64,000 nucleotides of DNA from Xanthomonas albilineans (GTDB lineage: Bacteria; Pseudomonadota; Gammaproteobacteria; Xanthomonadales; Xanthomonadaceae), in NCBI RefSeq assembly GCF_002939705.1, contig NZ_MDCB01000002.1:124001-188000 (forward strand), read 5' to 3'. Positions 1-64,000 of the stretch are shown here, piece after piece (position 1 is the stretch's first letter; every line of letters starts with the position of its first letter). A program made the translations under genes and the position numbers. The notes below the pieces were generated by a model. It saw only the letters and a program-made list of their open reading frames with translations, made no database searches and was not told the origin of the DNA.

Positions 1-621
1 GGCGAGCACGGGGTGAAGGTACGCTATTTGCACTCGGACATCGATACTGTCGAGCGTGTGGAGATCATTCGGGATCTGCGCCTGGGTAAGTTCGATGTGC
101 TGGTCGGTATCAATCTGCTGCGCGAAGGTCTGGACATGCCCGAAGTGTCGCTGGTGGCGATTCTGGATGCGGACAAGGAGGGGTTTTTGCGCTCCACCGG
201 TTCGCTGATCCAGACGATCGGCCGCGCCGCGCGCAATCTGCGCGGCAAAGCCATTCTGTATGCGGACAAGATGACGCGCTCGATGCAGGCGGCGATCGAC
301 GAGACCGGTCGGCGCCGCGAAAAGCAGGTGGAGTACAACCTTGCGCATGGCATCACTCCGAAGTCGGTGGCGCGGCCGATCGTGGATATCCTAGAGGGGG
401 CACGCGAGTCCGCTGCCGAGGCCAAGTCAGGTAAGGGGAAGGCGCGTCGCGTGGCCGAAGAGCCGGCCGACTACCGCGCGCTTGAACCGGCGGAAATCGC
501 GGCGCGGCTCAAGGCGTTGGAGCAAAAGATGTACCAGCACGCGCGCGACCTGGAATTCGAGGATGCCGCGCGCGTGCGCGACCAGATGAAGAAGCTACGC
601 GATACCAGTCTGGTCGGTTAG
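1..621 (+). CDS. uvrB: UvrABC excinuclease subunit B, C-terminal part (5' end outside window)
   Basis: UvrB is the damage-verifying helicase-like subunit of nucleotide excision repair; it receives DNA from UvrA2 and recruits UvrC. The frame is open from the first base, so the gene starts upstream. What is visible is the second helicase domain ([23 protein letters not shown], then the motif VI-like QTIGRAARN) and, at the end, the UVR domain ([23 protein letters not shown]) that binds the matching domain of UvrC. About 207 residues of a roughly 670-residue family member are present. uvrC lies 43 kb away in this window. It is followed by 96 bp and then tRNA-Val. Confidence 0.97.
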
Positions 622-717
622 TCTTCTGTCTGGCCGGCAGCGCGCCCTCGGCTATTGTTCTTGCCCGTCAGGTGGGCTAAAATGCGCGCCCCTGCGACAG
701 TGTGCTGTTGCAGAGAA

Positions 718-792
718 GGGCGGTTAGCTCAGCGGTAGAGCACTACCTTGACATGGTAGGGGTCACAGGTTCGAACCCTGTACCGCCCACCA
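718..792 (+). tRNA. tRNA-Val (anticodon GAC)
   Basis: The cloverleaf closes with a 7-bp acceptor stem (GGGCGGT 718-724 with ACCGCCC 782-788), discriminator A and an encoded CCA (790-792). The anticodon stem CTACC/GGTAG encloses loop TTGACAT, giving anticodon GAC (valine). The T arm contains the canonical GGTTCGAACC. The accessory island begins immediately downstream, so this tRNA marks the boundary between core and accessory DNA. Confidence 0.97.
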
Positions 793-1195
793 CTCGAAAC
801 CCAAGCAGCACAGCGGTTTCGGTGGATCGGTCCTCCCCATATGGGCCATTGGCTGACCCCGGACTGACACCAAGTGCAGACAGCCGAGTGGTGTCGCGCG
901 CGAGGTCTTGCACGATTTCTTGAAGCGCCTTGCGTGCCTCGCCCAGGTAAGTGGGGTCGAACTTGGCGTATCAATCCTGCATACACCCACCTCGCGACTG
1001 CTTTTTCCGCGATGTTTCCAGGTGCTCGCGGAGCACGTCGCGGATGTGGCTGACGTTCGCGGATCTGGGCGGCAGCTTCTCTCCGTGCTCGCGCGCGCGA
1101 CACTGATTTCATCATCAGGCACCATTCCTGTTTGATGCTGACGGTGAGTGAGAGCCAGCGTAAATCTTCTGGGCCGAAGTATCGATTTTCTGCTG
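793..1195 (-). pseudogene. Non-coding stretch with a possible decayed ORF
   Basis: No intact gene is visible between tRNA-Val and the IS3 copy. In minus-strand frames two pieces read like real protein: around 1095-965 (HGEKLPPRSANVSHIRDVLREH) and around 960-860 (AKFDPTYLGEARKALQEIV). They are separated by a stop codon near 965-970. This looks like an eroded gene pointing toward the tRNA, perhaps left by an island or phage, but I do not recognise the family. Open frames that run into the tRNA itself are artefacts. Confidence 0.25.
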
Positions 1196-1239
1196 TGATA
1201 CACCCAGGATTTCTTAGACACTCATGACCCTCGTTGCGC

Positions 1240-1965
1240 TTAGCGCCGCTCGCACTCTACAGGGGACAGGTCGTCAGTTGAACCATGGCGGCGTTTGGGG
1301 TTGTAGAACATCTCGATGCAGTCGAACACCTCGGTGGTGCGGCGTCCTTGGCGGGATAGGCAGCCGCCTGATCCGCTCGCGTTTGAGCAGGCCGAAGAAG
1401 CTCTCCACGGGGGCGTTGTGCCCCAGGGACAGGCTTCGCGCTCGTGGCAGTTGCCGCGCCTGCTCATACTGCACACCAAGCCATGGGGCGCCAGGAAACT
1501 CTGCCAGTCATCGCTGGTGTAGACCGACCCTTGGTCCGAGTGAACCAGACACCCGGTGTGGGCTTGCGCCGCCACACCGCCGACAACAGGGCCTGCACGA
1601 CCAGCTCGGCGTCGGCCCGGTCACGCATCGCCAAGCCGACGACCTGGCTTGAAAACAGATCGATCACAACCGCCAGGTACATCCAACCTTGCCGCTGCCT
1701 GCGCATGAGCCGATGCACCCGATGGCGACTGCAACATTCACCCAGATCGCGCAGATCCTTGGCGATCTTGCGATGCCCATCGACACTACCGCCGGCAAGC
1801 CAGTAGTGCTCGATCAATCCCAGCAAGCGCTCGTCTTGTTTGGTGCGCTCACTGTTGGGCGAGCGTCACCAGGCGTCATAGCCAGCCCGGTTGACGCGCA
1901 ACACGCGGCACATCGCACACAGCCTGAATTCCTTCCCTGCGATGAGCCTGCATAAAAGCGGACTT
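1240..1965 (-). pseudogene. IS3-family transposase OrfB, broken
   Basis: This is the DDE integrase half of the IS3 transposase, fragmented. Reading on the minus strand: CRVLRVNRAGYDAW is followed by an in-frame TGA (1866-1868), then DERLLGLIEHYW and the HTH_21-like part up to HRLMRRQRQ. The text then jumps directly to GWMYLAVVIDLFSSQVVG, so the stretch that should hold the first catalytic Asp (normally W-x-x-D-I-T-Y) is missing. Later pieces VHSDQGSVYTS, ESFFGLLKRERIRR and IEMFYNPKRRHG sit in different frames, indicating at least three frameshifts. It is clearly inactive. Confidence 0.85.
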
Positions 1966-1970
1966 TGCCT

Positions 1971-2246
1971 TTACCGCTTGGCAAAGTGCGCGGCGGTCTT
2001 TTCTAGAATGTCGCGCTCCTGGGTCACACGGCGCAACTCGGCCTTCAGGCGCCGAACCTCCAGGCTCTGGTCTAACTCGGCACGCTGCACCACGCCAGGC
2101 TTGCCGAACCTGCGTAGCCAGGCGTACAGGCTGTGCGTGGTGACGCCTAGCCGCTCGGCGACGTGCGCCACCACCTGGCGGACCGTCTCGACCTTGAACT
2201 CATCCGGATACCGCTTGCTACTCATGGACACTTCCGAATCTGCCAT
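1971..2246 (-). CDS. IS3-family transposase OrfA (HTH protein)
   Basis: This is the 91-residue OrfA of an IS3 element, the helix-turn-helix protein that in intact elements is fused to OrfB by programmed -1 frameshifting. KRYPDEFKVETVRQVV opens the HTH domain (residues about 11-60), followed by a leucine-zipper-like segment (ELDQSLEVRRLKAELRRVTQERDILEKTAAHF). The frame is intact, but its partner OrfB is not, so the element should be unable to move by itself. An ATG seven codons into the frame (MSSKRYPDEF) could be the real start. Confidence 0.85.
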   Translation of the reverse strand: MADSEVSMSSKRYPDEFKVETVRQVVAHVAERLGVTTHSLYAWLRRFGKPGVVQRAELDQSLEVRRLKAELRRVTQERDILEKTAAHFAKR

Positions 2247-2345
2247 TTCCCATGGCCATGAGATGTCTAGGAAACTCTGGGCGTATCAGACGGTTCTGCG
2301 TGCGGCGAGCAATTCCCACAACTGAGCATCAGGGATAATCAGGTT

Positions 2346-2587
2346 TACTTACTCTCGCGCTCCAGGTCCTTCATGCGCTGGGCCTCGCTGGCCGTGACGC
2401 CGTTTCGCACGTCGGTATCGACTTCCACACGGTTGACCCATTCGTGCAGCGTCTGCGGCACGCAGCCAGTCTTGAGTGCGATCGACTCGATGGCCGCTCA
2501 TAGCGACGGGTAATCCTCACGCTACTACTGCACCGTCCTCACCACATTCTCACGAACCTCAGGTGAGAATTTGTTCGAACTCTTCAT
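2346..2587 (-). pseudogene. IS3-family (IS1404/IS51-like) OrfA remnant with three in-frame stops
   Basis: Read from an ATG at 2587 on the minus strand, the protein begins MKSSNKFSPEVRENVVRTVQ, hits two consecutive TAG codons, continues REDYPSL, hits a TGA, then reads [20 protein letters not shown] and [20 protein letters not shown] up to KDLERES. This is the N-terminal HTH region of an IS3-group OrfA different from the neighbouring copy. No OrfB follows, so it is a truncated, dead fragment. Confidence 0.8.
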
Positions 2588-2639
2588 GGCTTCATTTTGT
2601 CAAGAGTTGAAGCCTGCTCAAGCCCGGGGCGATTCAATG

Positions 2640-2800
2640 GGCGGGAAGGTTGGCAACGTACGTCGCATCGTCCTGGTGACCAAGTTCACGCGATAATGTC
2701 GACGTACTGTGCCTGAGGTGTCTGGTAATCGATCTGATGCTGACGCAATGCAGGACGGGGCGCTCCTCGGGACTTAATGGCTGTACTGCTTTCCCGTGCG
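2640..2800 (-). pseudogene. Fragment of an IS30-like transposase N-terminus
   Basis: On the minus strand the segment reads PLSPEERPVL, then ITRHLRHSTSTLSRELG. This matches the shape of the IS30-family N-terminal helix-turn-helix (LSxEER....IARxLxRsxSTlSREL). No catalytic domain is present in this window. It adds a further IS family to the debris upstream of the P450 operon. Confidence 0.5.
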
Positions 2801-2894
2801 GGCATCCTGCGTTAGTGCGGTTTTTTGCACTTTGAAGTTGAGCTTGTGTTGCTTGACTGCTATTATGGTTGGCTAACTCTGCTACTTCGAACAT

Positions 2895-3048
2895 CCTATG
2901 GATCCACTACGTAAATATGCTGGCCGCACGATTTCGATGCGAATGGACATAAAAGGGCGCATGAAAAATTCATGACGCGACAGGGGTTTCTCCGTAAAGC
3001 GACATCTTTAAAGAAATTTATTCTATTATTAAATTCGGGAGGTATTCC
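2895..3048 (+). promoter_or_regulatory. AT-rich leader and presumed promoter of the P450/NRPS-like operon
   Basis: The 150 bp before the P450 gene are strikingly AT-rich for this genome (for example AAAGAAATTTATTCTATTA around 3011-3030). They end in a good Shine-Dalgarno sequence, GGGAGG at 3037-3042, six bases before the GTG start. A specific -35/-10 pair cannot be called with confidence. Position and composition make this the only plausible promoter for the four-gene operon. Confidence 0.5.
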
Positions 3049-4308
3049 GTGCTAAAAACGCCGCCCGTTTCGGACATTGACTTGTTTTCAGAAGGTTGTC
3101 TGTCCGACCCGTATGATAGCTATGAAATATTGCGAGTCCTCGGACCTGTCGTCTTTCTGTCTTGCTGTAATGCCTTTGCTCTTACCCGTTACCAAGTGGC
3201 AAAGCAGGCTCTTGAGGATCATGATGCGTTCTCAGCCGCAAAAGGTGTAACACTCAATGCCGTGATGGATTCCTACCAGGTCGGCGTTACCATACAGGCA
3301 AGTGACCCGCCAGAGCATGACCGGTTGCGAAGGGTCCTGCATTCGGCACTCATGGCTGAGAGGCTATCAATATTAGAGTCAAAGATCGATGTGATTGCCG
3401 ATCAGACGGTCAAAAGCCTTGTCCAACAGGAGCAGTTTGATGCCATTTCGGATCTGGCGCGAGCCGTTACCCAAAATGCGATCTACGATCTTCTCGGCCT
3501 TCCGCAAACCGGTAGGCATAGGTTGGCAGCTTTCACTGACGCGCATTTCAATGCCTATGGTCCGCTCACAAATACTATCGAGAAGACCGCCAGGGAACGG
3601 GTCAATAACGGATTGGCGGCGATGCAGAAGGGGCAATCCCTTCTCGGTTATTTCATCAACAAGCTCGAACCCGGTAGCGTCGGTGCGGCGATAAAGGATG
3701 CTGTCACGCAAGGTGTTATTACCGACTTCGAAGCCGACAAACTGCTTTCGACGCTAATCGTTGCAAGCGTCGATACTACGGTGCATTCGATCGGAAACGC
3801 GATTTATTGCCTAGCAACCCATCGTGACCAATGGGAAATGCTACGTGCAAATCCTTCACTAGTCCCGGCCGCCTACAATGAGGCGCTTCGATTCGATTCT
3901 CCGTCGCAGATCATAGCGCGTACTACGAAACGGGCCTTTGTGGTAGATGGCTATAGCCTTCCAGTCGATGCGAAAGTCGCGATACTCTTTGGTTCCGCGA
4001 ACCATGATGAAGCAGTTTTCGATAACAGTCGAGATTTTCGTGTCGACCGTCCCATGTCACGTCCGCTCAGTTTCGGCAGCGGTGTCCATGCCTGCATCGG
4101 TCAAAGGCTGGCAAGACGGTTAGGCCGCGCGGTTATCGCTGCATTGGTGAGGCACGCAAGACTAATAGTCTTATCGGAACCTCCTGAGCGGCAACTCAAC
4201 AGCGTTTTAAGAGGCTTTTCAAAGTTGCCGATCAAGACGGTTTCTGTTGATGCCATTCTTCCTCCTCGTCTTGCATGTCCGCTTCCAGCCACGATGGCGA
4301 CACCATGA
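3049..4308 (+). CDS. Cytochrome P450
   Basis: This is a 419-residue soluble bacterial P450, expected to oxidise a small molecule using ferredoxin-type partners encoded elsewhere. The I-helix has ASVDTT with the acid-alcohol pair Asp242-Thr243, the K-helix ExxR is Glu278-Ala-Leu-Arg281, and the heme loop FGSGVHACIG carries the thiolate ligand Cys349. Length and motifs are normal for class I bacterial P450s, so it looks functional. It starts at GTG with GGGAGG six bases upstream. Its stop overlaps the ATG of the next gene, and it leads an operon with two hydrolases and an NRPS-like protein. The likely job, by analogy with NikQ or NovI, is hydroxylation of a carrier-tethered amino acid; that is inference. 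G+C is visibly lower than in the core genes. Confidence 0.9.
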   Translation: MLKTPPVSDIDLFSEGCLSDPYDSYEILRVLGPVVFLSCCNAFALTRYQVAKQALEDHDAFSAAKGVTLNAVMDSYQVGVTIQASDPPEHDRLRRVLHSALMAERLSILESKIDVIADQTVKSLVQQEQFDAISDLARAVTQNAIYDLLGLPQTGRHRLAAFTDAHFNAYGPLTNTIEKTARERVNNGLAAMQKGQSLLGYFINKLEPGSVGAAIKDAVTQGVITDFEADKLLSTLIVASVDTTVHSIGNAIYCLATHRDQWEMLRANPSLVPAAYNEALRFDSPSQIIARTTKRAFVVDGYSLPVDAKVAILFGSANHDEAVFDNSRDFRVDRPMSRPLSFGSGVHACIGQRLARRLGRAVIAALVRHARLIVLSEPPERQLNSVLRGFSKLPIKTVSVDAILPPRLACPLPATMATP

Positions 4309-5132
4309 AAGAGTCTGCCCGATTGAAATCCGAACGGGAGCCAGGTTCCGTCAGAGCGATGGATAGATATTTCGAGCGATGGCATCTATTTCATCGCTCG
4401 AAACGTCCACTGGAAGAGAGTCGATTCTGGTCAACCCTTCCTGAGCGTGGCTTTACACTAAAATCTACGCGGGTGGGTCTGCGCAGCATGGGAGAGGGCC
4501 CGAATATTCTGCTCGTCCATGGGGTGAGCGGAAGGGGAAGCCAATTCGCCTCGATCGCTCATGCGCTTGCAGAATCAGGTTGGCGCACCTTGCTTATCGA
4601 TTTTTCCGATGAAAGCAATAGCAACAGTTATAAACTTTCGACAGATGATGTCGCTGCTGCTTTCGCAGAAATTATCTGCAGGGAAGGGGCGCTGCACGGT
4701 GTTGTGGCCCATTCGATTGGCAACCTTTGGATTTGGTATGCGATCGCCCGCGGGTTGCGTATCAATAATTTTGTCACGATATCGGGTGTCTTTCACGCTT
4801 CTATGGTGTTTGAGTATTTTCAACGCATGCATCGCTTGACTGATAAAGAGATGAGCACTCTTAAGGTCATGCTGAATTCCCATCAGGGCTGTGATGATCT
4901 GACGATGCAGGATCCATCATCCATCATCGCGCATATGCCACGACCACAGCGTGGCCTAATCATCCAGGGTCGAGACGACGAAGTGGTTAATTTGGCTGAA
5001 GGTCAAGCCTATGCGGCAGCCTGGCGGGAGGCGGATTATTTGGAAATTTCCGGAACCTCACATGCCAATATTTTGAAGATGCCGCACGTGGTGACCGCAG
5101 TGAAAAACTTCTTCGCTTCTTTTTCCGAGTAA
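4305..5132 (+). CDS. Alpha/beta-hydrolase (Ser nucleophile), operon gene 2
   Basis: This is an alpha/beta-hydrolase of about 275 residues. The oxyanion-hole strand reads ILLVHGVSGRG, the nucleophile elbow is VVAHSIGN with Ser137, the acid is probably in QGRDDEVV, and the catalytic His is in GTSHANI near the C terminus. I chose the ATG at 4305 because it overlaps the P450 stop as ATGA, implying translational coupling; an in-frame ATG at 4275 would add ten residues. Next to a carrier-protein A-T protein it could act as a type II thioesterase or product-releasing hydrolase. Nothing in the sequence fixes the substrate. Confidence 0.85.
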   Translation: MKESARLKSEREPGSVRAMDRYFERWHLFHRSKRPLEESRFWSTLPERGFTLKSTRVGLRSMGEGPNILLVHGVSGRGSQFASIAHALAESGWRTLLIDFSDESNSNSYKLSTDDVAAAFAEIICREGALHGVVAHSIGNLWIWYAIARGLRINNFVTISGVFHASMVFEYFQRMHRLTDKEMSTLKVMLNSHQGCDDLTMQDPSSIIAHMPRPQRGLIIQGRDDEVVNLAEGQAYAAAWREADYLEISGTSHANILKMPHVVTAVKNFFASFSE

Positions 5133-5149
5133 AAAACAGAAAAATCGCT

Positions 5150-6043
5150 ATGATAAATTCAATTGAACTACTTTTGAACGACAATGAGATGCCATGCCAT
5201 CTATCCAGCCAGTGGCTCATAGCTGCGGACGGCCACCGGATCCGGGTCGACGTATGCCTCGACCCGGATAGTTCTTATGCCAATGTCATTATACTGCCAA
5301 TCGGCGTTACAGCAGACCCCTTGTTGCCGATGATCCGGCAACTGCGTCGATGGTCATCCGTCTATGTAATATACAGCCGATTCGTTCTGGATGGTGCGAT
5401 GAGCAGTCTGACTGACGAGGCCATCGACGCCTCTGCTCATGCTCGGGATCTCATTACGCTTATGGATCACTTCGCTCTATCTCGTGCCGGGTTGTTCGGA
5501 TATTGCACTGGTGCTTTGATCGCCGTACGTGCGGCCTTGTTACTGGAAAATCGTTTTTCTGCGCTGGTGTGCTGCAACGGAGCATTTGAAAGTAGTAGCC
5601 GCACGGCCTACGAACGCGAATTCTATGATCTTGTCAAAAGCTGTGCGGGACGACCCCGAGTTGCTTCGACCGTAAGAGATATTCTCGCCGCAAAAGTCGA
5701 TGTTAATCAGGAGTTCTATCAGTACACGAGCATCGCGCTACGTGATGCTGAAACATTCTACAAATATGTAATGTGCGTGCATGCTGTCTATGCTGAAGGT
5801 TTGTCGGGCCTCCGCACTACAATAGATACGCCAGCGCTCTTGATCGCAAGCGCTGAAGATAAGATCGCTTCTCCGCAAGGTTCCGATTTACCTCTTGCAT
5901 TTCTCAGTCAGGCCGAACAACTCATTCTCGATGGTGAAGACCATTATTTGCCGTGCCGTGCAGACACTCCTGCCCTTGTCGCAATGGATAATTTCATGCG
6001 GTTACAGGCAGAAAAGCCGTTAATTGAGGCACTAGCAGCATGA
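5150..6043 (+). CDS. Alpha/beta-hydrolase-fold protein with Cys in the nucleophile elbow
   Basis: This is a 297-residue protein starting 17 bp after gene 2. It keeps the alpha/beta-hydrolase layout: LFGYCTGALIAVRAA is the nucleophile elbow (G-x-C-x-G, Cys119), ALLIASAEDKI carries the likely acid, and DGEDHYLP carries the likely catalytic His265. A cysteine at the elbow is known in dienelactone hydrolases and in PHA synthases (G-x-C-x-G), and fits acyl-transfer chemistry better than simple hydrolysis. It may transfer or release the product of the downstream NRPS-like protein. It overlaps that gene by 4 bp (ATGA). The role is inferred and the family only broadly recognised. Confidence 0.75.
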   Translation: MINSIELLLNDNEMPCHLSSQWLIAADGHRIRVDVCLDPDSSYANVIILPIGVTADPLLPMIRQLRRWSSVYVIYSRFVLDGAMSSLTDEAIDASAHARDLITLMDHFALSRAGLFGYCTGALIAVRAALLLENRFSALVCCNGAFESSSRTAYEREFYDLVKSCAGRPRVASTVRDILAAKVDVNQEFYQYTSIALRDAETFYKYVMCVHAVYAEGLSGLRTTIDTPALLIASAEDKIASPQGSDLPLAFLSQAEQLILDGEDHYLPCRADTPALVAMDNFMRLQAEKPLIEALAA

Positions 6044-8577
6044 CTGAAATTATTGACGCTTTGAGGCGCTCATGTATCGATAGAGAACGTGACGGTCGCG
6101 TGCGAATCGTGGAACATTCGTTGAGCGGGAATGCTGCCAGGGCGGTGCATAGCTTGTCTGCTGCATTTGCCGTAAGCCCAGCAGATGTACTGACGGCAGC
6201 AACAACTGCACTTCTATATCGGTATACACACGTCGAGCGTCTGGAAATTCAGGTAGCAATCTCTACGAAAGATCCCGGCAAGAGAGTTGTTCCAGTTTTA
6301 CTAGCCTATCAAATAGATCAACCTGGCCAGCAACACTTTTCTGTTCTGCTTGAACATCTGAGTGTCGCCAATGGCACATATCCGACCCAGGATGCACTTA
6401 CACCCGTCATTGCACATGTGTTCGACAGTTTGGAGATGGCATCGCTCGACGTGGCGGGCTGCGTCCTCAAAATCGCCTTTTCCGATCTATCCAAGTCAAG
6501 TGTGATGCGTCTTTCTTATCGTGATGATTATTTGCCGCATGCAGTGGCAGATCGTTTTGCGGCTCATCTATCCCACTTGCTTGAAACGATTGTGGAGCGG
6601 CCTAATCGCGCGATTGACGAACTCTATTATGTTTCAGACACGGACCTGAAGGTGCTCGTTGAATCGGGCTTCGGCCCAAGGCGGCCGTACCCCATCGTGC
6701 CCGTGATTGACCTCGTTGCTCGCTATGCAGAGTATGAGAAATCTCGGGCACCGGCCGTGCTGGATGATAAAACGCAGATGACATACGGCACCTTGTGGAG
6801 CAGAGCAGGTGCTATAGCACACGGCTTGATAAGATTAGGATTGCCTGCACGCAGCCGCGTTGGCGTGTTGATGGAGCGCTCACCAGACTGGATCGCCGTC
6901 ATCATCGGTATTTTTCGGGCAAACATGGTCTACGTACCGTTAAGCATGCGCAATCCACCCGCACGCAATGCCTATATCGTTGCCGATTGTTCAGTAGCAG
7001 TCGTTCTGTGCGAAAGTTCAAAGCGCGCTCGTTTGGACAACATCCAGTGTCCTGTCGTCGACCTCCATCGAATGCCGGTCTCGACTGACATCGAAACCAT
7101 CACTCTACCAGAAGTCTGCCTTGATGACGATGCCTGCGTTATTTATACGTCAGGAAGTACAGGTCATCCCAAAGGTGTTCGTATTACCCACGGCTCGTTG
7201 TCGCATCATATGTTTGCTGCGCGGGAGGTATTTAGACTGCAGGAATGTGTACCAAGAATAGGACAATTCACCGAAGCATCCTTCGATTTTTCCTTGCTCG
7301 AAATCTTCATGGGCCTATGTCATGGCGGTGCTGTTTATATCCATTCACGATCTGAATTGCTTTCGATGACCGAGTATTTCGCCATGCTGGATAAGCATCA
7401 GGTGAATGTTATATGTCTACCGACAGCAGTTTGGCATGAATGGGCGCCGAAACTCGCAGCCGCCCCGAGTTGCTTGCCACGCACGCTTCACACCGCTATT
7501 GTTGGTGGAGAAGCAGCAATTGCGAGTCGATTTTATCCGGCCGGGCCTGCAAAATTTTTGCGCCTCTTTAACATATACGGCCCGACAGAAACGACGATCT
7601 GCGTGTCAACCCATGCTTGCGATTTCAACAAGAGTGCGAAGCGACATGTCCCCATAGGCCGTTCCCTGCCCAATGTCCGGACTTATTTGCTCGACCAAAT
7701 GATGATGCCGGTGGCTGCTGGTATCGTTGGTGAGCTTTGCATCGGTGGACCTATTGTGTCACCCGGCTATATAGGGAGGGAAGATCTCAATGCGAGCCGT
7801 TTTTCAATCCTTAATCTGCCCGGAATAGTCGAGGGCGAGCGGATATACAGAACTGGCGACCTAGCGTTTTTCGACGATGACGGCAATCTCGTCTTCGTAG
7901 GGCGTCGTGACGACCAAATCAAAATTGATGGTGTTCGGATCGGTCTGAACGAAATCGAGATGTGCCTGAGTGCTTGCGAGGATGTACGCCACGCTGTCGT
8001 GACATGGAACGACATGGACGGGACGGATGGGGTTCTTGTGATGCATCTACAGATGGGAGAAAGCTCCCGGGCACATGACCGTGCCGCGCTTGGACGCATT
8101 ACGTCGTACCTGAAGGAACATTTGCAGCCAGCAATGATCCCGCGCCATTATACCTTCATTGATGAGTTTCCTCTTAATGCTAACGGGAAAATCGATCGCG
8201 GAAAACTTCGTGTTCTTCCGGTCTTTGCCACGCAAATACAAACGGTAGAATTGCCACAAGATCCTATCAAGCAACAACTGTGGGCGCTTTGGCACAGACT
8301 CATGCCGGATTATCCACTGGCATCGGTAAACGATGATCTTTTTGCCATGGGGGCATCGTCACTGAGACTTGCCTTCTTCTTTGTGGAGATCGCGATCGCC
8401 TGGAATATCGATATCGACATTCACGCTTTGGACGGTCGCAACACGGTGACAGGGATTGCAAAGCATATTCAGATGATGCTTAGACTGGCTAACACGACCG
8501 CTAGGGAGATTCTCTGCACGAATCAGTTGGGAACCTCTCAAAACCCAGCCACTCCCATTGTGGCAGAGAACGCCTGA
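6040..8577 (+). CDS. Stand-alone NRPS-like protein: partial condensation - adenylation - carrier
   Basis: This is an 845-residue protein. Residues about 1-220 resemble only the C-terminal half of a condensation domain (ending HLLETIVERPNRAIDELYY); there is no HHxxxDG. An adenylation domain follows with A3 YTSGSTGHPKG (about 369), A4 FDFS, A5 NIYGPTETT, A7 YRTGDLA, A8 GRRDDQIKIDGVRIG and A10 NANGKIDR. The Asp of FDFS fits activation of an alpha-amino acid. The carrier domain has DDLFAMGASSLRL with the phosphopantetheine Ser774. There is no thioesterase or reductase domain. With the P450 and two hydrolases upstream this suggests loading, oxidation and release of one amino acid. The start overlaps the previous stop (ATGA). 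Confidence 0.9.
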   Translation: MTEIIDALRRSCIDRERDGRVRIVEHSLSGNAARAVHSLSAAFAVSPADVLTAATTALLYRYTHVERLEIQVAISTKDPGKRVVPVLLAYQIDQPGQQHFSVLLEHLSVANGTYPTQDALTPVIAHVFDSLEMASLDVAGCVLKIAFSDLSKSSVMRLSYRDDYLPHAVADRFAAHLSHLLETIVERPNRAIDELYYVSDTDLKVLVESGFGPRRPYPIVPVIDLVARYAEYEKSRAPAVLDDKTQMTYGTLWSRAGAIAHGLIRLGLPARSRVGVLMERSPDWIAVIIGIFRANMVYVPLSMRNPPARNAYIVADCSVAVVLCESSKRARLDNIQCPVVDLHRMPVSTDIETITLPEVCLDDDACVIYTSGSTGHPKGVRITHGSLSHHMFAAREVFRLQECVPRIGQFTEASFDFSLLEIFMGLCHGGAVYIHSRSELLSMTEYFAMLDKHQVNVICLPTAVWHEWAPKLAAAPSCLPRTLHTAIVGGEAAIASRFYPAGPAKFLRLFNIYGPTETTICVSTHACDFNKSAKRHVPIGRSLPNVRTYLLDQMMMPVAAGIVGELCIGGPIVSPGYIGREDLNASRFSILNLPGIVEGERIYRTGDLAFFDDDGNLVFVGRRDDQIKIDGVRIGLNEIEMCLSACEDVRHAVVTWNDMDGTDGVLVMHLQMGESSRAHDRAALGRITSYLKEHLQPAMIPRHYTFIDEFPLNANGKIDRGKLRVLPVFATQIQTVELPQDPIKQQLWALWHRLMPDYPLASVNDDLFAMGASSLRLAFFFVEIAIAWNIDIDIHALDGRNTVTGIAKHIQMMLRLANTTAREILCTNQLGTSQNPATPIVAENA

Positions 8578-8595
8578 TCCTTGCCTTGTATTGCC

Positions 8596-8679
8596 ATGAT
8601 CATACCCCGCAGTGCGCTGAAGTTTGACTTGTTCGCAGAGGCGTCGCGCCAGCACAAGCGCGATGAGGTGGGCAGGTAA
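8596..8679 (+). pseudogene. Possible truncated IS5-type transposase N-terminus
   Basis: A 27-residue frame starting at the ATG at 8596 reads MIIPRSALKFDLFAEASRQH and then KRDEVGR before TAA. The segment FDLFAEASRQHKRDEVG resembles the extreme N-terminus of IS5-group transposases. It is cut off exactly where the next IS3-like element begins. The fragment is short, so the assignment is tentative. Confidence 0.3.
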
Positions 8680-8742
8680 TCCCCCACAGGTTAGCCGACG
8701 CCATGAATGGAACTTTCTCGTACGTTTTCCCGAGAAGGTTTC

Positions 8743-9001
8743 ATGAAAAAGTCCCGTTTCACCGACAGCCAGATCATCGCCGTGCTCAAGTAGGCCGAGG
8801 CCGGCACACCCGTGCCGGAGCTGTGCCGCGAGTACGGCATCAGCTCGGCGACGTTCCACAAGTGGTGTAGCAAGTTCGGCGGCATGGAGGTATCCATGGT
8901 TGCGCGCATGAAGGCGCTGGAGGAAGGGAGCCGGCGCCTGAAGAAGATGTACGCCGAGGCCCGACTCAGTACTGAATCGCTTAAGAAAGCGCTGGCAAAA
9001 A
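8743..9001 (+). pseudogene. IS3-family OrfA with premature TAG
   Basis: The frame from the ATG at 8743 reads MKKSRFTDSQIIAVLK, then TAG (8791-8793) where intact copies have a sense codon. It continues AEAGTPVPELCREYGISSAT, FHKWCSKFGGMEVSM and on to LEEGSRRLKKMYAEARL. This is the IS3-type HTH plus leucine zipper, inactivated by the nonsense codon at position 17. Confidence 0.85.
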
Positions 9002-9560
9002 ATGGTAAGGCCATCTCAGCGGCGCGAGATGGCCCAATCAGCGGTCGTAGAAGGGCGCGCGACCATCCGACACGCCTGTCAGACATTTGCGGTGAGCCAG
9101 ACCTGCTTCCGGTACAAAGCTAAGGCCAGCGAGGACAATGCCCAGATCGTTGACTGGCTGGTCCGGCTGAAGACGGCCCATCGCGACTGGGGGTGGCCGT
9201 GCTTTCTGTACCTGCGCAATGTGAAGGGGCGGGCTGGAACCACAGGCGGGGTCTATCGAATCTACCGCGAGTTGGAGTTGAACCTGTGGATCAAGCCGAA
9301 GAAGTGGCTGGTTCGGGAAAAGCCCGAGCCGCTAGTCGTACCGCAGACCATCAACCAGGTCGGGTCGATGGATTTCATGCATGACGAGTTGGCCGATGGT
9401 CGCAGCTTTCGGCTGTTCAACGCGCTGGACGACTTCTCAACCGCGAAGGGCTGGGGGGATCGAGGTCGATCTGTCGTTCCCTGGGGAAGGTCTTAACAAG
9501 TCCATCTTCCCCGTCTTTTGCGCGAGCAACCCATTGAATCTTAAAGTCGCTGATTTCGAA
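9002..9560 (+). pseudogene. IS3-family OrfB, frameshifted and truncated
   Basis: The protein begins with the HTH_21 part (VEGRATIRHACQTFAVSQTC, then YKAKASEDNAQIVDWL) and reaches the integrase core: QVGSMDFMHDELADGRSF carries the first catalytic Asp, followed by NALDDFS. A frameshift at about 9440 moves the text into another frame (GIEVDLSFPGEGLN), after which homology stops. The second Asp and the Glu of the DDE triad are missing, so this is a dead remnant. Confidence 0.85.
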
Positions 9561-9625
9561 GGCCTGACTTGTTCAGGCATTCCTTAGCTCCACTTATGGC
9601 GATTGTTAAAATCGGGGGGATTACC

Positions 9626-9754
9626 CTAACAAAACGTCGCGAGCCGCCGCCAGATGGGTGCAGATGGTACGCAGGAACCGCAGTGTATTCGTGGTATGTG
9701 AGGGTTCTGAGCACCGTACGCGCCCGCCTGGCGGCGGCGCAATAGTTTTGTTAG
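9626..9754. repeat. 129-bp imperfect long-hairpin element (REP/MITE-like)
   Basis: The left arm 9626-9653 begins CTAACAAAAC and ends CCGCCGCCAG. The right arm 9728-9754, reverse-complemented, begins CTAACAAAAC and ends CCGCCGCCAG, with a mismatched middle. About 74 bp separate the arms, and that loop itself contains partly complementary pieces (GGTACGC near 9666 and CCGTACGC near 9716). The shape is that of a non-coding palindromic repeat or miniature inverted-repeat element between the IS debris and virB7. Only one copy is in the window. Confidence 0.5.
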
Positions 9755-10217
9755 CTGATCTAATGCTGTCAGTTCACTAAACGGTTCATGTCAGTCGCCG
9801 GCATTCCGTCGCAACCTTTTGGATTTGTGATGAAATTCTCGCAATTTTACCGTTTTCCGAGTAGTTGAACGTTTTTTTGCCAAATACTTGACGTGGCAAT
9901 GCCTATGAGGCAAATTCCATCGAGTAGTTTTTGATTGCTCGGTAATTAGTAATAGGAACAGGGACGTGCATTCAAGCCGATGCACGCAAGGGTGACATGG
10001 AAAGTTTGCTATCACATTCTGCTTTTTTAGGCGTCTATCGCTGCGTCATGGGCATTTCCAGTGTTCATCCGATTGCGTGTACGTCAGCCGTTCGCGGTTT
10101 TCTCAATCAAACGATGCGCGTGCTGTGCAGGGTCGGAGGAAGGTTCCTTGACCAGGCGGGCGGCGGGCTGGATTTTGCTTTTCCATTCAGAAACGTTTCC
10201 GTAATTCAGAGGCCTGC
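9755..10217 (+). promoter_or_regulatory. Non-coding leader upstream of virB7
   Basis: About 460 bp without a convincing gene. Short frames here (for example 9997-10221) have no recognisable domain and run into virB7. The stretch is AT-richer than the core genome and must carry the promoter for the virB operon. virD4, the coupling ATPase normally found upstream in Xanthomonas, is not here. A Shine-Dalgarno AGAGG (10208-10212) precedes the virB7 GTG start. Confidence 0.4.
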
Positions 10218-10661
10218 GTGAAAAGAACGCATATATTTCGGCTGATCGCTACGTTGAGCGCTATTACGCTGTTGAACGCCTGCGCAACCAGTTCTGCACC
10301 GGACTTCCGTGGTAGCTGGAAGCCGGTCAACCGATTCTCCGCATCGACGATGGAGATTCCGCTCTACTCCTCTTACGTATATCAGGCTGTGCCAGTGGAT
10401 GGCACGTTGAAGACGATGCTCGAGCGTTGGTCTAAGGATTCCAATATGGAATTGTCCTACGGCATCCAGTCCGATTACACGCTCTATGCGCCAGTGGCCA
10501 AGATCAATACTGTCAGCATCCAGCAAGCAGTTGCCGAATTGAGCGTGATCTATGAGTCGGAGGGTGTAACTGTCTCTGCTGCTGGTAATCGTATTTTAGT
10601 ACAACCTTCGTCGTCGCTCAGTAGCACTCCTGCGGTCAGCGGCCGAGCAAACGCAAAGTGA
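10218..10661 (+). CDS. virB7: VirB7 outer-membrane lipoprotein of the Xanthomonas-type T4SS
   Basis: This is a 147-residue lipoprotein. The signal peptide ends in a lipobox with Cys22 (LLNAC). Residues about 50-135 form an extra globular domain (YVYQAVPVDGTLKTMLERW, later VSIQQAVAELSVIYESEGV) that matches the N0-type domain described for Xanthomonas citri VirB7. Classical Agrobacterium VirB7 is only about 55 residues and lacks it. VirB7 forms the outer-membrane core complex with VirB9 and VirB10. The gene leads the operon and starts at GTG with AGAGG upstream. Confidence 0.85.
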   Translation: MKRTHIFRLIATLSAITLLNACATSSAPDFRGSWKPVNRFSASTMEIPLYSSYVYQAVPVDGTLKTMLERWSKDSNMELSYGIQSDYTLYAPVAKINTVSIQQAVAELSVIYESEGVTVSAAGNRILVQPSSSLSSTPAVSGRANAK

Positions 10662-10719
10662 CGGCATGCGGGAGCTTGGATGTGCTTCCGCAGTCACATT
10701 ATGAACCTGGTGAAGTCTG

Positions 10720-11694
10720 ATGTTTGGTAAAAATCCCATTGAGAGCGAGAGCGTTAACAAAACTGTTGCGAAGGCGGTTAATTACGAGGTCAGTATTGCT
10801 GATTTGGCACGGCGCAGCGAGCGTCGTGCGTGGTGGGTCGCGTTCAGTGCAATTATCCTGTGCTTGTTGCTCGGTGGCGGTTACTACTACATGCTGCCTC
10901 TGAAGGAAAAGGTTCCCTATCTGGTGATGGCAGATGCGTATACCGGTAACTCGACGGTGTCGGTGTTGCGGGATATCGGTGACGTTAGGAGCATCACTAC
11001 CAGCGAGGCGTTGGCCAGAAGTAATGTCGCCAGATTCATTGCTGCAAGGGAGTCCTATGACTCCGAGATGATGGCCCTGAACGACTGGTCGACAGTGTTT
11101 TCGATGGCGCCAAAAGATACTTCGGTGGGAGAAGAGTACTATGCGTTGCATGCGCCAAATAATCCATCGGCGCCATATTATACTTACGGTAGGACGCGAT
11201 CCATTCGTGTGGCGATCCTGAGTATTACCCTGCAAGGCGGCGGTGGAAAGCCGTATGACGGCGCGAATGTTCGCTTCCAGCGCAGTATCTATGATAAAAA
11301 AAGTGGGCAGTCTACTTTATTGGATAATAAATTCGCTATCCTGGGTTTTCGTTATAATAATAACCTGGTGATGAATGAAGATCTTCGCGTGCAAAACCCG
11401 TTGGGTTTCCAGGTGACAGATTATCGAGTCGATAACGATTACTCGGCGATGCCGGTGCCGCCATCGCCGTCCTTTCAGTCGCCGACGGTGAGCGCGCTGC
11501 AGTCGCATACGGCTGGATCGACAGCCGGACAGCCTTCTATGCCTGGTGGCAGTGGGGGGGCTCCTGCCCAGCAGCAGATGCCGGCTGCAAACCCTGGTAG
11601 TGCACCTGTTTATCCGGCGGCGCAACCTGTTCCTGTCCCGTCTGCGCCCAATGTTGCCCCCCAGAACAATGGCAATGGAGCGAATGTTCGATGA
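10720..11694 (+). CDS. virB8: VirB8 inner-membrane T4SS protein
   Basis: This is a 324-residue bitopic protein: a short cytoplasmic N-terminus, one membrane segment at about residues 37-58 (WWVAFSAIILCLLLGGG), then the periplasmic NTF2-like VirB8 domain containing SYDSEMMALNDWSTVFSMA. The last roughly 80 residues are rich in Pro, Gln, Ala and Gly, an extension beyond the roughly 240-residue classical VirB8. VirB8 nucleates assembly of the channel at the inner membrane. It overlaps virB9 by 4 bp (ATGA). Confidence 0.92.
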   Translation: MFGKNPIESESVNKTVAKAVNYEVSIADLARRSERRAWWVAFSAIILCLLLGGGYYYMLPLKEKVPYLVMADAYTGNSTVSVLRDIGDVRSITTSEALARSNVARFIAARESYDSEMMALNDWSTVFSMAPKDTSVGEEYYALHAPNNPSAPYYTYGRTRSIRVAILSITLQGGGGKPYDGANVRFQRSIYDKKSGQSTLLDNKFAILGFRYNNNLVMNEDLRVQNPLGFQVTDYRVDNDYSAMPVPPSPSFQSPTVSALQSHTAGSTAGQPSMPGGSGGAPAQQQMPAANPGSAPVYPAAQPVPVPSAPNVAPQNNGNGANVR

Positions 11695-12452
11695 GTTTCT
11701 TGACGAAAATTGGTTCTGTGCATATTGCGTTGCTGGCCTTGTGGCTGTTCGCGCCGTTGGCGTCAGCTCAGGTGGTTCAGCAGTACGAGTATGAGCCTGA
11801 CAAGATCTATCAGATCCGTACCGGCCTTGGCATCACCACCCAGGTTGAATTGAGTCCGAACGAAAAGATCCTTGATTACAGCACTGGTTTTACCAGCGGT
11901 TGGGAACTCAGCCGTCGCGAGAACGTCTTCTATCTGAAACCGAAGAACGTCGATGTTGACACGAATATGATGATCCGGACTGCCACCCATTCCTATATTT
12001 TGGAATTGAAAGTGGTCGCCACAGATTGGCAGCGGCTGGAGCAGGCCAAGCAGGCCGGCGTACAGTACAAGGTGTCCTTTACTTATCCGAAGGATACTAG
12101 TTTCGCTGCGGCGAGTGAGAAAGTGAAGGATGAGTCGCAGCTGGATACGCGGCTGACGAAAGATCGTCATTATTATTTCGATTACGACTACTCCACGCGT
12201 TCTAAGCAAGTGTGGATCGTACCAAGTAGTGTTTATGACGATGGAAAATTCACTTACATAAAAATGGATCTGGCACGTTTCCCGACGGGAAATTTTCCGG
12301 TCGTGTTCGGTCGAGAGAAGGAAAATGATGAGGATTTTTTGGTCAATACCACAGTCGAAGGCAATACCTTGATTGTTCATGGGACCTATCCATTTCTGGT
12401 CATCCGTCATGGAAAGAATGTTGTCGGCCTGCGTAGGAATAAGCAAAAGTGA
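11691..12452 (+). CDS. virB9: VirB9 T4SS core-complex protein
   Basis: This is a 253-residue periplasmic protein with a clear signal peptide (cleavage after ASA, residue 26). The VirB9 N-terminal domain (YEYEPDKIYQIRTGLGITT) and the C-terminal beta domain (PSSVYDDGKFTYIKMD, ending VIRHGKNVVGLRR) are both complete. VirB9 pairs with VirB7 and VirB10 in the outer-membrane core complex. It overlaps virB8 by 4 bp, and its TGA lies within the GTGA start of virB10. Confidence 0.93.
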   Translation: MSFLTKIGSVHIALLALWLFAPLASAQVVQQYEYEPDKIYQIRTGLGITTQVELSPNEKILDYSTGFTSGWELSRRENVFYLKPKNVDVDTNMMIRTATHSYILELKVVATDWQRLEQAKQAGVQYKVSFTYPKDTSFAAASEKVKDESQLDTRLTKDRHYYFDYDYSTRSKQVWIVPSSVYDDGKFTYIKMDLARFPTGNFPVVFGREKENDEDFLVNTTVEGNTLIVHGTYPFLVIRHGKNVVGLRRNKQK

Positions 12453-13636
12453 ATTCGAACATGCCTCCTTCTGACGAAAATAACGGCCATGATCAGGGTC
12501 AGCCGCGTTCTCCGCAATCGGGTAACGCTAACCGAGAGAATCCCTATTTCGCTCGTCATCGACAGGCCACCGATCCGGATCTTGACGCCAATGAGCCAGT
12601 TCTCAGGTCAAGCGACCTAAAGAAGCTCAATCGCAAAGCATTGGTCTTCTTGGGGGGCGTTGCATTGCTGTTGGTCCTGGCGATTTTCTGGATCGTCGGT
12701 GGCGGGCGTGATTCAGCACCGCCGCCCAAGCCACGCCAGGAAGCAGTGGTTGCGCCCGCCTTACCGCAGACCGCCGCTCCGCCGCCGCCGCCGCAGGCGG
12801 AACCGGTCCCGTTGGCTGAGCAGCCGAATTTGCCACTCATGCCCCCCATGCCACCCGCTACTGTGGCGCAAGATATGCGCCCTTCGCGTCAGGAGCGGGG
12901 GCCCTCGCTGTTGGAGCGCCGTATGGCGGGTATGCAAGACGCTGGTGGCGGCCAGCAGCAAGGCACCGCAGGGCTATTGCCTGGGCAAGAACAGGGCGCA
13001 GCCCAGCAAAAGCAACAGGATCAGGAAACCTCGGCCAAGCCGATCGCCAATCCGGACGGATTGTTGGTGCGTGGCACCTACATTCGCTGTGTACTTGAGA
13101 CGCGCATCATTACCGACTTCCCGGGCTTCACATCCTGCATCATCACCGAGCCCGTATATTCCATCAACGGCAGACGCCTATTGCTGCCAAAGGGGTCCAA
13201 GATGTTGGGTCAGTATGGTGCAGTAGAGCCGACAGGTCCGCGCATGCAGGTGGTCTGGGATCGCATCACGACCCCGACTGGGATCGACGTCACTATGGTG
13301 GGGCCTGGTGTCGACAATCTTGGCAGTGCAGGTCATCCCGGCCAGTACAACGCACATTGGCCAAGCCGTATCTCGTCCGCTCTGATGATCAGTCTTCTCA
13401 GCGATGCGTTCAAATGGGAGGCGGCTGAACACGGCCCGAAGACGACGTCGGTCGGTCTCAATTCCGGCGTCGTCACCCAACAGCCTTATGAGAGTAATAC
13501 AGCGCAATCTATACAACGTCTGGCGGACCAAGCGTTGGATCATCGCCACCCAGCGACTGTCACCATCAATCAAGGCACCGTAATCAATGTGTATGTTGCC
13601 AAGGATGTCGATTTCACTGCGGTGTTGCCGCGATGA
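12449..13636 (+). CDS. virB10: VirB10 T4SS core-complex protein
   Basis: This 395-residue protein spans the envelope. It has a cytoplasmic N-terminus, a membrane helix at about residues 63-84 (ALVFLGGVALLLVLAIFWIV), a Pro-rich periplasmic linker (about 90-135) and the TrbI/VirB10 beta-barrel domain (LLVRGTYIRCVLETRIITD onward), including the GTVINVYVAKDVDF end. VirB10 senses ATP use at the inner membrane and gates the outer-membrane pore. The start is a GTG overlapping the virB9 stop; a nearby ATG (12461) would remove four residues. Confidence 0.93.
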   Translation: MNSNMPPSDENNGHDQGQPRSPQSGNANRENPYFARHRQATDPDLDANEPVLRSSDLKKLNRKALVFLGGVALLLVLAIFWIVGGGRDSAPPPKPRQEAVVAPALPQTAAPPPPPQAEPVPLAEQPNLPLMPPMPPATVAQDMRPSRQERGPSLLERRMAGMQDAGGGQQQGTAGLLPGQEQGAAQQKQQDQETSAKPIANPDGLLVRGTYIRCVLETRIITDFPGFTSCIITEPVYSINGRRLLLPKGSKMLGQYGAVEPTGPRMQVVWDRITTPTGIDVTMVGPGVDNLGSAGHPGQYNAHWPSRISSALMISLLSDAFKWEAAEHGPKTTSVGLNSGVVTQQPYESNTAQSIQRLADQALDHRHPATVTINQGTVINVYVAKDVDFTAVLPR

Positions 13637-13654
13637 CCGCCTGAGGAATCTGAT

Positions 13655-14710
13655 GTGACTTTCGAAGAATCTCCGACCGCACAGATTTCGACGGATTTTC
13701 TGGATTACCAGTATTCGGTGCTGGGAATCCTAGATTATCTCAATTCTCCAGACGTGACGGAAATCTGCATCAACCGTCCTGGTGAGTTGTACCTGGAGAC
13801 GCTGCGTGGCTGGCAGCGAATGGAAATACCGTCGTTGACCTTCGAACGTGCGCGGCAGTTCTGCACTTCGGTGGTCAACGAGAGCAACACCGGTCAGCGC
13901 ATCACCGATGTAGATCCAGTCGTGTCGCTGACCTTCCCGACCGGGCAGCGTGCCCAGTTCGTCATTCCTCCCGCTTGTGATGCGGGGAAAATATCGATCA
14001 CGATTCGTCTTCCGTCCAAGCATACCAAGACCTTAGAGCAGTATCAGCAAGACGGGTTTTTCCAGGAGATCCTGGAAATGCAGGTAGGAATCAGCGAACA
14101 GGATCTTGAGTTGCTTGAATTGCGGCGCCAGCGCGATTATGCCGAGTTCTTCAAGAAAGCTGTCTTGTTCAAGAAGAACATTGTCGTCGCAGGTGCTACC
14201 GGTAGCGGCAAGACGACGTTCATGAAGTCGCTGGTTAATCACATTCCCAATGAAGAACGCCTGGTAACGATCGAGGATGCGCGCGAACTGTTTATCACGC
14301 AACCAAATGCGGTGCATTTGCTTTACTCGAAAGGTGGGCAAAGTACGAGTAATGTGACGGCGAAGAGTTGCATGGAAGCCTGCCTGCGAATGAAGCCGGA
14401 TCGCATTATTCTGGCTGAGTTGCGTGGTGACGAATCGTTTTATTTCATCCGTAATTGCGCTTCAGGCCATCCTGGTTCCATCACCAGTTGCCATGCCGGT
14501 AGCATCGGGCAGACTTGGGATCAGTTGGCTCTGATGGTCAAGGCGTCGGCCGAAGGTTCGGGATTGGAGTTCTCGGTCATCAAACGCTTGTTGATGATGA
14601 CCATCGACATTGTGGTGCATATCAAGTCGCATGCTGGGCGGCGCTATATCACTGGTATCGATTTCGATCCGGAACGTACGCTCTCCGGCGGGATGAGTGA
14701 TTTTCATTGA
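13655..14710 (+). CDS. virB11: VirB11 hexameric T4SS ATPase
   Basis: This is a 351-residue traffic ATPase. It contains Walker A VAGATGSGKTTF (about 178-189), an Asp box (LVTIEDARELF), Walker B-like IILAELRGDE (about 251) and the His box GHPGSITSCHAGS (about 270). All motifs expected for the VirB11/PulE family are present, so it should be active. It powers pilus biogenesis and switches VirB4 between roles. The start is GTG at 13655, 18 bp after virB10. Its end leaves a 111-bp gap before virB1. Confidence 0.94.
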   Translation: MTFEESPTAQISTDFLDYQYSVLGILDYLNSPDVTEICINRPGELYLETLRGWQRMEIPSLTFERARQFCTSVVNESNTGQRITDVDPVVSLTFPTGQRAQFVIPPACDAGKISITIRLPSKHTKTLEQYQQDGFFQEILEMQVGISEQDLELLELRRQRDYAEFFKKAVLFKKNIVVAGATGSGKTTFMKSLVNHIPNEERLVTIEDARELFITQPNAVHLLYSKGGQSTSNVTAKSCMEACLRMKPDRIILAELRGDESFYFIRNCASGHPGSITSCHAGSIGQTWDQLALMVKASAEGSGLEFSVIKRLLMMTIDIVVHIKSHAGRRYITGIDFDPERTLSGGMSDFH

Positions 14711-14821
14711 GGCTATAATTTTCTTGAATGTTGATTGGCTTTACATTTTTCTTCAACGATGTCTCATCTGTGACTCCTAGGTATTTGGCTATGGAGTTTA
14801 TACATACGGAGTAAAGGCTGC

Positions 14822-15709
14822 ATGTTACCAGGCATGGAACTACTGAGTTGTCCTGAAATGGCGGTTTCGGCCGAAGTCATGCAGCACGTTGTGCGGGTGG
14901 AGTCTTCACGAAATCCGCTCGCGATTGGTGTGGTTGGCGGGCGTTTGATCCGGCAGCCGAATAATATCTCCGAAGCGGTCGCTACTGCACGCATGTTGGA
15001 GCAGAAGGGCTACAACTTTTCTCTCGGGCTAGGGCAAGTCAATCGCTATAATTTGATGAAGTATGGATTGGATTCCTATGAAAAGGCATTTCGGATCTGT
15101 CCAAATCTTCAGGTGGCTTCCAGAATTCTCGCGGAATGTTATGGCCGCTCTGGCGGAAATTGGGGTAAATCCTTCAGTTGCTACTATTCCGGGAATTTTG
15201 AGGCCGGGTACAGGTATGGCTATGTGCAGAAAATCTATGCGTCCATCAATCAAGAGCGCGCGCAGGCTGCAACTCCGATAGCGGCGATTCCGGTAATTCC
15301 GGTCGGCATACGCCGCCCCGTGAGCGGAACTGCAAAAGCTGCGGTAGTGCATGAGGTCGATTCAATCATCGCGCGTCGCATCGCGGCATCTAACAATCAA
15401 CTGGCCGATGGTTTGATCCAGAAGGCGCAAGTCTCAACGCAATACCGCACTGCGGTGAATACGTCGGAACAAGGGAAGTCACCGGCTAGCGCGACTGCAC
15501 CCACGCTCGCGCCCACAGAAGCAAAAGATGCCGGCCTTTATATAATACAGTCAACAGGTGGCGGCAAAGGAGTGGCTGTTCCTGCGGGCAGTGGAGTAAA
15601 TTCAGCTTCGGAGACTTCCGCGAATAGATCGTCGGTTGTTACAGGGGCGACCGTTACTGGCACAACTGCACCACCATCGATTTCTGATGATGGAGCTTTC
15701 GTATTTTAG
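14822..15709 (+). CDS. virB1: VirB1-type lytic transglycosylase
   Basis: This is a 295-residue SLT-fold enzyme that opens the peptidoglycan for T4SS assembly. The catalytic Glu is in HVVRVESSRNP, followed by the family motifs SLGLGQVNRYN and CYYSGN. The catalytic domain fills residues about 1-150. The rest is a low-complexity Ala/Ser/Thr/Pro tail. No obvious signal peptide is seen at the chosen ATG, as in several VirB1 homologues. A GGAG lies about 10 bases upstream. The 111-bp gap before it may hold an internal promoter. Confidence 0.88.
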   Translation: MLPGMELLSCPEMAVSAEVMQHVVRVESSRNPLAIGVVGGRLIRQPNNISEAVATARMLEQKGYNFSLGLGQVNRYNLMKYGLDSYEKAFRICPNLQVASRILAECYGRSGGNWGKSFSCYYSGNFEAGYRYGYVQKIYASINQERAQAATPIAAIPVIPVGIRRPVSGTAKAAVVHEVDSIIARRIAASNNQLADGLIQKAQVSTQYRTAVNTSEQGKSPASATAPTLAPTEAKDAGLYIIQSTGGGKGVAVPAGSGVNSASETSANRSSVVTGATVTGTTAPPSISDDGAFVF

Positions 15710-15779
15710 CCAGTTCAAGTGGCACTGAGATGTGAATTATTAAAAGATTTACCCCGTTTTTCAATTCAAGGAGATACCC

Positions 15780-16184
15780 ATGATGTTCAATAATAACCAT
15801 ATCAAATCGAACGCCAATGCCATTGGTATGGCCGCGTTGAAGGCTGCGATTTTCACTGCCGCCGTATTTGCTTCCGGTGTTGCCATGGCGGCGGGCGGAA
15901 GTGCTGACTATGCAGGCGCTGATCAGAAAGTCTGTGGCTTTCTCGGTAAGACGAACAACATCCTGAATATGGCCTCGGTCGTAGTCGTCACCATCGCGAC
16001 GGTCTTTTCGGGTTACCAGATTGCCTTTGCACACAAGCGTGTTTCCGAAGTCGCGCCAGTTCTCTTGGGGGGCGTGCTAATCGGTGGGGCCGGACAGTTG
16101 GCGAAGATGCTGATCGGCGAAACAGGTCAGACAGCTTGCCAGGCGAGTATCGACCTCATCCAGCACGCGCTGCAGTATGCATAA
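15780..16184 (+). CDS. virB2: VirB2 major pilin
   Basis: This is a 134-residue pilin precursor. It has a long signal sequence ending near AMAAGG (about residue 38) and two hydrophobic helices (MASVVVVTIATVFSGYQIAFA and VLLGGVLIGGAGQLAKMLIG) separated by a short basic loop, the VirB2 pattern. Cys51 and the C-terminal Cys could form a disulfide. The ATG follows a strong AAGGAGA ribosome-binding site, as expected for an abundant subunit. It overlaps virB3 by 8 bp. Confidence 0.9.
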   Translation: MMFNNNHIKSNANAIGMAALKAAIFTAAVFASGVAMAAGGSADYAGADQKVCGFLGKTNNILNMASVVVVTIATVFSGYQIAFAHKRVSEVAPVLLGGVLIGGAGQLAKMLIGETGQTACQASIDLIQHALQYA

Positions 16185-16488
16185 GAACGTACTTTTTCGA
16201 GGCTGTACCCGGCCTGCGATGTTCTTCGGGGTGCCTTACATTCCGTTTTTCATCGGGGCAGGAGGTGGCTTCCTGATGGGGGTCTATTTCGACATGCGTT
16301 TTCTGCTTCTAATTCCGGTCATTGTTTTTGTTATGCAACAAATGACTAAGCGTGATGAGATGATCTTTAGAATGCTTGGGTTGCGTTGGATGTTCAGAAT
16401 GCGTGTGCGTAACCAGCAGCGTTACTCTGGAATGTGGGTATTCTCTCCCAACGAATACCGGAAAGATGCGCCAGGTACAAAGCGTTAA
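16177..16488 (+). CDS. virB3: VirB3 inner-membrane T4SS protein
   Basis: This is a 103-residue protein of the VirB3 family: RGCTRPAMFFGVPYIPF is the family signature, followed by two closely spaced hydrophobic segments (FFIGAGGGFLMGVYF and FLLLIPVIVFVMQQM). VirB3 docks VirB4 at the inner membrane. It starts inside the end of virB2, so translation is coupled. A strong hairpin follows before virB4. Confidence 0.9.
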   Translation: MHKNVLFRGCTRPAMFFGVPYIPFFIGAGGGFLMGVYFDMRFLLLIPVIVFVMQQMTKRDEMIFRMLGLRWMFRMRVRNQQRYSGMWVFSPNEYRKDAPGTKR

Positions 16489-16511
16489 ATTTCTTTGATG
16501 CCAGGTTCAAT

Positions 16512-16555
16512 CCAGTGCACGAGCATTTATATCGTGCACTGGCCTTATTTTATTA
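16512..16555 (+). terminator. Intra-operon hairpin with T-rich tail between virB3 and virB4
   Basis: A perfect 11-bp stem, CCAGTGCACGA (16512-16522) with TCGTGCACTGG (16532-16542), with a 9-base loop, is followed by CCTTATTTTATT. It looks like a partial rho-independent terminator or an RNA-stabilising hairpin. It would lower virB4 expression relative to the pilin and core genes upstream. Confidence 0.6.
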
Positions 16556-16656
16556 TCTGCTTGTGTGCGATGCTTTCGTGTAATGAATTCAACTTTTCCC
16601 GACTCGTTTGAGTCGGTTATTTTTAATGTGAAACGTATTTCGAGTTATCCACTATT

Positions 16657-19128
16657 ATGTTCATCCCAGATACTTCGATCAGTGAATTCATTTCCATCTC
16701 AACGCACGTGGCGCCGTCCGTGCTCAAGACGACGGGAGGGGATTTCATGTTGACTTGGCATTTTGGTGGCTTGCCGTTCGTGGGGCGAGAAGAGTGGGAG
16801 ATCGAACATCGTCATAACACATTCAATCGGATGTTACAGACTTTGCGTGCACCGGATTTCGCAAACGTGGCGTTCTGGGTTCATGACGTGCGTCGTCGCC
16901 GTCGAATCAATGCCAGTGGCGAGTTTCGACAAGCCTTCAATCAGGAACTTTCCGATCAGTATTACAGTGCGCTTTCTTCGCAAAAGATCATGCAAAACGA
17001 ACTCTACATGACCATCATCTATCGCCCGGTTGTGACTGGTAAGCGATTGATGAACAAATCCTCTAGCATCGTGCAGCTGCAGTCCGAACAGGATCAGGCG
17101 ATCGCTAAGCTTCTGGAACTTGTGGGCAATGTCGAGGCCGTTCTCAAGGATTATTCGCCTTACCGGTTGAGCATGTACGAGGCGAGCAATGGTGTGGTTT
17201 TCTCCGAAGCACTTGAGTTTTTTGGTTACCTCATCAATCGCATCGACGAGCCGGTGCCAGTGTTGCAGGCACCGGTATCTGCTTATCTTCCTGTCAGCAA
17301 ACACATGTTCGCCAATAAGACGGGTGACTATGTGATTAAGACCCCGGAAGGTATTAATCATTTTGGCGCAATTTTGAATATTAAAGAATATGCCGATGGT
17401 ACTTATCCGGGTATTCTTAATGGTATAAAATATCTGGATTTCGAATATGTCATGACGCATTCCTTCAGCCCTATGGGGCGTCACGACGCACTGAAGGTGT
17501 TGGATCGGACCAAGGGCATGATGGTGTCCTCGGGTGATAAAGCGGTTAGCCAAATTCATGAGCTCGACTTGGCGATGGATCAGTTGTCGTCGGGCAATTT
17601 CGTGCTTGGTGAGTACCATTTTACGGTCGCTGTCTATGCCGATACCCAGGAGAAGTTGTCGCAGCAAGTCGCCACAACGCGTGCAGAACTGTCCAACGCT
17701 GGTTTCGTTTCGACAAAAGAAGATCTGGCGATTGTCTCATCCTTTTATGCGCAGTTACCGGGTAATTGGCGCTACCGGACGCGATTGGCCAATCTCAGCT
17801 CGTTGAATTTTCTCGGACTTTCACCCTTGCACAACTTCGCACAGGGAAAGCGCGATAACAATCCGTGGGGCCAGTGTGTCACCACCCTACAGGCCACCAA
17901 CGGCCAGCCTTATTATTTCAATTTTCATGCTACGCATCCGGCGGAGAATTCGTTGGGCGAAAAAGCCATTGCCAATACGATGGTTATCGGTAAGTCAGGT
18001 ACAGGTAAGACCGCGCTTATCAACTTCCTGCTCAGCCAAGTGCAGAAATTCGATCCCGTTCCGACCATTTTTTTCTTCGACAAAGATCATGGTGCTGAGA
18101 TTTTCGTGCGTGCATGTGGTGGTAACTATCTTGCACTGAAAAATGGCCAGCCCACTGGATTCAATCCGTTCCAATGCGAACGTACGGAAGCAAATGTTCA
18201 GTTCTTGTCCGATCTGATTAAGGTCCTGGCTGGAAAGCCCGAATACACCTCGCGTGAGGAAGAGGACATCTTCCGTGGAGTGGAGGGCATGCTGGATACA
18301 CCCATGAAATTACGGAGTATGACTAACTTCCGCAAAAGCTTGCCGAACATGGGCGATGATGGCTTGTATGCGCGCATTCGCAAGTGGACTGCAGGAAACT
18401 CGCATGGCTGGGTATTCGACAATCCGGTCGATACGATCGATTTTGAAAAGGCCAGCATCATCGGTTTCGACTACACCGACGTGATCGACAATCCGGAAGT
18501 CCGCGTCCCGGTCATCAACTATCTATTGCATCGTTTGGAGGCATTGATTGATGGCCGGCCGTTGATCTACGTGATGGACGAGTTCTGGAAGATCCTCGAC
18601 GGGAAGGGGGGGCTGAAAGAATTTGCCAAGAACAAGCAGAAGACCATCCGTAAGCAGAACGGTCTGGGTATCTTCGCGACTCAGAGCCCGGAGGATGCGT
18701 TGGCCAGTGATATCTCTGCCTCGCTGGTCGAGCAGACTGCGACCATGATCCTGCTGCCCAATCCAAATGCCAGCAAAGAGGACTACATGGAGGGCCTCAA
18801 GCTCACCGAGGCTGAATATCAAGTCGTCGTGGGCCTGGATGAACGTTCGCGTTGCTTTCTGGTCAAGCAGGGGCACGGGTCGTCGGTGTGCCAGCTCAAC
18901 CTACGCGGTATGGACGATGCGCTATCTGTAATTTCCGCTTCGACCGACAACATCGATATCATGCATCATGTGTTGAATCGTAAGGCCCAGGAACATGGCG
19001 TGGCCCCGGGCGATTTAAAGCCCGAGCAGTGGTTGAGCGAATTCTATGCAAGGCGTAAGGGATCCGGGAAATCGGCATCCGGGAGGTCGTCGTCTTCGGA
19101 TAGCCGTGGCACCGCAACACTTCCTTGA
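16657..19128 (+). CDS. virB4: VirB4 T4SS ATPase
   Basis: This 823-residue ATPase drives pilus assembly and secretion from the inner-membrane complex. The N-terminal VirB4 (CagE/TrbE) domain opens ISEFISISTHVAPSVLKT. The C-terminal RecA-like domain has Walker A VIGKSGTGKTAL (about 442-453) and Walker B LIYVMDEFWK (about 633-642), and a conserved GIFATQSPEDAL. Length and motifs are complete. The chosen ATG (16657) keeps the conserved N-terminus; a later ATG at 16747 would delete it. It is the last virB gene: virB5 and virB6 do not follow. Confidence 0.94.
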   Translation: MFIPDTSISEFISISTHVAPSVLKTTGGDFMLTWHFGGLPFVGREEWEIEHRHNTFNRMLQTLRAPDFANVAFWVHDVRRRRRINASGEFRQAFNQELSDQYYSALSSQKIMQNELYMTIIYRPVVTGKRLMNKSSSIVQLQSEQDQAIAKLLELVGNVEAVLKDYSPYRLSMYEASNGVVFSEALEFFGYLINRIDEPVPVLQAPVSAYLPVSKHMFANKTGDYVIKTPEGINHFGAILNIKEYADGTYPGILNGIKYLDFEYVMTHSFSPMGRHDALKVLDRTKGMMVSSGDKAVSQIHELDLAMDQLSSGNFVLGEYHFTVAVYADTQEKLSQQVATTRAELSNAGFVSTKEDLAIVSSFYAQLPGNWRYRTRLANLSSLNFLGLSPLHNFAQGKRDNNPWGQCVTTLQATNGQPYYFNFHATHPAENSLGEKAIANTMVIGKSGTGKTALINFLLSQVQKFDPVPTIFFFDKDHGAEIFVRACGGNYLALKNGQPTGFNPFQCERTEANVQFLSDLIKVLAGKPEYTSREEEDIFRGVEGMLDTPMKLRSMTNFRKSLPNMGDDGLYARIRKWTAGNSHGWVFDNPVDTIDFEKASIIGFDYTDVIDNPEVRVPVINYLLHRLEALIDGRPLIYVMDEFWKILDGKGGLKEFAKNKQKTIRKQNGLGIFATQSPEDALASDISASLVEQTATMILLPNPNASKEDYMEGLKLTEAEYQVVVGLDERSRCFLVKQGHGSSVCQLNLRGMDDALSVISASTDNIDIMHHVLNRKAQEHGVAPGDLKPEQWLSEFYARRKGSGKSASGRSSSSDSRGTATLP

Positions 19129-19295
19129 CGGTGCCCATCTAGATTGGGATGGCCAGTTTTTCTTGATTGGCGTCGGCTCTCAGTGATTAGTGCGGGCGTC
19201 GTTTGAACAGCGCCGCATGCAGAGCGGCGACGGAGTGTCTATATAATTCTGGCCGTTCCGCACTGTAGTGCGGTTGCGATTCGAGCTTGTTGACT
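19129..19295. other. Intergenic junction between virB4 and eda
   Basis: This is where virB5 or an effector gene would be expected in other Xanthomonas virB loci; only 167 bp are present. It holds a short hairpin CCGCAC-TGTA-GTGCGG at 19258-19273 between the converging virB4 and eda, possibly a weak terminator. No T4SS gene fragment is recognisable. Confidence 0.5.
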
Positions 19296-19949
19296 TTACC
19301 GGGTTCCGGCAACGATCGCCGCCGCCTTGGCTGAGCTCTCGCGGACCTTGTCCCAATGGCCGTTGGCTAGCCACTCTTTCGGCACCATCCACGAGCCACC
19401 GATGCAGACCACGTTCGGTTGCGTCAGATATTCGGCAGCAGTGTTCTCGCCGATTCCTCCAGTGGGGCATAGCTTCAAGTCGGCCAGTGGACCGGCCAGT
19501 CCCTTCAGCATCGCCAGGCCGCCGACCGCCGAGGCGGGGAATAGCTTACACACGCGGAAGCCACGCTCCATCAGCGCCATCAGTTCGCTCGGGGTGCCAG
19601 CACCCGGTACCACCGGTAGTGGCGCCCGTGCCAATGCCTCGGTCAGCATCGGCGTGGTTCCCGGTGTCACGATGAAATCGGCACCGGCATCGATCGATTG
19701 CTGCAACTGACTCGCGTTGAGTATGGTGCCGGCGCCGATGACGATATCCGGCAATTCGCGTTTGAGCATTGCGAGTGCTTCCAAGGCAACGGGCGTGCGC
19801 AGTGTCAGTTCGATTGCAGGCAGTCCGCCTTCCAGCAGCGCGGCAGAAACACGGCGGGCTTCTTCCAGGCTGTGCACGGTGACGACGGGCAGGATGCCGG
19901 CTGCGCGTAGCAATTGCTCGGCCTTGGTCTGATGTTCGGCGATGCTCAT
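19296..19949 (-). CDS. eda: 2-keto-3-deoxy-6-phosphogluconate aldolase
   Basis: This is a 217-residue class I aldolase that splits KDPG into pyruvate and glyceraldehyde-3-phosphate, the last Entner-Doudoroff step. The Schiff-base lysine is in FRVCKLFPASAVGG, the general base Glu in LPAIELTLRTP, and the phosphate site is CPTGGI. Full length for the family. It is last in the minus-strand operon zwf-glk-pgl-edd-eda, 82 bp after edd. Confidence 0.97.
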   Translation of the reverse strand: MSIAEHQTKAEQLLRAAGILPVVTVHSLEEARRVSAALLEGGLPAIELTLRTPVALEALAMLKRELPDIVIGAGTILNASQLQQSIDAGADFIVTPGTTPMLTEALARAPLPVVPGAGTPSELMALMERGFRVCKLFPASAVGGLAMLKGLAGPLADLKLCPTGGIGENTAAEYLTQPNVVCIGGSWMVPKEWLANGHWDKVRESSAKAAAIVAGTR

Positions 19950-19979
19950 GAGGGCCTCAGGTTGAAGTGCGGGTCAAGG

Positions 19980-20001
19980 CCCAGGCCGCCAATGGCCTGG
20001 G
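19980..20001 (-). other. Short hairpin between edd and eda
   Basis: CCCAGGCC (19980-19987) pairs with GGCCTGGG (19994-20001) across a six-base loop, in the 82-bp gap between edd and eda. There is no T-run after it in the direction of transcription. It may stabilise or segment the polycistronic mRNA. Confidence 0.35.
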
Positions 20002-20031
20002 ACAGGGTGGGGTAGGGCGATACGAAGCCGC

Positions 20032-21948
20032 TCAGGCGTCCTTGGCCTCGTGTGGCGCGGAAGCAGCCTCCGGGTCGTGGCCAAGCTCGTACTCTGCGTC
20101 GTAGTTCCACAGGTCGCCGTCGGCCGCAGGTGGGCCACAGGAGATCGATAGCGCACCTTGGTCGGCGGGGCCGACCACGCGGCGGTTGATTCCGAACAGA
20201 TTGCGACCGATGTCGTGCGCGGCTGGCGCGGTGTTCGGCGCCGGCGTGCGTGCGGCCCATTCGGCGGTGTCCACTAACACTTCCAGGGTGCCGGCTTCGC
20301 CGTCCAGGCGCACGATATCGCCTTCGCGCACGCAGGCGATGGGGCCGCCGCGCGCCGCTTCCGGGGTGACGTGGATGGCCGCCGGGAACTTGCCCGAGGC
20401 GCCAGACAGGCGCCCGTCGGTGACCAGTGCCACACGCCGGCCTTGGTTCTGCAACAGGCCCAGCAGTGGCGCCAGCGAGTGCAGTTCGGGCATGCCGTTG
20501 GCGCGCGGCCCCTGGTAGCGCAGCACGACCACGAAATCGTGCGGCAGCGCGCCAGCGGCGTGCAGTTTGTTCAGCGCTTGCGGCGCATCGATGACGACCG
20601 CTGGTGCCTCGATGGTGCGGAACTGCGGTTTCACCGCCGACAACTTGATCAGTGAGCGACCGAGGTTGCCACGTAATAGGCGCAAGCCGCCTTGCGCTTC
20701 GAACGGGGCGGCGGCCGGGCGCACGACGGTTTCATCGCCGCTCTTGGCCGGACTCGGCACGTAGGCCAGTGCGCCGTCCCGCAGGCATGGCTCGTCGGCG
20801 TAGGCGCGCATGCCGCCAGGGACCACGGTTGGCAGGTCGTCGTGCATCAGTCCGGCGTCCATCAGTTCGCGGAACACGAAGCCGATGCCGCCCGCCGCGG
20901 CGAAGTGGTTCACATCGGCGTCGCCGTTCGGATACACGCGGGTCAGCAGCGGCACCATTTGCGACAGTGCGTCCAGGTCGTCCCAGGTCAATACGATGCC
21001 GGCCGCACGCGCCACCGCCAGCCAGTGGATGGTGTGGTTGGTGGAACCACCGGTAGCCATCAGCGCGACCACGGCGTTGACGATGGCACGTTCGTCGATG
21101 AGCCGGCCAAGCGGGCGGAAGTCCTTGCCCAGTGCGGTGATGCGCAGCGCGCGTTCGGTCGCCTGCTGGGTCAGCGCCTCGCGCAGCGGGGTGCCGGGAT
21201 TGACGAATGAAGCGCCGGGGAGCTGCACGCCCATCGCTTCCAGCAGCACCTGGTTGGAGTTGGCGGTACCGTAGAAGGTGCAGGTGCCGGGGGCATGGTA
21301 GGAGGCCGATTCGGCAGCCAGCAACTCCTCGCGGGTGGCCTGGCCGGCGGCGTAACGCTCGCGCACTTCGGCTTTCTGTTTGTTGGGAATACCGGGCGGC
21401 ATCGGCCCGGCGGGAACGAATATCGCCGGCAGGTGACCGAAGGCCAGTGCGCCAATCAACAGGCCCGGCACGATCTTGTCGCACACGCCCAGATAGAGGC
21501 TGGTGTCGAACATGTCGTGGCTCAGGCCGATCGCGGTGGCCTGCGCGATCACGTCGCGCGAGAACAGCGACAGTTCCATGCCCGGTCGGCCTTGAGTCAC
21601 GCCGTCGCACATCGCCGGTACGCCGCCGGCCACCTGCGCGGTGGCGCCGAGCGTGCGGGCGGTGTTGCGGATGAGTTCTGGGTAGTGCTCGAACGGCTGG
21701 TGGGCCGAGAGCATGTCGTTGTAGGCGGTGATGATGCCGAGGTTCGGGGTGATCCCGCCTTCGAGGCGACTCTTGTCGGTGGGGCCGCAGGCGGCGAAAC
21801 CGTGGGCGAGGTTGCCGCAACTCAGGCGGCTGCGGAACGGGCCGTCGCGCAGTGCGGCGTCGATGCCGGCCAGGTAGGCGTACCGCGATGGCGCACTGCG
21901 CACGCGGATACGTTCGGTGATCGCATGAAGTTTGGGATGCAGGGTCAT
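20032..21948 (-). CDS. edd: 6-phosphogluconate dehydratase
   Basis: This 638-residue enzyme of the IlvD/Edd family converts 6-phosphogluconate to KDPG and needs an iron-sulfur cluster. Conserved blocks are [71 protein letters not shown] and the C-terminal [19 protein letters not shown]. The cluster cysteines in the CDG, CDK and GTC motifs are present. Full length. It lies 110 bp after pgl. Confidence 0.97.
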
Positions 21949-22058
21949 TGGCTAAAGGCTAAGTATGGGGTGGGGTCCGGAGACCCAGGAAAAGCAGCAG
22001 AAGTCGCACAGCAGGGCTGTTCCGGGGCACGGGTATCGGGTCCCAGGCACTGGCTCGA

Positions 22059-22778
22059 CTACTCGCACCAGTGCACGCGCAAATGCGCCCCCGGCGTATC
22101 GAACGCGACGCGGATCGGGAATTCGTGCGGATCGGTGCCCGCCAGCGCATGTTCGAGCACCTGCAGTTTCTGCTTGCCGCGCAACAGCAACAAGCGCTGA
22201 CCGATTGGTGCCAGGCCGGCCGGGGTCAGGGTGATGCGTCGCAGCCAGGCATTGGCGCCAGGGCAGCCGGTGGCATCGAGCGCGGCGTAGGGGAGCGGGG
22301 TGGTCAGTGCCTTGTTCAGGTCGGTGGCGCCCGGGAATAGTGAGGCCGTGTGGCCATCGCCGCCCATGCCCAGCACCGCCATACATGCGGGCGGCGCGTG
22401 TTGGGCGTGCAGGTTGGCGGCATGCACGCAGTCCTGCAACGGCTTGCCGACCCGCACCAGCGGTTCGAAGCGTGCCTCCTCGGCGCGGTCCAGCAGACTG
22501 TGTCGGATCAGATAGGCATTGCTGTCGCTGTCCTGCGGCGACAGCCAGCGCTCGTCGACCAGACCGACCTCCAGTTTGGACCAGTCCAGCGGCAGTTCGG
22601 CCAGGGCCTGGTACACCGGCGCTGGTGTGGTGCCCCCGGACAGTAGCAGGCGCGCACTGCCGCGGCGCTGGATTTCCTCTGCCAATGCGTTGCCGATTTC
22701 GGCCGCAACCGCGTCGATCCATTCGTCTGGATCGTCGTAGCGGACCAGGGTGATGCGGTCGGACAACGTGGCGCTCAT
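22059..22778 (-). CDS. pgl: 6-phosphogluconolactonase
   Basis: This is a 239-residue SOL/DevB-type lactonase that hydrolyses 6-phosphogluconolactone between Zwf and Edd. Family blocks visible are LLLSGGTTPAPVYQAL, WSKLEVGLVDERWLS, AVLGMGGDGHTASLFPG and ITLTPAGL. Its ATG overlaps the glk stop (ATGA), so it is translationally coupled to glk. Confidence 0.95.
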   Translation of the reverse strand: MSATLSDRITLVRYDDPDEWIDAVAAEIGNALAEEIQRRGSARLLLSGGTTPAPVYQALAELPLDWSKLEVGLVDERWLSPQDSDSNAYLIRHSLLDRAEEARFEPLVRVGKPLQDCVHAANLHAQHAPPACMAVLGMGGDGHTASLFPGATDLNKALTTPLPYAALDATGCPGANAWLRRITLTPAGLAPIGQRLLLLRGKQKLQVLEHALAGTDPHEFPIRVAFDTPGAHLRVHWCE

Positions 22779-23782
22779 GCCATGGCTCCTGGAGATTGCC
22801 GCGCGACATCCACTGCATAGGCAGCGGCGCCGAGCAGGCCGGGACGTGGGTGGATCACCGCCAGCGATGGTACCCGCGCCATGATCGACGAAAAGCGGCC
22901 CTTATGCTCGAAGCGCTGGCGGAAGCCGGAGTGCTGGATCGCGTCGAGCATCCTCGGCACCAGCCCGCCGGTCAGGAAGACCCCGTCCCAGGCGCCCTGC
23001 ATCAGGACCAGATCTCCGGCGATGGCGCCGAAGACCGCGCAAAATACCTGAATGGTGCGCATGGCGCGGTAATCGCCCTGGGCGGCGCGCGCGGAGATGT
23101 CTTCCGGTTTCAGTGGGCCGGGATCGTCGCCGGCCATCTCGCTGAGGGCGCGGTGGATGTTGACCAGGCCGGGGCCGCACACCAGGCGTTCGTTGGAGAC
23201 GCGGCCAAACTGCTGCGAGAGCAGTTCCAGGATGCGGATTTCTTCTGGCGTGCCCGGCGGAAAGCTGACGTGCCCGCCCTCGGTTTCCAGCGGATAGCTG
23301 CGGCCGCCGCGGACCAGCAGGCCGCCGACGCCCAGGCCGGTCCCAGGACCGATCACGCCGTAGTTGCGCGGCACCTCGATTGCCGCCGGGGTCCAGCTCG
23401 CGCCGCCGACCTGGACCACGTCCTGCGGTTGCAGCAGGTTGATCGCCATCGCCTGCGCGGCGAAGTCGTTGATCAGGTGCAGGACGTCGAAGCCGAGCAT
23501 GCTGCCGGTGCGCGAACGCGAGATTACCCAGGGATGGTTGGTGATTCGTGCTTCGTCCCCGTCCACCCGCCCGGCCACCGCGAACACGCCGCTGCGCGCG
23601 TCCACGCCGGTTTGTGCCAGATAGTGACGGGCGGCATCGCCTAGCGATGGAAATTCCACCACCGCGTAGGTTTGGGTGCTGTCTTCGAGCAGCGGGGTGG
23701 AAGCGTCCAGGTCGGCGAGGGCGAAGCGGGCGTTGGTGCCGCCGATGTCTGCGACCAACACCGGTCGCTGCGGTGTGCTCAT
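22775..23782 (-). CDS. glk: Glucokinase
   Basis: This is a 335-residue ROK-unrelated bacterial glucokinase (GlcK/Glk type) producing glucose-6-phosphate for the Entner-Doudoroff route. Signatures are the phosphate-1 loop VADIGGTNARFAL, catalytic LINDFAAQAMAI, GPGTGLGVGGL and ETEGGHVSF. The open frame extends far upstream on the minus strand, but the ATG at 23782 (MSTPQRPVLVADIGG) is correct: it overlaps the zwf stop as ATGA and puts the ATP-binding loop at the expected place. Confidence 0.95.
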   Translation of the reverse strand: MSTPQRPVLVADIGGTNARFALADLDASTPLLEDSTQTYAVVEFPSLGDAARHYLAQTGVDARSGVFAVAGRVDGDEARITNHPWVISRSRTGSMLGFDVLHLINDFAAQAMAINLLQPQDVVQVGGASWTPAAIEVPRNYGVIGPGTGLGVGGLLVRGGRSYPLETEGGHVSFPPGTPEEIRILELLSQQFGRVSNERLVCGPGLVNIHRALSEMAGDDPGPLKPEDISARAAQGDYRAMRTIQVFCAVFGAIAGDLVLMQGAWDGVFLTGGLVPRMLDAIQHSGFRQRFEHKGRFSSIMARVPSLAVIHPRPGLLGAAAYAVDVARQSPGAMA

Positions 23783-25242
23783 GGTGTGTCTCGCCGCGCT
23801 GGGTTGGGCGGGGTGGCGGAGACGTAAGCTTGTGCTTCCTGCGGCCCCCAACTGCCGGCCGGGTAGAGTTGCAACGGCAATCGCGCTTGCGCCCAAGCCT
23901 CGCTGACGCTGTCGATCCAGGCCCAGGCGGCGCGCACTTCGTCGTCGCGCACGAACAGCGCGTGGTTGCCGTTGAGTGCGTCGAGCATCAGCCGTTCGTA
24001 GGCGATGCGCCGGTGTAGCCCGGTCGGTACCGATAGTTCCAGTTCCAGCGGCTGCAGTTCCAGCGCCCCCCATTCCGGGCCGGCCAGGCTGCTCATCAGG
24101 TCCAGTTCGATATTTTCCTGCGGCTGCAACTGGAAGGTCAGTCGGTTCGGCGCCACCTGCTGTGCAGCCGGCCGCTCGAACAGCCAATGAGTGACCGGTT
24201 TGAGCGTGACCACCACGCGGGTGGAGCGTTCGGCCAGGCGTTTGCCGGTACATAGCCGGAACGGCACCCCGGCCCAGCGCCAGTTGTCGATGTAGGCGGT
24301 GACCGCGACGAAGGTTTCCACGTCGCTACCTTCCGGCGGTTGGTAGGCCTGCGCCGGCTGGCCGTTGACGGTGCCGGCGGTGTAGCGCCCGCGCACGCTG
24401 TCGCGCGCGGCGTGCGCCGCCTGCAGCGGACGCAACGCGCGCAGTACCTTGACCTTCTCGTCGCGGATGCGGTCCGCTTCCAGCGAGGCCGGTGGCTCCA
24501 TCGCCACCAGGCACAACAACTGTAGGATATGGCTTTGCACCATGTCGCGCAGCGCGCCGGAGCGCGCGTAGTAGGCGTCGCGGCCGTCCACGCCTTCACT
24601 TTCGGCGACTAGGATATCCACCGACTCGATGTAGTTGCGGTTCCACACTGCCTCTAGCAGCGTGTTGCCGAAGCGCAGGGCGATCAGGTTCTGCACCGCC
24701 GCCTTGCCCAGGTAGTGATCCAGGCGGAACACGCGGTCTTCGTCGATCAGCGCGCCGATCGATTGCAGGATCTCATGCGCGCTGTCCGAATCGTGGCCGA
24801 TCGGCTTTTCCAGCATCAACCGGTTCGGCGCGGCCAGCGCGCCGCCCAGGGCCAGGCCCTGGCATGTGCTGATGTACAGCCCCGGCGGGATCGCCAGGTA
24901 ACTCACGCACTTGCGCGCGCTCAGGTCGCGCACTGCCTCGGCCACCGATTCGGGGTTGCGCAGGTCCACCGAGCGGTAGTCGATGCGGGCCAGCAGTGCC
25001 TGGACGATGGACTCGCCGATCTGCGGCATCGCCGCGTGCAGGCGCGGCTTGAGCAGCGCGTGGAACTTGGCGGTATCGTGCGGCGACAATGCCAGCGCGC
25101 GGATGCGGAAATCCTCAGGCAGGAAGCCATCGTCGAGCATGCGCAGCAGCGATGGAAACAGGTAGCGCTGGGCCAGGTCGCCGGTGGCGCCGAACAACAG
25201 GAAGGTATCGTGCATCGACCGGATTTCGGTTTCGGGTGACAT
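23779..25242 (-). CDS. zwf: Glucose-6-phosphate 1-dehydrogenase
   Basis: This enzyme oxidises glucose-6-phosphate with NADP+ to 6-phosphogluconolactone. The nucleotide-binding motif FGATGDLAQRYLFPSL is near the N-terminus and the substrate/active-site motif RLDHYLGKAAVQNLIALRF is complete. About 487 residues with the ATG at 25242; a GTG at 25254 or the ATG just before HDTFLLFGATGDL are alternatives, and none has a strong ribosome-binding site. It is the first gene of the Entner-Doudoroff operon and diverges from the sugar ABC ATPase gene. Confidence 0.95.
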   Translation of the reverse strand: MSPETEIRSMHDTFLLFGATGDLAQRYLFPSLLRMLDDGFLPEDFRIRALALSPHDTAKFHALLKPRLHAAMPQIGESIVQALLARIDYRSVDLRNPESVAEAVRDLSARKCVSYLAIPPGLYISTCQGLALGGALAAPNRLMLEKPIGHDSDSAHEILQSIGALIDEDRVFRLDHYLGKAAVQNLIALRFGNTLLEAVWNRNYIESVDILVAESEGVDGRDAYYARSGALRDMVQSHILQLLCLVAMEPPASLEADRIRDEKVKVLRALRPLQAAHAARDSVRGRYTAGTVNGQPAQAYQPPEGSDVETFVAVTAYIDNWRWAGVPFRLCTGKRLAERSTRVVVTLKPVTHWLFERPAAQQVAPNRLTFQLQPQENIELDLMSSLAGPEWGALELQPLELELSVPTGLHRRIAYERLMLDALNGNHALFVRDDEVRAAWAWIDSVSEAWAQARLPLQLYPAGSWGPQEAQAYVSATPPNPARRDTP

Positions 25243-25254
25243 GTCGTCAATCAC

Positions 25255-25670
25255 TAGTGGCGGGTTTTAGTTGCGTGGCGTTGGTAAAGCGGGTGGCGGA
25301 CGCAGACTGTATCTGTTCTGCGGCCTGGGCGAAGGCGCGACGGGGAATGGCCGTCAGGCGCGGGCGCACGGTGCGAGAGAGCAATACGACTGCAAGACCT
25401 CTGAGGATACCTCTCTAATGCCTCAAGCAGCAGCATCCAGATGCGACACGCATCGGATCGGCGGTGAGCGGATCGCATTGCAGGCCCTACTCCGGCGCAA
25501 GCTCGGATCGTGGAAACGGTTACATGTCAGAATACCGTATCGTGCGTCATTGTTGCCGGTGTGCCGGCACGATGCGACCCGCATGTGCATGTACATGCGC
25601 TGCCTTCTGCGCTGCCTTCGGGAGGGACCGGCGGCAGCCCGTTCCTCTTGCCGGAAACCGGATCCGCACC
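25255..25670. promoter_or_regulatory. Divergent promoter region between zwf and the sugar ABC ATPase gene
   Basis: About 420 bp without a gene separate the two divergent carbohydrate transcription units. A 14-bp imperfect palindrome, TGGAAACGGTTACA at 25511-25524 (10 of 14 positions symmetric), has the look of a LacI/GalR-family operator. I see no HexR-type TGTAnT...AnTACA site. A specific promoter cannot be called. Confidence 0.45.
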
Positions 25671-26759
25671 ATGGCGAAAGTACGACTGGACAACATCCGC
25701 AAGGTCTACGACAACGGTCAGGTGGCCGTGGAGGGGGCCAGTTTCGACGTAGCCGACGGCGAGTTGATGGTACTGGTTGGGCCGTCGGGCTGCGGTAAGT
25801 CCACGTTGTTGCGGATGATTGCCGGGCTGGAAGAGATCAGCAGCGGCCAATTGCGTATCGGCGAGCGTGTGGTCAACGAGGTGGCGCCGAAGGATCGCGA
25901 CATCGCCATGGTGTTTCAGAGCTATGCCTTGTATCCGCACATGACCGTGGCCGAGAACCTGGCATTCGGGCTCAAGCTGCGCGGGGAGAGCAAGGCGGTC
26001 ATCCGTCAACGCGTGGCCGCCGCCGCGCAGACCCTGGGCCTGACGCCGATGCTGGATAAGTTGCCGCGCGCCATGTCCGGTGGCCAGCGTCAGCGCGTGG
26101 CACTGGGGCGTGCGCTGGTGCGCGAGCCGGCGGTGTTCCTGCTCGACGAGCCGCTGTCCAACCTGGATGCCAAACTGCGCCACACGGTGCGCACCGAGAT
26201 CGCGCAGCTGCATCGCAAACTTGGCACCACCATGATTTACGTCACCCACGATCAAGTCGAGGCGATGACGCTGGGCCAGCGTATCGTCGTGCTCAAGGAT
26301 GGCGTCATCCAGCAGATCGACGCGCCGATGGCACTGTACGAGCGCCCGGCCAACCTGTTCGTGGCCGGTTTCCTCGGCAGCCCGGCAATGAATGTGCTGC
26401 GCGGGCAATTGTGCGAAGACGACGGTTTGCAATTGCAACTGGCCGACGCCAGCCGGATACCGCTGCCGGGTGCGCAGGTCGCGTCGCAGTGGATTGGTCG
26501 GCAGATTGCGATCGGCGTGCGTCCGGAGCATCTGCAGCCGAGCGTGGATGCGCAGGGAGGATTCGATGCGGTCGTTGATGTGGTGGAGCCGGTCGGCAAC
26601 GAGATTTTCGTCAACCTTCGCCATGGTGCGCAGCCGTTGGTGATGCGGGTGGCGCCGCGCGCGCTGCCCGGTCTGGGCGAGCATCTGTCGGTGGCGGTAC
26701 GCGGCGCTGCGCTGCATTTTTTCGATGCCGACAGCGGCAATCGGTTGGCGGTGGGCTGA
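25671..26759 (+). CDS. ugpC: UgpC/MalK-type sugar ABC transporter ATP-binding protein
   Basis: This 362-residue ATPase energises carbohydrate ABC importers. It has Walker A GPSGCGKST, Q-loop VFQSYALYPHM, signature MSGGQRQRVALGRAL, Walker B VFLLDEPLSNLD and the switch His in YVTHDQ, followed by the TOBE/MalK regulatory domain (IGVRPEHL). The frame is open further upstream, but the ATG at 25671 (MAKVRLDNIRKVYDNG) matches the family start. No permease or binding protein is adjacent, so it may serve several distant sugar transporters, as MsiK-type ATPases do. Confidence 0.92.
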   Translation: MAKVRLDNIRKVYDNGQVAVEGASFDVADGELMVLVGPSGCGKSTLLRMIAGLEEISSGQLRIGERVVNEVAPKDRDIAMVFQSYALYPHMTVAENLAFGLKLRGESKAVIRQRVAAAAQTLGLTPMLDKLPRAMSGGQRQRVALGRALVREPAVFLLDEPLSNLDAKLRHTVRTEIAQLHRKLGTTMIYVTHDQVEAMTLGQRIVVLKDGVIQQIDAPMALYERPANLFVAGFLGSPAMNVLRGQLCEDDGLQLQLADASRIPLPGAQVASQWIGRQIAIGVRPEHLQPSVDAQGGFDAVVDVVEPVGNEIFVNLRHGAQPLVMRVAPRALPGLGEHLSVAVRGAALHFFDADSGNRLAVG

Positions 26760-26778
26760 CCCCGCATCGGGGGCGTGC

Positions 26779-27645
26779 TCAGCGTGCCAAGCCCTCGCGC
26801 AGCGGCTGCCAGTGCGCCGCGCGTGTTTCGACCTGTAGTCCGCTGGGCGGCGTCTCTTCCAGCGGAAGTACCGCCAGCGCCAGCGTGCCGGCGATGCTGA
26901 TGACGCTGCCGATCGGCTCGCCCTCGCGCAGGACCGGTGCCCCGGTCGCGACCGGGGCCTCCAGTTCCAATAATTGCAACGCACGTTTGGCCTTGCCCAG
27001 GAAATGGGTGCGGGCGACGATTTCCTGGCCTGGGTAGCAGCCTTTTTTGACGCTGAAGGCGTGCAGTCGGTCCAGCCCGAGTTGCTGCGGGGTCCATTGC
27101 TCGCGCTGGTCCGGGGCCAGCCGGGCCAGACCCAGGCGTAGGTCGGCCTCACGCCAGGCATCCAGCATGCCCGGATCGGCCGCAAGCGTGGCCTGCGCCG
27201 GCATCAGACGCAGTGTGCGCGACAGGCCGTCGCCGCCCATGTCCAGCTCGATCGCCCCGTCCTTGCCGGTTGCCGACAGCGCGCCTTGTGCCTGCGCCGG
27301 CAGGCTCAGTCGGCCATGGGCGCGCAGGTCGTCTTCGGCGTCGATGCGCAGTTTGCGCCTGAACACGAAGCGGCCCAGCGCCGCGGCCAGTTCGCTGGCG
27401 CCGCCATCGGGCAGCAATGCCAGCAGCGTGTCGTCGGCTTGCCGTAACAGCGCGAACAGGGCGATCACCCGGCCTTTTACGTTGAGCCAGGCGTTCCACT
27501 GCCACTGGCCCACTCGCAGCGCTTGCACGTCGTTGGCGAACTGCGCCTGGGCGAAGGCGACTGCATCCGGACCGCGCAATGCAACGTATTCCAGGTGTGG
27601 CAGGGCGGAAAAACCGCCGGAATCCAGATTCAGGTTGTCAGGCAC
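26779..27645 (-). CDS. ygfZ: YgfZ/GcvT-family folate-binding protein (Fe-S cluster maintenance)
   Basis: This is a 288-residue GcvT-fold protein. The diagnostic motif is FSVKKGCYPGQEIVAR, with the conserved Cys of the K-x-G-C-Y-x-G-Q-E signature. YgfZ uses tetrahydrofolate to support repair or assembly of some Fe-S enzymes. It sits divergently next to the succinate dehydrogenase block, whose SdhB carries three Fe-S clusters; the link is suggestive only. Confidence 0.92.
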   Translation of the reverse strand: MPDNLNLDSGGFSALPHLEYVALRGPDAVAFAQAQFANDVQALRVGQWQWNAWLNVKGRVIALFALLRQADDTLLALLPDGGASELAAALGRFVFRRKLRIDAEDDLRAHGRLSLPAQAQGALSATGKDGAIELDMGGDGLSRTLRLMPAQATLAADPGMLDAWREADLRLGLARLAPDQREQWTPQQLGLDRLHAFSVKKGCYPGQEIVARTHFLGKAKRALQLLELEAPVATGAPVLREGEPIGSVISIAGTLALAVLPLEETPPSGLQVETRAAHWQPLREGLAR

Positions 27646-27684
27646 GGGAGGGGAGGACTAAAATTCAGCCGTTGTGAGACCCGT

Positions 27685-27855
27685 ATGATAGTCCAACCAA
27701 CCCCCATACCCGAGTCCGACCCCGAAACGCAGCGGCCTGCCGAGGAGACCCCTCCGCGTCCAGCGCCTGCGCCACCGGAGATCGGCGGTCGCGGCGGCCT
27801 CGAGCCGACGCGCTACGGCGACTGGGAAAAAAACGGACGCTGCATCGATTTCTGA
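27685..27855 (+). CDS. DUF1674 protein (SdhAF4-like succinate dehydrogenase assembly factor)
   Basis: This is a 56-residue protein. The N-terminal half is Pro/Glu-rich and the C-terminal half is the DUF1674 signature GGLEPTRYGDWEKNGRCIDF. The mitochondrial member SDHAF4 binds the flavinylated SdhA subunit and promotes its joining to SdhB. It sits 60 bp upstream of sdhC, which fits an assembly role here. The frame is open further upstream, but the ATG at 27685 gives a compact, family-sized protein. Confidence 0.85.
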   Translation: MIVQPTPIPESDPETQRPAEETPPRPAPAPPEIGGRGGLEPTRYGDWEKNGRCIDF

Positions 27856-27915
27856 GCAGTTGTGAGCCAACGCGGCCTTAAGCACGCCGCCCAGCCGAGA
27901 TAACGAGCCAAGCGC

Positions 27916-28308
27916 ATGGCGACCCGTGAACGTCCTCTCTCCCCCCATCTGCAGGTCTATCGCTGGCAGATCCAGATGGTCACGTCCATCGTCCACCGCG
28001 CCACCGGTATCGTGCTGGCGTTCGGTGCGTTGCTCATCGTCGCTGCGCTGTTGCAGCTGATGTGCGGGCAGGCCTCATGGGACTGCTTCCGTGCATTGGC
28101 CGGCGCCTGGTACGGCCAGGTGTTCCTGTTCGCCTGGAGTTGGGCGTTTGCCTACCACCTGTGCAACGGCCTGCGCCACATCGTGCAGGACTTCGGTCAC
28201 GGCTTCAGCATTCCCGCGTTTTTGCGCAGCAGCTGGTTGTCGGTGATCGGCAGTCTGGTCATCGTGGCGCTGATCTGGGTGGACGTCCTCACCGGAGCTG
28301 CCGCATGA
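27916..28308 (+). CDS. sdhC: Succinate dehydrogenase cytochrome b556 subunit
   Basis: This is a 130-residue membrane anchor with three transmembrane helices. [16 protein letters not shown] followed by [11 protein letters not shown] is the SdhC signature, and the heme-ligand region is [10 protein letters not shown]. With SdhD it binds heme b and ubiquinone. Its stop overlaps the sdhD ATG (ATGA). Confidence 0.95.
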
Positions 28309-28691
28309 GTCGCTACCGTACCCCGCTGAAGAACGTCCGCGGCTTGGGCGCGGCCAAGTCCGGCACCGAACACTTCGTGCTGCAACGGCTCACCGCCACC
28401 GCCCTGGTCGGCTTGACCATTTGGTTCCTGACGTTGGTGCTGAGCTTGCTCGGTGCCGACTATGTCACCGCGACCCAGGCGGTCGCCAAACCGTGGAATG
28501 CCGTGCTGCTGGTCGGCTTTTTGATCGCGATGTTCTGGCATGCGCAGATCGGACTGCAGGTGATTCTCGAAGACTACGTGCACAACTCGCTGCTGGCCCT
28601 GGCGCTGCAGACCACGGTGAAGTTCATCGCCGTGCTCGGCGCAATCGTCGGTGTATTCGCGGTCGCCCGCATTGCGCTGGGCAGCGCCTGA
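28305..28691 (+). CDS. sdhD: Succinate dehydrogenase membrane anchor subunit
   Basis: This is a 128-residue protein with three predicted membrane helices. [20 protein letters not shown], continuing FVLQRLTA, is typical of SdhD, and [16 protein letters not shown] contains the heme-ligand His and the quinone-site Asp-Tyr. The start is the ATG overlapping the sdhC stop; the open frame extends upstream inside sdhC but is not the gene. Confidence 0.93.
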
Positions 28692-28720
28692 TCGGCGCCG
28701 GTAACAGGAATTCAGACTCG

Positions 28721-30511
28721 ATGTCCGCTTACAAGATCACCGAACACAAGTACGACATGGTCGTCGTCGGCGCCGGCGGCGCTGGCTTGCGTGCGACCTT
28801 CGGCCTGGCCCAGAAGGGCCTGCAGACGGTTTGCCTGACCAAGGTCTTCCCGACCCGTTCGCACACCGTGGCCGCGCAGGGCGGCATCTCCGCCGCGCTC
28901 GGCAACATGGGCGAGGACGACTGGCGCTACCACTTCTACGACACCATCAAGGGGTCGGACTGGCTGGGCGACCAGGATGCGATCGAGTACATGTGCCGCG
29001 AGGCGATCCCGGCGATCATCGAGCTCGAACACTATGGCGTGCCGTTCAGCCGTACCGAGGATGGCAAGATCTATCAGCGTCCGTTCGGCGGCATGACCAC
29101 CAAATACGGCGAAGGCCCGTCGGCGCAGCGCACCTGCGCTGCCGCCGACCGCACCGGCCATGCCATGCTGCACACGCTGTACCAGCAGTCGCTAGCGCAC
29201 AATGCGCGCTTCATGGTGGAGTACTTCGCGCTCGACCTGATCTTCGACGAAGAGGGCGTGTGCCGTGGCGTGCTGGCGCTGGACATGGCCGAAGGATCGT
29301 TGCATCTGTTCCGCGCCCATGGCGTGGTGTTGGCCACCGGCGGCTACGGTCGCGCCTACTTCAGCGCCACCTCCGCGCACACCTGCACCGGCGATGGCGG
29401 TGGCTTGGTGATGCGCGCCGGCTTGCCGATGCAGGACATGGAGTTTGTGCAGTTCCACCCAACCGGTATCTATGGCGCCGGCTGCCTGATTACCGAGGGC
29501 GTGCGTGGCGAAGGTGGCATTCTGCGCAACAGCAGCGGCGAGCGTTTCATGGAGCGCTATGCGCCGCACTACAAGGACCTGGCCTCGCGCGACGTGGTGT
29601 CGCGTTCGATGACCATCGAGATCCGCGAAGGTCGCGGTGTCGGCGTACACAAGGACCATATCTTGCTCGACTTGACCCACCTGGGCCCGGGCGTGATCGA
29701 CGAGAAATTGCCCGGCATCGCCGAGAGCGCGCGCATCTTCGCCGGCGTCGATGTGCATAAACAACCGATTCCGGTGCTGCCGACCGTGCATTACAACATG
29801 GGTGGTATCCCCACCAACTACCACGGCGAAGTGGTGCGCAAGGACGGCGACAATCCCGATGCGGTGGTGCCTGGTCTGTACTCCATCGGCGAGGCCGCTT
29901 GCGTGTCGGTCCATGGCGCCAATCGTCTTGGGTCCAACTCGTTGCTGGACTTGGTGGTGTTCGGTCGCGCGGTGGCCAACCGCTGTGCCGAGACAATCAA
30001 GACCGGCGCGCCGCACAAGGACCTGCCGGGCGACGCCTGCGACAAGGCACTGGGCATGCTGGACAAGCTGCGCCACGCCAACGGCAGCACCCCGACCTCG
30101 GTGATTCGCGACAAGATGCAGCGCACCATGCAGTCGGATGCAGCTGTATTCCGCACCAGCAAGACGCTGAAGGAAGGTGTGGACAAGATGGCGGAGATCT
30201 TCGCCAGCTTCGAGGACGTGAAGGTGTCCGACCGCTCGCTGGTGTGGAATTCCGACTTGATCGAGACCTACGAATTGAACAACCTACTGCTCAATGCGGT
30301 GGCGACGATCAACTCGGCCGAACAGCGCAAGGAAAGCCGCGGCGCGCATGCACACGAGGATTTCCCGGACCGCGACGACGCCAACTGGCAGAAGCACACC
30401 CTGGTCACCGTCGACGACAAGGGCCGATGCAGCTTCGACTATCGCCCGGTGCATATGTACACGCTCAGCAATGACGTGGACGTGGTGCCGCCGAAGCCGC
30501 GCGTGTATTGA
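28721..30511 (+). CDS. sdhA: Succinate dehydrogenase flavoprotein subunit
   Basis: This 596-residue catalytic subunit oxidises succinate to fumarate at a covalently bound FAD. It has the dinucleotide fold [13 protein letters not shown] (about 15-27), the FAD-linked His in [10 protein letters not shown] (about 45-54), HPTGIYGAG, and the catalytic-site region ending [18 protein letters not shown]. SdhE and DUF1674 genes in the same block probably serve flavinylation and assembly. The chosen ATG is preceded by ACAGGAA. Confidence 0.97.
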
Positions 30512-30530
30512 TCCGAGGGCAGGATCGGCG

Positions 30531-30728
30531 ATGCAATCCAACATGCTGTCGCTGACCGTGATCGCGCTTGGGCTGCGGTTTGCATTGCGTCTCCTGTTTG
30601 AACGGTTGATGCTGCGTACCGAGAGAGGGGCTTGGGCCTTGGTCTGCGCCGCCCTCTCTATCGTCAGCGACATTTTTTTCCTAAACATGCGTGCGGTGCG
30701 GATCTCCTTCCCGCGCATGCAAGCCTGA
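30531..30728 (+). CDS. Small membrane ORF between sdhA and sdhB (unknown)
   Basis: This is a 65-residue frame in the 233-bp gap between sdhA and sdhB. The sequence is hydrophobic with basic flanks ([20 protein letters not shown], later [20 protein letters not shown]), suggesting two short membrane segments. It is preceded by GAGGGCAGG. It ends 16 bp before sdhB. I do not recognise a family. It could be a small Sdh-associated membrane protein or simply an open spacer. Confidence 0.4.
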
Positions 30729-30744
30729 GCCAACGAGAACAGCC

Positions 30745-31527
30745 ATGGCAGAGTTCACCCTCCCCAAGAATTCCACGATCGGCAAGGGCAAGCACTATCC
30801 CGCCAAGGGCGCGAAGAATGTGCGCACCTTCAAGATCTACCGCTGGAATCCGGACGACGACAGCAATCCGCGCACCGACACCTACGAGGTGGATCTGGAC
30901 GCGTGCGGTCCGATGGTCCTGGACGCGCTGATCAAGATCAAAAACGAAATCGACCCGACCCTGACCTTCCGCCGGTCTTGCCGCGAGGGAATCTGTGGTT
31001 CGTGCGCGATGAATATCGATGGCACCAATACGCTGGCCTGCACCAAGGCGATTGCCGATTGCGGCAAGCGGGAAGTGCCGATTTACCCGCTGCCGCACAT
31101 GAGCGTGGTCAAGGATCTGGTCCCCGATCTGACCCATTTCTACGCCCAGTACGCTTCGATCAAGCCTTGGATTCGCACTCAGACCCCGCCGCCGCCGGAT
31201 CGCGAGCGACTGCAATCGCCGGAGGATCGCAAGAAGCTCGACGGCCTGTACGAATGCATCCTGTGCGCCTGCTGCTCGACCAGTTGCCCGAGCTACTGGT
31301 GGAACGGCGAGCGCTATCTGGGGCCGGCCATCCTGTTGCAGGCCTATCGCTGGATCATCGATTCGCGCGACGAGGACACCGGTGCGCGCCTGGATGATCT
31401 GGAAGACCCGTTCAAGCTATATCGCTGCCATACCATCATGAATTGCGCGCGGACCTGCCCGAAGGGGCTGAACCCGGCGCTGGCGATCGCCGAAATCAAG
31501 AAGCTGATGATGGCGCGTCGCGCCTGA
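30745..31527 (+). CDS. sdhB: Succinate dehydrogenase iron-sulfur subunit
   Basis: This 260-residue subunit carries electrons from FAD to ubiquinone. The [2Fe-2S] domain has [19 protein letters not shown] and a later LAC; the C-terminal domain has [16 protein letters not shown] and [12 protein letters not shown] for the [4Fe-4S] and [3Fe-4S] clusters. All cluster ligands are present. The frame is open further upstream; the ATG at 30745 ([10 protein letters not shown]) matches the family start. Confidence 0.97.
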
Positions 31528-31578
31528 TCGGATCGGCTCTGCGAGCGGTTTCACTGCGGCGGGCCTGCCCGCCGACCG

Positions 31579-31609
31579 CGCGGCACCGATGCTGCGATTC
31601 GGTGCCGCG
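31579..31609 (+). terminator. Hairpin between sdhB and sdhE
   Basis: CGCGGCACCGA (31579-31589) pairs perfectly over 11 bp with TCGGTGCCGCG (31599-31609), with a 9-base loop, and is followed by TTCGTTG. It could terminate or attenuate the sdhCDAB message before sdhE. Confidence 0.5.
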
Positions 31610-31660
31610 TTCGTTGCGGCGACCGCTGCCGCGCGCCGTCACCAGGCAAGGGGCGATACG

Positions 31661-31909
31661 ATGGACGACACCACCGAACTGAAAAAGCTGCGCTGGCGCT
31701 GCCGGCGCGGCATGCGCGAGCTGGACCAACTGTTTGGCCGATACCTGGACCAGCGTTGGGCACAGGCGCCGGCAGTCGAACGCGGGGTTTTCCTATCCCT
31801 GCTCGATTGCGAGGACGATAAATTATGGCGTTGGTTCATGGGGTATGAGGCTTGTCCCGATGCGCGTGCCGCCGATCTCATCGCCACCATCCGCGCCATG
31901 CCGGCTTGA
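31661..31909 (+). CDS. sdhE: SdhE, FAD assembly factor for succinate dehydrogenase
   Basis: This is an 82-residue DUF339/Sdh5-family protein that promotes covalent flavin attachment to SdhA. The signature is [20 protein letters not shown], containing the RGMxE motif, and the domain continues [18 protein letters not shown]. Gene order sdhB-sdhE-ygfX-like parallels the cptB-cptA pair of enterobacteria. It overlaps the next gene by 50 bp. Confidence 0.93.
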
Positions 31910-32312
31910 ATGGCGTCCCTCGCGCTGGCTGCTGGCCGCGTTGAGCTTGCTGGGCGTTCTGGCGCCGCTGTCCATCCTCGGTTCGGACCTGCCGCGTGGC
32001 GTGGCGTGGTCGGCGGCACTGCTCGCCTTGTTCTATGCGCTGGTGCTATTGCGCCGCGAAGCTGGGCGTCTGCCTCGCATCGTGCTGATCCCGGCAGGGG
32101 CTGGTACTGCCACAGTGGACGGCACGCCGGTGACCGCGCTGCAGGTCCACTGGCGTGGGCCGTTGGCATTCTTGCGCTGGCGTGATGCGCAAGGGCGGTT
32201 GCGGCACCTGGCGTGGTGGCCGGATACGCTGCCGGCGCCGGCACGACGTGAACTGCGTCTGGCCGCACAGGCCCATGCCGCTTCGTCTGCGCCGCCGCAA
32301 ATGGCACCATAG
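31860..32312 (+). CDS. YgfX/CptA-like membrane protein
   Basis: This is a protein of about 150 residues with two closely spaced hydrophobic helices ([18 protein letters not shown] and [16 protein letters not shown]), then a soluble domain rich in Trp/Arg ([20 protein letters not shown]). Size, topology and position directly after sdhE match YgfX (CptA), described as an inner-membrane partner of SdhE. The start is uncertain: the ATG at 31860 overlaps sdhE by 50 bp, and GTG at 31866 is possible. Confidence 0.6.
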
Positions 32313-32335
32313 CGCTCCCTGGATGGTGGCTGCGC

Positions 32336-33580
32336 ATGTTCAAACCTATACCCGTGGCCATCGGCCTGCGTTATCTGCGTGCCAAACGCCGCAACAACTT
32401 CATCTCCTTCATCTCCATGGCCTCGATCCTCGGCATCGCCCTGGGTGTGACGGTGCTGATCACCACGCTGGCGGTGATGAGCGGCTTCCAGAAGGAGATA
32501 CGCGACCGACTCCTGCAAATGGCGGCCCATGCCACGGTCAGCGCGCAGGGCGCGCCGATGCAGGATTGGCGGCACGCGGTGGACGTGGCCATGGGCGATC
32601 CGCGCGTGGCCGGCGCCGCGCCCTATGTCGAGGAAGAGGCGCTGTTGACTGGTCTGCGTAACCAGCCGGCGATCGTGCGCGGCATTGTGCCTGCGCAGGA
32701 AGCCAAGGTCTCGGTGCTGGCGCAGAAGATGAAGCAGGGGTCGGTCGACAGCTTGGTCCCCGGCTCTTACAACATCGTGCTTGGCCAGGAACTGGCGTTG
32801 TGGCTGGGCGTGGCCGTGGGCGACAAGGTGGTGGTGATGCTCGGCGAACCGCAGGCCAGCCCGATGGGCATGGTGCCGCGTTACAAGCGCTTCACCGTCA
32901 GCGGTATCTTCGAGGCCGGCTACAACGAGGTCGATCGCGGTCTGGCGGTGACCAGCATGGCGGATCTGCAGCGGGTGCTGCGCATGGGCGACGGCGTCAC
33001 CGGCGTGCGGCTGAAATTGCACGACATGGATCTGGCCTGGAACGTGGCCCGCGACCTGGCGTTGAAGCTGCGTGGGCCATACATGGTCAGTGACTGGACC
33101 CGCGAGAACGCCAACCTCTATCAATCGTTGAAGATGGAAAAGACCGTAATGGGCATCTTGTTGTCGCTGATCATCGCGATGGGCGCGTTCAACCTGGTGT
33201 CCTCGCAGGTGATGCTGGTGACCGACAAGCAGGCCGACATCGCGATCCTGCGCACGCTCGGGTTGAGTCCCGGCGGGGTGATGCAGGTGTTCATGGTGCA
33301 GGGCACGCTGATCGGCGTGATCGGCACCGTCGCCGGAGTGATCGGTGGCGTCGTGCTGACCTTGAACCTGGAGCGGATCCTGGCCGCCATCGAAGCGGTG
33401 TTCAATATCAAGTTGCTACCCGAGGATGTGTACTACATCACCGGCTTGCCGACCGACATGCAACCGCGCGACGTCGTCGTGATCACCGTCGTCGCGTTGT
33501 TGATGAGTTTTCTTGCCACGCTGTATCCGGCGTGGCGCGCGGCCCGCACGCAACCTGCGGAGGCGCTGCGCTATGAGTAA
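32336..33580 (+). CDS. lolC: Lipoprotein-releasing ABC transporter permease (LolC/LolE type)
   Basis: This is a 414-residue permease with an N-terminal membrane helix ([20 protein letters not shown]), a large periplasmic domain, and three C-terminal helices (from [20 protein letters not shown]), the FtsX/LolC layout. It extracts outer-membrane lipoproteins from the inner membrane for LolA. Only one LolC/E-type gene is next to lolD, so this could be a homodimeric LolF-type system. It overlaps lolD by 8 bp. Confidence 0.93.
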
Positions 33581-34322
33581 GCAACCGCAATCGGAGATGG
33601 CGAATCGTCAACCTGCGGTGTCGCCGTTGGGCGGGGAGGCCGTTCGCGCCGAAGCGTTGGCCAAGACTTACGCCGAAGGCAAGATGCGCACGCCGGTGTT
33701 CGACGCACTGGACCTGAGCGTGGCCCCGGGTGAGACGGTGGCCATCGTCGGCGCCTCCGGTGCAGGCAAAAGTACTTTGTTGCACCTGCTTGGCGGCCTC
33801 GACGTGCCTACCTCAGGCGAGGTCTACGTCGCCGGGCAGCGCATGTCGGCGCTGACCGACGCGGCACGTGGGCAGCTGCGCAACCGCTCGCTGGGTTTCG
33901 TCTATCAGTTCCATCATTTGTTGCCCGAATTCACCGCGTTGGAAAACGTGATGATGCCGGTATTGCTGAGTGGAGCGCAGGTGAACGAAGCCGATGCGCG
34001 CGCGCGCGCCTTGCTGGAATCGGTGGGTCTGGGGCATCGCCTGGAGCACAAGCCGGGTGAATTGTCCGGTGGCGAACGCCAGCGTGCCGCGGTGGCGCGT
34101 GCCCTGGTCAACCGTCCGGCCTGTGTGCTCGGCGACGAGCCCACCGGCAATCTCGACGACAAGACCGCCGCCAACGTGTTCGCGCTGATGCTCGAACTCA
34201 ATCGCGCACATGGGACCAGCCTGGTGCTGGTCACCCACGATCGCAGTCTGGCGCGCAAGCTCGACCGTGTGCTGGAACTGCACCAGGGCAAGCTGCGCGA
34301 ACTCGCGCTCGCCGAGGTCTGA
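33573..34322 (+). CDS. lolD: Lipoprotein-releasing ABC transporter ATPase LolD
   Basis: This is a 249-residue ATPase: Walker [20 protein letters not shown], the LolD-type Q-loop [16 protein letters not shown], signature [16 protein letters not shown], Walker [13 protein letters not shown] and switch VTHDR. It powers lipoprotein release together with the upstream permease. The start is the ATG at 33573 inside the end of lolC. Confidence 0.95.
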
Positions 34323-34547
34323 TTCGCCGCCGCCGATGCTGCGGCATCGCGTGCGGCGCGGCGCGTCTTTGCTGTCCTTGGCGCCCTATGCACCGTGTAT
34401 ACGCGTTGTCGCCTGCACGGCGTCGCGCAGGCGGCGACCAGCAAACTCCGATGCTTTGCGAGGTGTTTGTCCGATAGCCAAGCGGTGCCGGCTGCGCGAG
34501 GCTGAGCCTGGCATCGAGCGACGTGCGCTGGCGACGCATCCACACCG

Positions 34548-37004
34548 GTGTCTGCATCCATGCCAGGGAGGGGCGGTCGCATGCCGTGTTGTCTTCAGTC
34601 CATGCGCATCACGGTGCGAGCGAATCTGGCCCCGCAGGGTGTGGCGGTCGCACCGTTCGGCATCGCCATTGCGGTCAGTCTCGCCGCAGGCGTGCTGGCC
34701 GCGCTGTGGCTGCCGCGTTTGCTGCCATGGCCGCTGTCGCTGGTGGCGCTATTTGGCGGCCTGCTACTGTTTTGTTTATCCCCGCGCTGGCGCTGGTTGG
34801 GCGCATTTGCGTTCGGTGCCGGCTGGTTGGGATTGATCGCTGGGAGGGTACTGGCACAGCAGTTACCCCCGGATTGGGAAAACCGCGTGACCACCCTCAG
34901 TGGCCAGGTGGTTGAGTTGCCGCAGGCGCAGCCGCGGCGCACCCGTTTCCTGATCCGGGTGGATGCCGATGCGGCACAACCGGCACCGCTGCGTGGACGC
35001 CTGCTGCAACTGGCCTGGTACGACGACTTCGGTACGCGGTTGCCAGGGCCGCGCACGGCCTTGCGTGCCGGTGCGCACTGGCGCTTGAGTTTGCGCCTGC
35101 GTGCGCCGCGCGGTCTCAGTAACCCTGGCGGTTTCGATGCCGAGGCATATGCGCTCGCGCAACGGATCGCGGCCAGCGGCTATGTGGTCGCGCCGCGCGC
35201 CGCAGTGCAATTGGCGCCCGGGCAGGGCATTGATGCTTGGCGTGAGCGCGTGTCGGCACGCATTGCTGCGACCGTGCCGAGCGCATCGTCGCGCTACGTG
35301 CAGGCGTTGGCCTTGGGCGACACTCGGCGCCTGGACGATCGTGACTGGCGCATCCTGCGCGCGGCAGGGCTGACTCATCTGATCGCCATTTCCGGCTTCC
35401 ATGTTGGGTTGGTCGCGGGTGGCTGTGCTTTGCTTGCGGGTGGCTTGTGGCGGCTGTGGCCGCGTCTGGGACGATCATGTCCACGCCACCAGGCGACGGC
35501 CATGCTGGCGATGTTCGGCGCAGCAGGCTATACCGTGCTATCGGGCATGGCGCTGCCCACGGTCCGCACCGCGTTGATGATCGCGGTGGTGTTAGTCGCG
35601 CGCTTGTGGCGGCGTCCGGTGCGAGTGGTCGATGCGTTGGCGCTGGCGGCGATCGTGATGCTGGTCGCCGATCCGCTGGCGGTACTGTCGGCCGGTTTCT
35701 GGCTGAGTTTCTTCGGTGTCGCCTGGTTGGTCTGGTGTATGCAGAAGGCCGGCAGTGGTTGGCGCGATAAATTGCGCGAGTTCTTGTCGGCGCAGGGCGT
35801 TGCCACGCTGGGTTTATTGCCGTTGAGCACGATGCTCTTCGGCCAGGCTTCGGCGGTCGGGCCATTGGCCAACCTGCTGGCGATCCCATGGTGGAGTCTG
35901 GTCGTGGTGCCGTTGGCGTTGCTCGGGACTGCGCTGGACACGGTTCACGTCGGAGCCGGCATTTGGGTGTGGCGTGTGGCAGCGTTCTGCTTCGATCTGA
36001 CCTGGCCTGTGTTCACCATGCTGGGAGAGAGCCGCTTTGCTTTGTGGTGGTTGCCGGAGGCGCGCGACTGGGCGCTGCCCCTGGCACTGCTTGGTGCGTT
36101 CTGGTTGTTGTTGCCGCGTGCGGTGCCGGGCAAGCCGTTGGCGGCATTGTTGTGGTTGCCGTTGTTCTGGCCGCCATTGGAGCTGCCGGCGCCTGGCGAG
36201 GTGGAATTGGTGATGATCGATGTGGGGCAGGGATTGTCGGTGCTGGTGCGTACCGCGCGGCATCAATTGCTGTACGACACCGGCCCTGCGGTCAAGGATG
36301 GGTACGACGCTGGCGAGCGAGCAGTGGTGCCGGCGCTGCATGCGCTTGGCGTGGCGCGGTTACAGCGGGTGGTGATTAGCCATGGCGACAACGATCATGC
36401 TGGCGGTTTCGAAGCCGTCCGCGCTGCCTTGCCGATTGGTTTGGCGCAGGCGCCGGCCGGTGCGCCGGTACGGGTGGATCGGCCATGTGTGGCGGGAACC
36501 GGCTGGGAGTGGGACGGCGTGCGCTTCCGCTTTCTGCATCCACCTTCCGGCTTTCCCTATCTCGACAATGAATCGAGTTGTGTCTTGCGCGTCGAAAGTG
36601 GCGATGGTGCGGTGCTGCTCACCGGAGATATTAGCGATGTGATCGAACGTCGGCTGCTGCGTCAGGCACCACAAGACCTGCGTGCCGAGGTGGTGCTGGC
36701 CCCGCATCATGGCAGTGCGCATGCTTCGCAACCTGCTTTCATCGCCGCCACCGGCGCGCGGCTGGTGCTGATCTCGGCGGGCGAGGGAAACCGTTTCGGC
36801 CATCCGCGGCCGGAGGTGGTCGCACGTTGGCAAGCCGCCGGTGCGCAGGTCGCGTGCACCGCCCAGGGAGGCGCGTTGCGCGTCTGGCTGGGCCATGCCG
36901 GCGTGCAACTGCGCCAGCGGCGGGCATGGCGGGCGCGGTTGTGGGATGCGGCGGAGCGGGCGCGGACGGCTGCTATCCTATCGGCCTGTGAAAGAACGGC
37001 CTAA
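34548..37004 (+). CDS. comEC: ComEC/Rec2-family DNA uptake channel protein
   Basis: This is an 818-residue polytopic membrane protein. N-terminal hydrophobic helices and a DUF4131 OB-like domain precede the competence domain (HLIAISGFHVGLVAGGCALL) with many helices, and the C-terminal third is a metallo-beta-lactamase-like domain (VVISHGDNDHAGGFEAV, later VLAPHHGSAH). ComEC carries one DNA strand across the inner membrane during transformation. The start is uncertain: ATGs at 34548, 34581 and 34602 are all possible. Position before exbB/exbD/msbA is typical. Confidence 0.93.
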   Translation: MSASMPGRGGRMPCCLQSMRITVRANLAPQGVAVAPFGIAIAVSLAAGVLAALWLPRLLPWPLSLVALFGGLLLFCLSPRWRWLGAFAFGAGWLGLIAGRVLAQQLPPDWENRVTTLSGQVVELPQAQPRRTRFLIRVDADAAQPAPLRGRLLQLAWYDDFGTRLPGPRTALRAGAHWRLSLRLRAPRGLSNPGGFDAEAYALAQRIAASGYVVAPRAAVQLAPGQGIDAWRERVSARIAATVPSASSRYVQALALGDTRRLDDRDWRILRAAGLTHLIAISGFHVGLVAGGCALLAGGLWRLWPRLGRSCPRHQATAMLAMFGAAGYTVLSGMALPTVRTALMIAVVLVARLWRRPVRVVDALALAAIVMLVADPLAVLSAGFWLSFFGVAWLVWCMQKAGSGWRDKLREFLSAQGVATLGLLPLSTMLFGQASAVGPLANLLAIPWWSLVVVPLALLGTALDTVHVGAGIWVWRVAAFCFDLTWPVFTMLGESRFALWWLPEARDWALPLALLGAFWLLLPRAVPGKPLAALLWLPLFWPPLELPAPGEVELVMIDVGQGLSVLVRTARHQLLYDTGPAVKDGYDAGERAVVPALHALGVARLQRVVISHGDNDHAGGFEAVRAALPIGLAQAPAGAPVRVDRPCVAGTGWEWDGVRFRFLHPPSGFPYLDNESSCVLRVESGDGAVLLTGDISDVIERRLLRQAPQDLRAEVVLAPHHGSAHASQPAFIAATGARLVLISAGEGNRFGHPRPEVVARWQAAGAQVACTAQGGALRVWLGHAGVQLRQRRAWRARLWDAAERARTAAILSACERTA

Positions 37005-37023
37005 CGTGCCGGAGGGGTGCGAC

Positions 37024-37695
37024 GTGTTGGAACTGGTCAAGGCCGGTGGCTGGCCGATGGTGCCATTGCTGCTGTTGGGCGTGGTCGCGCTGGCGATTGT
37101 CCTGGAGCGGTTCTGGAGCCTGCGCCGTAGTGAAGTCTTGCCGCCGGGGCTGGGTCAGGAAGTGCGCAATTGGGCCACCCGTGGCAAGCTCGATCCGACC
37201 CACATCGAATCGTTGCGGCGCAATTCGCCGTTGGGCGCGCTGCTGGCCGCTGGCCTGGATGTGCGCCACCGTTCGCGCGAGATCGTGCGCGAGCGCATCG
37301 AAGATACGGGCCGTCATGTCGTACATCGGATGGAACGTTTTCTGAATGCCTTGGGCACGGTGGCCTCGGCCGGACCGCTGTTGGGTCTGCTCGGCACGGT
37401 GGTCGGCATGATCCAGATGTTCCTTGGCATCCTCGACCATGGTGTCGGTGACGTGAACCAGCTTGCTGGCGGTATCGGCAAGGCGCTGGTGTGCACGGCG
37501 ACCGGCATGATCATCGCGGTGCCTGCATTGATCTTCCATCGTCATTTCAAAAGTCGTATCGCTGGCTACATCATCGAGATGGAGCAGGAGGCCACCGCGT
37601 TGACCGACGCGTTGGAGGGCCACGGCCGTACTGGCGTACCGGCGGCATCCGCACGACCGGCTGCGCAGAGTGCCGCCGCTGCGGCCAAGGGCTGA
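37024..37695 (+). CDS. exbB: ExbB/TolQ-family proton channel protein
   Basis: This is a 223-residue MotA/TolQ/ExbB protein with three membrane helices: WPMVPLLLLGVVALAIVLE, ASAGPLLGLLGTVVGMIQMF and ALVCTATGMIIAVPALIFH. With ExbD it couples the proton gradient to an envelope process; in this gene order it sits next to msbA rather than tonB. I chose the GTG at 37024, which has GGAGGGG six bases upstream; the frame is open further back. Confidence 0.88.
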   Translation: MLELVKAGGWPMVPLLLLGVVALAIVLERFWSLRRSEVLPPGLGQEVRNWATRGKLDPTHIESLRRNSPLGALLAAGLDVRHRSREIVRERIEDTGRHVVHRMERFLNALGTVASAGPLLGLLGTVVGMIQMFLGILDHGVGDVNQLAGGIGKALVCTATGMIIAVPALIFHRHFKSRIAGYIIEMEQEATALTDALEGHGRTGVPAASARPAAQSAAAAAKG

Positions 37696-37699
37696 GCCG

Positions 37700-38137
37700 A
37701 TGCGGATTCGCGACGAGCGCGGCCAGGACGAGCCGCATATCGATCTGGTGCCGCTGATCGACGTCATCTTGGTGCTGATCATCTTTTTTGTCGTGACCAC
37801 GACCTTCGATGCTCGCTCCACGCTGCAATTGCAGCTACCCAACGCCAGCGACCAGCACACACCGGTGCTGCCGCGCACGCTGAGCGTGTTGATCAATGCC
37901 GATGGCCATTACTTCGTCAACGATCAAGAAGTGCTGCGCACTGATGTGGAATCGGTCAAGCGCAGCATCGCCCAGATTGCTGGCGACGACCGCATGCAGC
38001 CGGTACTGCTGCGCGCCGATGCGCGTACCCCGTATCAGGCGGTGGTCACCGTACAGGATGCGCTGGGCCAGCTTGGTTTCCGCCGCATCGCCATCGCCAC
38101 TGCGCCCGACGTCAACAGGGACGGAAGCTCCAAGTGA
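37700..38137 (+). CDS. exbD: ExbD/TolR-family protein
   Basis: This is a 145-residue protein with a single N-terminal helix bearing the conserved proton-path Asp: HIDLVPLIDVILVLIIFFVV. The periplasmic TolR-like domain follows. It partners the ExbB encoded 4 bp upstream and overlaps msbA as GTGA. Confidence 0.92.
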   Translation: MRIRDERGQDEPHIDLVPLIDVILVLIIFFVVTTTFDARSTLQLQLPNASDQHTPVLPRTLSVLINADGHYFVNDQEVLRTDVESVKRSIAQIAGDDRMQPVLLRADARTPYQAVVTVQDALGQLGFRRIAIATAPDVNRDGSSK

Positions 38138-39906
38138 ACGCAGCATTCGCCCCGCCCCACCAGGATTCGCCCTGGCGGACCTATCGCCGTCTCTTATCGT
38201 ATGCCGGTGGCTACCGTGGCTTGTTATTGATCGCCGTGGTTGGAGCGTTGCTGGAAGCGGTGGCCGGCTCCGGTTTTCTGGCGCTGATGAAGCCGATCAC
38301 CGACGAGACCTTCATTGCCCGCAACCGCGAGGTGGCGATGTGGCTGCCGCTGCAGATCGTCGGCTTATTCGTATTGCGTGGTCTGGCCGGTTACCTCACC
38401 GATATGGCGATGGGGCGCGCGGCGCGCAGCATCGCCCGCGATTTCCGCGTCAACGTGCTGGACAAGTATCTGCGCCTGCCGGGTAGTCGCTTTGACGCCG
38501 AACCGGTGACCTCGATGTTGGTGCGGCTGGGCTCGGACAGCGACCAGGTGGCGCAGGCGGCGGTCGATGCGATGAAGGTGATGGTGCAGCAGACCCTGCA
38601 GATCGTCGGCGCGTTGGCAGTGATGCTGTGGTACAGCTGGACGGTGACGGTGACCATTTTGCTGGTGGCGCCGCCGCTGGCCTGGGTTATGGATCGGGTG
38701 GCCAAGCGCTACCGTCGGGTCAGTCACCGCATCCAGGAAAGCAATGCGGAATTGATGCAGGCCGCCGAGCAGGCGCTGTCCGGCAGTCAGGAGGTCAAGG
38801 TCTACGGCGCGCGTAACAGCGAGATGCAACGCTACCAGGATCTGGCCGATACCAACCTGCGTCTGGCGATGAAGGTCGAGTCCACCCGTGGCATCTCCTC
38901 GGCTGCGGTGCAACTGCTTGGTGCGATCGGTCTGGCTGCGCTGTTGCTGATCGCTGGTCACGAGGCCTTGGCCGGGCGCCTGACCGCAGGCGAGTTCGTC
39001 TCGCTGATGACCGCGATGATGGCGATCATCCCGGCATTGAAGAATCTCACCAACGTACAGAACATGCTGCAACGCGGTGTGGCCTCGGCGCAGCGGCTGT
39101 TCATGGTGTTGGATGCGCCGGAAGAGCAGGACAGCGGCATCTGTCGCATCGACCGTGCGCAGGGGCGGATCGAATTCCGGCAGGTGACGGCCACCTATCC
39201 GGGGCAGGTCCGCCCGGCCTTGGCGGAGGTCAGTTTCGTTGCTGCACCTGGAACCGTGACCGCCATCGTTGGTCGTTCCGGTAGTGGTAAATCGAGCCTG
39301 GTCAAGCTGATCCCACGCTTTTATGACCCGCAGTCCGGCCAGATCCTGCTCGATGGCCAGCCGTTGCAAGATTACCGTCTGGCCGATCTGCGTCGGCAGA
39401 TTGCGCTGGTCGGGCAGCAGGTGATGCTGTTCGATGGCAGCATCGCCGAGAACGTTGCCTACGGCGAGATGCGCGAAGCTGATGCGGCGCAACTGCGACA
39501 TGCCATTGCCAGTGCCAATGCCATGGAGTTCGTTCAGCAGTTACCCGAGGGGATGCAGGCGCAGGTCGGTGCCAAGGGGAGCCGCTTGTCCGGCGGCCAG
39601 CGCCAGCGTCTGGCGATTGCCCGCGCGATGCTCAAGGATGCCCCGATTTTGATCCTCGATGAGGCTACCGCAGCGCTGGACAACGAATCGGAACGGTTGG
39701 TGCAGGACGCGCTGCATCGGTTGATGCCCGAGCGCACCACGCTGGTCATCGCGCACCGCCTGTCCACCATCGAACACGCCGACCAGGTGTTGGTGATGGA
39801 CCAGGGCCGCATCGTCGAACGCGGTACTCATCGCGAACTGCTGGCGCTGGGCGGCGTCTACGCGCATCTGCACCGCATGCAATTTCGCGAAAGGCCGTTC
39901 GAATGA
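38134..39906 (+). CDS. msbA: Lipid A export ATP-binding/permease protein MsbA
   Basis: This is a 590-residue half-transporter with six membrane helices (residues about 1-310) and an ATPase domain: Walker [21 protein letters not shown] (about 378), Q-loop [12 protein letters not shown], signature [17 protein letters not shown], Walker [13 protein letters not shown] and VIAHRLST. It flips lipid A-core across the inner membrane. It starts at GTG overlapping the exbD stop and ends overlapping lpxK (ATGA). Confidence 0.95.
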
Positions 39907-40940
39907 GCGAAGAACGCGGGCGGCAGACCCCAGCCTATTGGTACGGCGCCGGCACCGCGCCGCTGTGGGCGCGCGCGCTGATGCCGTTGTACGCGGGCGT
40001 GATCGCGCTGCGCCGCGCCCTGTATCGTCGTGGCTGGCGCGCGCGTCACAGTCTCCCTGTGCCCGTGGTGGTGGTGGGCAATCTCACCGCTGGCGGCACC
40101 GGCAAAACACCGTTGACCATCGCGTTGGTGCGGCGTCTGCAAGAAGCAGGCTGGACGCCGGGGGTGGCTTCGCGTGGCTACGGTCGTCGTCAGGATCAGG
40201 TCGCGCGCTGGATCGAGCCAGGCACAGGCGCCGAGCTCGGTGGCGATGAGCCGGTGCTGATCGCGCACAAGACCGGCGTGCCGGTGCGGGTGGATCGCGA
40301 CCGCGTTGCCGCGGCACGCGCACTGCTGCAGGCCGGTTGCGACATCGTGGTCTGCGACGATGGATTGCAGCACTATCGGTTGCAGCGCGACGTTGAGATC
40401 GAGGTGGTGGACGGCCAGCGTCGTTACGGCAATGCGCGTCTGCTCCCGGCCGGGCCACTGCGCGAGCCGGTCGCACGCGGCGGCGAATGCGACTTTCGGG
40501 TCGTCAACCTGGGCCAGGCCAGCGACAGTGGAGAGGTCCAGGTCGGTTTCGGCGAGTGGGCCATGCGGTTGCGCATCGAAAGTGCGCAGCCCATGCGCGG
40601 TGGTCGCGGGCGGTCGTTGCAAAGTTTTGCCGGCCAGCGTGTGCATGCCGTGGCGGGCATCGCGCATCCGCAGCGCTTCTTCGCCATGTTGCGCGCGCAT
40701 GGCATCGGTGTGGTGCCACATGCGTTTCCCGACCATCATCGTTACAGTGCCGCAGACCTGGCCTTTGGCAGCGAGTTGCCGGTGTTGATGACCGAGAAGG
40801 ATGCGGTCAAGTGTGCCGCGCTTGTCGATGATTGGTGCTTCAGCGTGCCGCTGGTCGCCGAATTGCCAGCGGCATTTTGGGTTGCCCTGCTGGATCGGCT
40901 GGACAAGCTGCGTGGCCGTGCCGGCAATGTCGCTGAGTGA
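39903..40940 (+). CDS. lpxK: Tetraacyldisaccharide 4'-kinase
   Basis: This is a 345-residue lipid A 4'-kinase. The N-terminus has the membrane-associated WYxG...P.....L signature ([17 protein letters not shown]), then the P-loop [16 protein letters not shown] (about 57-72), [15 protein letters not shown] and DDGLQHYRL. It makes lipid IVA, which MsbA, encoded just upstream, later exports in mature form. It overlaps msbA by 4 bp. Confidence 0.96.
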
Positions 40941-41215
40941 GGTGCCCGCGTGCAGAGGAATATGACTTGCGCGGTGTCCGCTGGCACAGCGCGATAGAAT
41001 CCTGGTAGACGCATGGTGTCGCCAGCCTCGGTGGTGCTTCGGCTGTCGCCGATACAATGCGGTATGCAGCGCCGCGAGGCTGCGATCGCACGCGGCGTGT
41101 GTATCCGGGTCGCGTCTTATTTGGCCATTCAGGACAACCCTGCGGAGAGACCATCAATGATGTTCGTATCGCGATATTTCCTGCGTTCGCCTGCCGCTGC
41201 CGGCACCGCTGCCGT
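40941..41215 (+). other. Gap between lpxK and kdsB
   Basis: This 275-bp stretch interrupts an otherwise tightly packed block. I see no convincing gene; a short frame at 41158-41219 ([10 protein letters not shown]...) overlaps the kdsB start and could be a leader peptide, without other support. A promoter for kdsB-ptp-uvrC is likely here. Confidence 0.35.
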
Positions 41216-42001
41216 ATGAGCGACGCTGTTTCGCCGCCGTCGTTCGTGGTCGCCATTCCTGCCCGCTACGCGGCCTCGCGGTTGCCGGGCAAGCCGTTGC
41301 GCGTGCTCGGCGATGAGCCGTTGATCCGGCATGTGGCGCGCCGCGCGCTGGCCGCTGGCGCGCAGCAGGTATGGGTGGCGGCCGACGATGCGCGCATTGC
41401 CGAGGCGGTGGCGGATCTGCACGGCGTGCATGTGGCGGCGACCTCGGCCGAGCACGCCTCGGGCACCGATCGCCTGGCCGAATGCGCCGATATCGCCGGC
41501 TGGGACGATGCGACCCTGGTCGTCAACTTGCAAGGCGACGAGCCGTTCGCGCCTGCCGCAGGCATCGTGGCAGTGGCGCAGGCACTGGCCGACAGTGGCG
41601 CCGAAATGGCGACCCTGGGCACGCCGGTGGACGCGGCCGACCACCTGTTCGATCCGAACGTCGTCAAGTTGGTGCGCAACGCGCAGGGCGACGCGCTGTA
41701 TTTCAGCCGCGCGCCGATTCCCTGGCACCGCGAGGCGTTTACCACTTCCCGCACGCACCTGTCCCTGCCCGGTCCATGGCTGCGTCATATCGGCATCTAC
41801 GCGTATCGCGCCGCTTTCTTGCGCAGGTTTGCGGCGATGTCGCCGGGCCAACTGGAGCAGATCGAATCGTTGGAGCAGTTGCGTGTGCTTGAGGCCGGCT
41901 TCCGTATCGCGGTGGCGTTGTCGCCGGCTCCGTTCCCGCCCGGGGTCGATACCCCGGAAGATCTGGCCCGTGCCGAGGCACGTCTGCAGGCCTTGGCATG
42001 A
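41216..42001 (+). CDS. kdsB: CMP-KDO synthetase
   Basis: This is a 261-residue cytidylyltransferase that activates KDO with CTP for lipopolysaccharide. Signatures are [20 protein letters not shown], the Asp-containing [22 protein letters not shown] and [12 protein letters not shown]. The frame is open upstream to 41057, but the ATG at 41216 sets the family-typical N-terminus. It overlaps the phosphatase gene (ATGA). Confidence 0.95.
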
Positions 42002-42486
42002 AGTTGTTGATGGTCTGTCTGGGCAATATCTGCCGCTCGCCAATGGCCGAAGGCGTGTTGCGTCATCACTTGCAGCACTCGCCACTGGCTGCGCAGGTAC
42101 AGGTGGATTCCGCCGGCACCGGAGATTGGCATCGCGGCGAGCCGCCAGACCCGCGTGCGATCGCTTGTGCCCGTCGCCACGGCGTGGATATTTCGCGGCT
42201 GCGTGCGCGGTCGCTGTGCGATGCCGATTTCGCTGCGTTCGACTGGATCTTGTGCGCCGATGCCAGCAATCTGCAAGACGTGCGTCGGCGCGCGCCGGTC
42301 GCGGCGCGTGCGCAGATGGCGCTGTGGTTGCCTTGGGCCGGAGTCGCTGCAGGTGAGGAAATTCCGGATCCTTACACCGGCAGCAGCGCGCACTTCGAGC
42401 GTGTTTGGCGCTTGGTAGACGAAGCCGCAGTCGGTAGTTTGGCGCGGCTGTTCGTTACCCTCGACTCCGGCATAATTGACCGATGA
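41998..42486 (+). CDS. Low-molecular-weight protein tyrosine phosphatase
   Basis: This is a 162-residue enzyme with the catalytic P-loop [13 protein letters not shown] (Cys7, Arg13) at the N-terminus and the general acid in [14 protein letters not shown]. It is complete. In Gram-negative bacteria such enzymes often regulate polysaccharide-synthesis kinases, but no such kinase is nearby; here it is sandwiched, by 4-bp overlaps, between kdsB and an NHL-repeat gene. Confidence 0.92.
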
Positions 42487-43904
42487 ATTCCATTGTCGAT
42501 TTGGGACTGCCGTCGTCCAGTGTCTGGCTGAATGTGGCGCCGACCGCGCTGCGCGAACAGCAGGGGCGCGCTGTCGTCTTGGCTTTCGTCAACGCTGCCT
42601 CGGTGTGGTGCATGCAGCGTTTGGCCGAAGTGAGCCACTGGCAGGTGCGCAATCCCGGCCGGTTGCAGATGATCGTGGTACAGGTGCCGCGCTTCGACAA
42701 CGAACGCGCGCCGCAGGGCGCGCTGAAGTTGCTGCGTCGCCAGGGTATTTCGGCGCCGATCGTGCTCGATGCGGATTGGGCGATTTGGCAGCGCTTTAAC
42801 ATCCAATCCTGGCCGACGTTGGTGCTGCTCGATGCCGCTGGCTTGGAGTGCGAGCGCTTGGTCGGGATCGGCGGTGCCGAGTTGGACAGGGCGCTGCACG
42901 CGTTGTGCGCAGAGCAGCCGTTGTCGCTGGACGACGAGTTGCCCGAGGTTCCTGAGACTCAGCCCGAGCCGCGCTTGATGTTGCGTTTCCCGGCAGGTTT
43001 GGCTTTGGATGAAGATCGCCTCTATATCGCCGACAGCGGTCACCATCGCATTCTCGAATGCACCACCAGTGGCCGTTTGCTGCGCCAGTTCGGCACCGGT
43101 ACCGCGGATTTCATCGACGGTGAGCTCGGTCAGGCGGCGTTCCATCGCCCGCAGGGGTTGGCCTTGCAGCGTGGCGTGCTGTACGTCGCCGACACCGGCA
43201 ACCACGCACTGCGCCGTATCCACCTGTTGACTGGCCAGGTCGATACGCTATGCGGTAACGGTCGTGCTGGCGAGCCGGTCGAAGGACTGGTGGAGCAGCC
43301 GCTGCTGGTGTCGTTGAACCACCCGCAGGATCTGGTGGTTGCTGACAATCAAGTGTACTTGGCGATGGCCGGCGACAACTGCATCTGGAGCTACAACCTG
43401 GGTAGCCGCAGCCTGCGTCGGTGTGCCGGTTCGGGCACGTTGGAGTTGCGTGACGGCAGTGCCCATCTGGCCGCGTTCGCGCAACCGTGCAGCCTGGCTG
43501 TGGTGAATCAGGTGATGTATGTCTGCGATGCCTTGGGATCGTCGGTGCGTTCGATGCAGCTGCGTGGCGACTTGGTGCAGACCTTGCTCGGCGGGCAGGG
43601 AGTATGGGATTTCGGTCATGAGGACGGCCCGCGCAGCCGTGCCAGGCTGCAATTCCCGCAAGCGATTGCACTGAGTCCGGACGCGCTGCATTTGTGGATC
43701 GCCGATAGCGGCAACGGCAGTCTGCGCAGCCTGCGTCTGGGCGGCGGTGAACTGTCCACGGTGGCGTTGCCGCGGCGTCTGCACGGTCCGGCCGGGCTGG
43801 CGGTCAGTGCCGGGGCGGTGTGGATCGCCGAGGCCGATGCGCATGCCGTGTTGCGTTACGACCTCGGTAGCGGTGAACTGAGCGAGGTGCCGATCAGCGA
43901 ATGA
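42483..43904 (+). CDS. Thioredoxin-like/NHL-repeat protein
   Basis: This is a 473-residue protein. Residues about 1-140 resemble a TlpA-like thioredoxin fold (RAVVLAFVNAASVWCMQRLAE and the later SWPTLVLLDAAG), but the CxxC is reduced to Cys43-Met-Gln-Arg46, so ordinary disulfide exchange is unlikely. From about residue 165 it has NHL-type beta-propeller repeats (LYIADSGHHRILE, LYVADTGNHALRRIH, LWIADSGNGSLR). The architecture matches NHLRC2-like proteins, whose role in bacteria is unknown. It overlaps both neighbours by 4 bp. Confidence 0.8.
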   Translation: MNSIVDLGLPSSSVWLNVAPTALREQQGRAVVLAFVNAASVWCMQRLAEVSHWQVRNPGRLQMIVVQVPRFDNERAPQGALKLLRRQGISAPIVLDADWAIWQRFNIQSWPTLVLLDAAGLECERLVGIGGAELDRALHALCAEQPLSLDDELPEVPETQPEPRLMLRFPAGLALDEDRLYIADSGHHRILECTTSGRLLRQFGTGTADFIDGELGQAAFHRPQGLALQRGVLYVADTGNHALRRIHLLTGQVDTLCGNGRAGEPVEGLVEQPLLVSLNHPQDLVVADNQVYLAMAGDNCIWSYNLGSRSLRRCAGSGTLELRDGSAHLAAFAQPCSLAVVNQVMYVCDALGSSVRSMQLRGDLVQTLLGGQGVWDFGHEDGPRSRARLQFPQAIALSPDALHLWIADSGNGSLRSLRLGGGELSTVALPRRLHGPAGLAVSAGAVWIAEADAHAVLRYDLGSGELSEVPISE

Positions 43905-45760
43905 GCGCCTCGGCATTACCCGCGTTCGACGGTAAGGCGTTTGCCGCCAACCTCAGTACTGCGCCGGGTGTGTATCGCATGTATGCCGCCGACGACACGT
44001 TGTTGTACGTCGGTAAGGCCGGCGCGCTGCGCAAGCGCGTATCCAGTTACTTCAGCGGCTCGCCGAAAAACGCACGGACCATGACCATGTTGGCGCAGGT
44101 GGCGCGCATGGACGTTACCGTCACCCGTAGCGAGGGCGAAGCGTTATTGCTGGAAAATCAACTGATCAAATCGTTGTCGCCGCGCTACAACGTGTCGTTG
44201 CGCGACGACAAAAGCTATCCCTATGTGCTGTTGACCCGCGAGGACTGGCCGCGGATCGCCTTGCATCGCGGGCCGCGCGCGGTGCCCGGGCGCTATTTCG
44301 GCCCATATCCCGGCGTGACCGCCGTGCGCGAGACGCTCAACCTGATGCATAAGCTGTTTAAGCTACGCAGCTGCGAGGACAGCGTATTCCGTAATCGTTC
44401 GCGGCCGTGTCTGCAATACCAGATCGGCCGTTGCAGCGCGCCATGCGTGGCGTTGGTGGCCGCCGACGAATACGCCGAAGCGGTGCGCCGCTCGATGCTG
44501 TTCCTAGATGGGCGCAGCGACCAGCTCGGCGAGGAGCTGGTGCAGGCGATGCAAATGGCCAGCGAGCGGCTTGAGTTCGAGCGCGCCGCCCGCTTGCGTG
44601 ATCTGCTCAGCGCGCTGCGTAGCATGCAGACCCGGCAATATGTCGATGGTCGCGCGGCAGATTTGGATGTACTCGCCTGTGCCACCCAGGGCGCCCATGC
44701 CTGTGTGCTGTTGTTGGCCTTCCGCGATGGCCGCAACCTGGGGACGCGCACGTTTTTTCCCAAGACCAATGGCGAGGACAGTGCGGCTGAAGTGCTGGGT
44801 GCGTTCGTGTCGCAGTACTACGCCGAACACCCGCCGCCGCGCGAGGTGTTGTTGGACCGCGAGATTGCCGACGCCGCCCTGATCGAAGCGGCATTGAGTT
44901 CGGCTGCCGAGCGTAAGATTCAACTGAAATGGAACGTGCGCGGTGAGCGTGCCGGCTATCTGGAACTGGCCAGCCGCAATGCGCAGGCATCGCTGGTGAG
45001 CGAACTGAGCAGCCATCAAGCGCAGCATGCTCGCAGCGAGGCGTTGCGCGAAATGCTGGAGCTGGAGGAGCCGGTCAAACGCGTGGAATGTTTCGACATC
45101 AGCCACACCATGGGCGAGGCGACGGTGGCGTCGTGCGTGGTCTTCGACGCCAGTGGCCCGGTGCGAAGTCAATATCGGCGGTACAACATCAGCGGCATTG
45201 AGCCGGGCGACGACTATGCGGCGATGCGTCAGGCGATCGAGCGCCGCTTCCGGCGTGCATTGGAAGGCGAGGTCAAGACGGAGCCAGTGCTACCGGATGT
45301 GCTGCTGATCGACGGCGGTGCCGGTCAGTTGGCGCAAGCCAGCGCGGCGCTGATCGCGCTGGGCGTGGAAGGCGTGCGGCTGATCGGCGTTGCCAAAGGC
45401 GTGGAACGCCGCGCCGGTCACGAGACCCTGGTGATGCCGGACGGGCGCGAGTTGCGTCCTGGCGCGGCGTCGCCGGCGCTACAGTTCATCCAGCAGGTGC
45501 GAGACGAGGCGCATCGCTTCGCCATCACTGGCCATCGCGGTCGTCGCCAGAAGGCCCGTATGACCAGCAAACTCGAAGACATTCCGGGCATTGGCCCACG
45601 CCGCCGCGCCAGCCTGCTGAAGCATTTTGGAGGACTGGCTGGACTCAAGGCCGCCGGTGAAGCGGAGATCGCGCGGGTGGACGGCATCAACGACGCACTG
45701 GCCGCGCGAATCTACGCTAACCTGCATGGACTGCCGGTCCCCGACCCGGCAGGCGAGTAG
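43901..45760 (+). CDS. uvrC: UvrABC excinuclease subunit C
   Basis: This 619-residue subunit makes both incisions of nucleotide excision repair. The N-terminal GIY-YIG nuclease has GVYRMYAADDTLLYVGKA, the Cys cluster is CLQYQIGRCSAPCV, the UVR domain is LEFERAARLRDLL, the RNase H-like nuclease begins RVECFDISHTMGE and continues DVLLIDGGAGQL, and the (HhH)2 end reads IPGIGPRRRASLLKHFGG. All parts are present. It precedes pgsA, the usual gammaproteobacterial order. Confidence 0.97.
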   Translation: MSASALPAFDGKAFAANLSTAPGVYRMYAADDTLLYVGKAGALRKRVSSYFSGSPKNARTMTMLAQVARMDVTVTRSEGEALLLENQLIKSLSPRYNVSLRDDKSYPYVLLTREDWPRIALHRGPRAVPGRYFGPYPGVTAVRETLNLMHKLFKLRSCEDSVFRNRSRPCLQYQIGRCSAPCVALVAADEYAEAVRRSMLFLDGRSDQLGEELVQAMQMASERLEFERAARLRDLLSALRSMQTRQYVDGRAADLDVLACATQGAHACVLLLAFRDGRNLGTRTFFPKTNGEDSAAEVLGAFVSQYYAEHPPPREVLLDREIADAALIEAALSSAAERKIQLKWNVRGERAGYLELASRNAQASLVSELSSHQAQHARSEALREMLELEEPVKRVECFDISHTMGEATVASCVVFDASGPVRSQYRRYNISGIEPGDDYAAMRQAIERRFRRALEGEVKTEPVLPDVLLIDGGAGQLAQASAALIALGVEGVRLIGVAKGVERRAGHETLVMPDGRELRPGAASPALQFIQQVRDEAHRFAITGHRGRRQKARMTSKLEDIPGIGPRRRASLLKHFGGLAGLKAAGEAEIARVDGINDALAARIYANLHGLPVPDPAGE

Positions 45761-45769
45761 AGCAGCGCA

Positions 45770-46405
45770 ATGAAGTTGACCATCCCTACCTGGCTCACGC
45801 TGCTGCGGATCGTGATGATCCCTGTCTTGGTGCTGGTGTTTTATTTGCCGTACACCTGGACCAACTTCGCTTCCGCAGCGATCTTCGGCCTGGCGGCATT
45901 CACCGATTGGCTGGACGGCTGGGTGGCGCGGCGCTACCACCAATATTCGGCATTCGGTGCGTTTCTCGACCCGGTTGCCGACAAGCTGATGGTGGCAGTG
46001 GCGCTGTTCTTGATCGTGCAGGGCCATCCGACCCCATGGATGGCGTTCTGGGCCGCGGTGATCGTTGGCCGTGAGATCGCGGTGTCGGCGTTGCGCGAAT
46101 GGATGGCCGAAATCGGCCAGCGCGCCAAGGTGCGGGTGGCGATGATCGGCAAGATCAAGACCACCGCACAGATGGTCGCGTTGTTATGCCTGCTGTATTC
46201 GGTGATGCCCGATGGTTCGCCGCCGCAGAGCGTGTGGATGGGCTTGTTCATCTTCCACGTCGGTGATTGGACGCTGGCGATTGCCGCGATCCTGACCCTG
46301 CTGTCGGGGATCCAGTACCTGCATGCTGCGTGGCCGAGCCTGCGTGCCGACGAGCGTGCGGCGATGGCGGAGAAGGGCGCCAAAAAAATCGAAGGCAATG
46401 GTTGA
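45770..46405 (+). CDS. pgsA: CDP-diacylglycerol-glycerol-3-phosphate 3-phosphatidyltransferase
   Basis: This is a 211-residue membrane enzyme committing CDP-diacylglycerol to phosphatidylglycerol. The CDP-alcohol phosphotransferase motif is complete: DWLDGWVARR, then GAFLDPVADK. Several membrane helices follow. It begins 9 bp after uvrC and is followed by tRNA-Gly. Confidence 0.95.
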   Translation: MKLTIPTWLTLLRIVMIPVLVLVFYLPYTWTNFASAAIFGLAAFTDWLDGWVARRYHQYSAFGAFLDPVADKLMVAVALFLIVQGHPTPWMAFWAAVIVGREIAVSALREWMAEIGQRAKVRVAMIGKIKTTAQMVALLCLLYSVMPDGSPPQSVWMGLFIFHVGDWTLAIAAILTLLSGIQYLHAAWPSLRADERAAMAEKGAKKIEGNG

Positions 46406-46441
46406 CAGCTTCTGTGTTCCGGGTAGAATGCGCGGCCTCAA

Positions 46442-46517
<76 letters not shown>

Positions 46518-46562
46518 TATTCAGGATTTATAGTGTTGCCGTAAGTCCTGTTGCGATAAAAC

Positions 46563-46589
46563 AAAAAGGGGCGGAAGCCCTTTTTTTGT
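46563..46589 (+). terminator. Rho-independent terminator after tRNA-Gly
   Basis: GGGC (46569-46572) and GCCC (46577-46580) close on a GGAA loop; the stem extends with A-T pairs and ends in a run of seven T. The matching A-run on the other side would allow it to act in both directions. Confidence 0.85.
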
Positions 46590-47080
46590 GTCTGGCGATA
46601 TATGTAGCGTTGCGTCGAGGCTCATTGGCGTTGTACGGTCCAATGGGGCGGCGGTGCGTAGGGTCTATGCCGCATCTGGAGCGCTGTGACGGATTTCGAG
46701 GATGCCCTCGGATGTGTGCCGCAATGCCTGTAACTACGCGACGCGCCTGCTGGTCTGAGCAGCGATGATTGCGTATGGATCACAGGCCTGTCGAATGCTT
46801 GGCGGCGTCGTAACGTATGCACCTAGCCTGGATCGGTCCAGACAACATCGCGCTGCTCTGGTGGTGTCACACACATTCACCTTGCTCATGCCAGGCCAAC
46901 GCTGTCGCTGGTAAAACTCGCGGTGTGCGACAGCGGTGTCGGTCTTGGTAAAGGCGGGGTTGCCAACCTGTGGAGCTTGGTCCACAATGCATTCCCTTGC
47001 ATATCGGTTCGATTTGAAAAACTCTTTCGAATCAGGTTCTTGGGTTGCAAGTGCAGAGGGTGTGGAACTTCTGCGACAGA
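46590..47080. other. Gene-free spacer in the tRNA island (left part)
   Basis: About 490 bp with only short, unconvincing frames on either strand. A minus-strand frame (46734-46985) has no recognisable domain. Composition is mixed, and the stretch probably contains eroded mobile DNA and the promoter for tRNA-Cys. Confidence 0.4.
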
Positions 47081-47081
47081 G

Positions 47082-47107
47082 GCCCCGGCAGCGGGGCTTT
47101 GTTTTTG
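47082..47107 (+). terminator. Hairpin with T-rich tail upstream of tRNA-Cys
   Basis: GCCCCG and CGGGGC pair around GCAG (about 47082-47097) and are followed by TTTGTTTTTG. It has the form of a rho-independent terminator isolating the tRNA-Cys unit. Confidence 0.7.
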
Positions 47108-47151
47108 TCGAGCGTGGCGATAGCGCTCCGACGTGAAATTATTAGTCCATC

Positions 47152-47225
47152 GGCCTGGTGGCAGAGTGGTTATGCAGCGGACTGCAAATCCGCGTACGCC
47201 GGTTCAATTCCGACCCAGGCCTCCA
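47152..47225 (+). tRNA. tRNA-Cys (anticodon GCA)
   Basis: The acceptor stem GGCCTGG (47152-47158) pairs with CCAGGCC (47215-47221), then T and CCA. The anticodon loop CTGCAAA in stem GCGGA/TCCGC gives GCA. The T arm GGTTCAATTCC is normal. Confidence 0.95.
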
Positions 47226-47588
47226 TCTCGATTCAACGACTTAGATCTGTTTCTGCGTCCCTGATTTTTTCCGCAATTCCATTAGGAGTCACTTTGGTGC
47301 GGCAGGCGATTGCCTGCATCGTGCCTTGCAGGTGAGAGGATCGATCATCGTTGGTTTTTGTCGCCCATGCCGGTTGGCACTTATTGCTTGCGGCAGCCAG
47401 ACTCCACTTTCATGCCCATCCATTGCCTGATGCCATTAGTTCGGCATCTATAGCAGCGGTGCGTGTGTCGATATGGTTCTGAATGCGTAGAACGCCATTG
47501 CCGAGTGGATCTAGGCGGGGGCGAAAAGGAGCAAGGTTTTTGATCTGAAAAGTTGGCCGCTATCGATGGATGTCGATTGGGCTGAATA
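47226..47588. other. Gene-free spacer between tRNA-Cys and the inverted tRNA-Gly
   Basis: About 360 bp. A short minus-strand frame around 47240-47330 (reading MQAIACRTKVTPNGIAEKI) looks protein-like but has no identifiable family. Nothing else is supported. Confidence 0.4.
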
Positions 47589-47664
<76 letters not shown>

Positions 47665-48224
47665 ATTTTAGGCCATCGATTCTACAGCCCTCCGAGGCAT
47701 CGCGCTAGCTCTCTTTGCAACGACATGTCGCGGCTATGTCTGCTGGCGTTGGCGAGGATGGTACGTCATTGCGGTGACCTGTCCTCGGCCCTGTGATGCG
47801 GCGATCGTGTTTGCATTGGTTCAGATGGTCGGTTGTCCCGTCGGCGATGGCGATTGGCACGACGTCTCAACGATGGCTGCCCCGGTCCACAGCGTCAGTG
47901 TCGCGTACCCCATTGATTGCGCGCCGTGACCGGGTTATTCAATGGCTGCGTGATGAGTGCTGCATTTGACGCCATGGATGAGCGCGGACTAGTTTTCAAT
48001 TTGCACGCGATCAGGCACGCTAACGTCACTAGGCCAAGATGGCGAACTTGGTGGACGTATTGGACTTGAGATCCGTTTTGTCAAGTTTTCCGAGCTTTTG
48101 CTGTAGATGCAAAAGATCCGGGGTTGACAGTGGTCTGTGAGCATTCAAGATATAGCTTCGTGGCTTGGCAGGAGCCAAGCGTGAGTCAGCAGTGGGAATG
48201 GTGTGCACAAGCGCACCATGTACT
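47665..48224. other. Gene-free spacer upstream of tRNA-Leu
   Basis: About 560 bp with no convincing protein gene. It contains a tRNA-Leu-like relic near 48033-48076 (listed separately). A promoter for tRNA-Leu must lie in the last 100 bp but I cannot place it. Confidence 0.45.
48033..48076 (+). pseudogene. 5'-half relic of a tRNA-Leu-like gene
   Basis: GCCAAGATGGCGAACTTGG, then TGGACGTATTGGACTTGAGA and TCC resemble the 5' half of a class II tRNA-Leu: acceptor strand, D arm with GGTGGACG, and part of an anticodon arm. It aligns well with the 5' exon of the intact tRNA-Leu 190 bp downstream. No T arm or CCA follows, so it cannot make a tRNA. Confidence 0.4.
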
Positions 48225-48535
48225 GCCCGAGTGGTGAAATCGGTAGACACAAGGGACTTAAACAATTTGAGCCTTCGGGTGGAAACGCCCGAAGTGAAGC
48301 CCGTCAAAGTCGGCGAAAGCCCTGGATGCCTTGGTGTCCGAGCCAATGCCGAGCCAAGTCCAGACTCAACGTCTGGGAAGGTGTAGAGAGCAGACGGCGG
48401 GCACCTACGGTCGCAAGGCTATGGTGAAGGCGTGCTCCAGACCACGAACAGCGCATGCGCTGGCGGCGAAAGCCGAAGTGGTAAGAAAATCCCTCGCCGA
48501 AAGGCGTGCCGGTTCGATTCCGGCCTCGGGCACCA
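48225..48535 (+). tRNA. tRNA-Leu (anticodon UAA), interrupted by a group I intron
   Basis: Exon 1 is 48225-48259 and exon 2 is 48486-48535. The acceptor stem GCCCGAG (48225-48231) pairs with CTCGGGC (48525-48531), followed by A and CCA. After removal of the intron the anticodon stem AGGGA (48252-48256) pairs with TCCCT (48490-48494) around loop CTTAAAA, giving UAA. A variable arm CGCC-GAAA-GGCG (48495-48506) and a T arm GCCGG/CCGGC complete a class II leucine tRNA. Without splicing no functional tRNA is possible, because the intron separates anticodon bases 34 and 35. Confidence 0.93.
48260..48485 (+). ncRNA. Group I self-splicing intron in the tRNA-Leu(UAA) anticodon
   Basis: This 226-nt insert begins after U34 of the anticodon and ends in G (48485), the group I rule of U before the 5' site and terminal omega-G. 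CUU at the exon end can pair with GAG at 48269-48271, with U-G at the splice site (P1). Further helices: P2 hairpin CTTCGGG/CCCGAAG (48273-48294); P3 CCGTC (48301-48305) with GACGG (48393-48397); P7 GAGCA (48388-48392) with TGCTC (48433-48437); P8 GCACC with GGTG between them; P9 hairpins, one with a GAAA loop. The R and S core elements GTGTAGAGAGCA and AAGGCGTGCTCC match the group I consensus, and helix order is correct. There is no ORF inside. Confidence 0.92.
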
Positions 48536-48997
48536 ATTTGGAGGCCGCTCCTGTGTCTGCAGGGACGGCTTCTGTTCATCTTCCGTGGTTGCCGCGGCCT
48601 CTTCGAACGCTGTCAGTTGCCGGTCTTCGTCTTCAGGTGGCTCTGCGTTAATCGCGTGCGCACACGTCGTTCAAACTCTGCAGGTGACAAGTCGCCAGAG
48701 GAACAATGCCGGCGAACTGGGTTGTCGAGCATCTCGATTTGTTCGAACGCATCGGTTCTTGCCGTTTCTCCGCTCGGGTAGATCCGGCGCTTGGTCCGTT
48801 ATTTGTGGCTGGGCGCTGCGATGATGCCGGTGGCTGGTGCCGTCTGCTTCGCCGGCCGCACTAGCGGACATGTGTGCTTGGGGGGGGCGTGACGGTAAAC
48901 CGGGGCGGTTCAGTTTTCTCCACGTACTTCCATTGTTGCGAAAGGACTGTGAAAGACTGTCGCTCTAGGCTCTCCATCCACTAGCAGGAGAGTCGAT
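48536..48997. other. Spacer after tRNA-Leu containing IS debris
   Basis: This 460-bp stretch holds the C-terminal remnant of an IS3 OrfB (listed separately) and, at its right end, AGGAG (48986-48990), the ribosome-binding site of the next gene. No other gene is supported. Confidence 0.6.
48613..48810 (-). pseudogene. C-terminal remnant of an IS3-family OrfB
   Basis: On the minus strand the frame reads RIYPSGETARTDAFEQIEML, DNPVRRHCSSGDLSPAEFER, then RTRLTQSHLKTKTGN and TGA (48613-48615). This corresponds to the last part of IS3-group OrfB (RRIY....AR.D.FdYIE.fYNP.RRH....LSPvEFER), similar to the end of the copy at 1240. Only the tail remains. Confidence 0.75.
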
Positions 48998-49690
48998 TTG
49001 CACGTCCAGTGGAACATTCTTTGCGATTTTGACGGCACCGTGTCCTTGCAGGACGTGACCGATAGCCTGCTCGAGCATCTTGGGCGCCCTGGGTGGCGCG
49101 CGCTGGAAGACGATTGGGTGGCCGGGCGGATCGGTGCCCGCGAGTGCATGACTGGACAGGTCGCGTTGATCGGCGGCGATGTGGAGGCACTGCATCGGGT
49201 GCTCGACGCGGTACGCATCGATCCGGCTTTCGTGCGCTTCGTCCATCTCGCCGAGCGCCTGGGCATGCCGTTGAGCATCGTCAGCGATGGCTTGGACTAC
49301 CCGATCGCGCGGATCCTGGCCAGGCACGGCCTGCATCACTTGCCGATCATCGCCAACCGTCTGTTGCGCACCGACGCCGGGCAGTGGCGGATGGCCTCGC
49401 CGCATGCGCGGCCGGATTGCCCCAGCGGCACCTGCAAGTGTGCGGTGATGGCGCAGCAGACGCCGGCACGCCCGACCTTGCTGATCGGCGACGGCCGCTC
49501 CGATTTTTGCCTGGCCGGCAAGGCCGACTTGGTGTTCGCCAAAGATGGTTTGCTGCGCCACTGCCGCGCCAACGGCATCGCCCATTGCGCCATTGCCGGT
49601 TTCGATGACGCCATCGCGTTGCTGCCTGCACTCGTCGAGCCTGCCGCGTCCACGCAGTCCTTTCCTCTTCCTGTTACCCAACGAGCCTGA
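48998..49690 (+). CDS. HAD-superfamily phosphatase (MtnX/SerB-like)
   Basis: This is a 230-residue HAD-IB-type hydrolase. Motif I is ILCDFDGTVSLQD with nucleophile Asp10 and Asp12, motif II is LSIVSDGLDY, and motif IV is TLLIGDGRSDFCLAG. It resembles MtnX and phosphoserine phosphatase-like enzymes; the substrate is unknown. The start is TTG at 48998 with AGGAG seven bases upstream. It ends 5 bp before the aminotransferase gene, so the two form an operon. Confidence 0.85.
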   Translation: MHVQWNILCDFDGTVSLQDVTDSLLEHLGRPGWRALEDDWVAGRIGARECMTGQVALIGGDVEALHRVLDAVRIDPAFVRFVHLAERLGMPLSIVSDGLDYPIARILARHGLHHLPIIANRLLRTDAGQWRMASPHARPDCPSGTCKCAVMAQQTPARPTLLIGDGRSDFCLAGKADLVFAKDGLLRHCRANGIAHCAIAGFDDAIALLPALVEPAASTQSFPLPVTQRA

Positions 49691-49695
49691 TCCTG

Positions 49696-51132
49696 ATGAA
49701 CCGGAACGTTTCGCTTTCCACGCCGCTTGCGCCGCACGTTGGCGCTGATCACCCACGCGGGCTCGACGATGCGCAGATGCTAGCCGACGAAGCTCTGTAT
49801 TGTTCCTATGGCGACACCGTCCATTACAGCGAGCCGCCGCGCATCTTCGAACGCTGCGACGGTAGCTATCTGTACGACACCGAGGATGTCCCTTATCTGG
49901 ACCTGCAGATGTGGTATTCGGCGGTCAATTTCGGTTACGCCAATCCGCGTTTGAACGATGCGCTGAAGCGACAGATCGATAGCTTGCCGCAGGTCGCCAG
50001 CCAGTACCTGCACCCGACCAAGATCGAACTGGCCAAGACCATCGCTCAGGATGCCGAGCGCAAGTGGGGCCGCAAGGGCCGTGTTCACTTCAACGTGGGC
50101 GGCGCGCAGTCGGTGGAGGATTCGCTGAAGCTGGTGCGCAACGCCAGCGCTGGCAAGAGCCTGGTGTTCGCATTCGAAGGTGGCTACCACGGTCGTACGC
50201 TGGGTGCCTCGGCGATCACATCTTCGTATCGTTACCGTCGTCGTTTCGGTCATTTCGACCGCGCTCAGTTCATCGAATTCCCTTACCACTTCCGTGGCCC
50301 CAAGGGCATGTCCAAGGAGGAATACGGCGAGCAGTGCGTGGCCAGGTTCGCGCGCCTGTTCGAAACCGAATACAACGGCGTGTGGGATCCCAAGGCCGGC
50401 CAGTGCGAGTACGCGGCGTTCTACGTCGAGCCGATCCAGGGCACCGGCGGTTATGTGATTCCACCGCCGAATTTCTTCACCGGCTTGAAGAAGGTGCTGG
50501 ATCAGTACGGCATCTTGATGGTCGTGGACGAAATCCAGATGGGGTTCTTCCGCACGGGCAAGCTGTGGGCGATCGAGCATTTCGGTGTGACCCCGGATGT
50601 GCTGGTGTTCGGCAAGGCACTGACTAACGGCCTCAATCCGCTGGCCGGCATCTGGGCGCGCGAGGAATTGATCAACCCGACTGTGTTCCCGCCGGGTTCG
50701 ACCCACTCCACCTTCGCCTCCAACCCACTGGGCACTGCGGTTGGTCTCGAGACCATGCGCATGTTGGCCGAGACCGACTACGAGGCGATGGTGATGGCCA
50801 AGGGCGCGCATTTCCTCGACGGCTTACGCGACTTGCAGCGGCGTCATCCGGAAATCGGCGATGTGGATGGTCTGGGCTTGGCGCTGCGTGCGGAAATTTG
50901 CCAGGCCGATGGCTTCACTCCCAATCGCAAGTTGCTCGACACCATGGTCGATATGGGCCTGGAAGGTGAGCTGCGCCATAACGGCAAGCGCATCGGCTTG
51001 GTGCTGGACGTGGGTGGTTACTACAAGAATGTCATCACCCTGGCGCCGTCGCTGCATATCAGCCACGAGGAAATCGATCTGGGTCTGTCGCTGCTGGACC
51101 AGTTGCTGACCCGCGCCAAGCAGGTCGTTTGA
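49696..51132 (+). CDS. Class III pyridoxal-phosphate aminotransferase
   Basis: This is a 478-residue class III (ornithine/acetylornithine aminotransferase-like) enzyme. The PLP-binding Asp is in ILMVVDEIQMGFFRTG and the Schiff-base Lys307 in VLVFGKALTNGLNPL; FEGGYHGRTLGASAI is the usual glycine-rich site. Substrates of this class are terminal amines such as ornithine, beta-alanine or diamines. It is next to a HAD phosphatase and converges on a ketosynthase/ACP pair, so a role in building an amino-containing metabolite is likely but unproven. Confidence 0.88.
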   Translation: MNRNVSLSTPLAPHVGADHPRGLDDAQMLADEALYCSYGDTVHYSEPPRIFERCDGSYLYDTEDVPYLDLQMWYSAVNFGYANPRLNDALKRQIDSLPQVASQYLHPTKIELAKTIAQDAERKWGRKGRVHFNVGGAQSVEDSLKLVRNASAGKSLVFAFEGGYHGRTLGASAITSSYRYRRRFGHFDRAQFIEFPYHFRGPKGMSKEEYGEQCVARFARLFETEYNGVWDPKAGQCEYAAFYVEPIQGTGGYVIPPPNFFTGLKKVLDQYGILMVVDEIQMGFFRTGKLWAIEHFGVTPDVLVFGKALTNGLNPLAGIWAREELINPTVFPPGSTHSTFASNPLGTAVGLETMRMLAETDYEAMVMAKGAHFLDGLRDLQRRHPEIGDVDGLGLALRAEICQADGFTPNRKLLDTMVDMGLEGELRHNGKRIGLVLDVGGYYKNVITLAPSLHISHEEIDLGLSLLDQLLTRAKQVV

Positions 51133-51136
51133 GCAG

Positions 51137-51175
51137 GACGGGAGACGACGCGTGCGGATCGCGTCGTCTCCCGTC
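51137..51175. terminator. Perfect 16-bp stem between convergent genes
   Basis: GACGGGAGACGACGCG (51137-51152) pairs completely with the complementary arm 51160-51175 around a 7-base loop TGCGGAT. There is no T-run on either side. It lies exactly between the converging aminotransferase and ketosynthase genes and probably acts as a bidirectional 3'-end hairpin. Confidence 0.65.
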
Positions 51176-51203
51176 GTCATCGCGGTTGTGGGCGGGGAAA
51201 GCC

Positions 51204-52445
51204 TCAGTCCGCCGCACGCAGTGCGAGCACCGCGTTGAGTCCGCCAAAGGCGAACGAGTTGCTCAGTGCCGCGCGTACCGTGCGTGCGCGTGCTTGACCC
51301 GGCACATAGTCCAGATCGCACTCGGGATCGGAGTCGAGGAAGTTGGCGGTGGGTGGAACCACTTGCTCGCGCAACGCGTTGATCGTCGCCACCAGTTCCA
51401 GCGCGCCGGAAGCGCCGAGGGCATGGCCATGCACGGCCTTGGTCGAGCTGATCGCCAGCTTCTCGGCGTGTGCGCCGAACACTTGGCGCAGTGCCTTGGT
51501 TTCGCAGCGGTCGTTGGCCTTCGTGCCAGTGCCGTGGGCGTTGACGTAGTCGATTTGTTCCGACGCCAGACCAGCGTCCTGCAGTGCCAGTTGCATTGCC
51601 GCCGCGGTACCGTCGACACTGGGCGCGACGATGTCGCCAGCGTCGGCACTCATGCCGATACCGGCCAGTTCCGCCAACACGACGGCACCACGCGCGGCAG
51701 CGTGTGCAGCGCTTTCCAGGACGAACACGCCAGCGCCTTCGCCCAGCACCATCCCGCTGCGTTGCGCACTGAACGGCCGGCAGGTGTCCTGGCTGACCAC
51801 GCGCATCGCTTCCCAGGCACGGATTACCGCAGCGCTTAGGCAGGCTTCGCTACCGCCGACGACGGCCACGTCGGCCAAGCCATGGCGGATCATCAGCACC
51901 GCTTGCGCGATCGCATGGTTGGCCGAAGCGCAAGCGCTGGACACGGCAAATGTCGGGCCGCGCAGGCCGAACGCGATGCTGATCTGGCTGGCTGCCGCGT
52001 TGCTCATGCTGCGCAGGACGGAGAACGGGTGCATGCGTTCGGCTCCATCGCGATACATCCGGAGTGCTTGTTCCTCGCGGGTGGTCTCGGCGCCGGCGCC
52101 GGTGCCGATGATCACCGCGCACCGCGGGCCGAGTGCGGCATCGATATGCAAACCGGATTGGGTGATCGCTTCCTGTGCGGCGACCAAGGCCATCTTGGCC
52201 ATGCGGTCGAGTTGGTCGGGGTCGATGCCTCCGAGTTGGGTCGCATCTGGCGCGAACTCCTTCAGCGTGGCGGCCACGCGCATTTTCAGGTGAAAGGATG
52301 GTTGGGGCGACACCAGCTCGGTAATGGCGCTGCGGCCCTCGCGTGTCGCGTTCCACAGCGTCTGGGCGCCGATGCCGAGCGCGCTGACCGCGCCCATGCC
52401 GGTGACGACGACGCGCTGCGCTTGCGTAGACGTAGAAAATGTCAT
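51204..52445 (-). CDS. FabF-type beta-ketoacyl-ACP synthase
   Basis: This is a 413-residue condensing enzyme with an intact Cys-His-His triad: Cys172 in AVSSACASANHA, His304 in VNAHGTGTKAND, His339 in STKAVHGHALGASG. It opens RVVVTGMGAVSALG as FabF does. It extends an acyl chain with malonyl-ACP. Pairing with a dedicated ACP, 10 bp upstream in the same operon, and absence of other fatty-acid genes argue for secondary metabolism rather than housekeeping FabF. The frame is open upstream, but the ATG at 52445 is the family start. Confidence 0.9.
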   Translation of the reverse strand: MTFSTSTQAQRVVVTGMGAVSALGIGAQTLWNATREGRSAITELVSPQPSFHLKMRVAATLKEFAPDATQLGGIDPDQLDRMAKMALVAAQEAITQSGLHIDAALGPRCAVIIGTGAGAETTREEQALRMYRDGAERMHPFSVLRSMSNAAASQISIAFGLRGPTFAVSSACASANHAIAQAVLMIRHGLADVAVVGGSEACLSAAVIRAWEAMRVVSQDTCRPFSAQRSGMVLGEGAGVFVLESAAHAAARGAVVLAELAGIGMSADAGDIVAPSVDGTAAAMQLALQDAGLASEQIDYVNAHGTGTKANDRCETKALRQVFGAHAEKLAISSTKAVHGHALGASGALELVATINALREQVVPPTANFLDSDPECDLDYVPGQARARTVRAALSNSFAFGGLNAVLALRAAD

Positions 52446-52455
52446 GCTTAGGTGA

Positions 52456-52719
52456 TCAAGTTGCCGCTTTAGCCGCTTTGGTCGCGAGCGCTTCTTCCAC
52501 CGCCTGCACCAGCTTGCTGAGCGAGCCGTCGTCCAGGTTGGGATCGCGCTCCTGGAATGTGATGTCGAAGTGCTCTTCGATGTCGAACAGGATTTCGATT
52601 GCTTCAAGCGATTTCACGCCCAGGTCCTGCAGTTTGGAATCAGGCGTCAGGTTGCCCAGATCGATGTCGACGTGTTTGGCGACGATGCTGTAAATTTGCG
52701 ACTCTATGGACTCGGTCAT
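52456..52719 (-). CDS. Acyl carrier protein
   Basis: This is an 87-residue ACP: DIDLGNLTPDSKLQDLGVKS, then LEAIEILFDIEE. The phosphopantetheine attachment site is Ser37, in VKSLE rather than the canonical DSL, so it belongs to a specialised group. It carries intermediates for the ketosynthase encoded immediately downstream. The ATG at 52719 follows GGAGACCCC. It diverges from the acyltransferase gene over 82 bp. Confidence 0.9.
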   Translation of the reverse strand: MTESIESQIYSIVAKHVDIDLGNLTPDSKLQDLGVKSLEAIEILFDIEEHFDITFQERDPNLDDGSLSKLVQAVEEALATKAAKAAT

Positions 52720-52801
52720 GGGGTCTCCGCAGTGAATGATATGTCGCACAGCGGCTTCTGGCCGCGACGTTCACCTTCACGCTAAATGATCAATCTTGCA
52801 A
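52720..52801. promoter_or_regulatory. Divergent promoter gap between the ACP and acyltransferase genes
   Basis: Only 82 bp separate the divergent ACP-KS and acyltransferase-ureohydrolase operons, so both must share this control region. It contains the ACP ribosome-binding site on the minus strand. No operator is recognisable. Confidence 0.5.
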
Positions 52802-53869
52802 ATGCCTTTCGTCAATCAACTCGAGCCGCCGGTACTCTTGCAGCACTTCTTGCAACATCCGCCGGTCGGGTTCCAGGCTCGCCCACTGGATCATGGGGTG
52901 CCGGCCTTCGAGGCCGACTTCGACTTGCTCACCACCGCCCACCCAACGCTGCGTGCGTGGGTGGCGCGTCTGCCGTTGCAGCGCCTGTGGCAACGTCTGC
53001 TGCGGCCACGCACCAATTTCGTCGGTAGCACCGTCACCGAATATGCCTGGTTGCCGCGTGCGGCCGATCCGGCACAGTTGCCACGGCAATGGCGGGCGCA
53101 GTTGGGGCGGCGTCGCGCGTTGTTGATCGTCAAGGATGTCGCGCAAGCTTCCCCGCTTCTGGATGCTGCCGACAACGCTTGGGCGCAGGCGTTCCTGGAT
53201 GCCTGCCAGCGCAGTGGCTACTTGCTGTTACGCGGACAGGCATTGGCCTGGGTTCCGATCGATTTTGCCTCGACCGACGAATATCTGGCGCGTCTGTCGC
53301 GTGCGCGCCGGCGCAACATCCGTCGCAAGTTGCGCTCTCGCGCCGATCTGCAGGTGGAGGTGCTGTCGACGGGTGCCGCCTTCGCCGACCCGGCGCTGCG
53401 TGCGCAGTGTTATGCGCTGTATCAGGAGGTGTACGCGCAGAGCGAGGTGCATTTCGACCTGCTTACCGCAGAGTTTTTTGATGCTTTACTGACCGATTCC
53501 GATTCCGGCGGTCTCATGTTCGTGTACCGGCACGATGGGCTCGTCATTGGCTGGAACCTGTGCTACGTGCACGATGGCCGTTTGCTTGACAAGTATATTG
53601 GTTTGCATTATCCGGCCTCACACGAACACAACCTGTACGCGCTGAGTTGGATGGAGAATCTCGACTACGCCTGCCGCCATGGGCTACGTGCCTACGTTGC
53701 CGGCTGGACCGATCCAGAGGTGAAGGCACAACTCGGTGCCAGCTTCACTTACACATGGCATGCCGTATATCTGCGCAACCCGCTGTTGCGCGCGCTGCTG
53801 CGGTTGCTGCGGCCGTTGTTCGAGGCCGACGATGTGGGGTTGTCCGTTGGCTTAGCGCAGGAGGAATGA
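52802..53869 (+). CDS. GNAT-superfamily acyltransferase (BioF2/FemAB-like)
   Basis: This is a protein of about 355 residues with a duplicated GNAT-like layout. The central part STDEYLARLSRARRRNIRRK and the C-terminal part FVYRHDGLVIGWNLCYVHDG, then YIGLHYPASHEHNLYALSWM, match the PF13480-type acetyltransferase family that transfers acyl or aminoacyl groups to amines. The donor could be the ACP product of the divergent operon; that is inference. I start at the ATG at 52802; a TTG two codons upstream is possible. It ends 1 bp before the next gene. Confidence 0.75.
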   Translation: MPFVNQLEPPVLLQHFLQHPPVGFQARPLDHGVPAFEADFDLLTTAHPTLRAWVARLPLQRLWQRLLRPRTNFVGSTVTEYAWLPRAADPAQLPRQWRAQLGRRRALLIVKDVAQASPLLDAADNAWAQAFLDACQRSGYLLLRGQALAWVPIDFASTDEYLARLSRARRRNIRRKLRSRADLQVEVLSTGAAFADPALRAQCYALYQEVYAQSEVHFDLLTAEFFDALLTDSDSGGLMFVYRHDGLVIGWNLCYVHDGRLLDKYIGLHYPASHEHNLYALSWMENLDYACRHGLRAYVAGWTDPEVKAQLGASFTYTWHAVYLRNPLLRALLRLLRPLFEADDVGLSVGLAQEE

Positions 53870-53870
53870 A

Positions 53871-54758
53871 ATGCACGTTCCAGTCGTCTTGGATCTGGAT
53901 GGTTCGCAGGGCGTGGTGCCCGATGCGTTGCGACTGCCGTTGCGCGATTGGTGTGATGGCCTGCGCTTTGCCTGTTCGCTGGCGCGATTGCGCCGTTTCG
54001 GCGCTGCGCTCGACGCCGCGTTGCCGGTGCACCATGGCACCGTGTTGCTTGGTAGCGGCGATTTCCATCATCTGAGTCTGCCGCTGATCGCGCGGCTGGC
54101 ACAGCGTACGCCGGTGCCTTTGCGTGTTGTGGTGTTCGACAATCACCCGGACAATATGCGCTTTCCGTTCGCGGTGCATTGCGGTTCGTGGGTGCGACGG
54201 ATTGCCGCGTTGCCGCAGGTGGAGCGGATCGAAGTGGCCGGCATCACCTCTAGCGACGTCGGTCTTGCGCATGCCTGGGAGAATCACCTGCTGCCGCTGT
54301 ATCGCGGCAAGTTGCGTTACTGGTGCACTGGCGTAGACGTGCGTTGGGCGCGACGGCTGGGTTTGGGGCAGGCGGTGCGCGGTTTTTCCAGTAGTGCCGA
54401 GATGATGGACGCTCTCCTCGAGCATCTGCGGGCTACGCCAATGTCGACCTATTTATCGCTGGACAAGGACGTACTGGATCCTCAGGAGGTGCGCACCAAT
54501 TGGGACCAAGGCGAACTGCGTGTGCCGCATTTGCTGGCTGCGATCCAGGTATTGCATGGGCATTTGTGCGGCAGTGACATCACCGGCGAGGTGTCGCTGG
54601 CGCATTACCCGCAGTGGTGGAAGCGCAGGCTGGCAGCGTTAGACGCACAACCATCGCCGTCGCCGGCTGATCTGTCGGCCTGGCAGGCACAGCAACATGC
54701 GTTGAACCAGCGCTTGTTGCAGGCGATAGCAGATGCTGGCGGCTCCTGGCTTGCGTAA
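53871..54758 (+). CDS. Arginase/agmatinase-fold ureohydrolase
   Basis: This 295-residue protein keeps the metal ligands of ureohydrolases in diverged surroundings: LLGSGDFHHLS (for GGDHS), VVFDNHPDN (for DAHxD), YLSLDKDVLDP (for SxDxDxxDP) and GSDITGEVSL with the final acidic residue. A binuclear Mn site is therefore plausible, hydrolysing a guanidino or amidine group, perhaps to leave urea and an amine. It is not ordinary arginase. Translation is probably coupled to the acyltransferase 1 bp upstream. Confidence 0.8.
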   Translation: MHVPVVLDLDGSQGVVPDALRLPLRDWCDGLRFACSLARLRRFGAALDAALPVHHGTVLLGSGDFHHLSLPLIARLAQRTPVPLRVVVFDNHPDNMRFPFAVHCGSWVRRIAALPQVERIEVAGITSSDVGLAHAWENHLLPLYRGKLRYWCTGVDVRWARRLGLGQAVRGFSSSAEMMDALLEHLRATPMSTYLSLDKDVLDPQEVRTNWDQGELRVPHLLAAIQVLHGHLCGSDITGEVSLAHYPQWWKRRLAALDAQPSPSPADLSAWQAQQHALNQRLLQAIADAGGSWLA

Positions 54759-54884
54759 AAATCAGCGCGTATGCGTTTGCTATCTGCGAGTGATCGTAGA
54801 AGATTCAGTTGGCAAGGAGAAAAACAGCATCGGCATGCCGGTCGGGCGCGTCTGCAGGTAGCGCAGCTTGATGGACATCTGCTC

Positions 54885-56147
54885 TTAGCCGCAGGTGTCG
54901 ATCACGTCGATGGACATGGTCTGCATGTCGGCTGTGGCGCGCGCCTGCATCGCGGTGGCGCAGGCGGCCTGAAGTGTGGCCACGATCGTTTCGAAGCCCG
55001 CATCATCCAACCATGGACTGTTGCTGATGCTAAGACAGCGCGCGGCGAAATCGTGGGCGTTGGGTATCGCGGTGCGCTCGACGAGCGTCTCTAGGTAGTC
55101 GTAGTCGGGTAGGGCATGTGCGAACGGCACCGTCACGCCCAGGCCGCGTGGCCACAGTGAGGCCAGCACGCGTTCGCGTGCGTTGGCATCGGGCAACAGG
55201 ACCATCAGGATCGGCCAACTGCCCTGTGCGCCGGGGGAGTCGGTGATTACTTGCAGTCCCGGGATTGTGGCCAGTCGTGCACTGCGTTGCCGGCCTTGTT
55301 CGCGTATCTGGGCCATGAATGCTGGCCAGCGGGCGCTGGCGCGCACACCCACCGCTTCGCGCCATGCTCCGACGGCGTGCTGTGGAATCGTTGTTCCGAA
55401 GCGCTCGTTGGCTGCTGCCACGCGGTCGCCACGACGCAGTGCGCGACGCAGTGGCGCGCCATACACCCAGCGCAGCCAATAGGGTCGGTACAACGCAGCG
55501 TAACCGAGTAATTCGACGCTGCGCCTTAGCTCCCAGTTCCAGTCCCGCTGCCCAAGGCGTGCGGCGGTGTCGGCCAGCGCGCGGCGCAATGACACATGCG
55601 GGGACATCAGCAGGCCGCCTTCGTAGAGGGTAAGGCCCTTGCCTGCGGCCAGGCTGCAGAAGCCGATGTCGCCGCCCATGCCAGCGGGAGTGCCGTCAGC
55701 GTGGATGCCGCCAAGTGCCTGTGCGGCATCTTCGATCAGCATCGCGTTGCACGTCTCTGCGGCACGGCTGAGTGGCGCAAGGTCGATCAGGCGTCCGCCC
55801 AGATGGGTGGCGATGATTGCTAGGGTGTCGTTGCTGCAGCGCTGTGCCAGTTGTGCTGGGTCCAGCTCGAGAGAGTTGGGCAACAGATCGCAAAGTACCA
55901 GTTGCAGGCCGCAGTGCGCGACTGCCAGCGCCACCAGCGGGCAGGTGTAAGCGGAGACCACCACTTGCCGACGTCGACTGGCCGCCGCCAGCGTGCGCAG
56001 GGCGATGATCAGGGCTGCTGTTCCCGAGCATGTAAGCAGCGCGTCGGGTAGGCTCAGCGCGCTGGCCAGGCGTGTGTCGCTGCGGACCGGCCACAGGTCG
56101 TGCAAGCGCAGTGGCAATCCTGCGGTCGGTGGTACCTCAATGCGCAT
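54885..56147 (-). CDS. DegT/DnrJ/EryC1-family aminotransferase
   Basis: This is a PLP enzyme of about 420 residues of the sensory-transduction/antibiotic aminotransferase type. The cofactor Asp lies in MLIEDAAQALGG and the Schiff-base Lys in CSLAAGKGLTLYEGG; the N-terminus has LTCSGTAALIIALRTL. Members usually aminate keto-sugars or cyclitols. It is a second aminotransferase in the same neighbourhood. The ATG at 56147 overlaps the transporter gene by 11 bp; a GTG at 56162 is an alternative. Confidence 0.8.
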   Translation of the reverse strand: MRIEVPPTAGLPLRLHDLWPVRSDTRLASALSLPDALLTCSGTAALIIALRTLAAASRRRQVVVSAYTCPLVALAVAHCGLQLVLCDLLPNSLELDPAQLAQRCSNDTLAIIATHLGGRLIDLAPLSRAAETCNAMLIEDAAQALGGIHADGTPAGMGGDIGFCSLAAGKGLTLYEGGLLMSPHVSLRRALADTAARLGQRDWNWELRRSVELLGYAALYRPYWLRWVYGAPLRRALRRGDRVAAANERFGTTIPQHAVGAWREAVGVRASARWPAFMAQIREQGRQRSARLATIPGLQVITDSPGAQGSWPILMVLLPDANARERVLASLWPRGLGVTVPFAHALPDYDYLETLVERTAIPNAHDFAARCLSISNSPWLDDAGFETIVATLQAACATAMQARATADMQTMSIDVIDTCG

Positions 56148-56535
56148 GGGCGGTGTCCGCACGCTCGCCCATCGCTAAGCACACGATACCGGCCACGATC
56201 AGGACCGCACCCAGTGCTTGCAGCATGCCAATATGTTCATCGAACCACCACGCCGACAGCAGCATCACGCTCACCACCTCCAGATGCGAGGCGGCGAAAG
56301 CTGGGCCGATTGGCGCGTGTTCGAGCAATTTCATCCAGGTGAAGAACGCGCCGATGTAGCCGGCCAGGGCGGCGTATAGCCATGGGCTGGCGATCAGGCG
56401 CAACAACCAGGCCAGCTCGGCCTGAGGCGGGAACGCATGGGCGCCGCCAAGTTTGAAGCCGATTTGCGCCAGCGTATCGAAACTCAGCAGCAGGGCGAAG
56501 CCCACCGCATAGCGATGCAGCGACGCCCGGCTCAT
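56137..56535 (-). CDS. Half-size EamA/SMR-type transporter subunit A
   Basis: This is a 132-residue protein with four predicted membrane helices (GFALLLSFDTLAQIGFKLGG, SPWLYAALAGYIGAFFTWMK, VVSVMLLSAWWF and ALGAVLIVAGIVCLAMGE). This is the EmrE/ArnE-like small multidrug resistance fold. It overlaps its partner by 4 bp and the aminotransferase by about 11 bp, so it is in one operon with them. Confidence 0.8.
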   Translation of the reverse strand: MSRASLHRYAVGFALLLSFDTLAQIGFKLGGAHAFPPQAELAWLLRLIASPWLYAALAGYIGAFFTWMKLLEHAPIGPAFAASHLEVVSVMLLSAWWFDEHIGMLQALGAVLIVAGIVCLAMGERADTAHAH

Positions 56536-56894
56536 GTTCCCAACCCGACCACGGCCACCCCGGCGCTGACCAGACAGATCCCGGCCACCTGCATGCGTCC
56601 CAGGCGCTCGCCGAACAGCCAGCGTCCGGCCAGCATGATCGCCACGATGTTGATCGAGCCGAGCAGGACGCCGCGACCCAACGGGACCAGCGACAGAAAT
56701 GCGGTCCAGCAGAGGAATTCGAGCACGTAGCAGCCGACCCCAAGCCATAGCTGCGGTTGCCGCGCCATGTAACTCCAGCCCGCAACACCGCTGCCCTGCC
56801 GATTGCTGGCGACAGACTTGAACGCCAATTGTCCGGTCGTGTCCAGCGCCACGGTCGCGAGCCAGATGCCGACGACGGAGGGTTGCAGCGCCAT
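56532..56894 (-). CDS. Half-size EamA/SMR-type transporter subunit B
   Basis: This is a 120-residue four-helix protein (VVGIWLATVALDTTGQLAFK, WLGVGCYVLEFLCWTAFLSL, GVLLGSINIVAIMLAGRWLF and VAGICLVSAGVAVVGLG). The conserved Pro-Leu-Gly-Arg-Gly stretch before helix 3 is SMR-like. A pair of unequal half-size proteins encoded with ATGA overlap suggests an obligate heterodimer exporting or flipping the pathway product, as ArnE/ArnF do. Its ATG touches the esterase stop. Confidence 0.8.
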   Translation of the reverse strand: MALQPSVVGIWLATVALDTTGQLAFKSVASNRQGSGVAGWSYMARQPQLWLGVGCYVLEFLCWTAFLSLVPLGRGVLLGSINIVAIMLAGRWLFGERLGRMQVAGICLVSAGVAVVGLGT

Positions 56895-57724
56895 CAGGCG
56901 GCCTGCCGCGGTGCGGCGGCCGCCAGTGCGGCGAAGAACTGTGCCAGGCGGGTACCGAGCGTACGTCGTTCCCGATCCAGCGTGATCATGTGGTAGCTGT
57001 CGTGTAGCAGCAGCAACTCCGTCGGCCCGGAGACGTTGTCGATCACCAGTCGCGCGTTGCGTAGATGGGCGATGTCGTCATCGGTGGCGTGTGCGACCAG
57101 GCAAGGTGCCTTGACCTTGGCCAGATTGCGCCGCACCTGGCGCGAGAGTAGATGAAGTTCGGCCAGCGCATACCACGGATTGCCGGGCAGACCGGCGGCA
57201 CTGCTATCGCCACCGAGCATGGCGCTGCTGACTTGGGCGCGAATACGTTCGTCGCGTAGGCCATAAGGCGGTTCTTCCAAGAACATGCGGCGTTTGCCGA
57301 TGCCCAGGCGTTTGAGCAGCGGCAATATGAACGCTAGCCGCGCGCGCTTGGGAATGTTCCAGCCGTCGTAGCGGAAGGTGGCGCCGAGCACGCCGACGCC
57401 GTCTACCCACTGCGGTCGCTCGACCGCCAGCCGCAAGGCCAGCAGTGCACCCATCGATAGCCCCGCGACGAACAGGCTGTCCACCTGTGGACGCATGCGT
57501 GCGGCGGCCTGTTCGACGCTGGCGTACCAATCGCGCCAGCCGGTAGCGAGTAGATCGTCCTCGTCGCCGCAATGCCCGGCCAGCTGTACGCCGTGTACGC
57601 TGAAACCATGGCGTTGCAGGCTCTTGCCAAGCAGGCGCATTTCGCTTGGAGTCCCGGTCAGGCCGTGGATCAGCAGCACGCCGTGACGGCCGCCTTCGAA
57701 GTGAAATTCCGCAGATTGGGTCAT
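56894..57724 (-). CDS. Alpha/beta-hydrolase, carboxylesterase/thioesterase-like
   Basis: This 276-residue enzyme has oxyanion-hole HG in GVLLIHGLTGTPSEM, nucleophile elbow VAGLSMGALLAL, the acid in HATDDDIAH and the catalytic His in LHDSYHMITLD. This is the Est30/monoglyceride-lipase type. It is the first gene of the minus-strand operon with the SMR pair and the DegT aminotransferase. It could release an acyl product or trim an ester; the substrate is unknown. Confidence 0.88.
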   Translation of the reverse strand: MTQSAEFHFEGGRHGVLLIHGLTGTPSEMRLLGKSLQRHGFSVHGVQLAGHCGDEDDLLATGWRDWYASVEQAAARMRPQVDSLFVAGLSMGALLALRLAVERPQWVDGVGVLGATFRYDGWNIPKRARLAFILPLLKRLGIGKRRMFLEEPPYGLRDERIRAQVSSAMLGGDSSAAGLPGNPWYALAELHLLSRQVRRNLAKVKAPCLVAHATDDDIAHLRNARLVIDNVSGPTELLLLHDSYHMITLDRERRTLGTRLAQFFAALAAAAPRQAA

Positions 57725-57932
57725 TGCAATGGCGCGGCTGCGCAGTGTCGATAATCTGTGCAGGGTCGCCTCTGCGCGTTTCAGCAGCCTTTCAGCGGTG
57801 CTGGCTTGAGAACCTGTGATGCGCGTTGAGGTGGAAGGCGTTGGACATCGCGCCTACATCGTGGGGCCGCTGTGTTTGGGGTGCGAGTGTGGGGGCTGGC
57901 TGTGCCGACACCGCCATGCGCATCACCTGCGT

Positions 57933-58841
57933 TCAGTGCCGCTGTGCGGTGGCCGGATTGCGAAAGCGGACCAGAACACGCTGTCCCAGGCGCAGCGTCG
58001 AGGGGCGTGTGAACGCCAGTACGCAGGCCACGCTGCGGTCGTTGCCGGAGGGTGCCGTATCGTCGTGCAGTTGCGTGGAGCCGTAGGCCGGTGCCAGCCA
58101 GCGCACGACTGCTTCGCCGAGAATGGTCTGGCGACCGTCGTCGCTGATGACCTCTGCATTCATGCCGGGTGCGACGCTGCCTGCATAGCTTTCGTTTAAT
58201 TCTGCACGTACCAGCCGCGGCGCGTCCGGTAGCAGGGTGAGCAGGGGGGTGTTGGCCTCGCTGCGTGCGCCGACTGCGGCCGAGAGTTGCAGTACGCGGC
58301 CGGCCACAGGCGCATACAACTGATATTGCGCACGCTGTAATTCGGCTGCGCGCACTTGCGCATCGGCCAGCGCCGCGTCGCTGCGGGCATTCTGTAACTC
58401 GTCATCCAGGCTCTGCACCGCGTCGCTGGCGTCGTCGGCGCTCTGTTCGTCGCCTGCGCCCAGGCGCGCGGCTTCTGCCAGTCGTCGCTGGCGTTGTTGG
58501 ACATGTGCCAAGCGCTGTTGCAATTGGCGCAGATGCGTCGCAGCGGCCTGTGCGTGGGTACGGGCGATATCCAGTTCCACGGCGGCGGCGCGGTCGTCGG
58601 CGGCAACCAGCAGCGCTCCGCGCTGTACGGCATCGCCTTCGTGAACCGCCACTTCGCGCAACGGTGCGGTGACCGGCAGGCCGAGTTTCAGTACACCGCC
58701 TTCCACGTCGATGCGGCCGCGCGCGACCGCCAGATAGGTTGGTTGCGATGCCGATGCCGACGTAGTGGTTGGCGCACGGTCCGACGGCGCGCATGCGACC
58801 AGCAACAGACTCAGCAGGGGCGCGATGGCGAACGCTTTCAT
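57933..58841 (-). CDS. HlyD-family membrane fusion lipoprotein
   Basis: This is a 302-residue periplasmic adaptor. The signal peptide ends in a lipobox LLLVAC (Cys17), so it is a lipid-anchored MFP. The biotinyl-like halves flank a coiled-coil hairpin rich in Gln/Ala/Leu (about 90-175, THLRQLQQRLAHVQQRQRRL). It bridges the ABC permease and outer-membrane factor encoded upstream in the operon. The start ATG at 58841 overlaps the ATPase stop. Confidence 0.9.
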   Translation of the reverse strand: MKAFAIAPLLSLLLVACAPSDRAPTTTSASASQPTYLAVARGRIDVEGGVLKLGLPVTAPLREVAVHEGDAVQRGALLVAADDRAAAVELDIARTHAQAAATHLRQLQQRLAHVQQRQRRLAEAARLGAGDEQSADDASDAVQSLDDELQNARSDAALADAQVRAAELQRAQYQLYAPVAGRVLQLSAAVGARSEANTPLLTLLPDAPRLVRAELNESYAGSVAPGMNAEVISDDGRQTILGEAVVRWLAPAYGSTQLHDDTAPSGNDRSVACVLAFTRPSTLRLGQRVLVRFRNPATAQRH

Positions 58842-59602
58842 GGTGCGGGATTCCGAGAGGACAGGGGCGAGGGGGCGTGGGTCATGCGGCGGTCGTCGAG
58901 GATGCGGCCGTCTTCCATCGACAGCACGCGGTCGGCATGGCGGATCAGGCGCGGATCGTGGCTCACGCACAGCACCATGGTGTTGTGGCGGCGGGCGATG
59001 CGGTGGAGCAGGTCGATCACGATCTGGCCATTGCCGGCATCCAGCGCGCTGGTTGGTTCGTCGGCGAACAGCAGTGCAGGATGCTTGGCTAGGGCGCGGG
59101 CGATCGCGACGCGCTGCTTCTCGCCACCGGAGAGTTCTGCCGGACGCAGGTGCTGGCGGTGGGCGATGCCGACTTCGGCCAGTGCTTCCTCGGCGCGCGT
59201 GCGCACCTCGGTTGCGGCCATGCCCATGTACTGCAAGGGCAGCCGGACCTGGTCAAGTGCGCATAACGCCGGAAACAGGTTGAAGCCCTGGAAGATGAAG
59301 CCGGTGTGGCGTAGGCGGAAGTGCTCCAGCGCGGTCGCACCGAGCCGGCCTAGGTCTTCGCCCAGTGCCAGTACCTGACCGGCATCGGCACGTTGCAGGC
59401 CGCTGAGGATCGACAGCAAGGTGCTCTTGCCGCAGCCGGATGGGCCGGAAATCAGGGTCAGTTCGCCCTGCCAGACCTGCAGTGCCACGTCGTGCAACAC
59501 AGTCGTGCGCAGCTTGCCGGAGGTGAAACTCTTGCATAGCCCGCTGCCGCTCAGGGACGCGGTGCCTGGATGCAACTTGGCGGGGGCGAGGATCTGGCTC
59601 AT
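58838..59602 (-). CDS. MacB/DevA-type ABC exporter ATPase
   Basis: This 254-residue ATPase has Walker A ISGPSGCGKSTLLSILSGLQ, Q-loop FIFQGFNLFPAL, signature LSGGEKQRVAIARAL, Walker B LLFADEPTSALD and VSHDPRLI. It powers the FtsX-type permease upstream. The frame is open far beyond the gene; the ATG at 59602 (MSQILAPAKL) overlaps the permease stop by 4 bp. Confidence 0.93.
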   Translation of the reverse strand: MSQILAPAKLHPGTASLSGSGLCKSFTSGKLRTTVLHDVALQVWQGELTLISGPSGCGKSTLLSILSGLQRADAGQVLALGEDLGRLGATALEHFRLRHTGFIFQGFNLFPALCALDQVRLPLQYMGMAATEVRTRAEEALAEVGIAHRQHLRPAELSGGEKQRVAIARALAKHPALLFADEPTSALDAGNGQIVIDLLHRIARRHNTMVLCVSHDPRLIRHADRVLSMEDGRILDDRRMTHAPSPLSSRNPAP

Positions 59603-60732
59603 CGCAGCAGCAGTGCGGGATCGGCACGGCGCAGTCCGCGCAGCGCGGCCAAGGCCGAAACGAAGGTCAGTAGGAGCACCGCACAGACACACAGGGCCCA
59701 GCCGCTGGCATCGAACGTCACTGGCACGTCGTGCGCACGCCCCAGTGCCACCAGTGCCGCGCCCAGGATGCTGGCTCCGGCCAGGCCCAGTGCGCCAACC
59801 CAGGCGGCTTGCTCCAGCACTACCCAGCGCAGTGCGTGCATGCTGACTCCCAACGCATTGAGTGTGGCGTATTCGCGGGTGGCACCGAGGACGGTCCCGA
59901 GTAACGTCTGGCTGGTGACCGCCATGCCGACGAGGAGCACGATGCCGCCGATGAACAACACGCCGGAACCAGCGCCTGTATTGAACATCCAGAACAGAAT
60001 GGTGCGTCGGGCGAAATCGTTTGCGCTCCATGCTTGGATGCGCGCCGACGCGCTGCTGTCGCCGATGGTCTGCGCTACCGCTTGCGGATCGGCGTCGGGA
60101 CGCAGGCGCGCCACGATGTAGGTCGGCCATTCTGGATGCGGGGCGTCGCGGTTGAGTTCGCGCGCGGTATCCAGCGAGGTCAGGATGTTGACTCCACCCA
60201 GCGTGCGCAGGCCGCGACCGACGCCAATCACCCGGACACGGTGGCCGTTGATGCGCGCGCTGCTACCGATGCCGACGCCGAGTTTGTCCAGTTCGGAGCG
60301 GTCCACGATCACCGTGTCCGGCTCGCGCAGCGCCACGCGTTGCGCCGGACTGAGCAGGCGAGCGAACATCAGCCCGTCATCGCGGGTGTCGATGCCGGAG
60401 ACGTAGATCGACACAGCGCCATTATCGGTGGGCCCGCGCCAGTCGCCGTCGATCCACACGAATGGTTCGATCTGCGCCACCCGTGGGTCCAGATACAGCG
60501 CCATGGCCGCGTCCGGGTCGATCTGGCGGCCCTGGTCCACGCTCTGTGTGCCCGGATAGCCCAGCCACAGGTCGGTTCTGGAGCCGGAGATGTAGACACT
60601 GGCGCTGCCGAAGATGCCGAGCACCAGCGCCGTCTGCAGCAGTAGCAACAGGCTGGCGAAGCCCACCGACACGACCACCGGCATGAAACGGCGCCATTCG
60701 TAACGCAGGGTTTGGCGGGCCAGCGCGACCAT
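59599..60732 (-). CDS. FtsX/MacB/DevC-type ABC exporter permease
   Basis: This is a 377-residue permease: one N-terminal helix (VVVSVGFASLLLLLQTALVL), a periplasmic domain of about 210 residues, and three C-terminal helices (GSGVLFIGGIVLLVGMAVTS and following). This is the mechanotransmission-type layout of MacB or cyanobacterial DevC, but without a fused ATPase. With the MFP and NodT-like factor it forms a tripartite exporter. Confidence 0.9.
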   Translation of the reverse strand: MVALARQTLRYEWRRFMPVVVSVGFASLLLLLQTALVLGIFGSASVYISGSRTDLWLGYPGTQSVDQGRQIDPDAAMALYLDPRVAQIEPFVWIDGDWRGPTDNGAVSIYVSGIDTRDDGLMFARLLSPAQRVALREPDTVIVDRSELDKLGVGIGSSARINGHRVRVIGVGRGLRTLGGVNILTSLDTARELNRDAPHPEWPTYIVARLRPDADPQAVAQTIGDSSASARIQAWSANDFARRTILFWMFNTGAGSGVLFIGGIVLLVGMAVTSQTLLGTVLGATREYATLNALGVSMHALRWVVLEQAAWVGALGLAGASILGAALVALGRAHDVPVTFDASGWALCVCAVLLLTFVSALAALRGLRRADPALLLR

Positions 60733-62153
60733 CAGTTCTTCTTACCTTTGCTGTCACTTGCGCTGACACTTGCCGCGATCGGTGTGTTCGAACTGCCCAG
60801 TGCCATGTGCAGGGCGACGTAGGCTAGGTCGCGCTGGCGCTGCGTTTCCGACAACGCTAATGCGGCCTGGTCACGTTCGCTCTGCTGCGCAGCTACGTCG
60901 AGATCGCTGACCAGGCCCAGCCGCCGCCTTTGCTGCATGGCGTCGGCGGCCTGCTGCTGGGCCTGCAATGCTTGCTGTTGGGTCTGGACGTTCTGTCGTT
61001 GCTGTTCTAGCGTGCTCAAGGCGTTCTGCGCTTCTGCTACTGCTTCAAGCACATTTTGCCGATAGGCTAGGGCGGCCGCCTCCAGCAGGTCGCCGCGTGC
61101 TTTTGCTTTGGCCTTACGCAGGCCCCAGTCGAACAGGGGAATGTCGATCACCGGGCCCAATGAGGCGATGCCGTGGGTGGACGTGCGTCGATAGCTCACC
61201 AGTTTGGTCGACCAGCGGATCGCGCCGCCCAGGCCAATGCTGGGGTAGCGGTCAGCCTTGGCGATGCCGAGTGTGCCTGCCGCGCTGAGCACTTCGGCTT
61301 CATGCGCGGCGATGTCGGGCCGTCGCCGCAGCAGGTCGGCCGGCACGCTGTCGATTGCGGCGATTTGCAACGATGGCGGAGCCGTGGTCGCGGTCGTGGC
61401 GCTCCATGCTGGATCTGGTGCGGAGCGTCCCAACAGCACCGCGAGTCGTTGCGCGGCTGCAGCCGCAGCGCGGCGCGGTTCTTCCACTGCGTTGCGCGCT
61501 TGCAGGGCGGCGGCCTGCGCCTGCGCCCCGGTGGCTGGAGCGGCCAATTGCAACCGGACCAGTGTCGCCTGCAGTGTCGCTTGCTGCTGGCGTGCGCTGG
61601 CGATGTCCTGCGACAGACGTTCGGCCTGTTGCGCATGGCGCAGATCGATCCAGTAGCGCACCACATCGGCAATGGTGGCGGCACGCACTTGTGCCAGATT
61701 GGCTTGCGCGCTCTGCAGATCGCCGCTGGCCACGAGGTGGTTTGCCTTGTCGCGGCCGAACAGGGGGAGTTCCCATTCGGCGTTGAACCCGGCGACCAGA
61801 AACGAGGCGCTCGCGTCAGGGTCGATCGGTTCTTCGGTACGGATGTGTAGTTGCGGGCGCAGGGGGGCGTCGACCACCGAATTCATGCGCCGTGCCGCAC
61901 GCAATTTGGCCAGTGCCTGGGCCACGTCGAGGTCGTCGTGCAGCGCTTGTGCGACCAGTGCATCGAGTTGCGGGTCTTGGAAGTCCTGCCACCATGCGCT
62001 GCCTGCTGGACGTGGGTTGGCTGTTTCCGGTAGGTCGGACCACTGCGCTGGCAGTGGCTGAGTCAGATTCGGTAAGGGGGTGCTGGCACAGCCGCTCAGT
62101 GCGATGGCAGCTAGCGCCAGGATGCTGTGCAAAAACGTGCGCTGCGAGCTCAT
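60732..62153 (-). CDS. NodT/TolC-type outer-membrane factor lipoprotein
   Basis: This is a 473-residue outer-membrane channel with lipobox ALSGC near residue 21. Two OEP repeats with long Ala/Gln-rich helices are visible (SAWWQDFQDPQLDALVAQAL and AVAEAQNALSTLEQQRQNVQ). A conserved LLRRRPDIAAHEAEVLSA lies between them. It ends with a short Ser/Lys tail. The frame is open upstream inside the kinase gene, but the ATG at 62153 overlaps the kinase stop and gives a proper lipoprotein signal. Confidence 0.92.
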   Translation of the reverse strand: MSSQRTFLHSILALAAIALSGCASTPLPNLTQPLPAQWSDLPETANPRPAGSAWWQDFQDPQLDALVAQALHDDLDVAQALAKLRAARRMNSVVDAPLRPQLHIRTEEPIDPDASASFLVAGFNAEWELPLFGRDKANHLVASGDLQSAQANLAQVRAATIADVVRYWIDLRHAQQAERLSQDIASARQQQATLQATLVRLQLAAPATGAQAQAAALQARNAVEEPRRAAAAAAQRLAVLLGRSAPDPAWSATTATTAPPSLQIAAIDSVPADLLRRRPDIAAHEAEVLSAAGTLGIAKADRYPSIGLGGAIRWSTKLVSYRRTSTHGIASLGPVIDIPLFDWGLRKAKAKARGDLLEAAALAYRQNVLEAVAEAQNALSTLEQQRQNVQTQQQALQAQQQAADAMQQRRRLGLVSDLDVAAQQSERDQAALALSETQRQRDLAYVALHMALGSSNTPIAASVSASDSKGKKN

Positions 62154-63568
62154 GCCTGTAGTTCCGTGTTGGCTGGCAGATCCAGTTCGGCGCGTAAGCC
62201 GCCAAGTGCCGAGCGCGTATAGCGGATTTTCGCATGATGCCGCGCGGTGATGTTGGCGACGATCGCTAGGCCCAGCCCAGTCCCACCTTCGGGCGCGTCG
62301 GGCGCGCGGAAGAAGCGCTCGCCCAGACGTGGCAGCAAGGCTTCGTCTACGCCCGTGCCCGCATCGTCCACAGCCAACAGGACGTGGTGTCCATCGCAGC
62401 GCAGGCTGACCGTCACCATGCTGTTGGCGGCATGTCTGAACGCATTGTCCAGCAAATTGTCGAGCAATTCGCGCAGCGCCCAGGCGTCTGCGGCCACCCA
62501 GGCGGCGTCGCTGTCTCCGGCGTCGTAGCCTAGGTCCACGTCGGCGTGCAGTGCGTCGGGGATGCGTTCGGCCAGTGCTTGTGGCAGCCATTGCGCCAGG
62601 TCGAGTGGCAGCAGAGGCCGGATATTTTCGCGTGGGGTCAGCGTGCGTGTCAGCGCCAGCAACTGGGTGGAGGTGCGAGCGGCACGGTCAGTGAGTTGGC
62701 GGATGTGCTGCAGTGCTTGGGCGCTGTCTTGTGGGCTTTTGCTGGCCTGGGCGCGCTGTACGTGCATGCTCAGCCCTGCCAGCGGTGTGCGCAACTGGTG
62801 CGCCGCGTCGGCGACGAAGCGTTCCTGCAGTGCCATCAATTGTTTGATCCGTCCGAGCAGGCCATCGATGGCCTGTGTCAGCGGCAGCACCTCCAGCGGG
62901 ATGTCCGGGCCAGAGATTGGGTTGAGGTCGCGCTGGCTGTCGTCGAGCCGCTGCACTGCCGGTCCCAGTAGCCGCAGGCCAATTTTTACGCCATGCCAGA
63001 CTAGGATGAACAGGGAGCAGGTGAGCAGGAGTTCGGTGGGGAGCATCAGTAACAGGATCTCGCGTGCGCGTCGTTGGCGGTCGTCCAAGGTTTCGGCCAC
63101 AGAGATCGTCAGCCAGTCGTCTGCATTCCGGGTCGAGGGTAGCAACAGGCTGGCCGCTCGGACCGGCACGCCGTTGTTCATGTGCGTGCTGTACAGCATC
63201 ACACGCCCCATCTCGACAGGACCGGCGTGCTCGGGAATGCGCTGTGCGCTGCTGCTGATTACACCATGGCGGCGGCTGCGCACCTCGAAGAAGATCCGGT
63301 CGCTGTTGCTGTATTCCAGAAGTTTACGTGTCTGCAGCGATAACGGCAGCTGCTCGCCAGTGTCGTTGATTGCCTTGGCCAAGCCTTGCGCTTCTTCTTT
63401 CAAGTCCATGTCGTGCACATGGTTGCTGTATTTGAGCATCGCTATATAGAAGATTGCCGACACCAGCAGCATCAACAGCAGTGTTGGAATCAGCAGGAAC
63501 GCCAGCAAGCGTCGGCGTAGGCTGGGGTGGCGGTATGCCGGCTGTCGCGCGGCTGCGGTTGCGCTCAC
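62150..63568 (-). CDS. Sensor histidine kinase (TctE/QseC-like)
   Basis: This is a 472-residue membrane kinase. TM1 is at about 19-45 (LLAFLLIPTLLLMLLVSAIF), a periplasmic sensor of about 120 residues follows, then TM2 (ILLLMLPTELLLTCSLFILV), a HAMP-like linker and the H-box FVADAAHQLRTPLAG with phospho-acceptor His257. The ATPase domain has N-box ELLDNLLDNAFRHA, G1 AVDDAGTGVDE and G2 GGTGLGLAIVAN. It starts at GTG overlapping the regulator stop. It probably controls the downstream exporter. Confidence 0.93.
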   Translation of the reverse strand: MSATAAARQPAYRHPSLRRRLLAFLLIPTLLLMLLVSAIFYIAMLKYSNHVHDMDLKEEAQGLAKAINDTGEQLPLSLQTRKLLEYSNSDRIFFEVRSRRHGVISSSAQRIPEHAGPVEMGRVMLYSTHMNNGVPVRAASLLLPSTRNADDWLTISVAETLDDRQRRAREILLLMLPTELLLTCSLFILVWHGVKIGLRLLGPAVQRLDDSQRDLNPISGPDIPLEVLPLTQAIDGLLGRIKQLMALQERFVADAAHQLRTPLAGLSMHVQRAQASKSPQDSAQALQHIRQLTDRAARTSTQLLALTRTLTPRENIRPLLPLDLAQWLPQALAERIPDALHADVDLGYDAGDSDAAWVAADAWALRELLDNLLDNAFRHAANSMVTVSLRCDGHHVLLAVDDAGTGVDEALLPRLGERFFRAPDAPEGGTGLGLAIVANITARHHAKIRYTRSALGGLRAELDLPANTELQA

Positions 63569-64000
63569 TGCGGGGGCGGCGCGTCAGTGGTGGATGCGGT
63601 AGCGTGCGATTCTTCCAGCATGTAACCTAGTCCACGGATGGTGCGGATGCCGACCCCAGTGCCGTGCAGTTTGCGGCGCAGGCGGTGCATGGAGATGTCC
63701 AGGCCATTGTCGGTGATTTCGTGCTGCCAATCGCACAGCGCTTCGGTCAACTGGCCACGGCTGACCACGCGCCCGCTGCGTAGCAGCAGGGTTTCCAGTA
63801 AGGCAAATTCGCGTGCGGTCAGGTCCAGCGGCTGATCCTGTAGCCAGACGCGGCGCCCGGCCAAGTTGATCCGCAATTGGCCCAAAACCAGTTCAGGGAC
63901 GCCGCCGCTGCTGCTGCGGCGTAGTAGTGCGCGGGTGCGGGCCAGGAATTCGGACAGTTCGAACGGCTTGATGAGATAGTCGTCGGCGCCTTGGTCGAGT
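63565..64000 (-). CDS. OmpR/PhoB-family response regulator, C-terminal part (5' end outside window)
   Basis: The frame stays open to the window edge. Visible are the end of the receiver domain (LDQGADDYLIKPFELSEFLA, with the conserved Lys-Pro) and a complete winged-helix domain (LDLTAREFALLETLLLRSGR, ITDNGLDISMHRLRRKL and IRTIRGLGYML). It pairs with the kinase, whose GTG overlaps its stop, and heads the exporter operon. The phospho-acceptor Asp lies beyond the window. Confidence 0.93.
   Translation of the reverse strand, partial: LDQGADDYLIKPFELSEFLARTRALLRRSSSGGVPELVLGQLRINLAGRRVWLQDQPLDLTAREFALLETLLLRSGRVVSRGQLTEALCDWQHEITDNGLDISMHRLRRKLHGTGVGIRTIRGLGYMLEESHATASTTDAPPPQ

Follow-up and report, generated by a model that had tools for sequence, protein, structure and literature searches.

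How the anticodon loop of a Xanthomonas tRNA gene came to be interrupted by a group I intron, and why the intron has stayed there, are the questions raised by a locus in a 64,000-nucleotide stretch of a Xanthomonas albilineans contig (NZ_MDCB01000002.1; hereafter, the window). The tRNA-Leu(UAA) introns of cyanobacteria and plastids are small and lack an ORF, as does the intron described here. They occupy the same host gene and the same anticodon-loop site, according to the accessible part of a 2014 review that reports tRNA group I introns in cyanobacteria, alpha- and betaproteobacteria, and plastids (PMC4033280); the present case, which is likened to them by description, differs in its proteobacterial hosts, in the carriage of the gene by a putative mobile element, and in the existence of a sister type in tRNA-Leu(CAA). 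Our reading, to which we assign a probability of roughly 0.87, is that an integrative (conjugative) element, since lost, deposited the window gene as a replacement tRNA-Leu(UAA).

The whole gene occupies positions 48225-48535 (+) and was called as a 311-mer by ARAGORN with introns allowed; the default ARAGORN output does not contain it. The 5′ exon (48225..48259, +), delimited by the same call and by alignment of homologous exons, ends with U34, and the 3′ exon (48486..48535, +) extends from A35 to the CCA end. Between U34 and A35 lies an intron of 226 nt (48260..48485, +) without a long ORF, bounded by ARAGORN and identified by a full-length match to the Rfam model RF00028 (Intron_gpI; 39.8 bits, E 1.2e-8) and by covariation in 126 homologues. 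Because 39.8 bits is under the gathering score of 50, the intron is missing from the default Rfam scan of the window, which returned four plain tRNAs and one match to the Xanthomonas sRNA sX9 (9624-9699, -; 44.8 bits against a gathering score of 44). Since neither ARAGORN with default settings nor Rfam at its gathering cut-off recovers the gene, such genomes may seem to be devoid of tRNA-Leu(UAA). When the intron is excised, the exons form an 85-mer that ARAGORN calls tRNA-Leu(taa), and the 311-nt RNA folds 3.3 sd below 100 dinucleotide shuffles. Scans of 47900-48700 found no promoters or terminators.

The structure of the intron was assessed in a set of 146 homologous introns (220-252 nt) from 148 loci and cassettes, with L261 and L288 left out. 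A G directly precedes the 3′ exon in 146/148, a count to be read with the boundary rule, which requires this base and failed in two loci that end too early. The last base of the 5′ exon is U in 109 and C in 37 of the 146 introns, the C being found in introns of tRNA-Leu(CAA) genes (L123, L124, L144, and the CAA loci); in the window, U34 precedes the 5′ splice site and the terminal G is G48485, as expected of a group I intron, in which a U (or C) paired to a G of the guide sequence stands before that site. Across 126 unique introns, with P1 to P9 and the P3/P7 core in order, 94% of 8408 cells are paired. Changes on both sides of the helix were observed for 8/9 pairs of P2, 6/8 of P5, 4/7 of P6a, and 5/5 of P9a, with pairing far above that of shuffles. 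P1, P3, P6, and P7 are 94-100% paired and, like P4, provide no test of the structure because they are nearly invariant; P4 (98.3% paired vs 98.9% in shuffles) and inner P8 (95.6% vs 96.0%) have no covariation support. In the window, the P2 hairpin CUUCGGGUG-GAAA-CGCCCGAAG maps to 48273..48294 (+). In the structure drawn here, the 5′ strand of P3, CCGUC (48301..48305, +), pairs with GACGG at 48393-48397, and that of P7, GAGCA (48388..48392, +), pairs with UGCUC at 48433-48437, both at 100% in the 126 introns.

A preliminary description of the window had reported a 226-nt insert between U34 and A35, assigned it to group I, and noted a perfect tRNA upon excision. The coordinates proved exact, the boundaries and covarying helices uphold the assignment, and the spliced 85-mer is indeed called as the tRNA. 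The P helices that it listed fared unevenly: P2, along with P9a, covaries, P3 and P7 are paired and too invariant to add weight, and inner P8 gained nothing from covariation. The covariance search that it suggested likewise came out on both sides, with a match over the full length and a score under the gathering cut-off.

In the genome that contains the window (148 contigs, listed as 100% complete), BLAST and a pattern search with up to one mismatch found no second tRNA-Leu(UAA); the other long BLAST match to the window gene is tRNA-Leu(CAA). UUA codons, which are read by tRNA-Leu(UAA) alone, occur 51 times across 25 of the window's 42 long mechanical ORFs, including twice in an ORF that we take to be uvrC and once in an ORF that is presumably pgsA. 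With the split gene as the sole tRNA-Leu(UAA) found, the cell probably depends on splicing, as had been surmised.

Directly upstream of the gene, the remains of a different tRNA gene are recognizable. Positions 47997-48075 match the native tRNA-Leu(UAA) loci of intronless congeners (for example, 81% over 79 bp with G003 and G014): 47997..48032 (+) corresponds to the upstream region of the native intronless gene, and 48033..48075 (+) to its decayed 5′ half, 43 nt long, broken behind the anticodon loop, with 34/43 bases matching the native gene. The adjoining 48076..48224 (+), from the broken half to the replacement tRNA, appears to be a left-end remnant of the element, consisting of arm and spacer; the sequence across the break, 48038-48169, has matches at the left ends of element loci, among them L232 (71% identity over 132 bp, E 4e-12), L273, L236, and L226. 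The decayed half is located about 150 bp upstream of the intron-bearing gene in both the window and the sister genome G012, and the same order, native half followed by intron-bearing tRNA, occurs in G004 and G019, where the half is clean (less decayed). In G018, the native upstream region alone precedes the intron-bearing gene, an arrangement that we read as a later stage.

Presence and absence in related genomes, a comparison proposed in the preliminary description, separates two kinds of gene. Among 20 genomes of the genus, the full intron-bearing gene is found in 5 (G000, G012, G018, G019, and G004, the last of these twice), and 14 encode a nearly identical intronless tRNA-Leu(UAA) of 87 nt, the body of which is unlike that of the intron-bearing gene; G015 carries an intact-looking, diverged tRNA-Leu(UAA) with an 81% match to the native one. 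No counterpart of the native 3′ half was found in the window genome. The window itself retains the left junction and the tRNA, with no integrase, transfer gene, or right junction; a search for transfer-gene remains beside the cassette gave no convincing match. To judge from this layout, the window locus is a domesticated remnant of an element and not a native gene that gained an intron.

In relatives, what appears to be the fresh event can be observed: a host tRNA-Leu gene is cut short after CTTAAAATC or CTCAAAA, and its 5′ half is followed by an element arm and a complete intron-bearing tRNA-Leu. In G768, which belongs to another family, the two halves of the host tRNA-Leu(UAA) gene lie 51.6 kb apart and, when joined, are called as tRNA-Leu(taa); the intron-bearing tRNA begins 162 bp in from the left end, and an integrase gene (Phage_integrase), 77% identical to that of G019, adjoins the right half. 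The genes between the halves include those for TrbI, CagX, TrbL, a TrbE-like ATPase, a T2SSE ATPase, a coupling protein (T4SS-DNA_transf), ParA, and a relaxase, and the repeat common to both ends is CTTAAAATC, which comprises the seven anticodon-loop bases plus two stem bases. With its integrase, att repeats, and transfer genes, the 51.6-kb stretch is, by gene content, an integrative conjugative element. The same genome contains a second intron tRNA, with anticodon CAA, behind a severed tRNA-Leu(CAA) half, as does G077, with a 64% identical integrase. In G768, the two severed halves were the only UAA or CAA motifs matched by a pattern search, and no intact tRNA-Leu(UAA) motif was found beside the severed half in G768, G223, G267, G367, G019, and G004.

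In G019, the native 3′ half is located 58.5 kb further on, adjoined by a tyrosine integrase (Phage_integrase, Arm-DNA-bind_3). This copy is rearranged, given that genes that we take to be chromosomal (prfB, lysS, and neighbours) lie between the halves. Six element stretches of 20 to 60 kb that show a clear left half were searched for the right junction with a strict pattern, and one of them yielded it. Genome G004 also contains a second element-like copy (L004, G004:C1:3195958-3196480), the left side of which has the core GGACTTAAAA and no tRNA 5′ half, as if a chance site had been used once the tRNA gene was taken.

The distribution of the intron extends well beyond the genus. An exact 33-nt intron stretch, searched against GTDB species genomes, matched at least 119 stretches, mostly in beta- and gammaproteobacterial genomes, and the intron is thus not peculiar to Xanthomonas; a 20-nt intron stretch was also present in 6 contigs of a viral collection. 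Among the matches listed are Achromobacter, Cupriavidus, Pseudomonas, Stutzerimonas, Variovorax, Lysobacter, Rhodanobacter, Stenotrophomonas, and others, alongside one Sphingobium and two MAGs, one labelled Mycobacterium and the other Chloroflexi. For 125 fetched loci, the sequence upstream was searched for a host tRNA-Leu 5′ half (score of at least 40; best of 114 shuffles, 22). A half was identified in 42 of the 125, a count in which four loci lacking an exon-1 match were kept as misses and six loci with less than 250 bp upstream could hardly show one. Upstream of the cassette, the distance to the break is 147-253 bp in 41 of the 42 loci and 6 bp in L262. In all 41 loci that can be read at base 34 (31 UAA, 10 CAA; L296 is damaged there), this base of the half is identical to that of the cassette, and two further cases of the CAA type, G077 and the second element of G768, stand outside the 42 loci. 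Across hosts, the 42 broken halves vary and the arm behind them recurs, in the forms TGTTTTGTCAAGTC or CCTTTGTCAAGTC behind UAA halves and in a ATAGGTACTTGTACC-like form behind most CAA halves.

Carriers of the 42 halves comprise Variovorax, Hydrogenophaga, Ottowia, Burkholderia, Caballeronia, Pseudomonas jinjuensis, Stutzerimonas stutzeri KOS6, Azomonas, Lysobacter concretionis, Stenotrophomonas acidaminiphila, Pseudoxanthomonas winnipegensis, Rhodanobacter, and Candidatus Nitrotoga. Where more than 2.5 kb of downstream sequence was available, trb genes were present in 15/25 loci with a half vs 5/58 without. The intron tRNA has no recognizable half in 79 of the 125 loci, among them most of those from Achromobacter, and thus is also an ordinary chromosomal gene. 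As the 125 loci were chosen by intron motif, the frequency of elements without the intron cannot be read from them. A search with core and arm and without the intron as bait matched 5 of 390 genomes of the family (G223, G267, G367, G004, and G019), all five with an intron tRNA behind; the G004 match is the second copy, with no tRNA on its left. This bait-free test rests on the five family hits, since a longer arm pattern matched 0 of 369 genomes in the class. Delivery of the intron-bearing tRNA by an element is well supported.

The window gene also has relatives on plasmids and phages. Matches were found in 1284 plasmid records, in 1266 of these over at least 80% of the query; most of the plasmid matches listed are enterobacterial, with about 68% identity, and end 6 nt into the 3′ exon. 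In two of them (L110:4001-4248, NC_004464.2; L111:3001-3246, LR890662.1), the fragment is near aac(3)-IId. Intron-bearing tRNA-Leu-like genes that match to the 3′ end were detected on a Bradyrhizobium conjugative plasmid (L112:5001-5284), with trb genes about 1 kb away, and on a Mycetohabitans megaplasmid (L113:5001-5342). An uncultured phage of 595 kb (LR756511.1; L114:1501-2285) has a tRNA-Leu-like match in two pieces over 785 bp, and Gordonia phage Daredevil has a match to the intron core without exons at 41865-42006.

The descent of the intron was analyzed in a FastTree phylogeny of 170 introns, from which 8 of the 18 loci L147-L164, unfit for the boundary rule, were left out. The window and G012 introns join an element-borne Lysobacterales intron (L275; support 0.85) in a group of 8 tips (0.79) that also contains further element-borne introns, from Uliginosibacterium (L219) and from two Hydrogenophaga-labelled and unnamed MAGs, and one intron from a Methylomonas without a half; they nest among mostly element-borne introns of other orders. 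The 43-tip group that surrounds the window does not include the G004 and G019 introns, a placement suggestive of two or more arrivals in the genus. The 36 CAA introns all cluster in a single clade (0.976). In BLAST comparisons, the gene of the window shares 92% identity with its counterpart in G717, a member of another family, vs 86-88% with those of G004, G018, and G019. Lateral transfer had been one of two origins offered in the preliminary description, and this placement speaks for it; what that description missed is that the whole tRNA gene moved together with its intron, apparently on an integrative element by which the native gene was broken.

The course of events that we read from these observations begins with steps visible in the sequences of relatives. 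There, an element is inserted at the anticodon loop of a host tRNA-Leu gene, at the core CTTAAAATC or, for the sister type, CTCAAAA, and severs the gene; inside its left end it carries a whole intron-split tRNA-Leu gene with the anticodon of the broken one. The cassette would then be transcribed, the intron would remove itself with a guanosine cofactor, and the spliced tRNA would take over the work of the lost one, reading UUA codons. In the window genome and in G012, the rest of the element has disappeared, with the left junction and the replacement tRNA, the sole tRNA-Leu(UAA) found, staying in place.

Two explanations that dispense with delivery find little support. That the tRNA-Leu(UAA) gene of this lineage was simply inherited with its intron, or gained it by homing into the native gene, is very improbable in our estimate: the gene and site are those of the cyanobacterial introns (PMC4033280, available part), and Leu introns lie in canonical tRNA places in some genera, but the exons in this genus are unlike the native gene, a native half stands beside the window gene at 48033-48075, and the gene is closer to one of another family than to those of three congeners. 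For this genus, vertical inheritance and homing were therefore rejected, since the exons are foreign and the native half is still present. Scarcely credible is the idea of a dead gene, in which the intron does not splice and UUA is read otherwise; the Rfam score under the gathering cut-off could be cited in its favor, but no other tRNA-Leu(UAA) was found, UUA is used in 25/42 long ORFs of the window, the exons yield a perfect tRNA, and the helices of homologues have been kept by compensatory change.

Within the replacement reading, the role of the intron is a separate matter. Were the replacement gene intact, it would itself offer the insertion core, about 200 bp in from the junction. The intron is positioned between CTT and AAAA of CTTAAAATC, which interrupts the core; it splits the core by 226 bp in DNA, and the core would be whole in the spliced RNA. 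We put at slightly better than even the chance that the intron in this way hides the replacement gene from the integrase of its own element and of relatives, that the RNA restores the tRNA, that the host becomes ribozyme-dependent, and that selection for immunity to integration retains the intron. An intron at the break is absent from all 42 broken halves, which is consistent with blocked integration into an intron-split gene. At somewhat under even odds stands a neutral history in which an ordinary intron-bearing tRNA-Leu was taken up as the replacement gene and the intron has no protective part. The 79 of 125 listed loci without a recognizable element junction agree with such a history, as do intron tRNAs in canonical places, for example behind tRNA-Cys (L126, L127, L143) or pgsA (L118), and the intron-motif sampling cannot show how often elements without an intron occur; against it are the intron in 5/5 element left ends of the bait-free search and the single clade of the CAA type, in which the intron was kept despite the changed anticodon and a C for U at the splice site.

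Parts of this scheme have precedents. At an archaeal tRNA-Thr locus, a mobile element left a 5′ tRNA fragment together with an intron-bearing tRNA, and the accessible text of that report, which credits to Randau and Soll the idea that introns shield tRNA genes (PMC3293823, PMC4390854), adds that an intron may also help the integrated element itself (PMC3293823). The resemblance lies in the fragment and the intron-bearing tRNA left after a mobile element; the archaeal case concerns one locus with protein-spliced introns joined to the host gene (PMC3293823, in its available part), whereas here the intron is of the ribozyme type, the tRNA gene is separate and complete, at least 42 loci are involved, and the anticodon is matched to the target. 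The conjugative elements ICEMh1 and ICEPmu1 likewise use the tRNA-Leu anticodon loop (GATTCAAAATC) as the insertion core (PMC6861422); ICEMh1 differs in that its own att sequence serves to restore a functional tRNA gene product at one end, with no intron described in the accessible portion of that paper (PMC6861422). The main text of a further review, as far as it is accessible (PMC3984707), has no words beginning with Proteobacteria or Xanthomonas. Our literature search, which reached few subscription journals, found neither a report of bacterial integrative elements with an intron-bearing replacement tRNA nor a description of a tRNA-Leu(UAA) intron in Xanthomonas; the parts are known, and their combination as proposed here was not found described.

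The putative elements bear on two open questions, namely, why group I introns without homing genes persist in bacterial tRNA genes and whether introns act as shields of tRNA genes. Both become testable here, where insertions are numerous, a second tRNA has its own matched sister type, intact as well as decayed stages are represented, and some carriers are named isolates. The elements would also provide a route by which a mobile element replaces an essential tRNA gene, after which the intron itself becomes essential, as is apparently the case in the window.

The family also contains a second group of introns. Group I introns in tRNA-Ile(CAU) are known from Azoarcus. RF00028 matches were obtained in 39/395 family genomes, and the 30 loci fetched (L056-L085) are all introns of this kind; ARAGORN labels of Arg(ccg), Gln(ctg), and Ser(cga) for such loci were ruled out by reading the exons. 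These introns share RF00028 and the anticodon loop with the tRNA-Leu introns, and differ in the host tRNA, in the site (after U36), and in that none of the 30 loci has a broken half upstream (best score, 19). In the tree they split from the other 140 introns, with a weak support of 0.53, and on both grounds they were rejected as a close source of the Leu intron. One locus of G019 (L022, G019:C1:4428589-4428642 and around) contains an anticodon-CAU tRNA split between U33 and C34, unlike the usual Ile(CAU) site; the 3′ part of its intron is 83% like the tRNA-Leu intron, and no broken half lies upstream. Finally, the window encodes two identical tRNA-Gly(GCC) genes in opposite orientation (46442-46517, +; 47589-47664, -), about 1.1 kb apart around tRNA-Cys, an inverted pair that could permit inversion of the segment.
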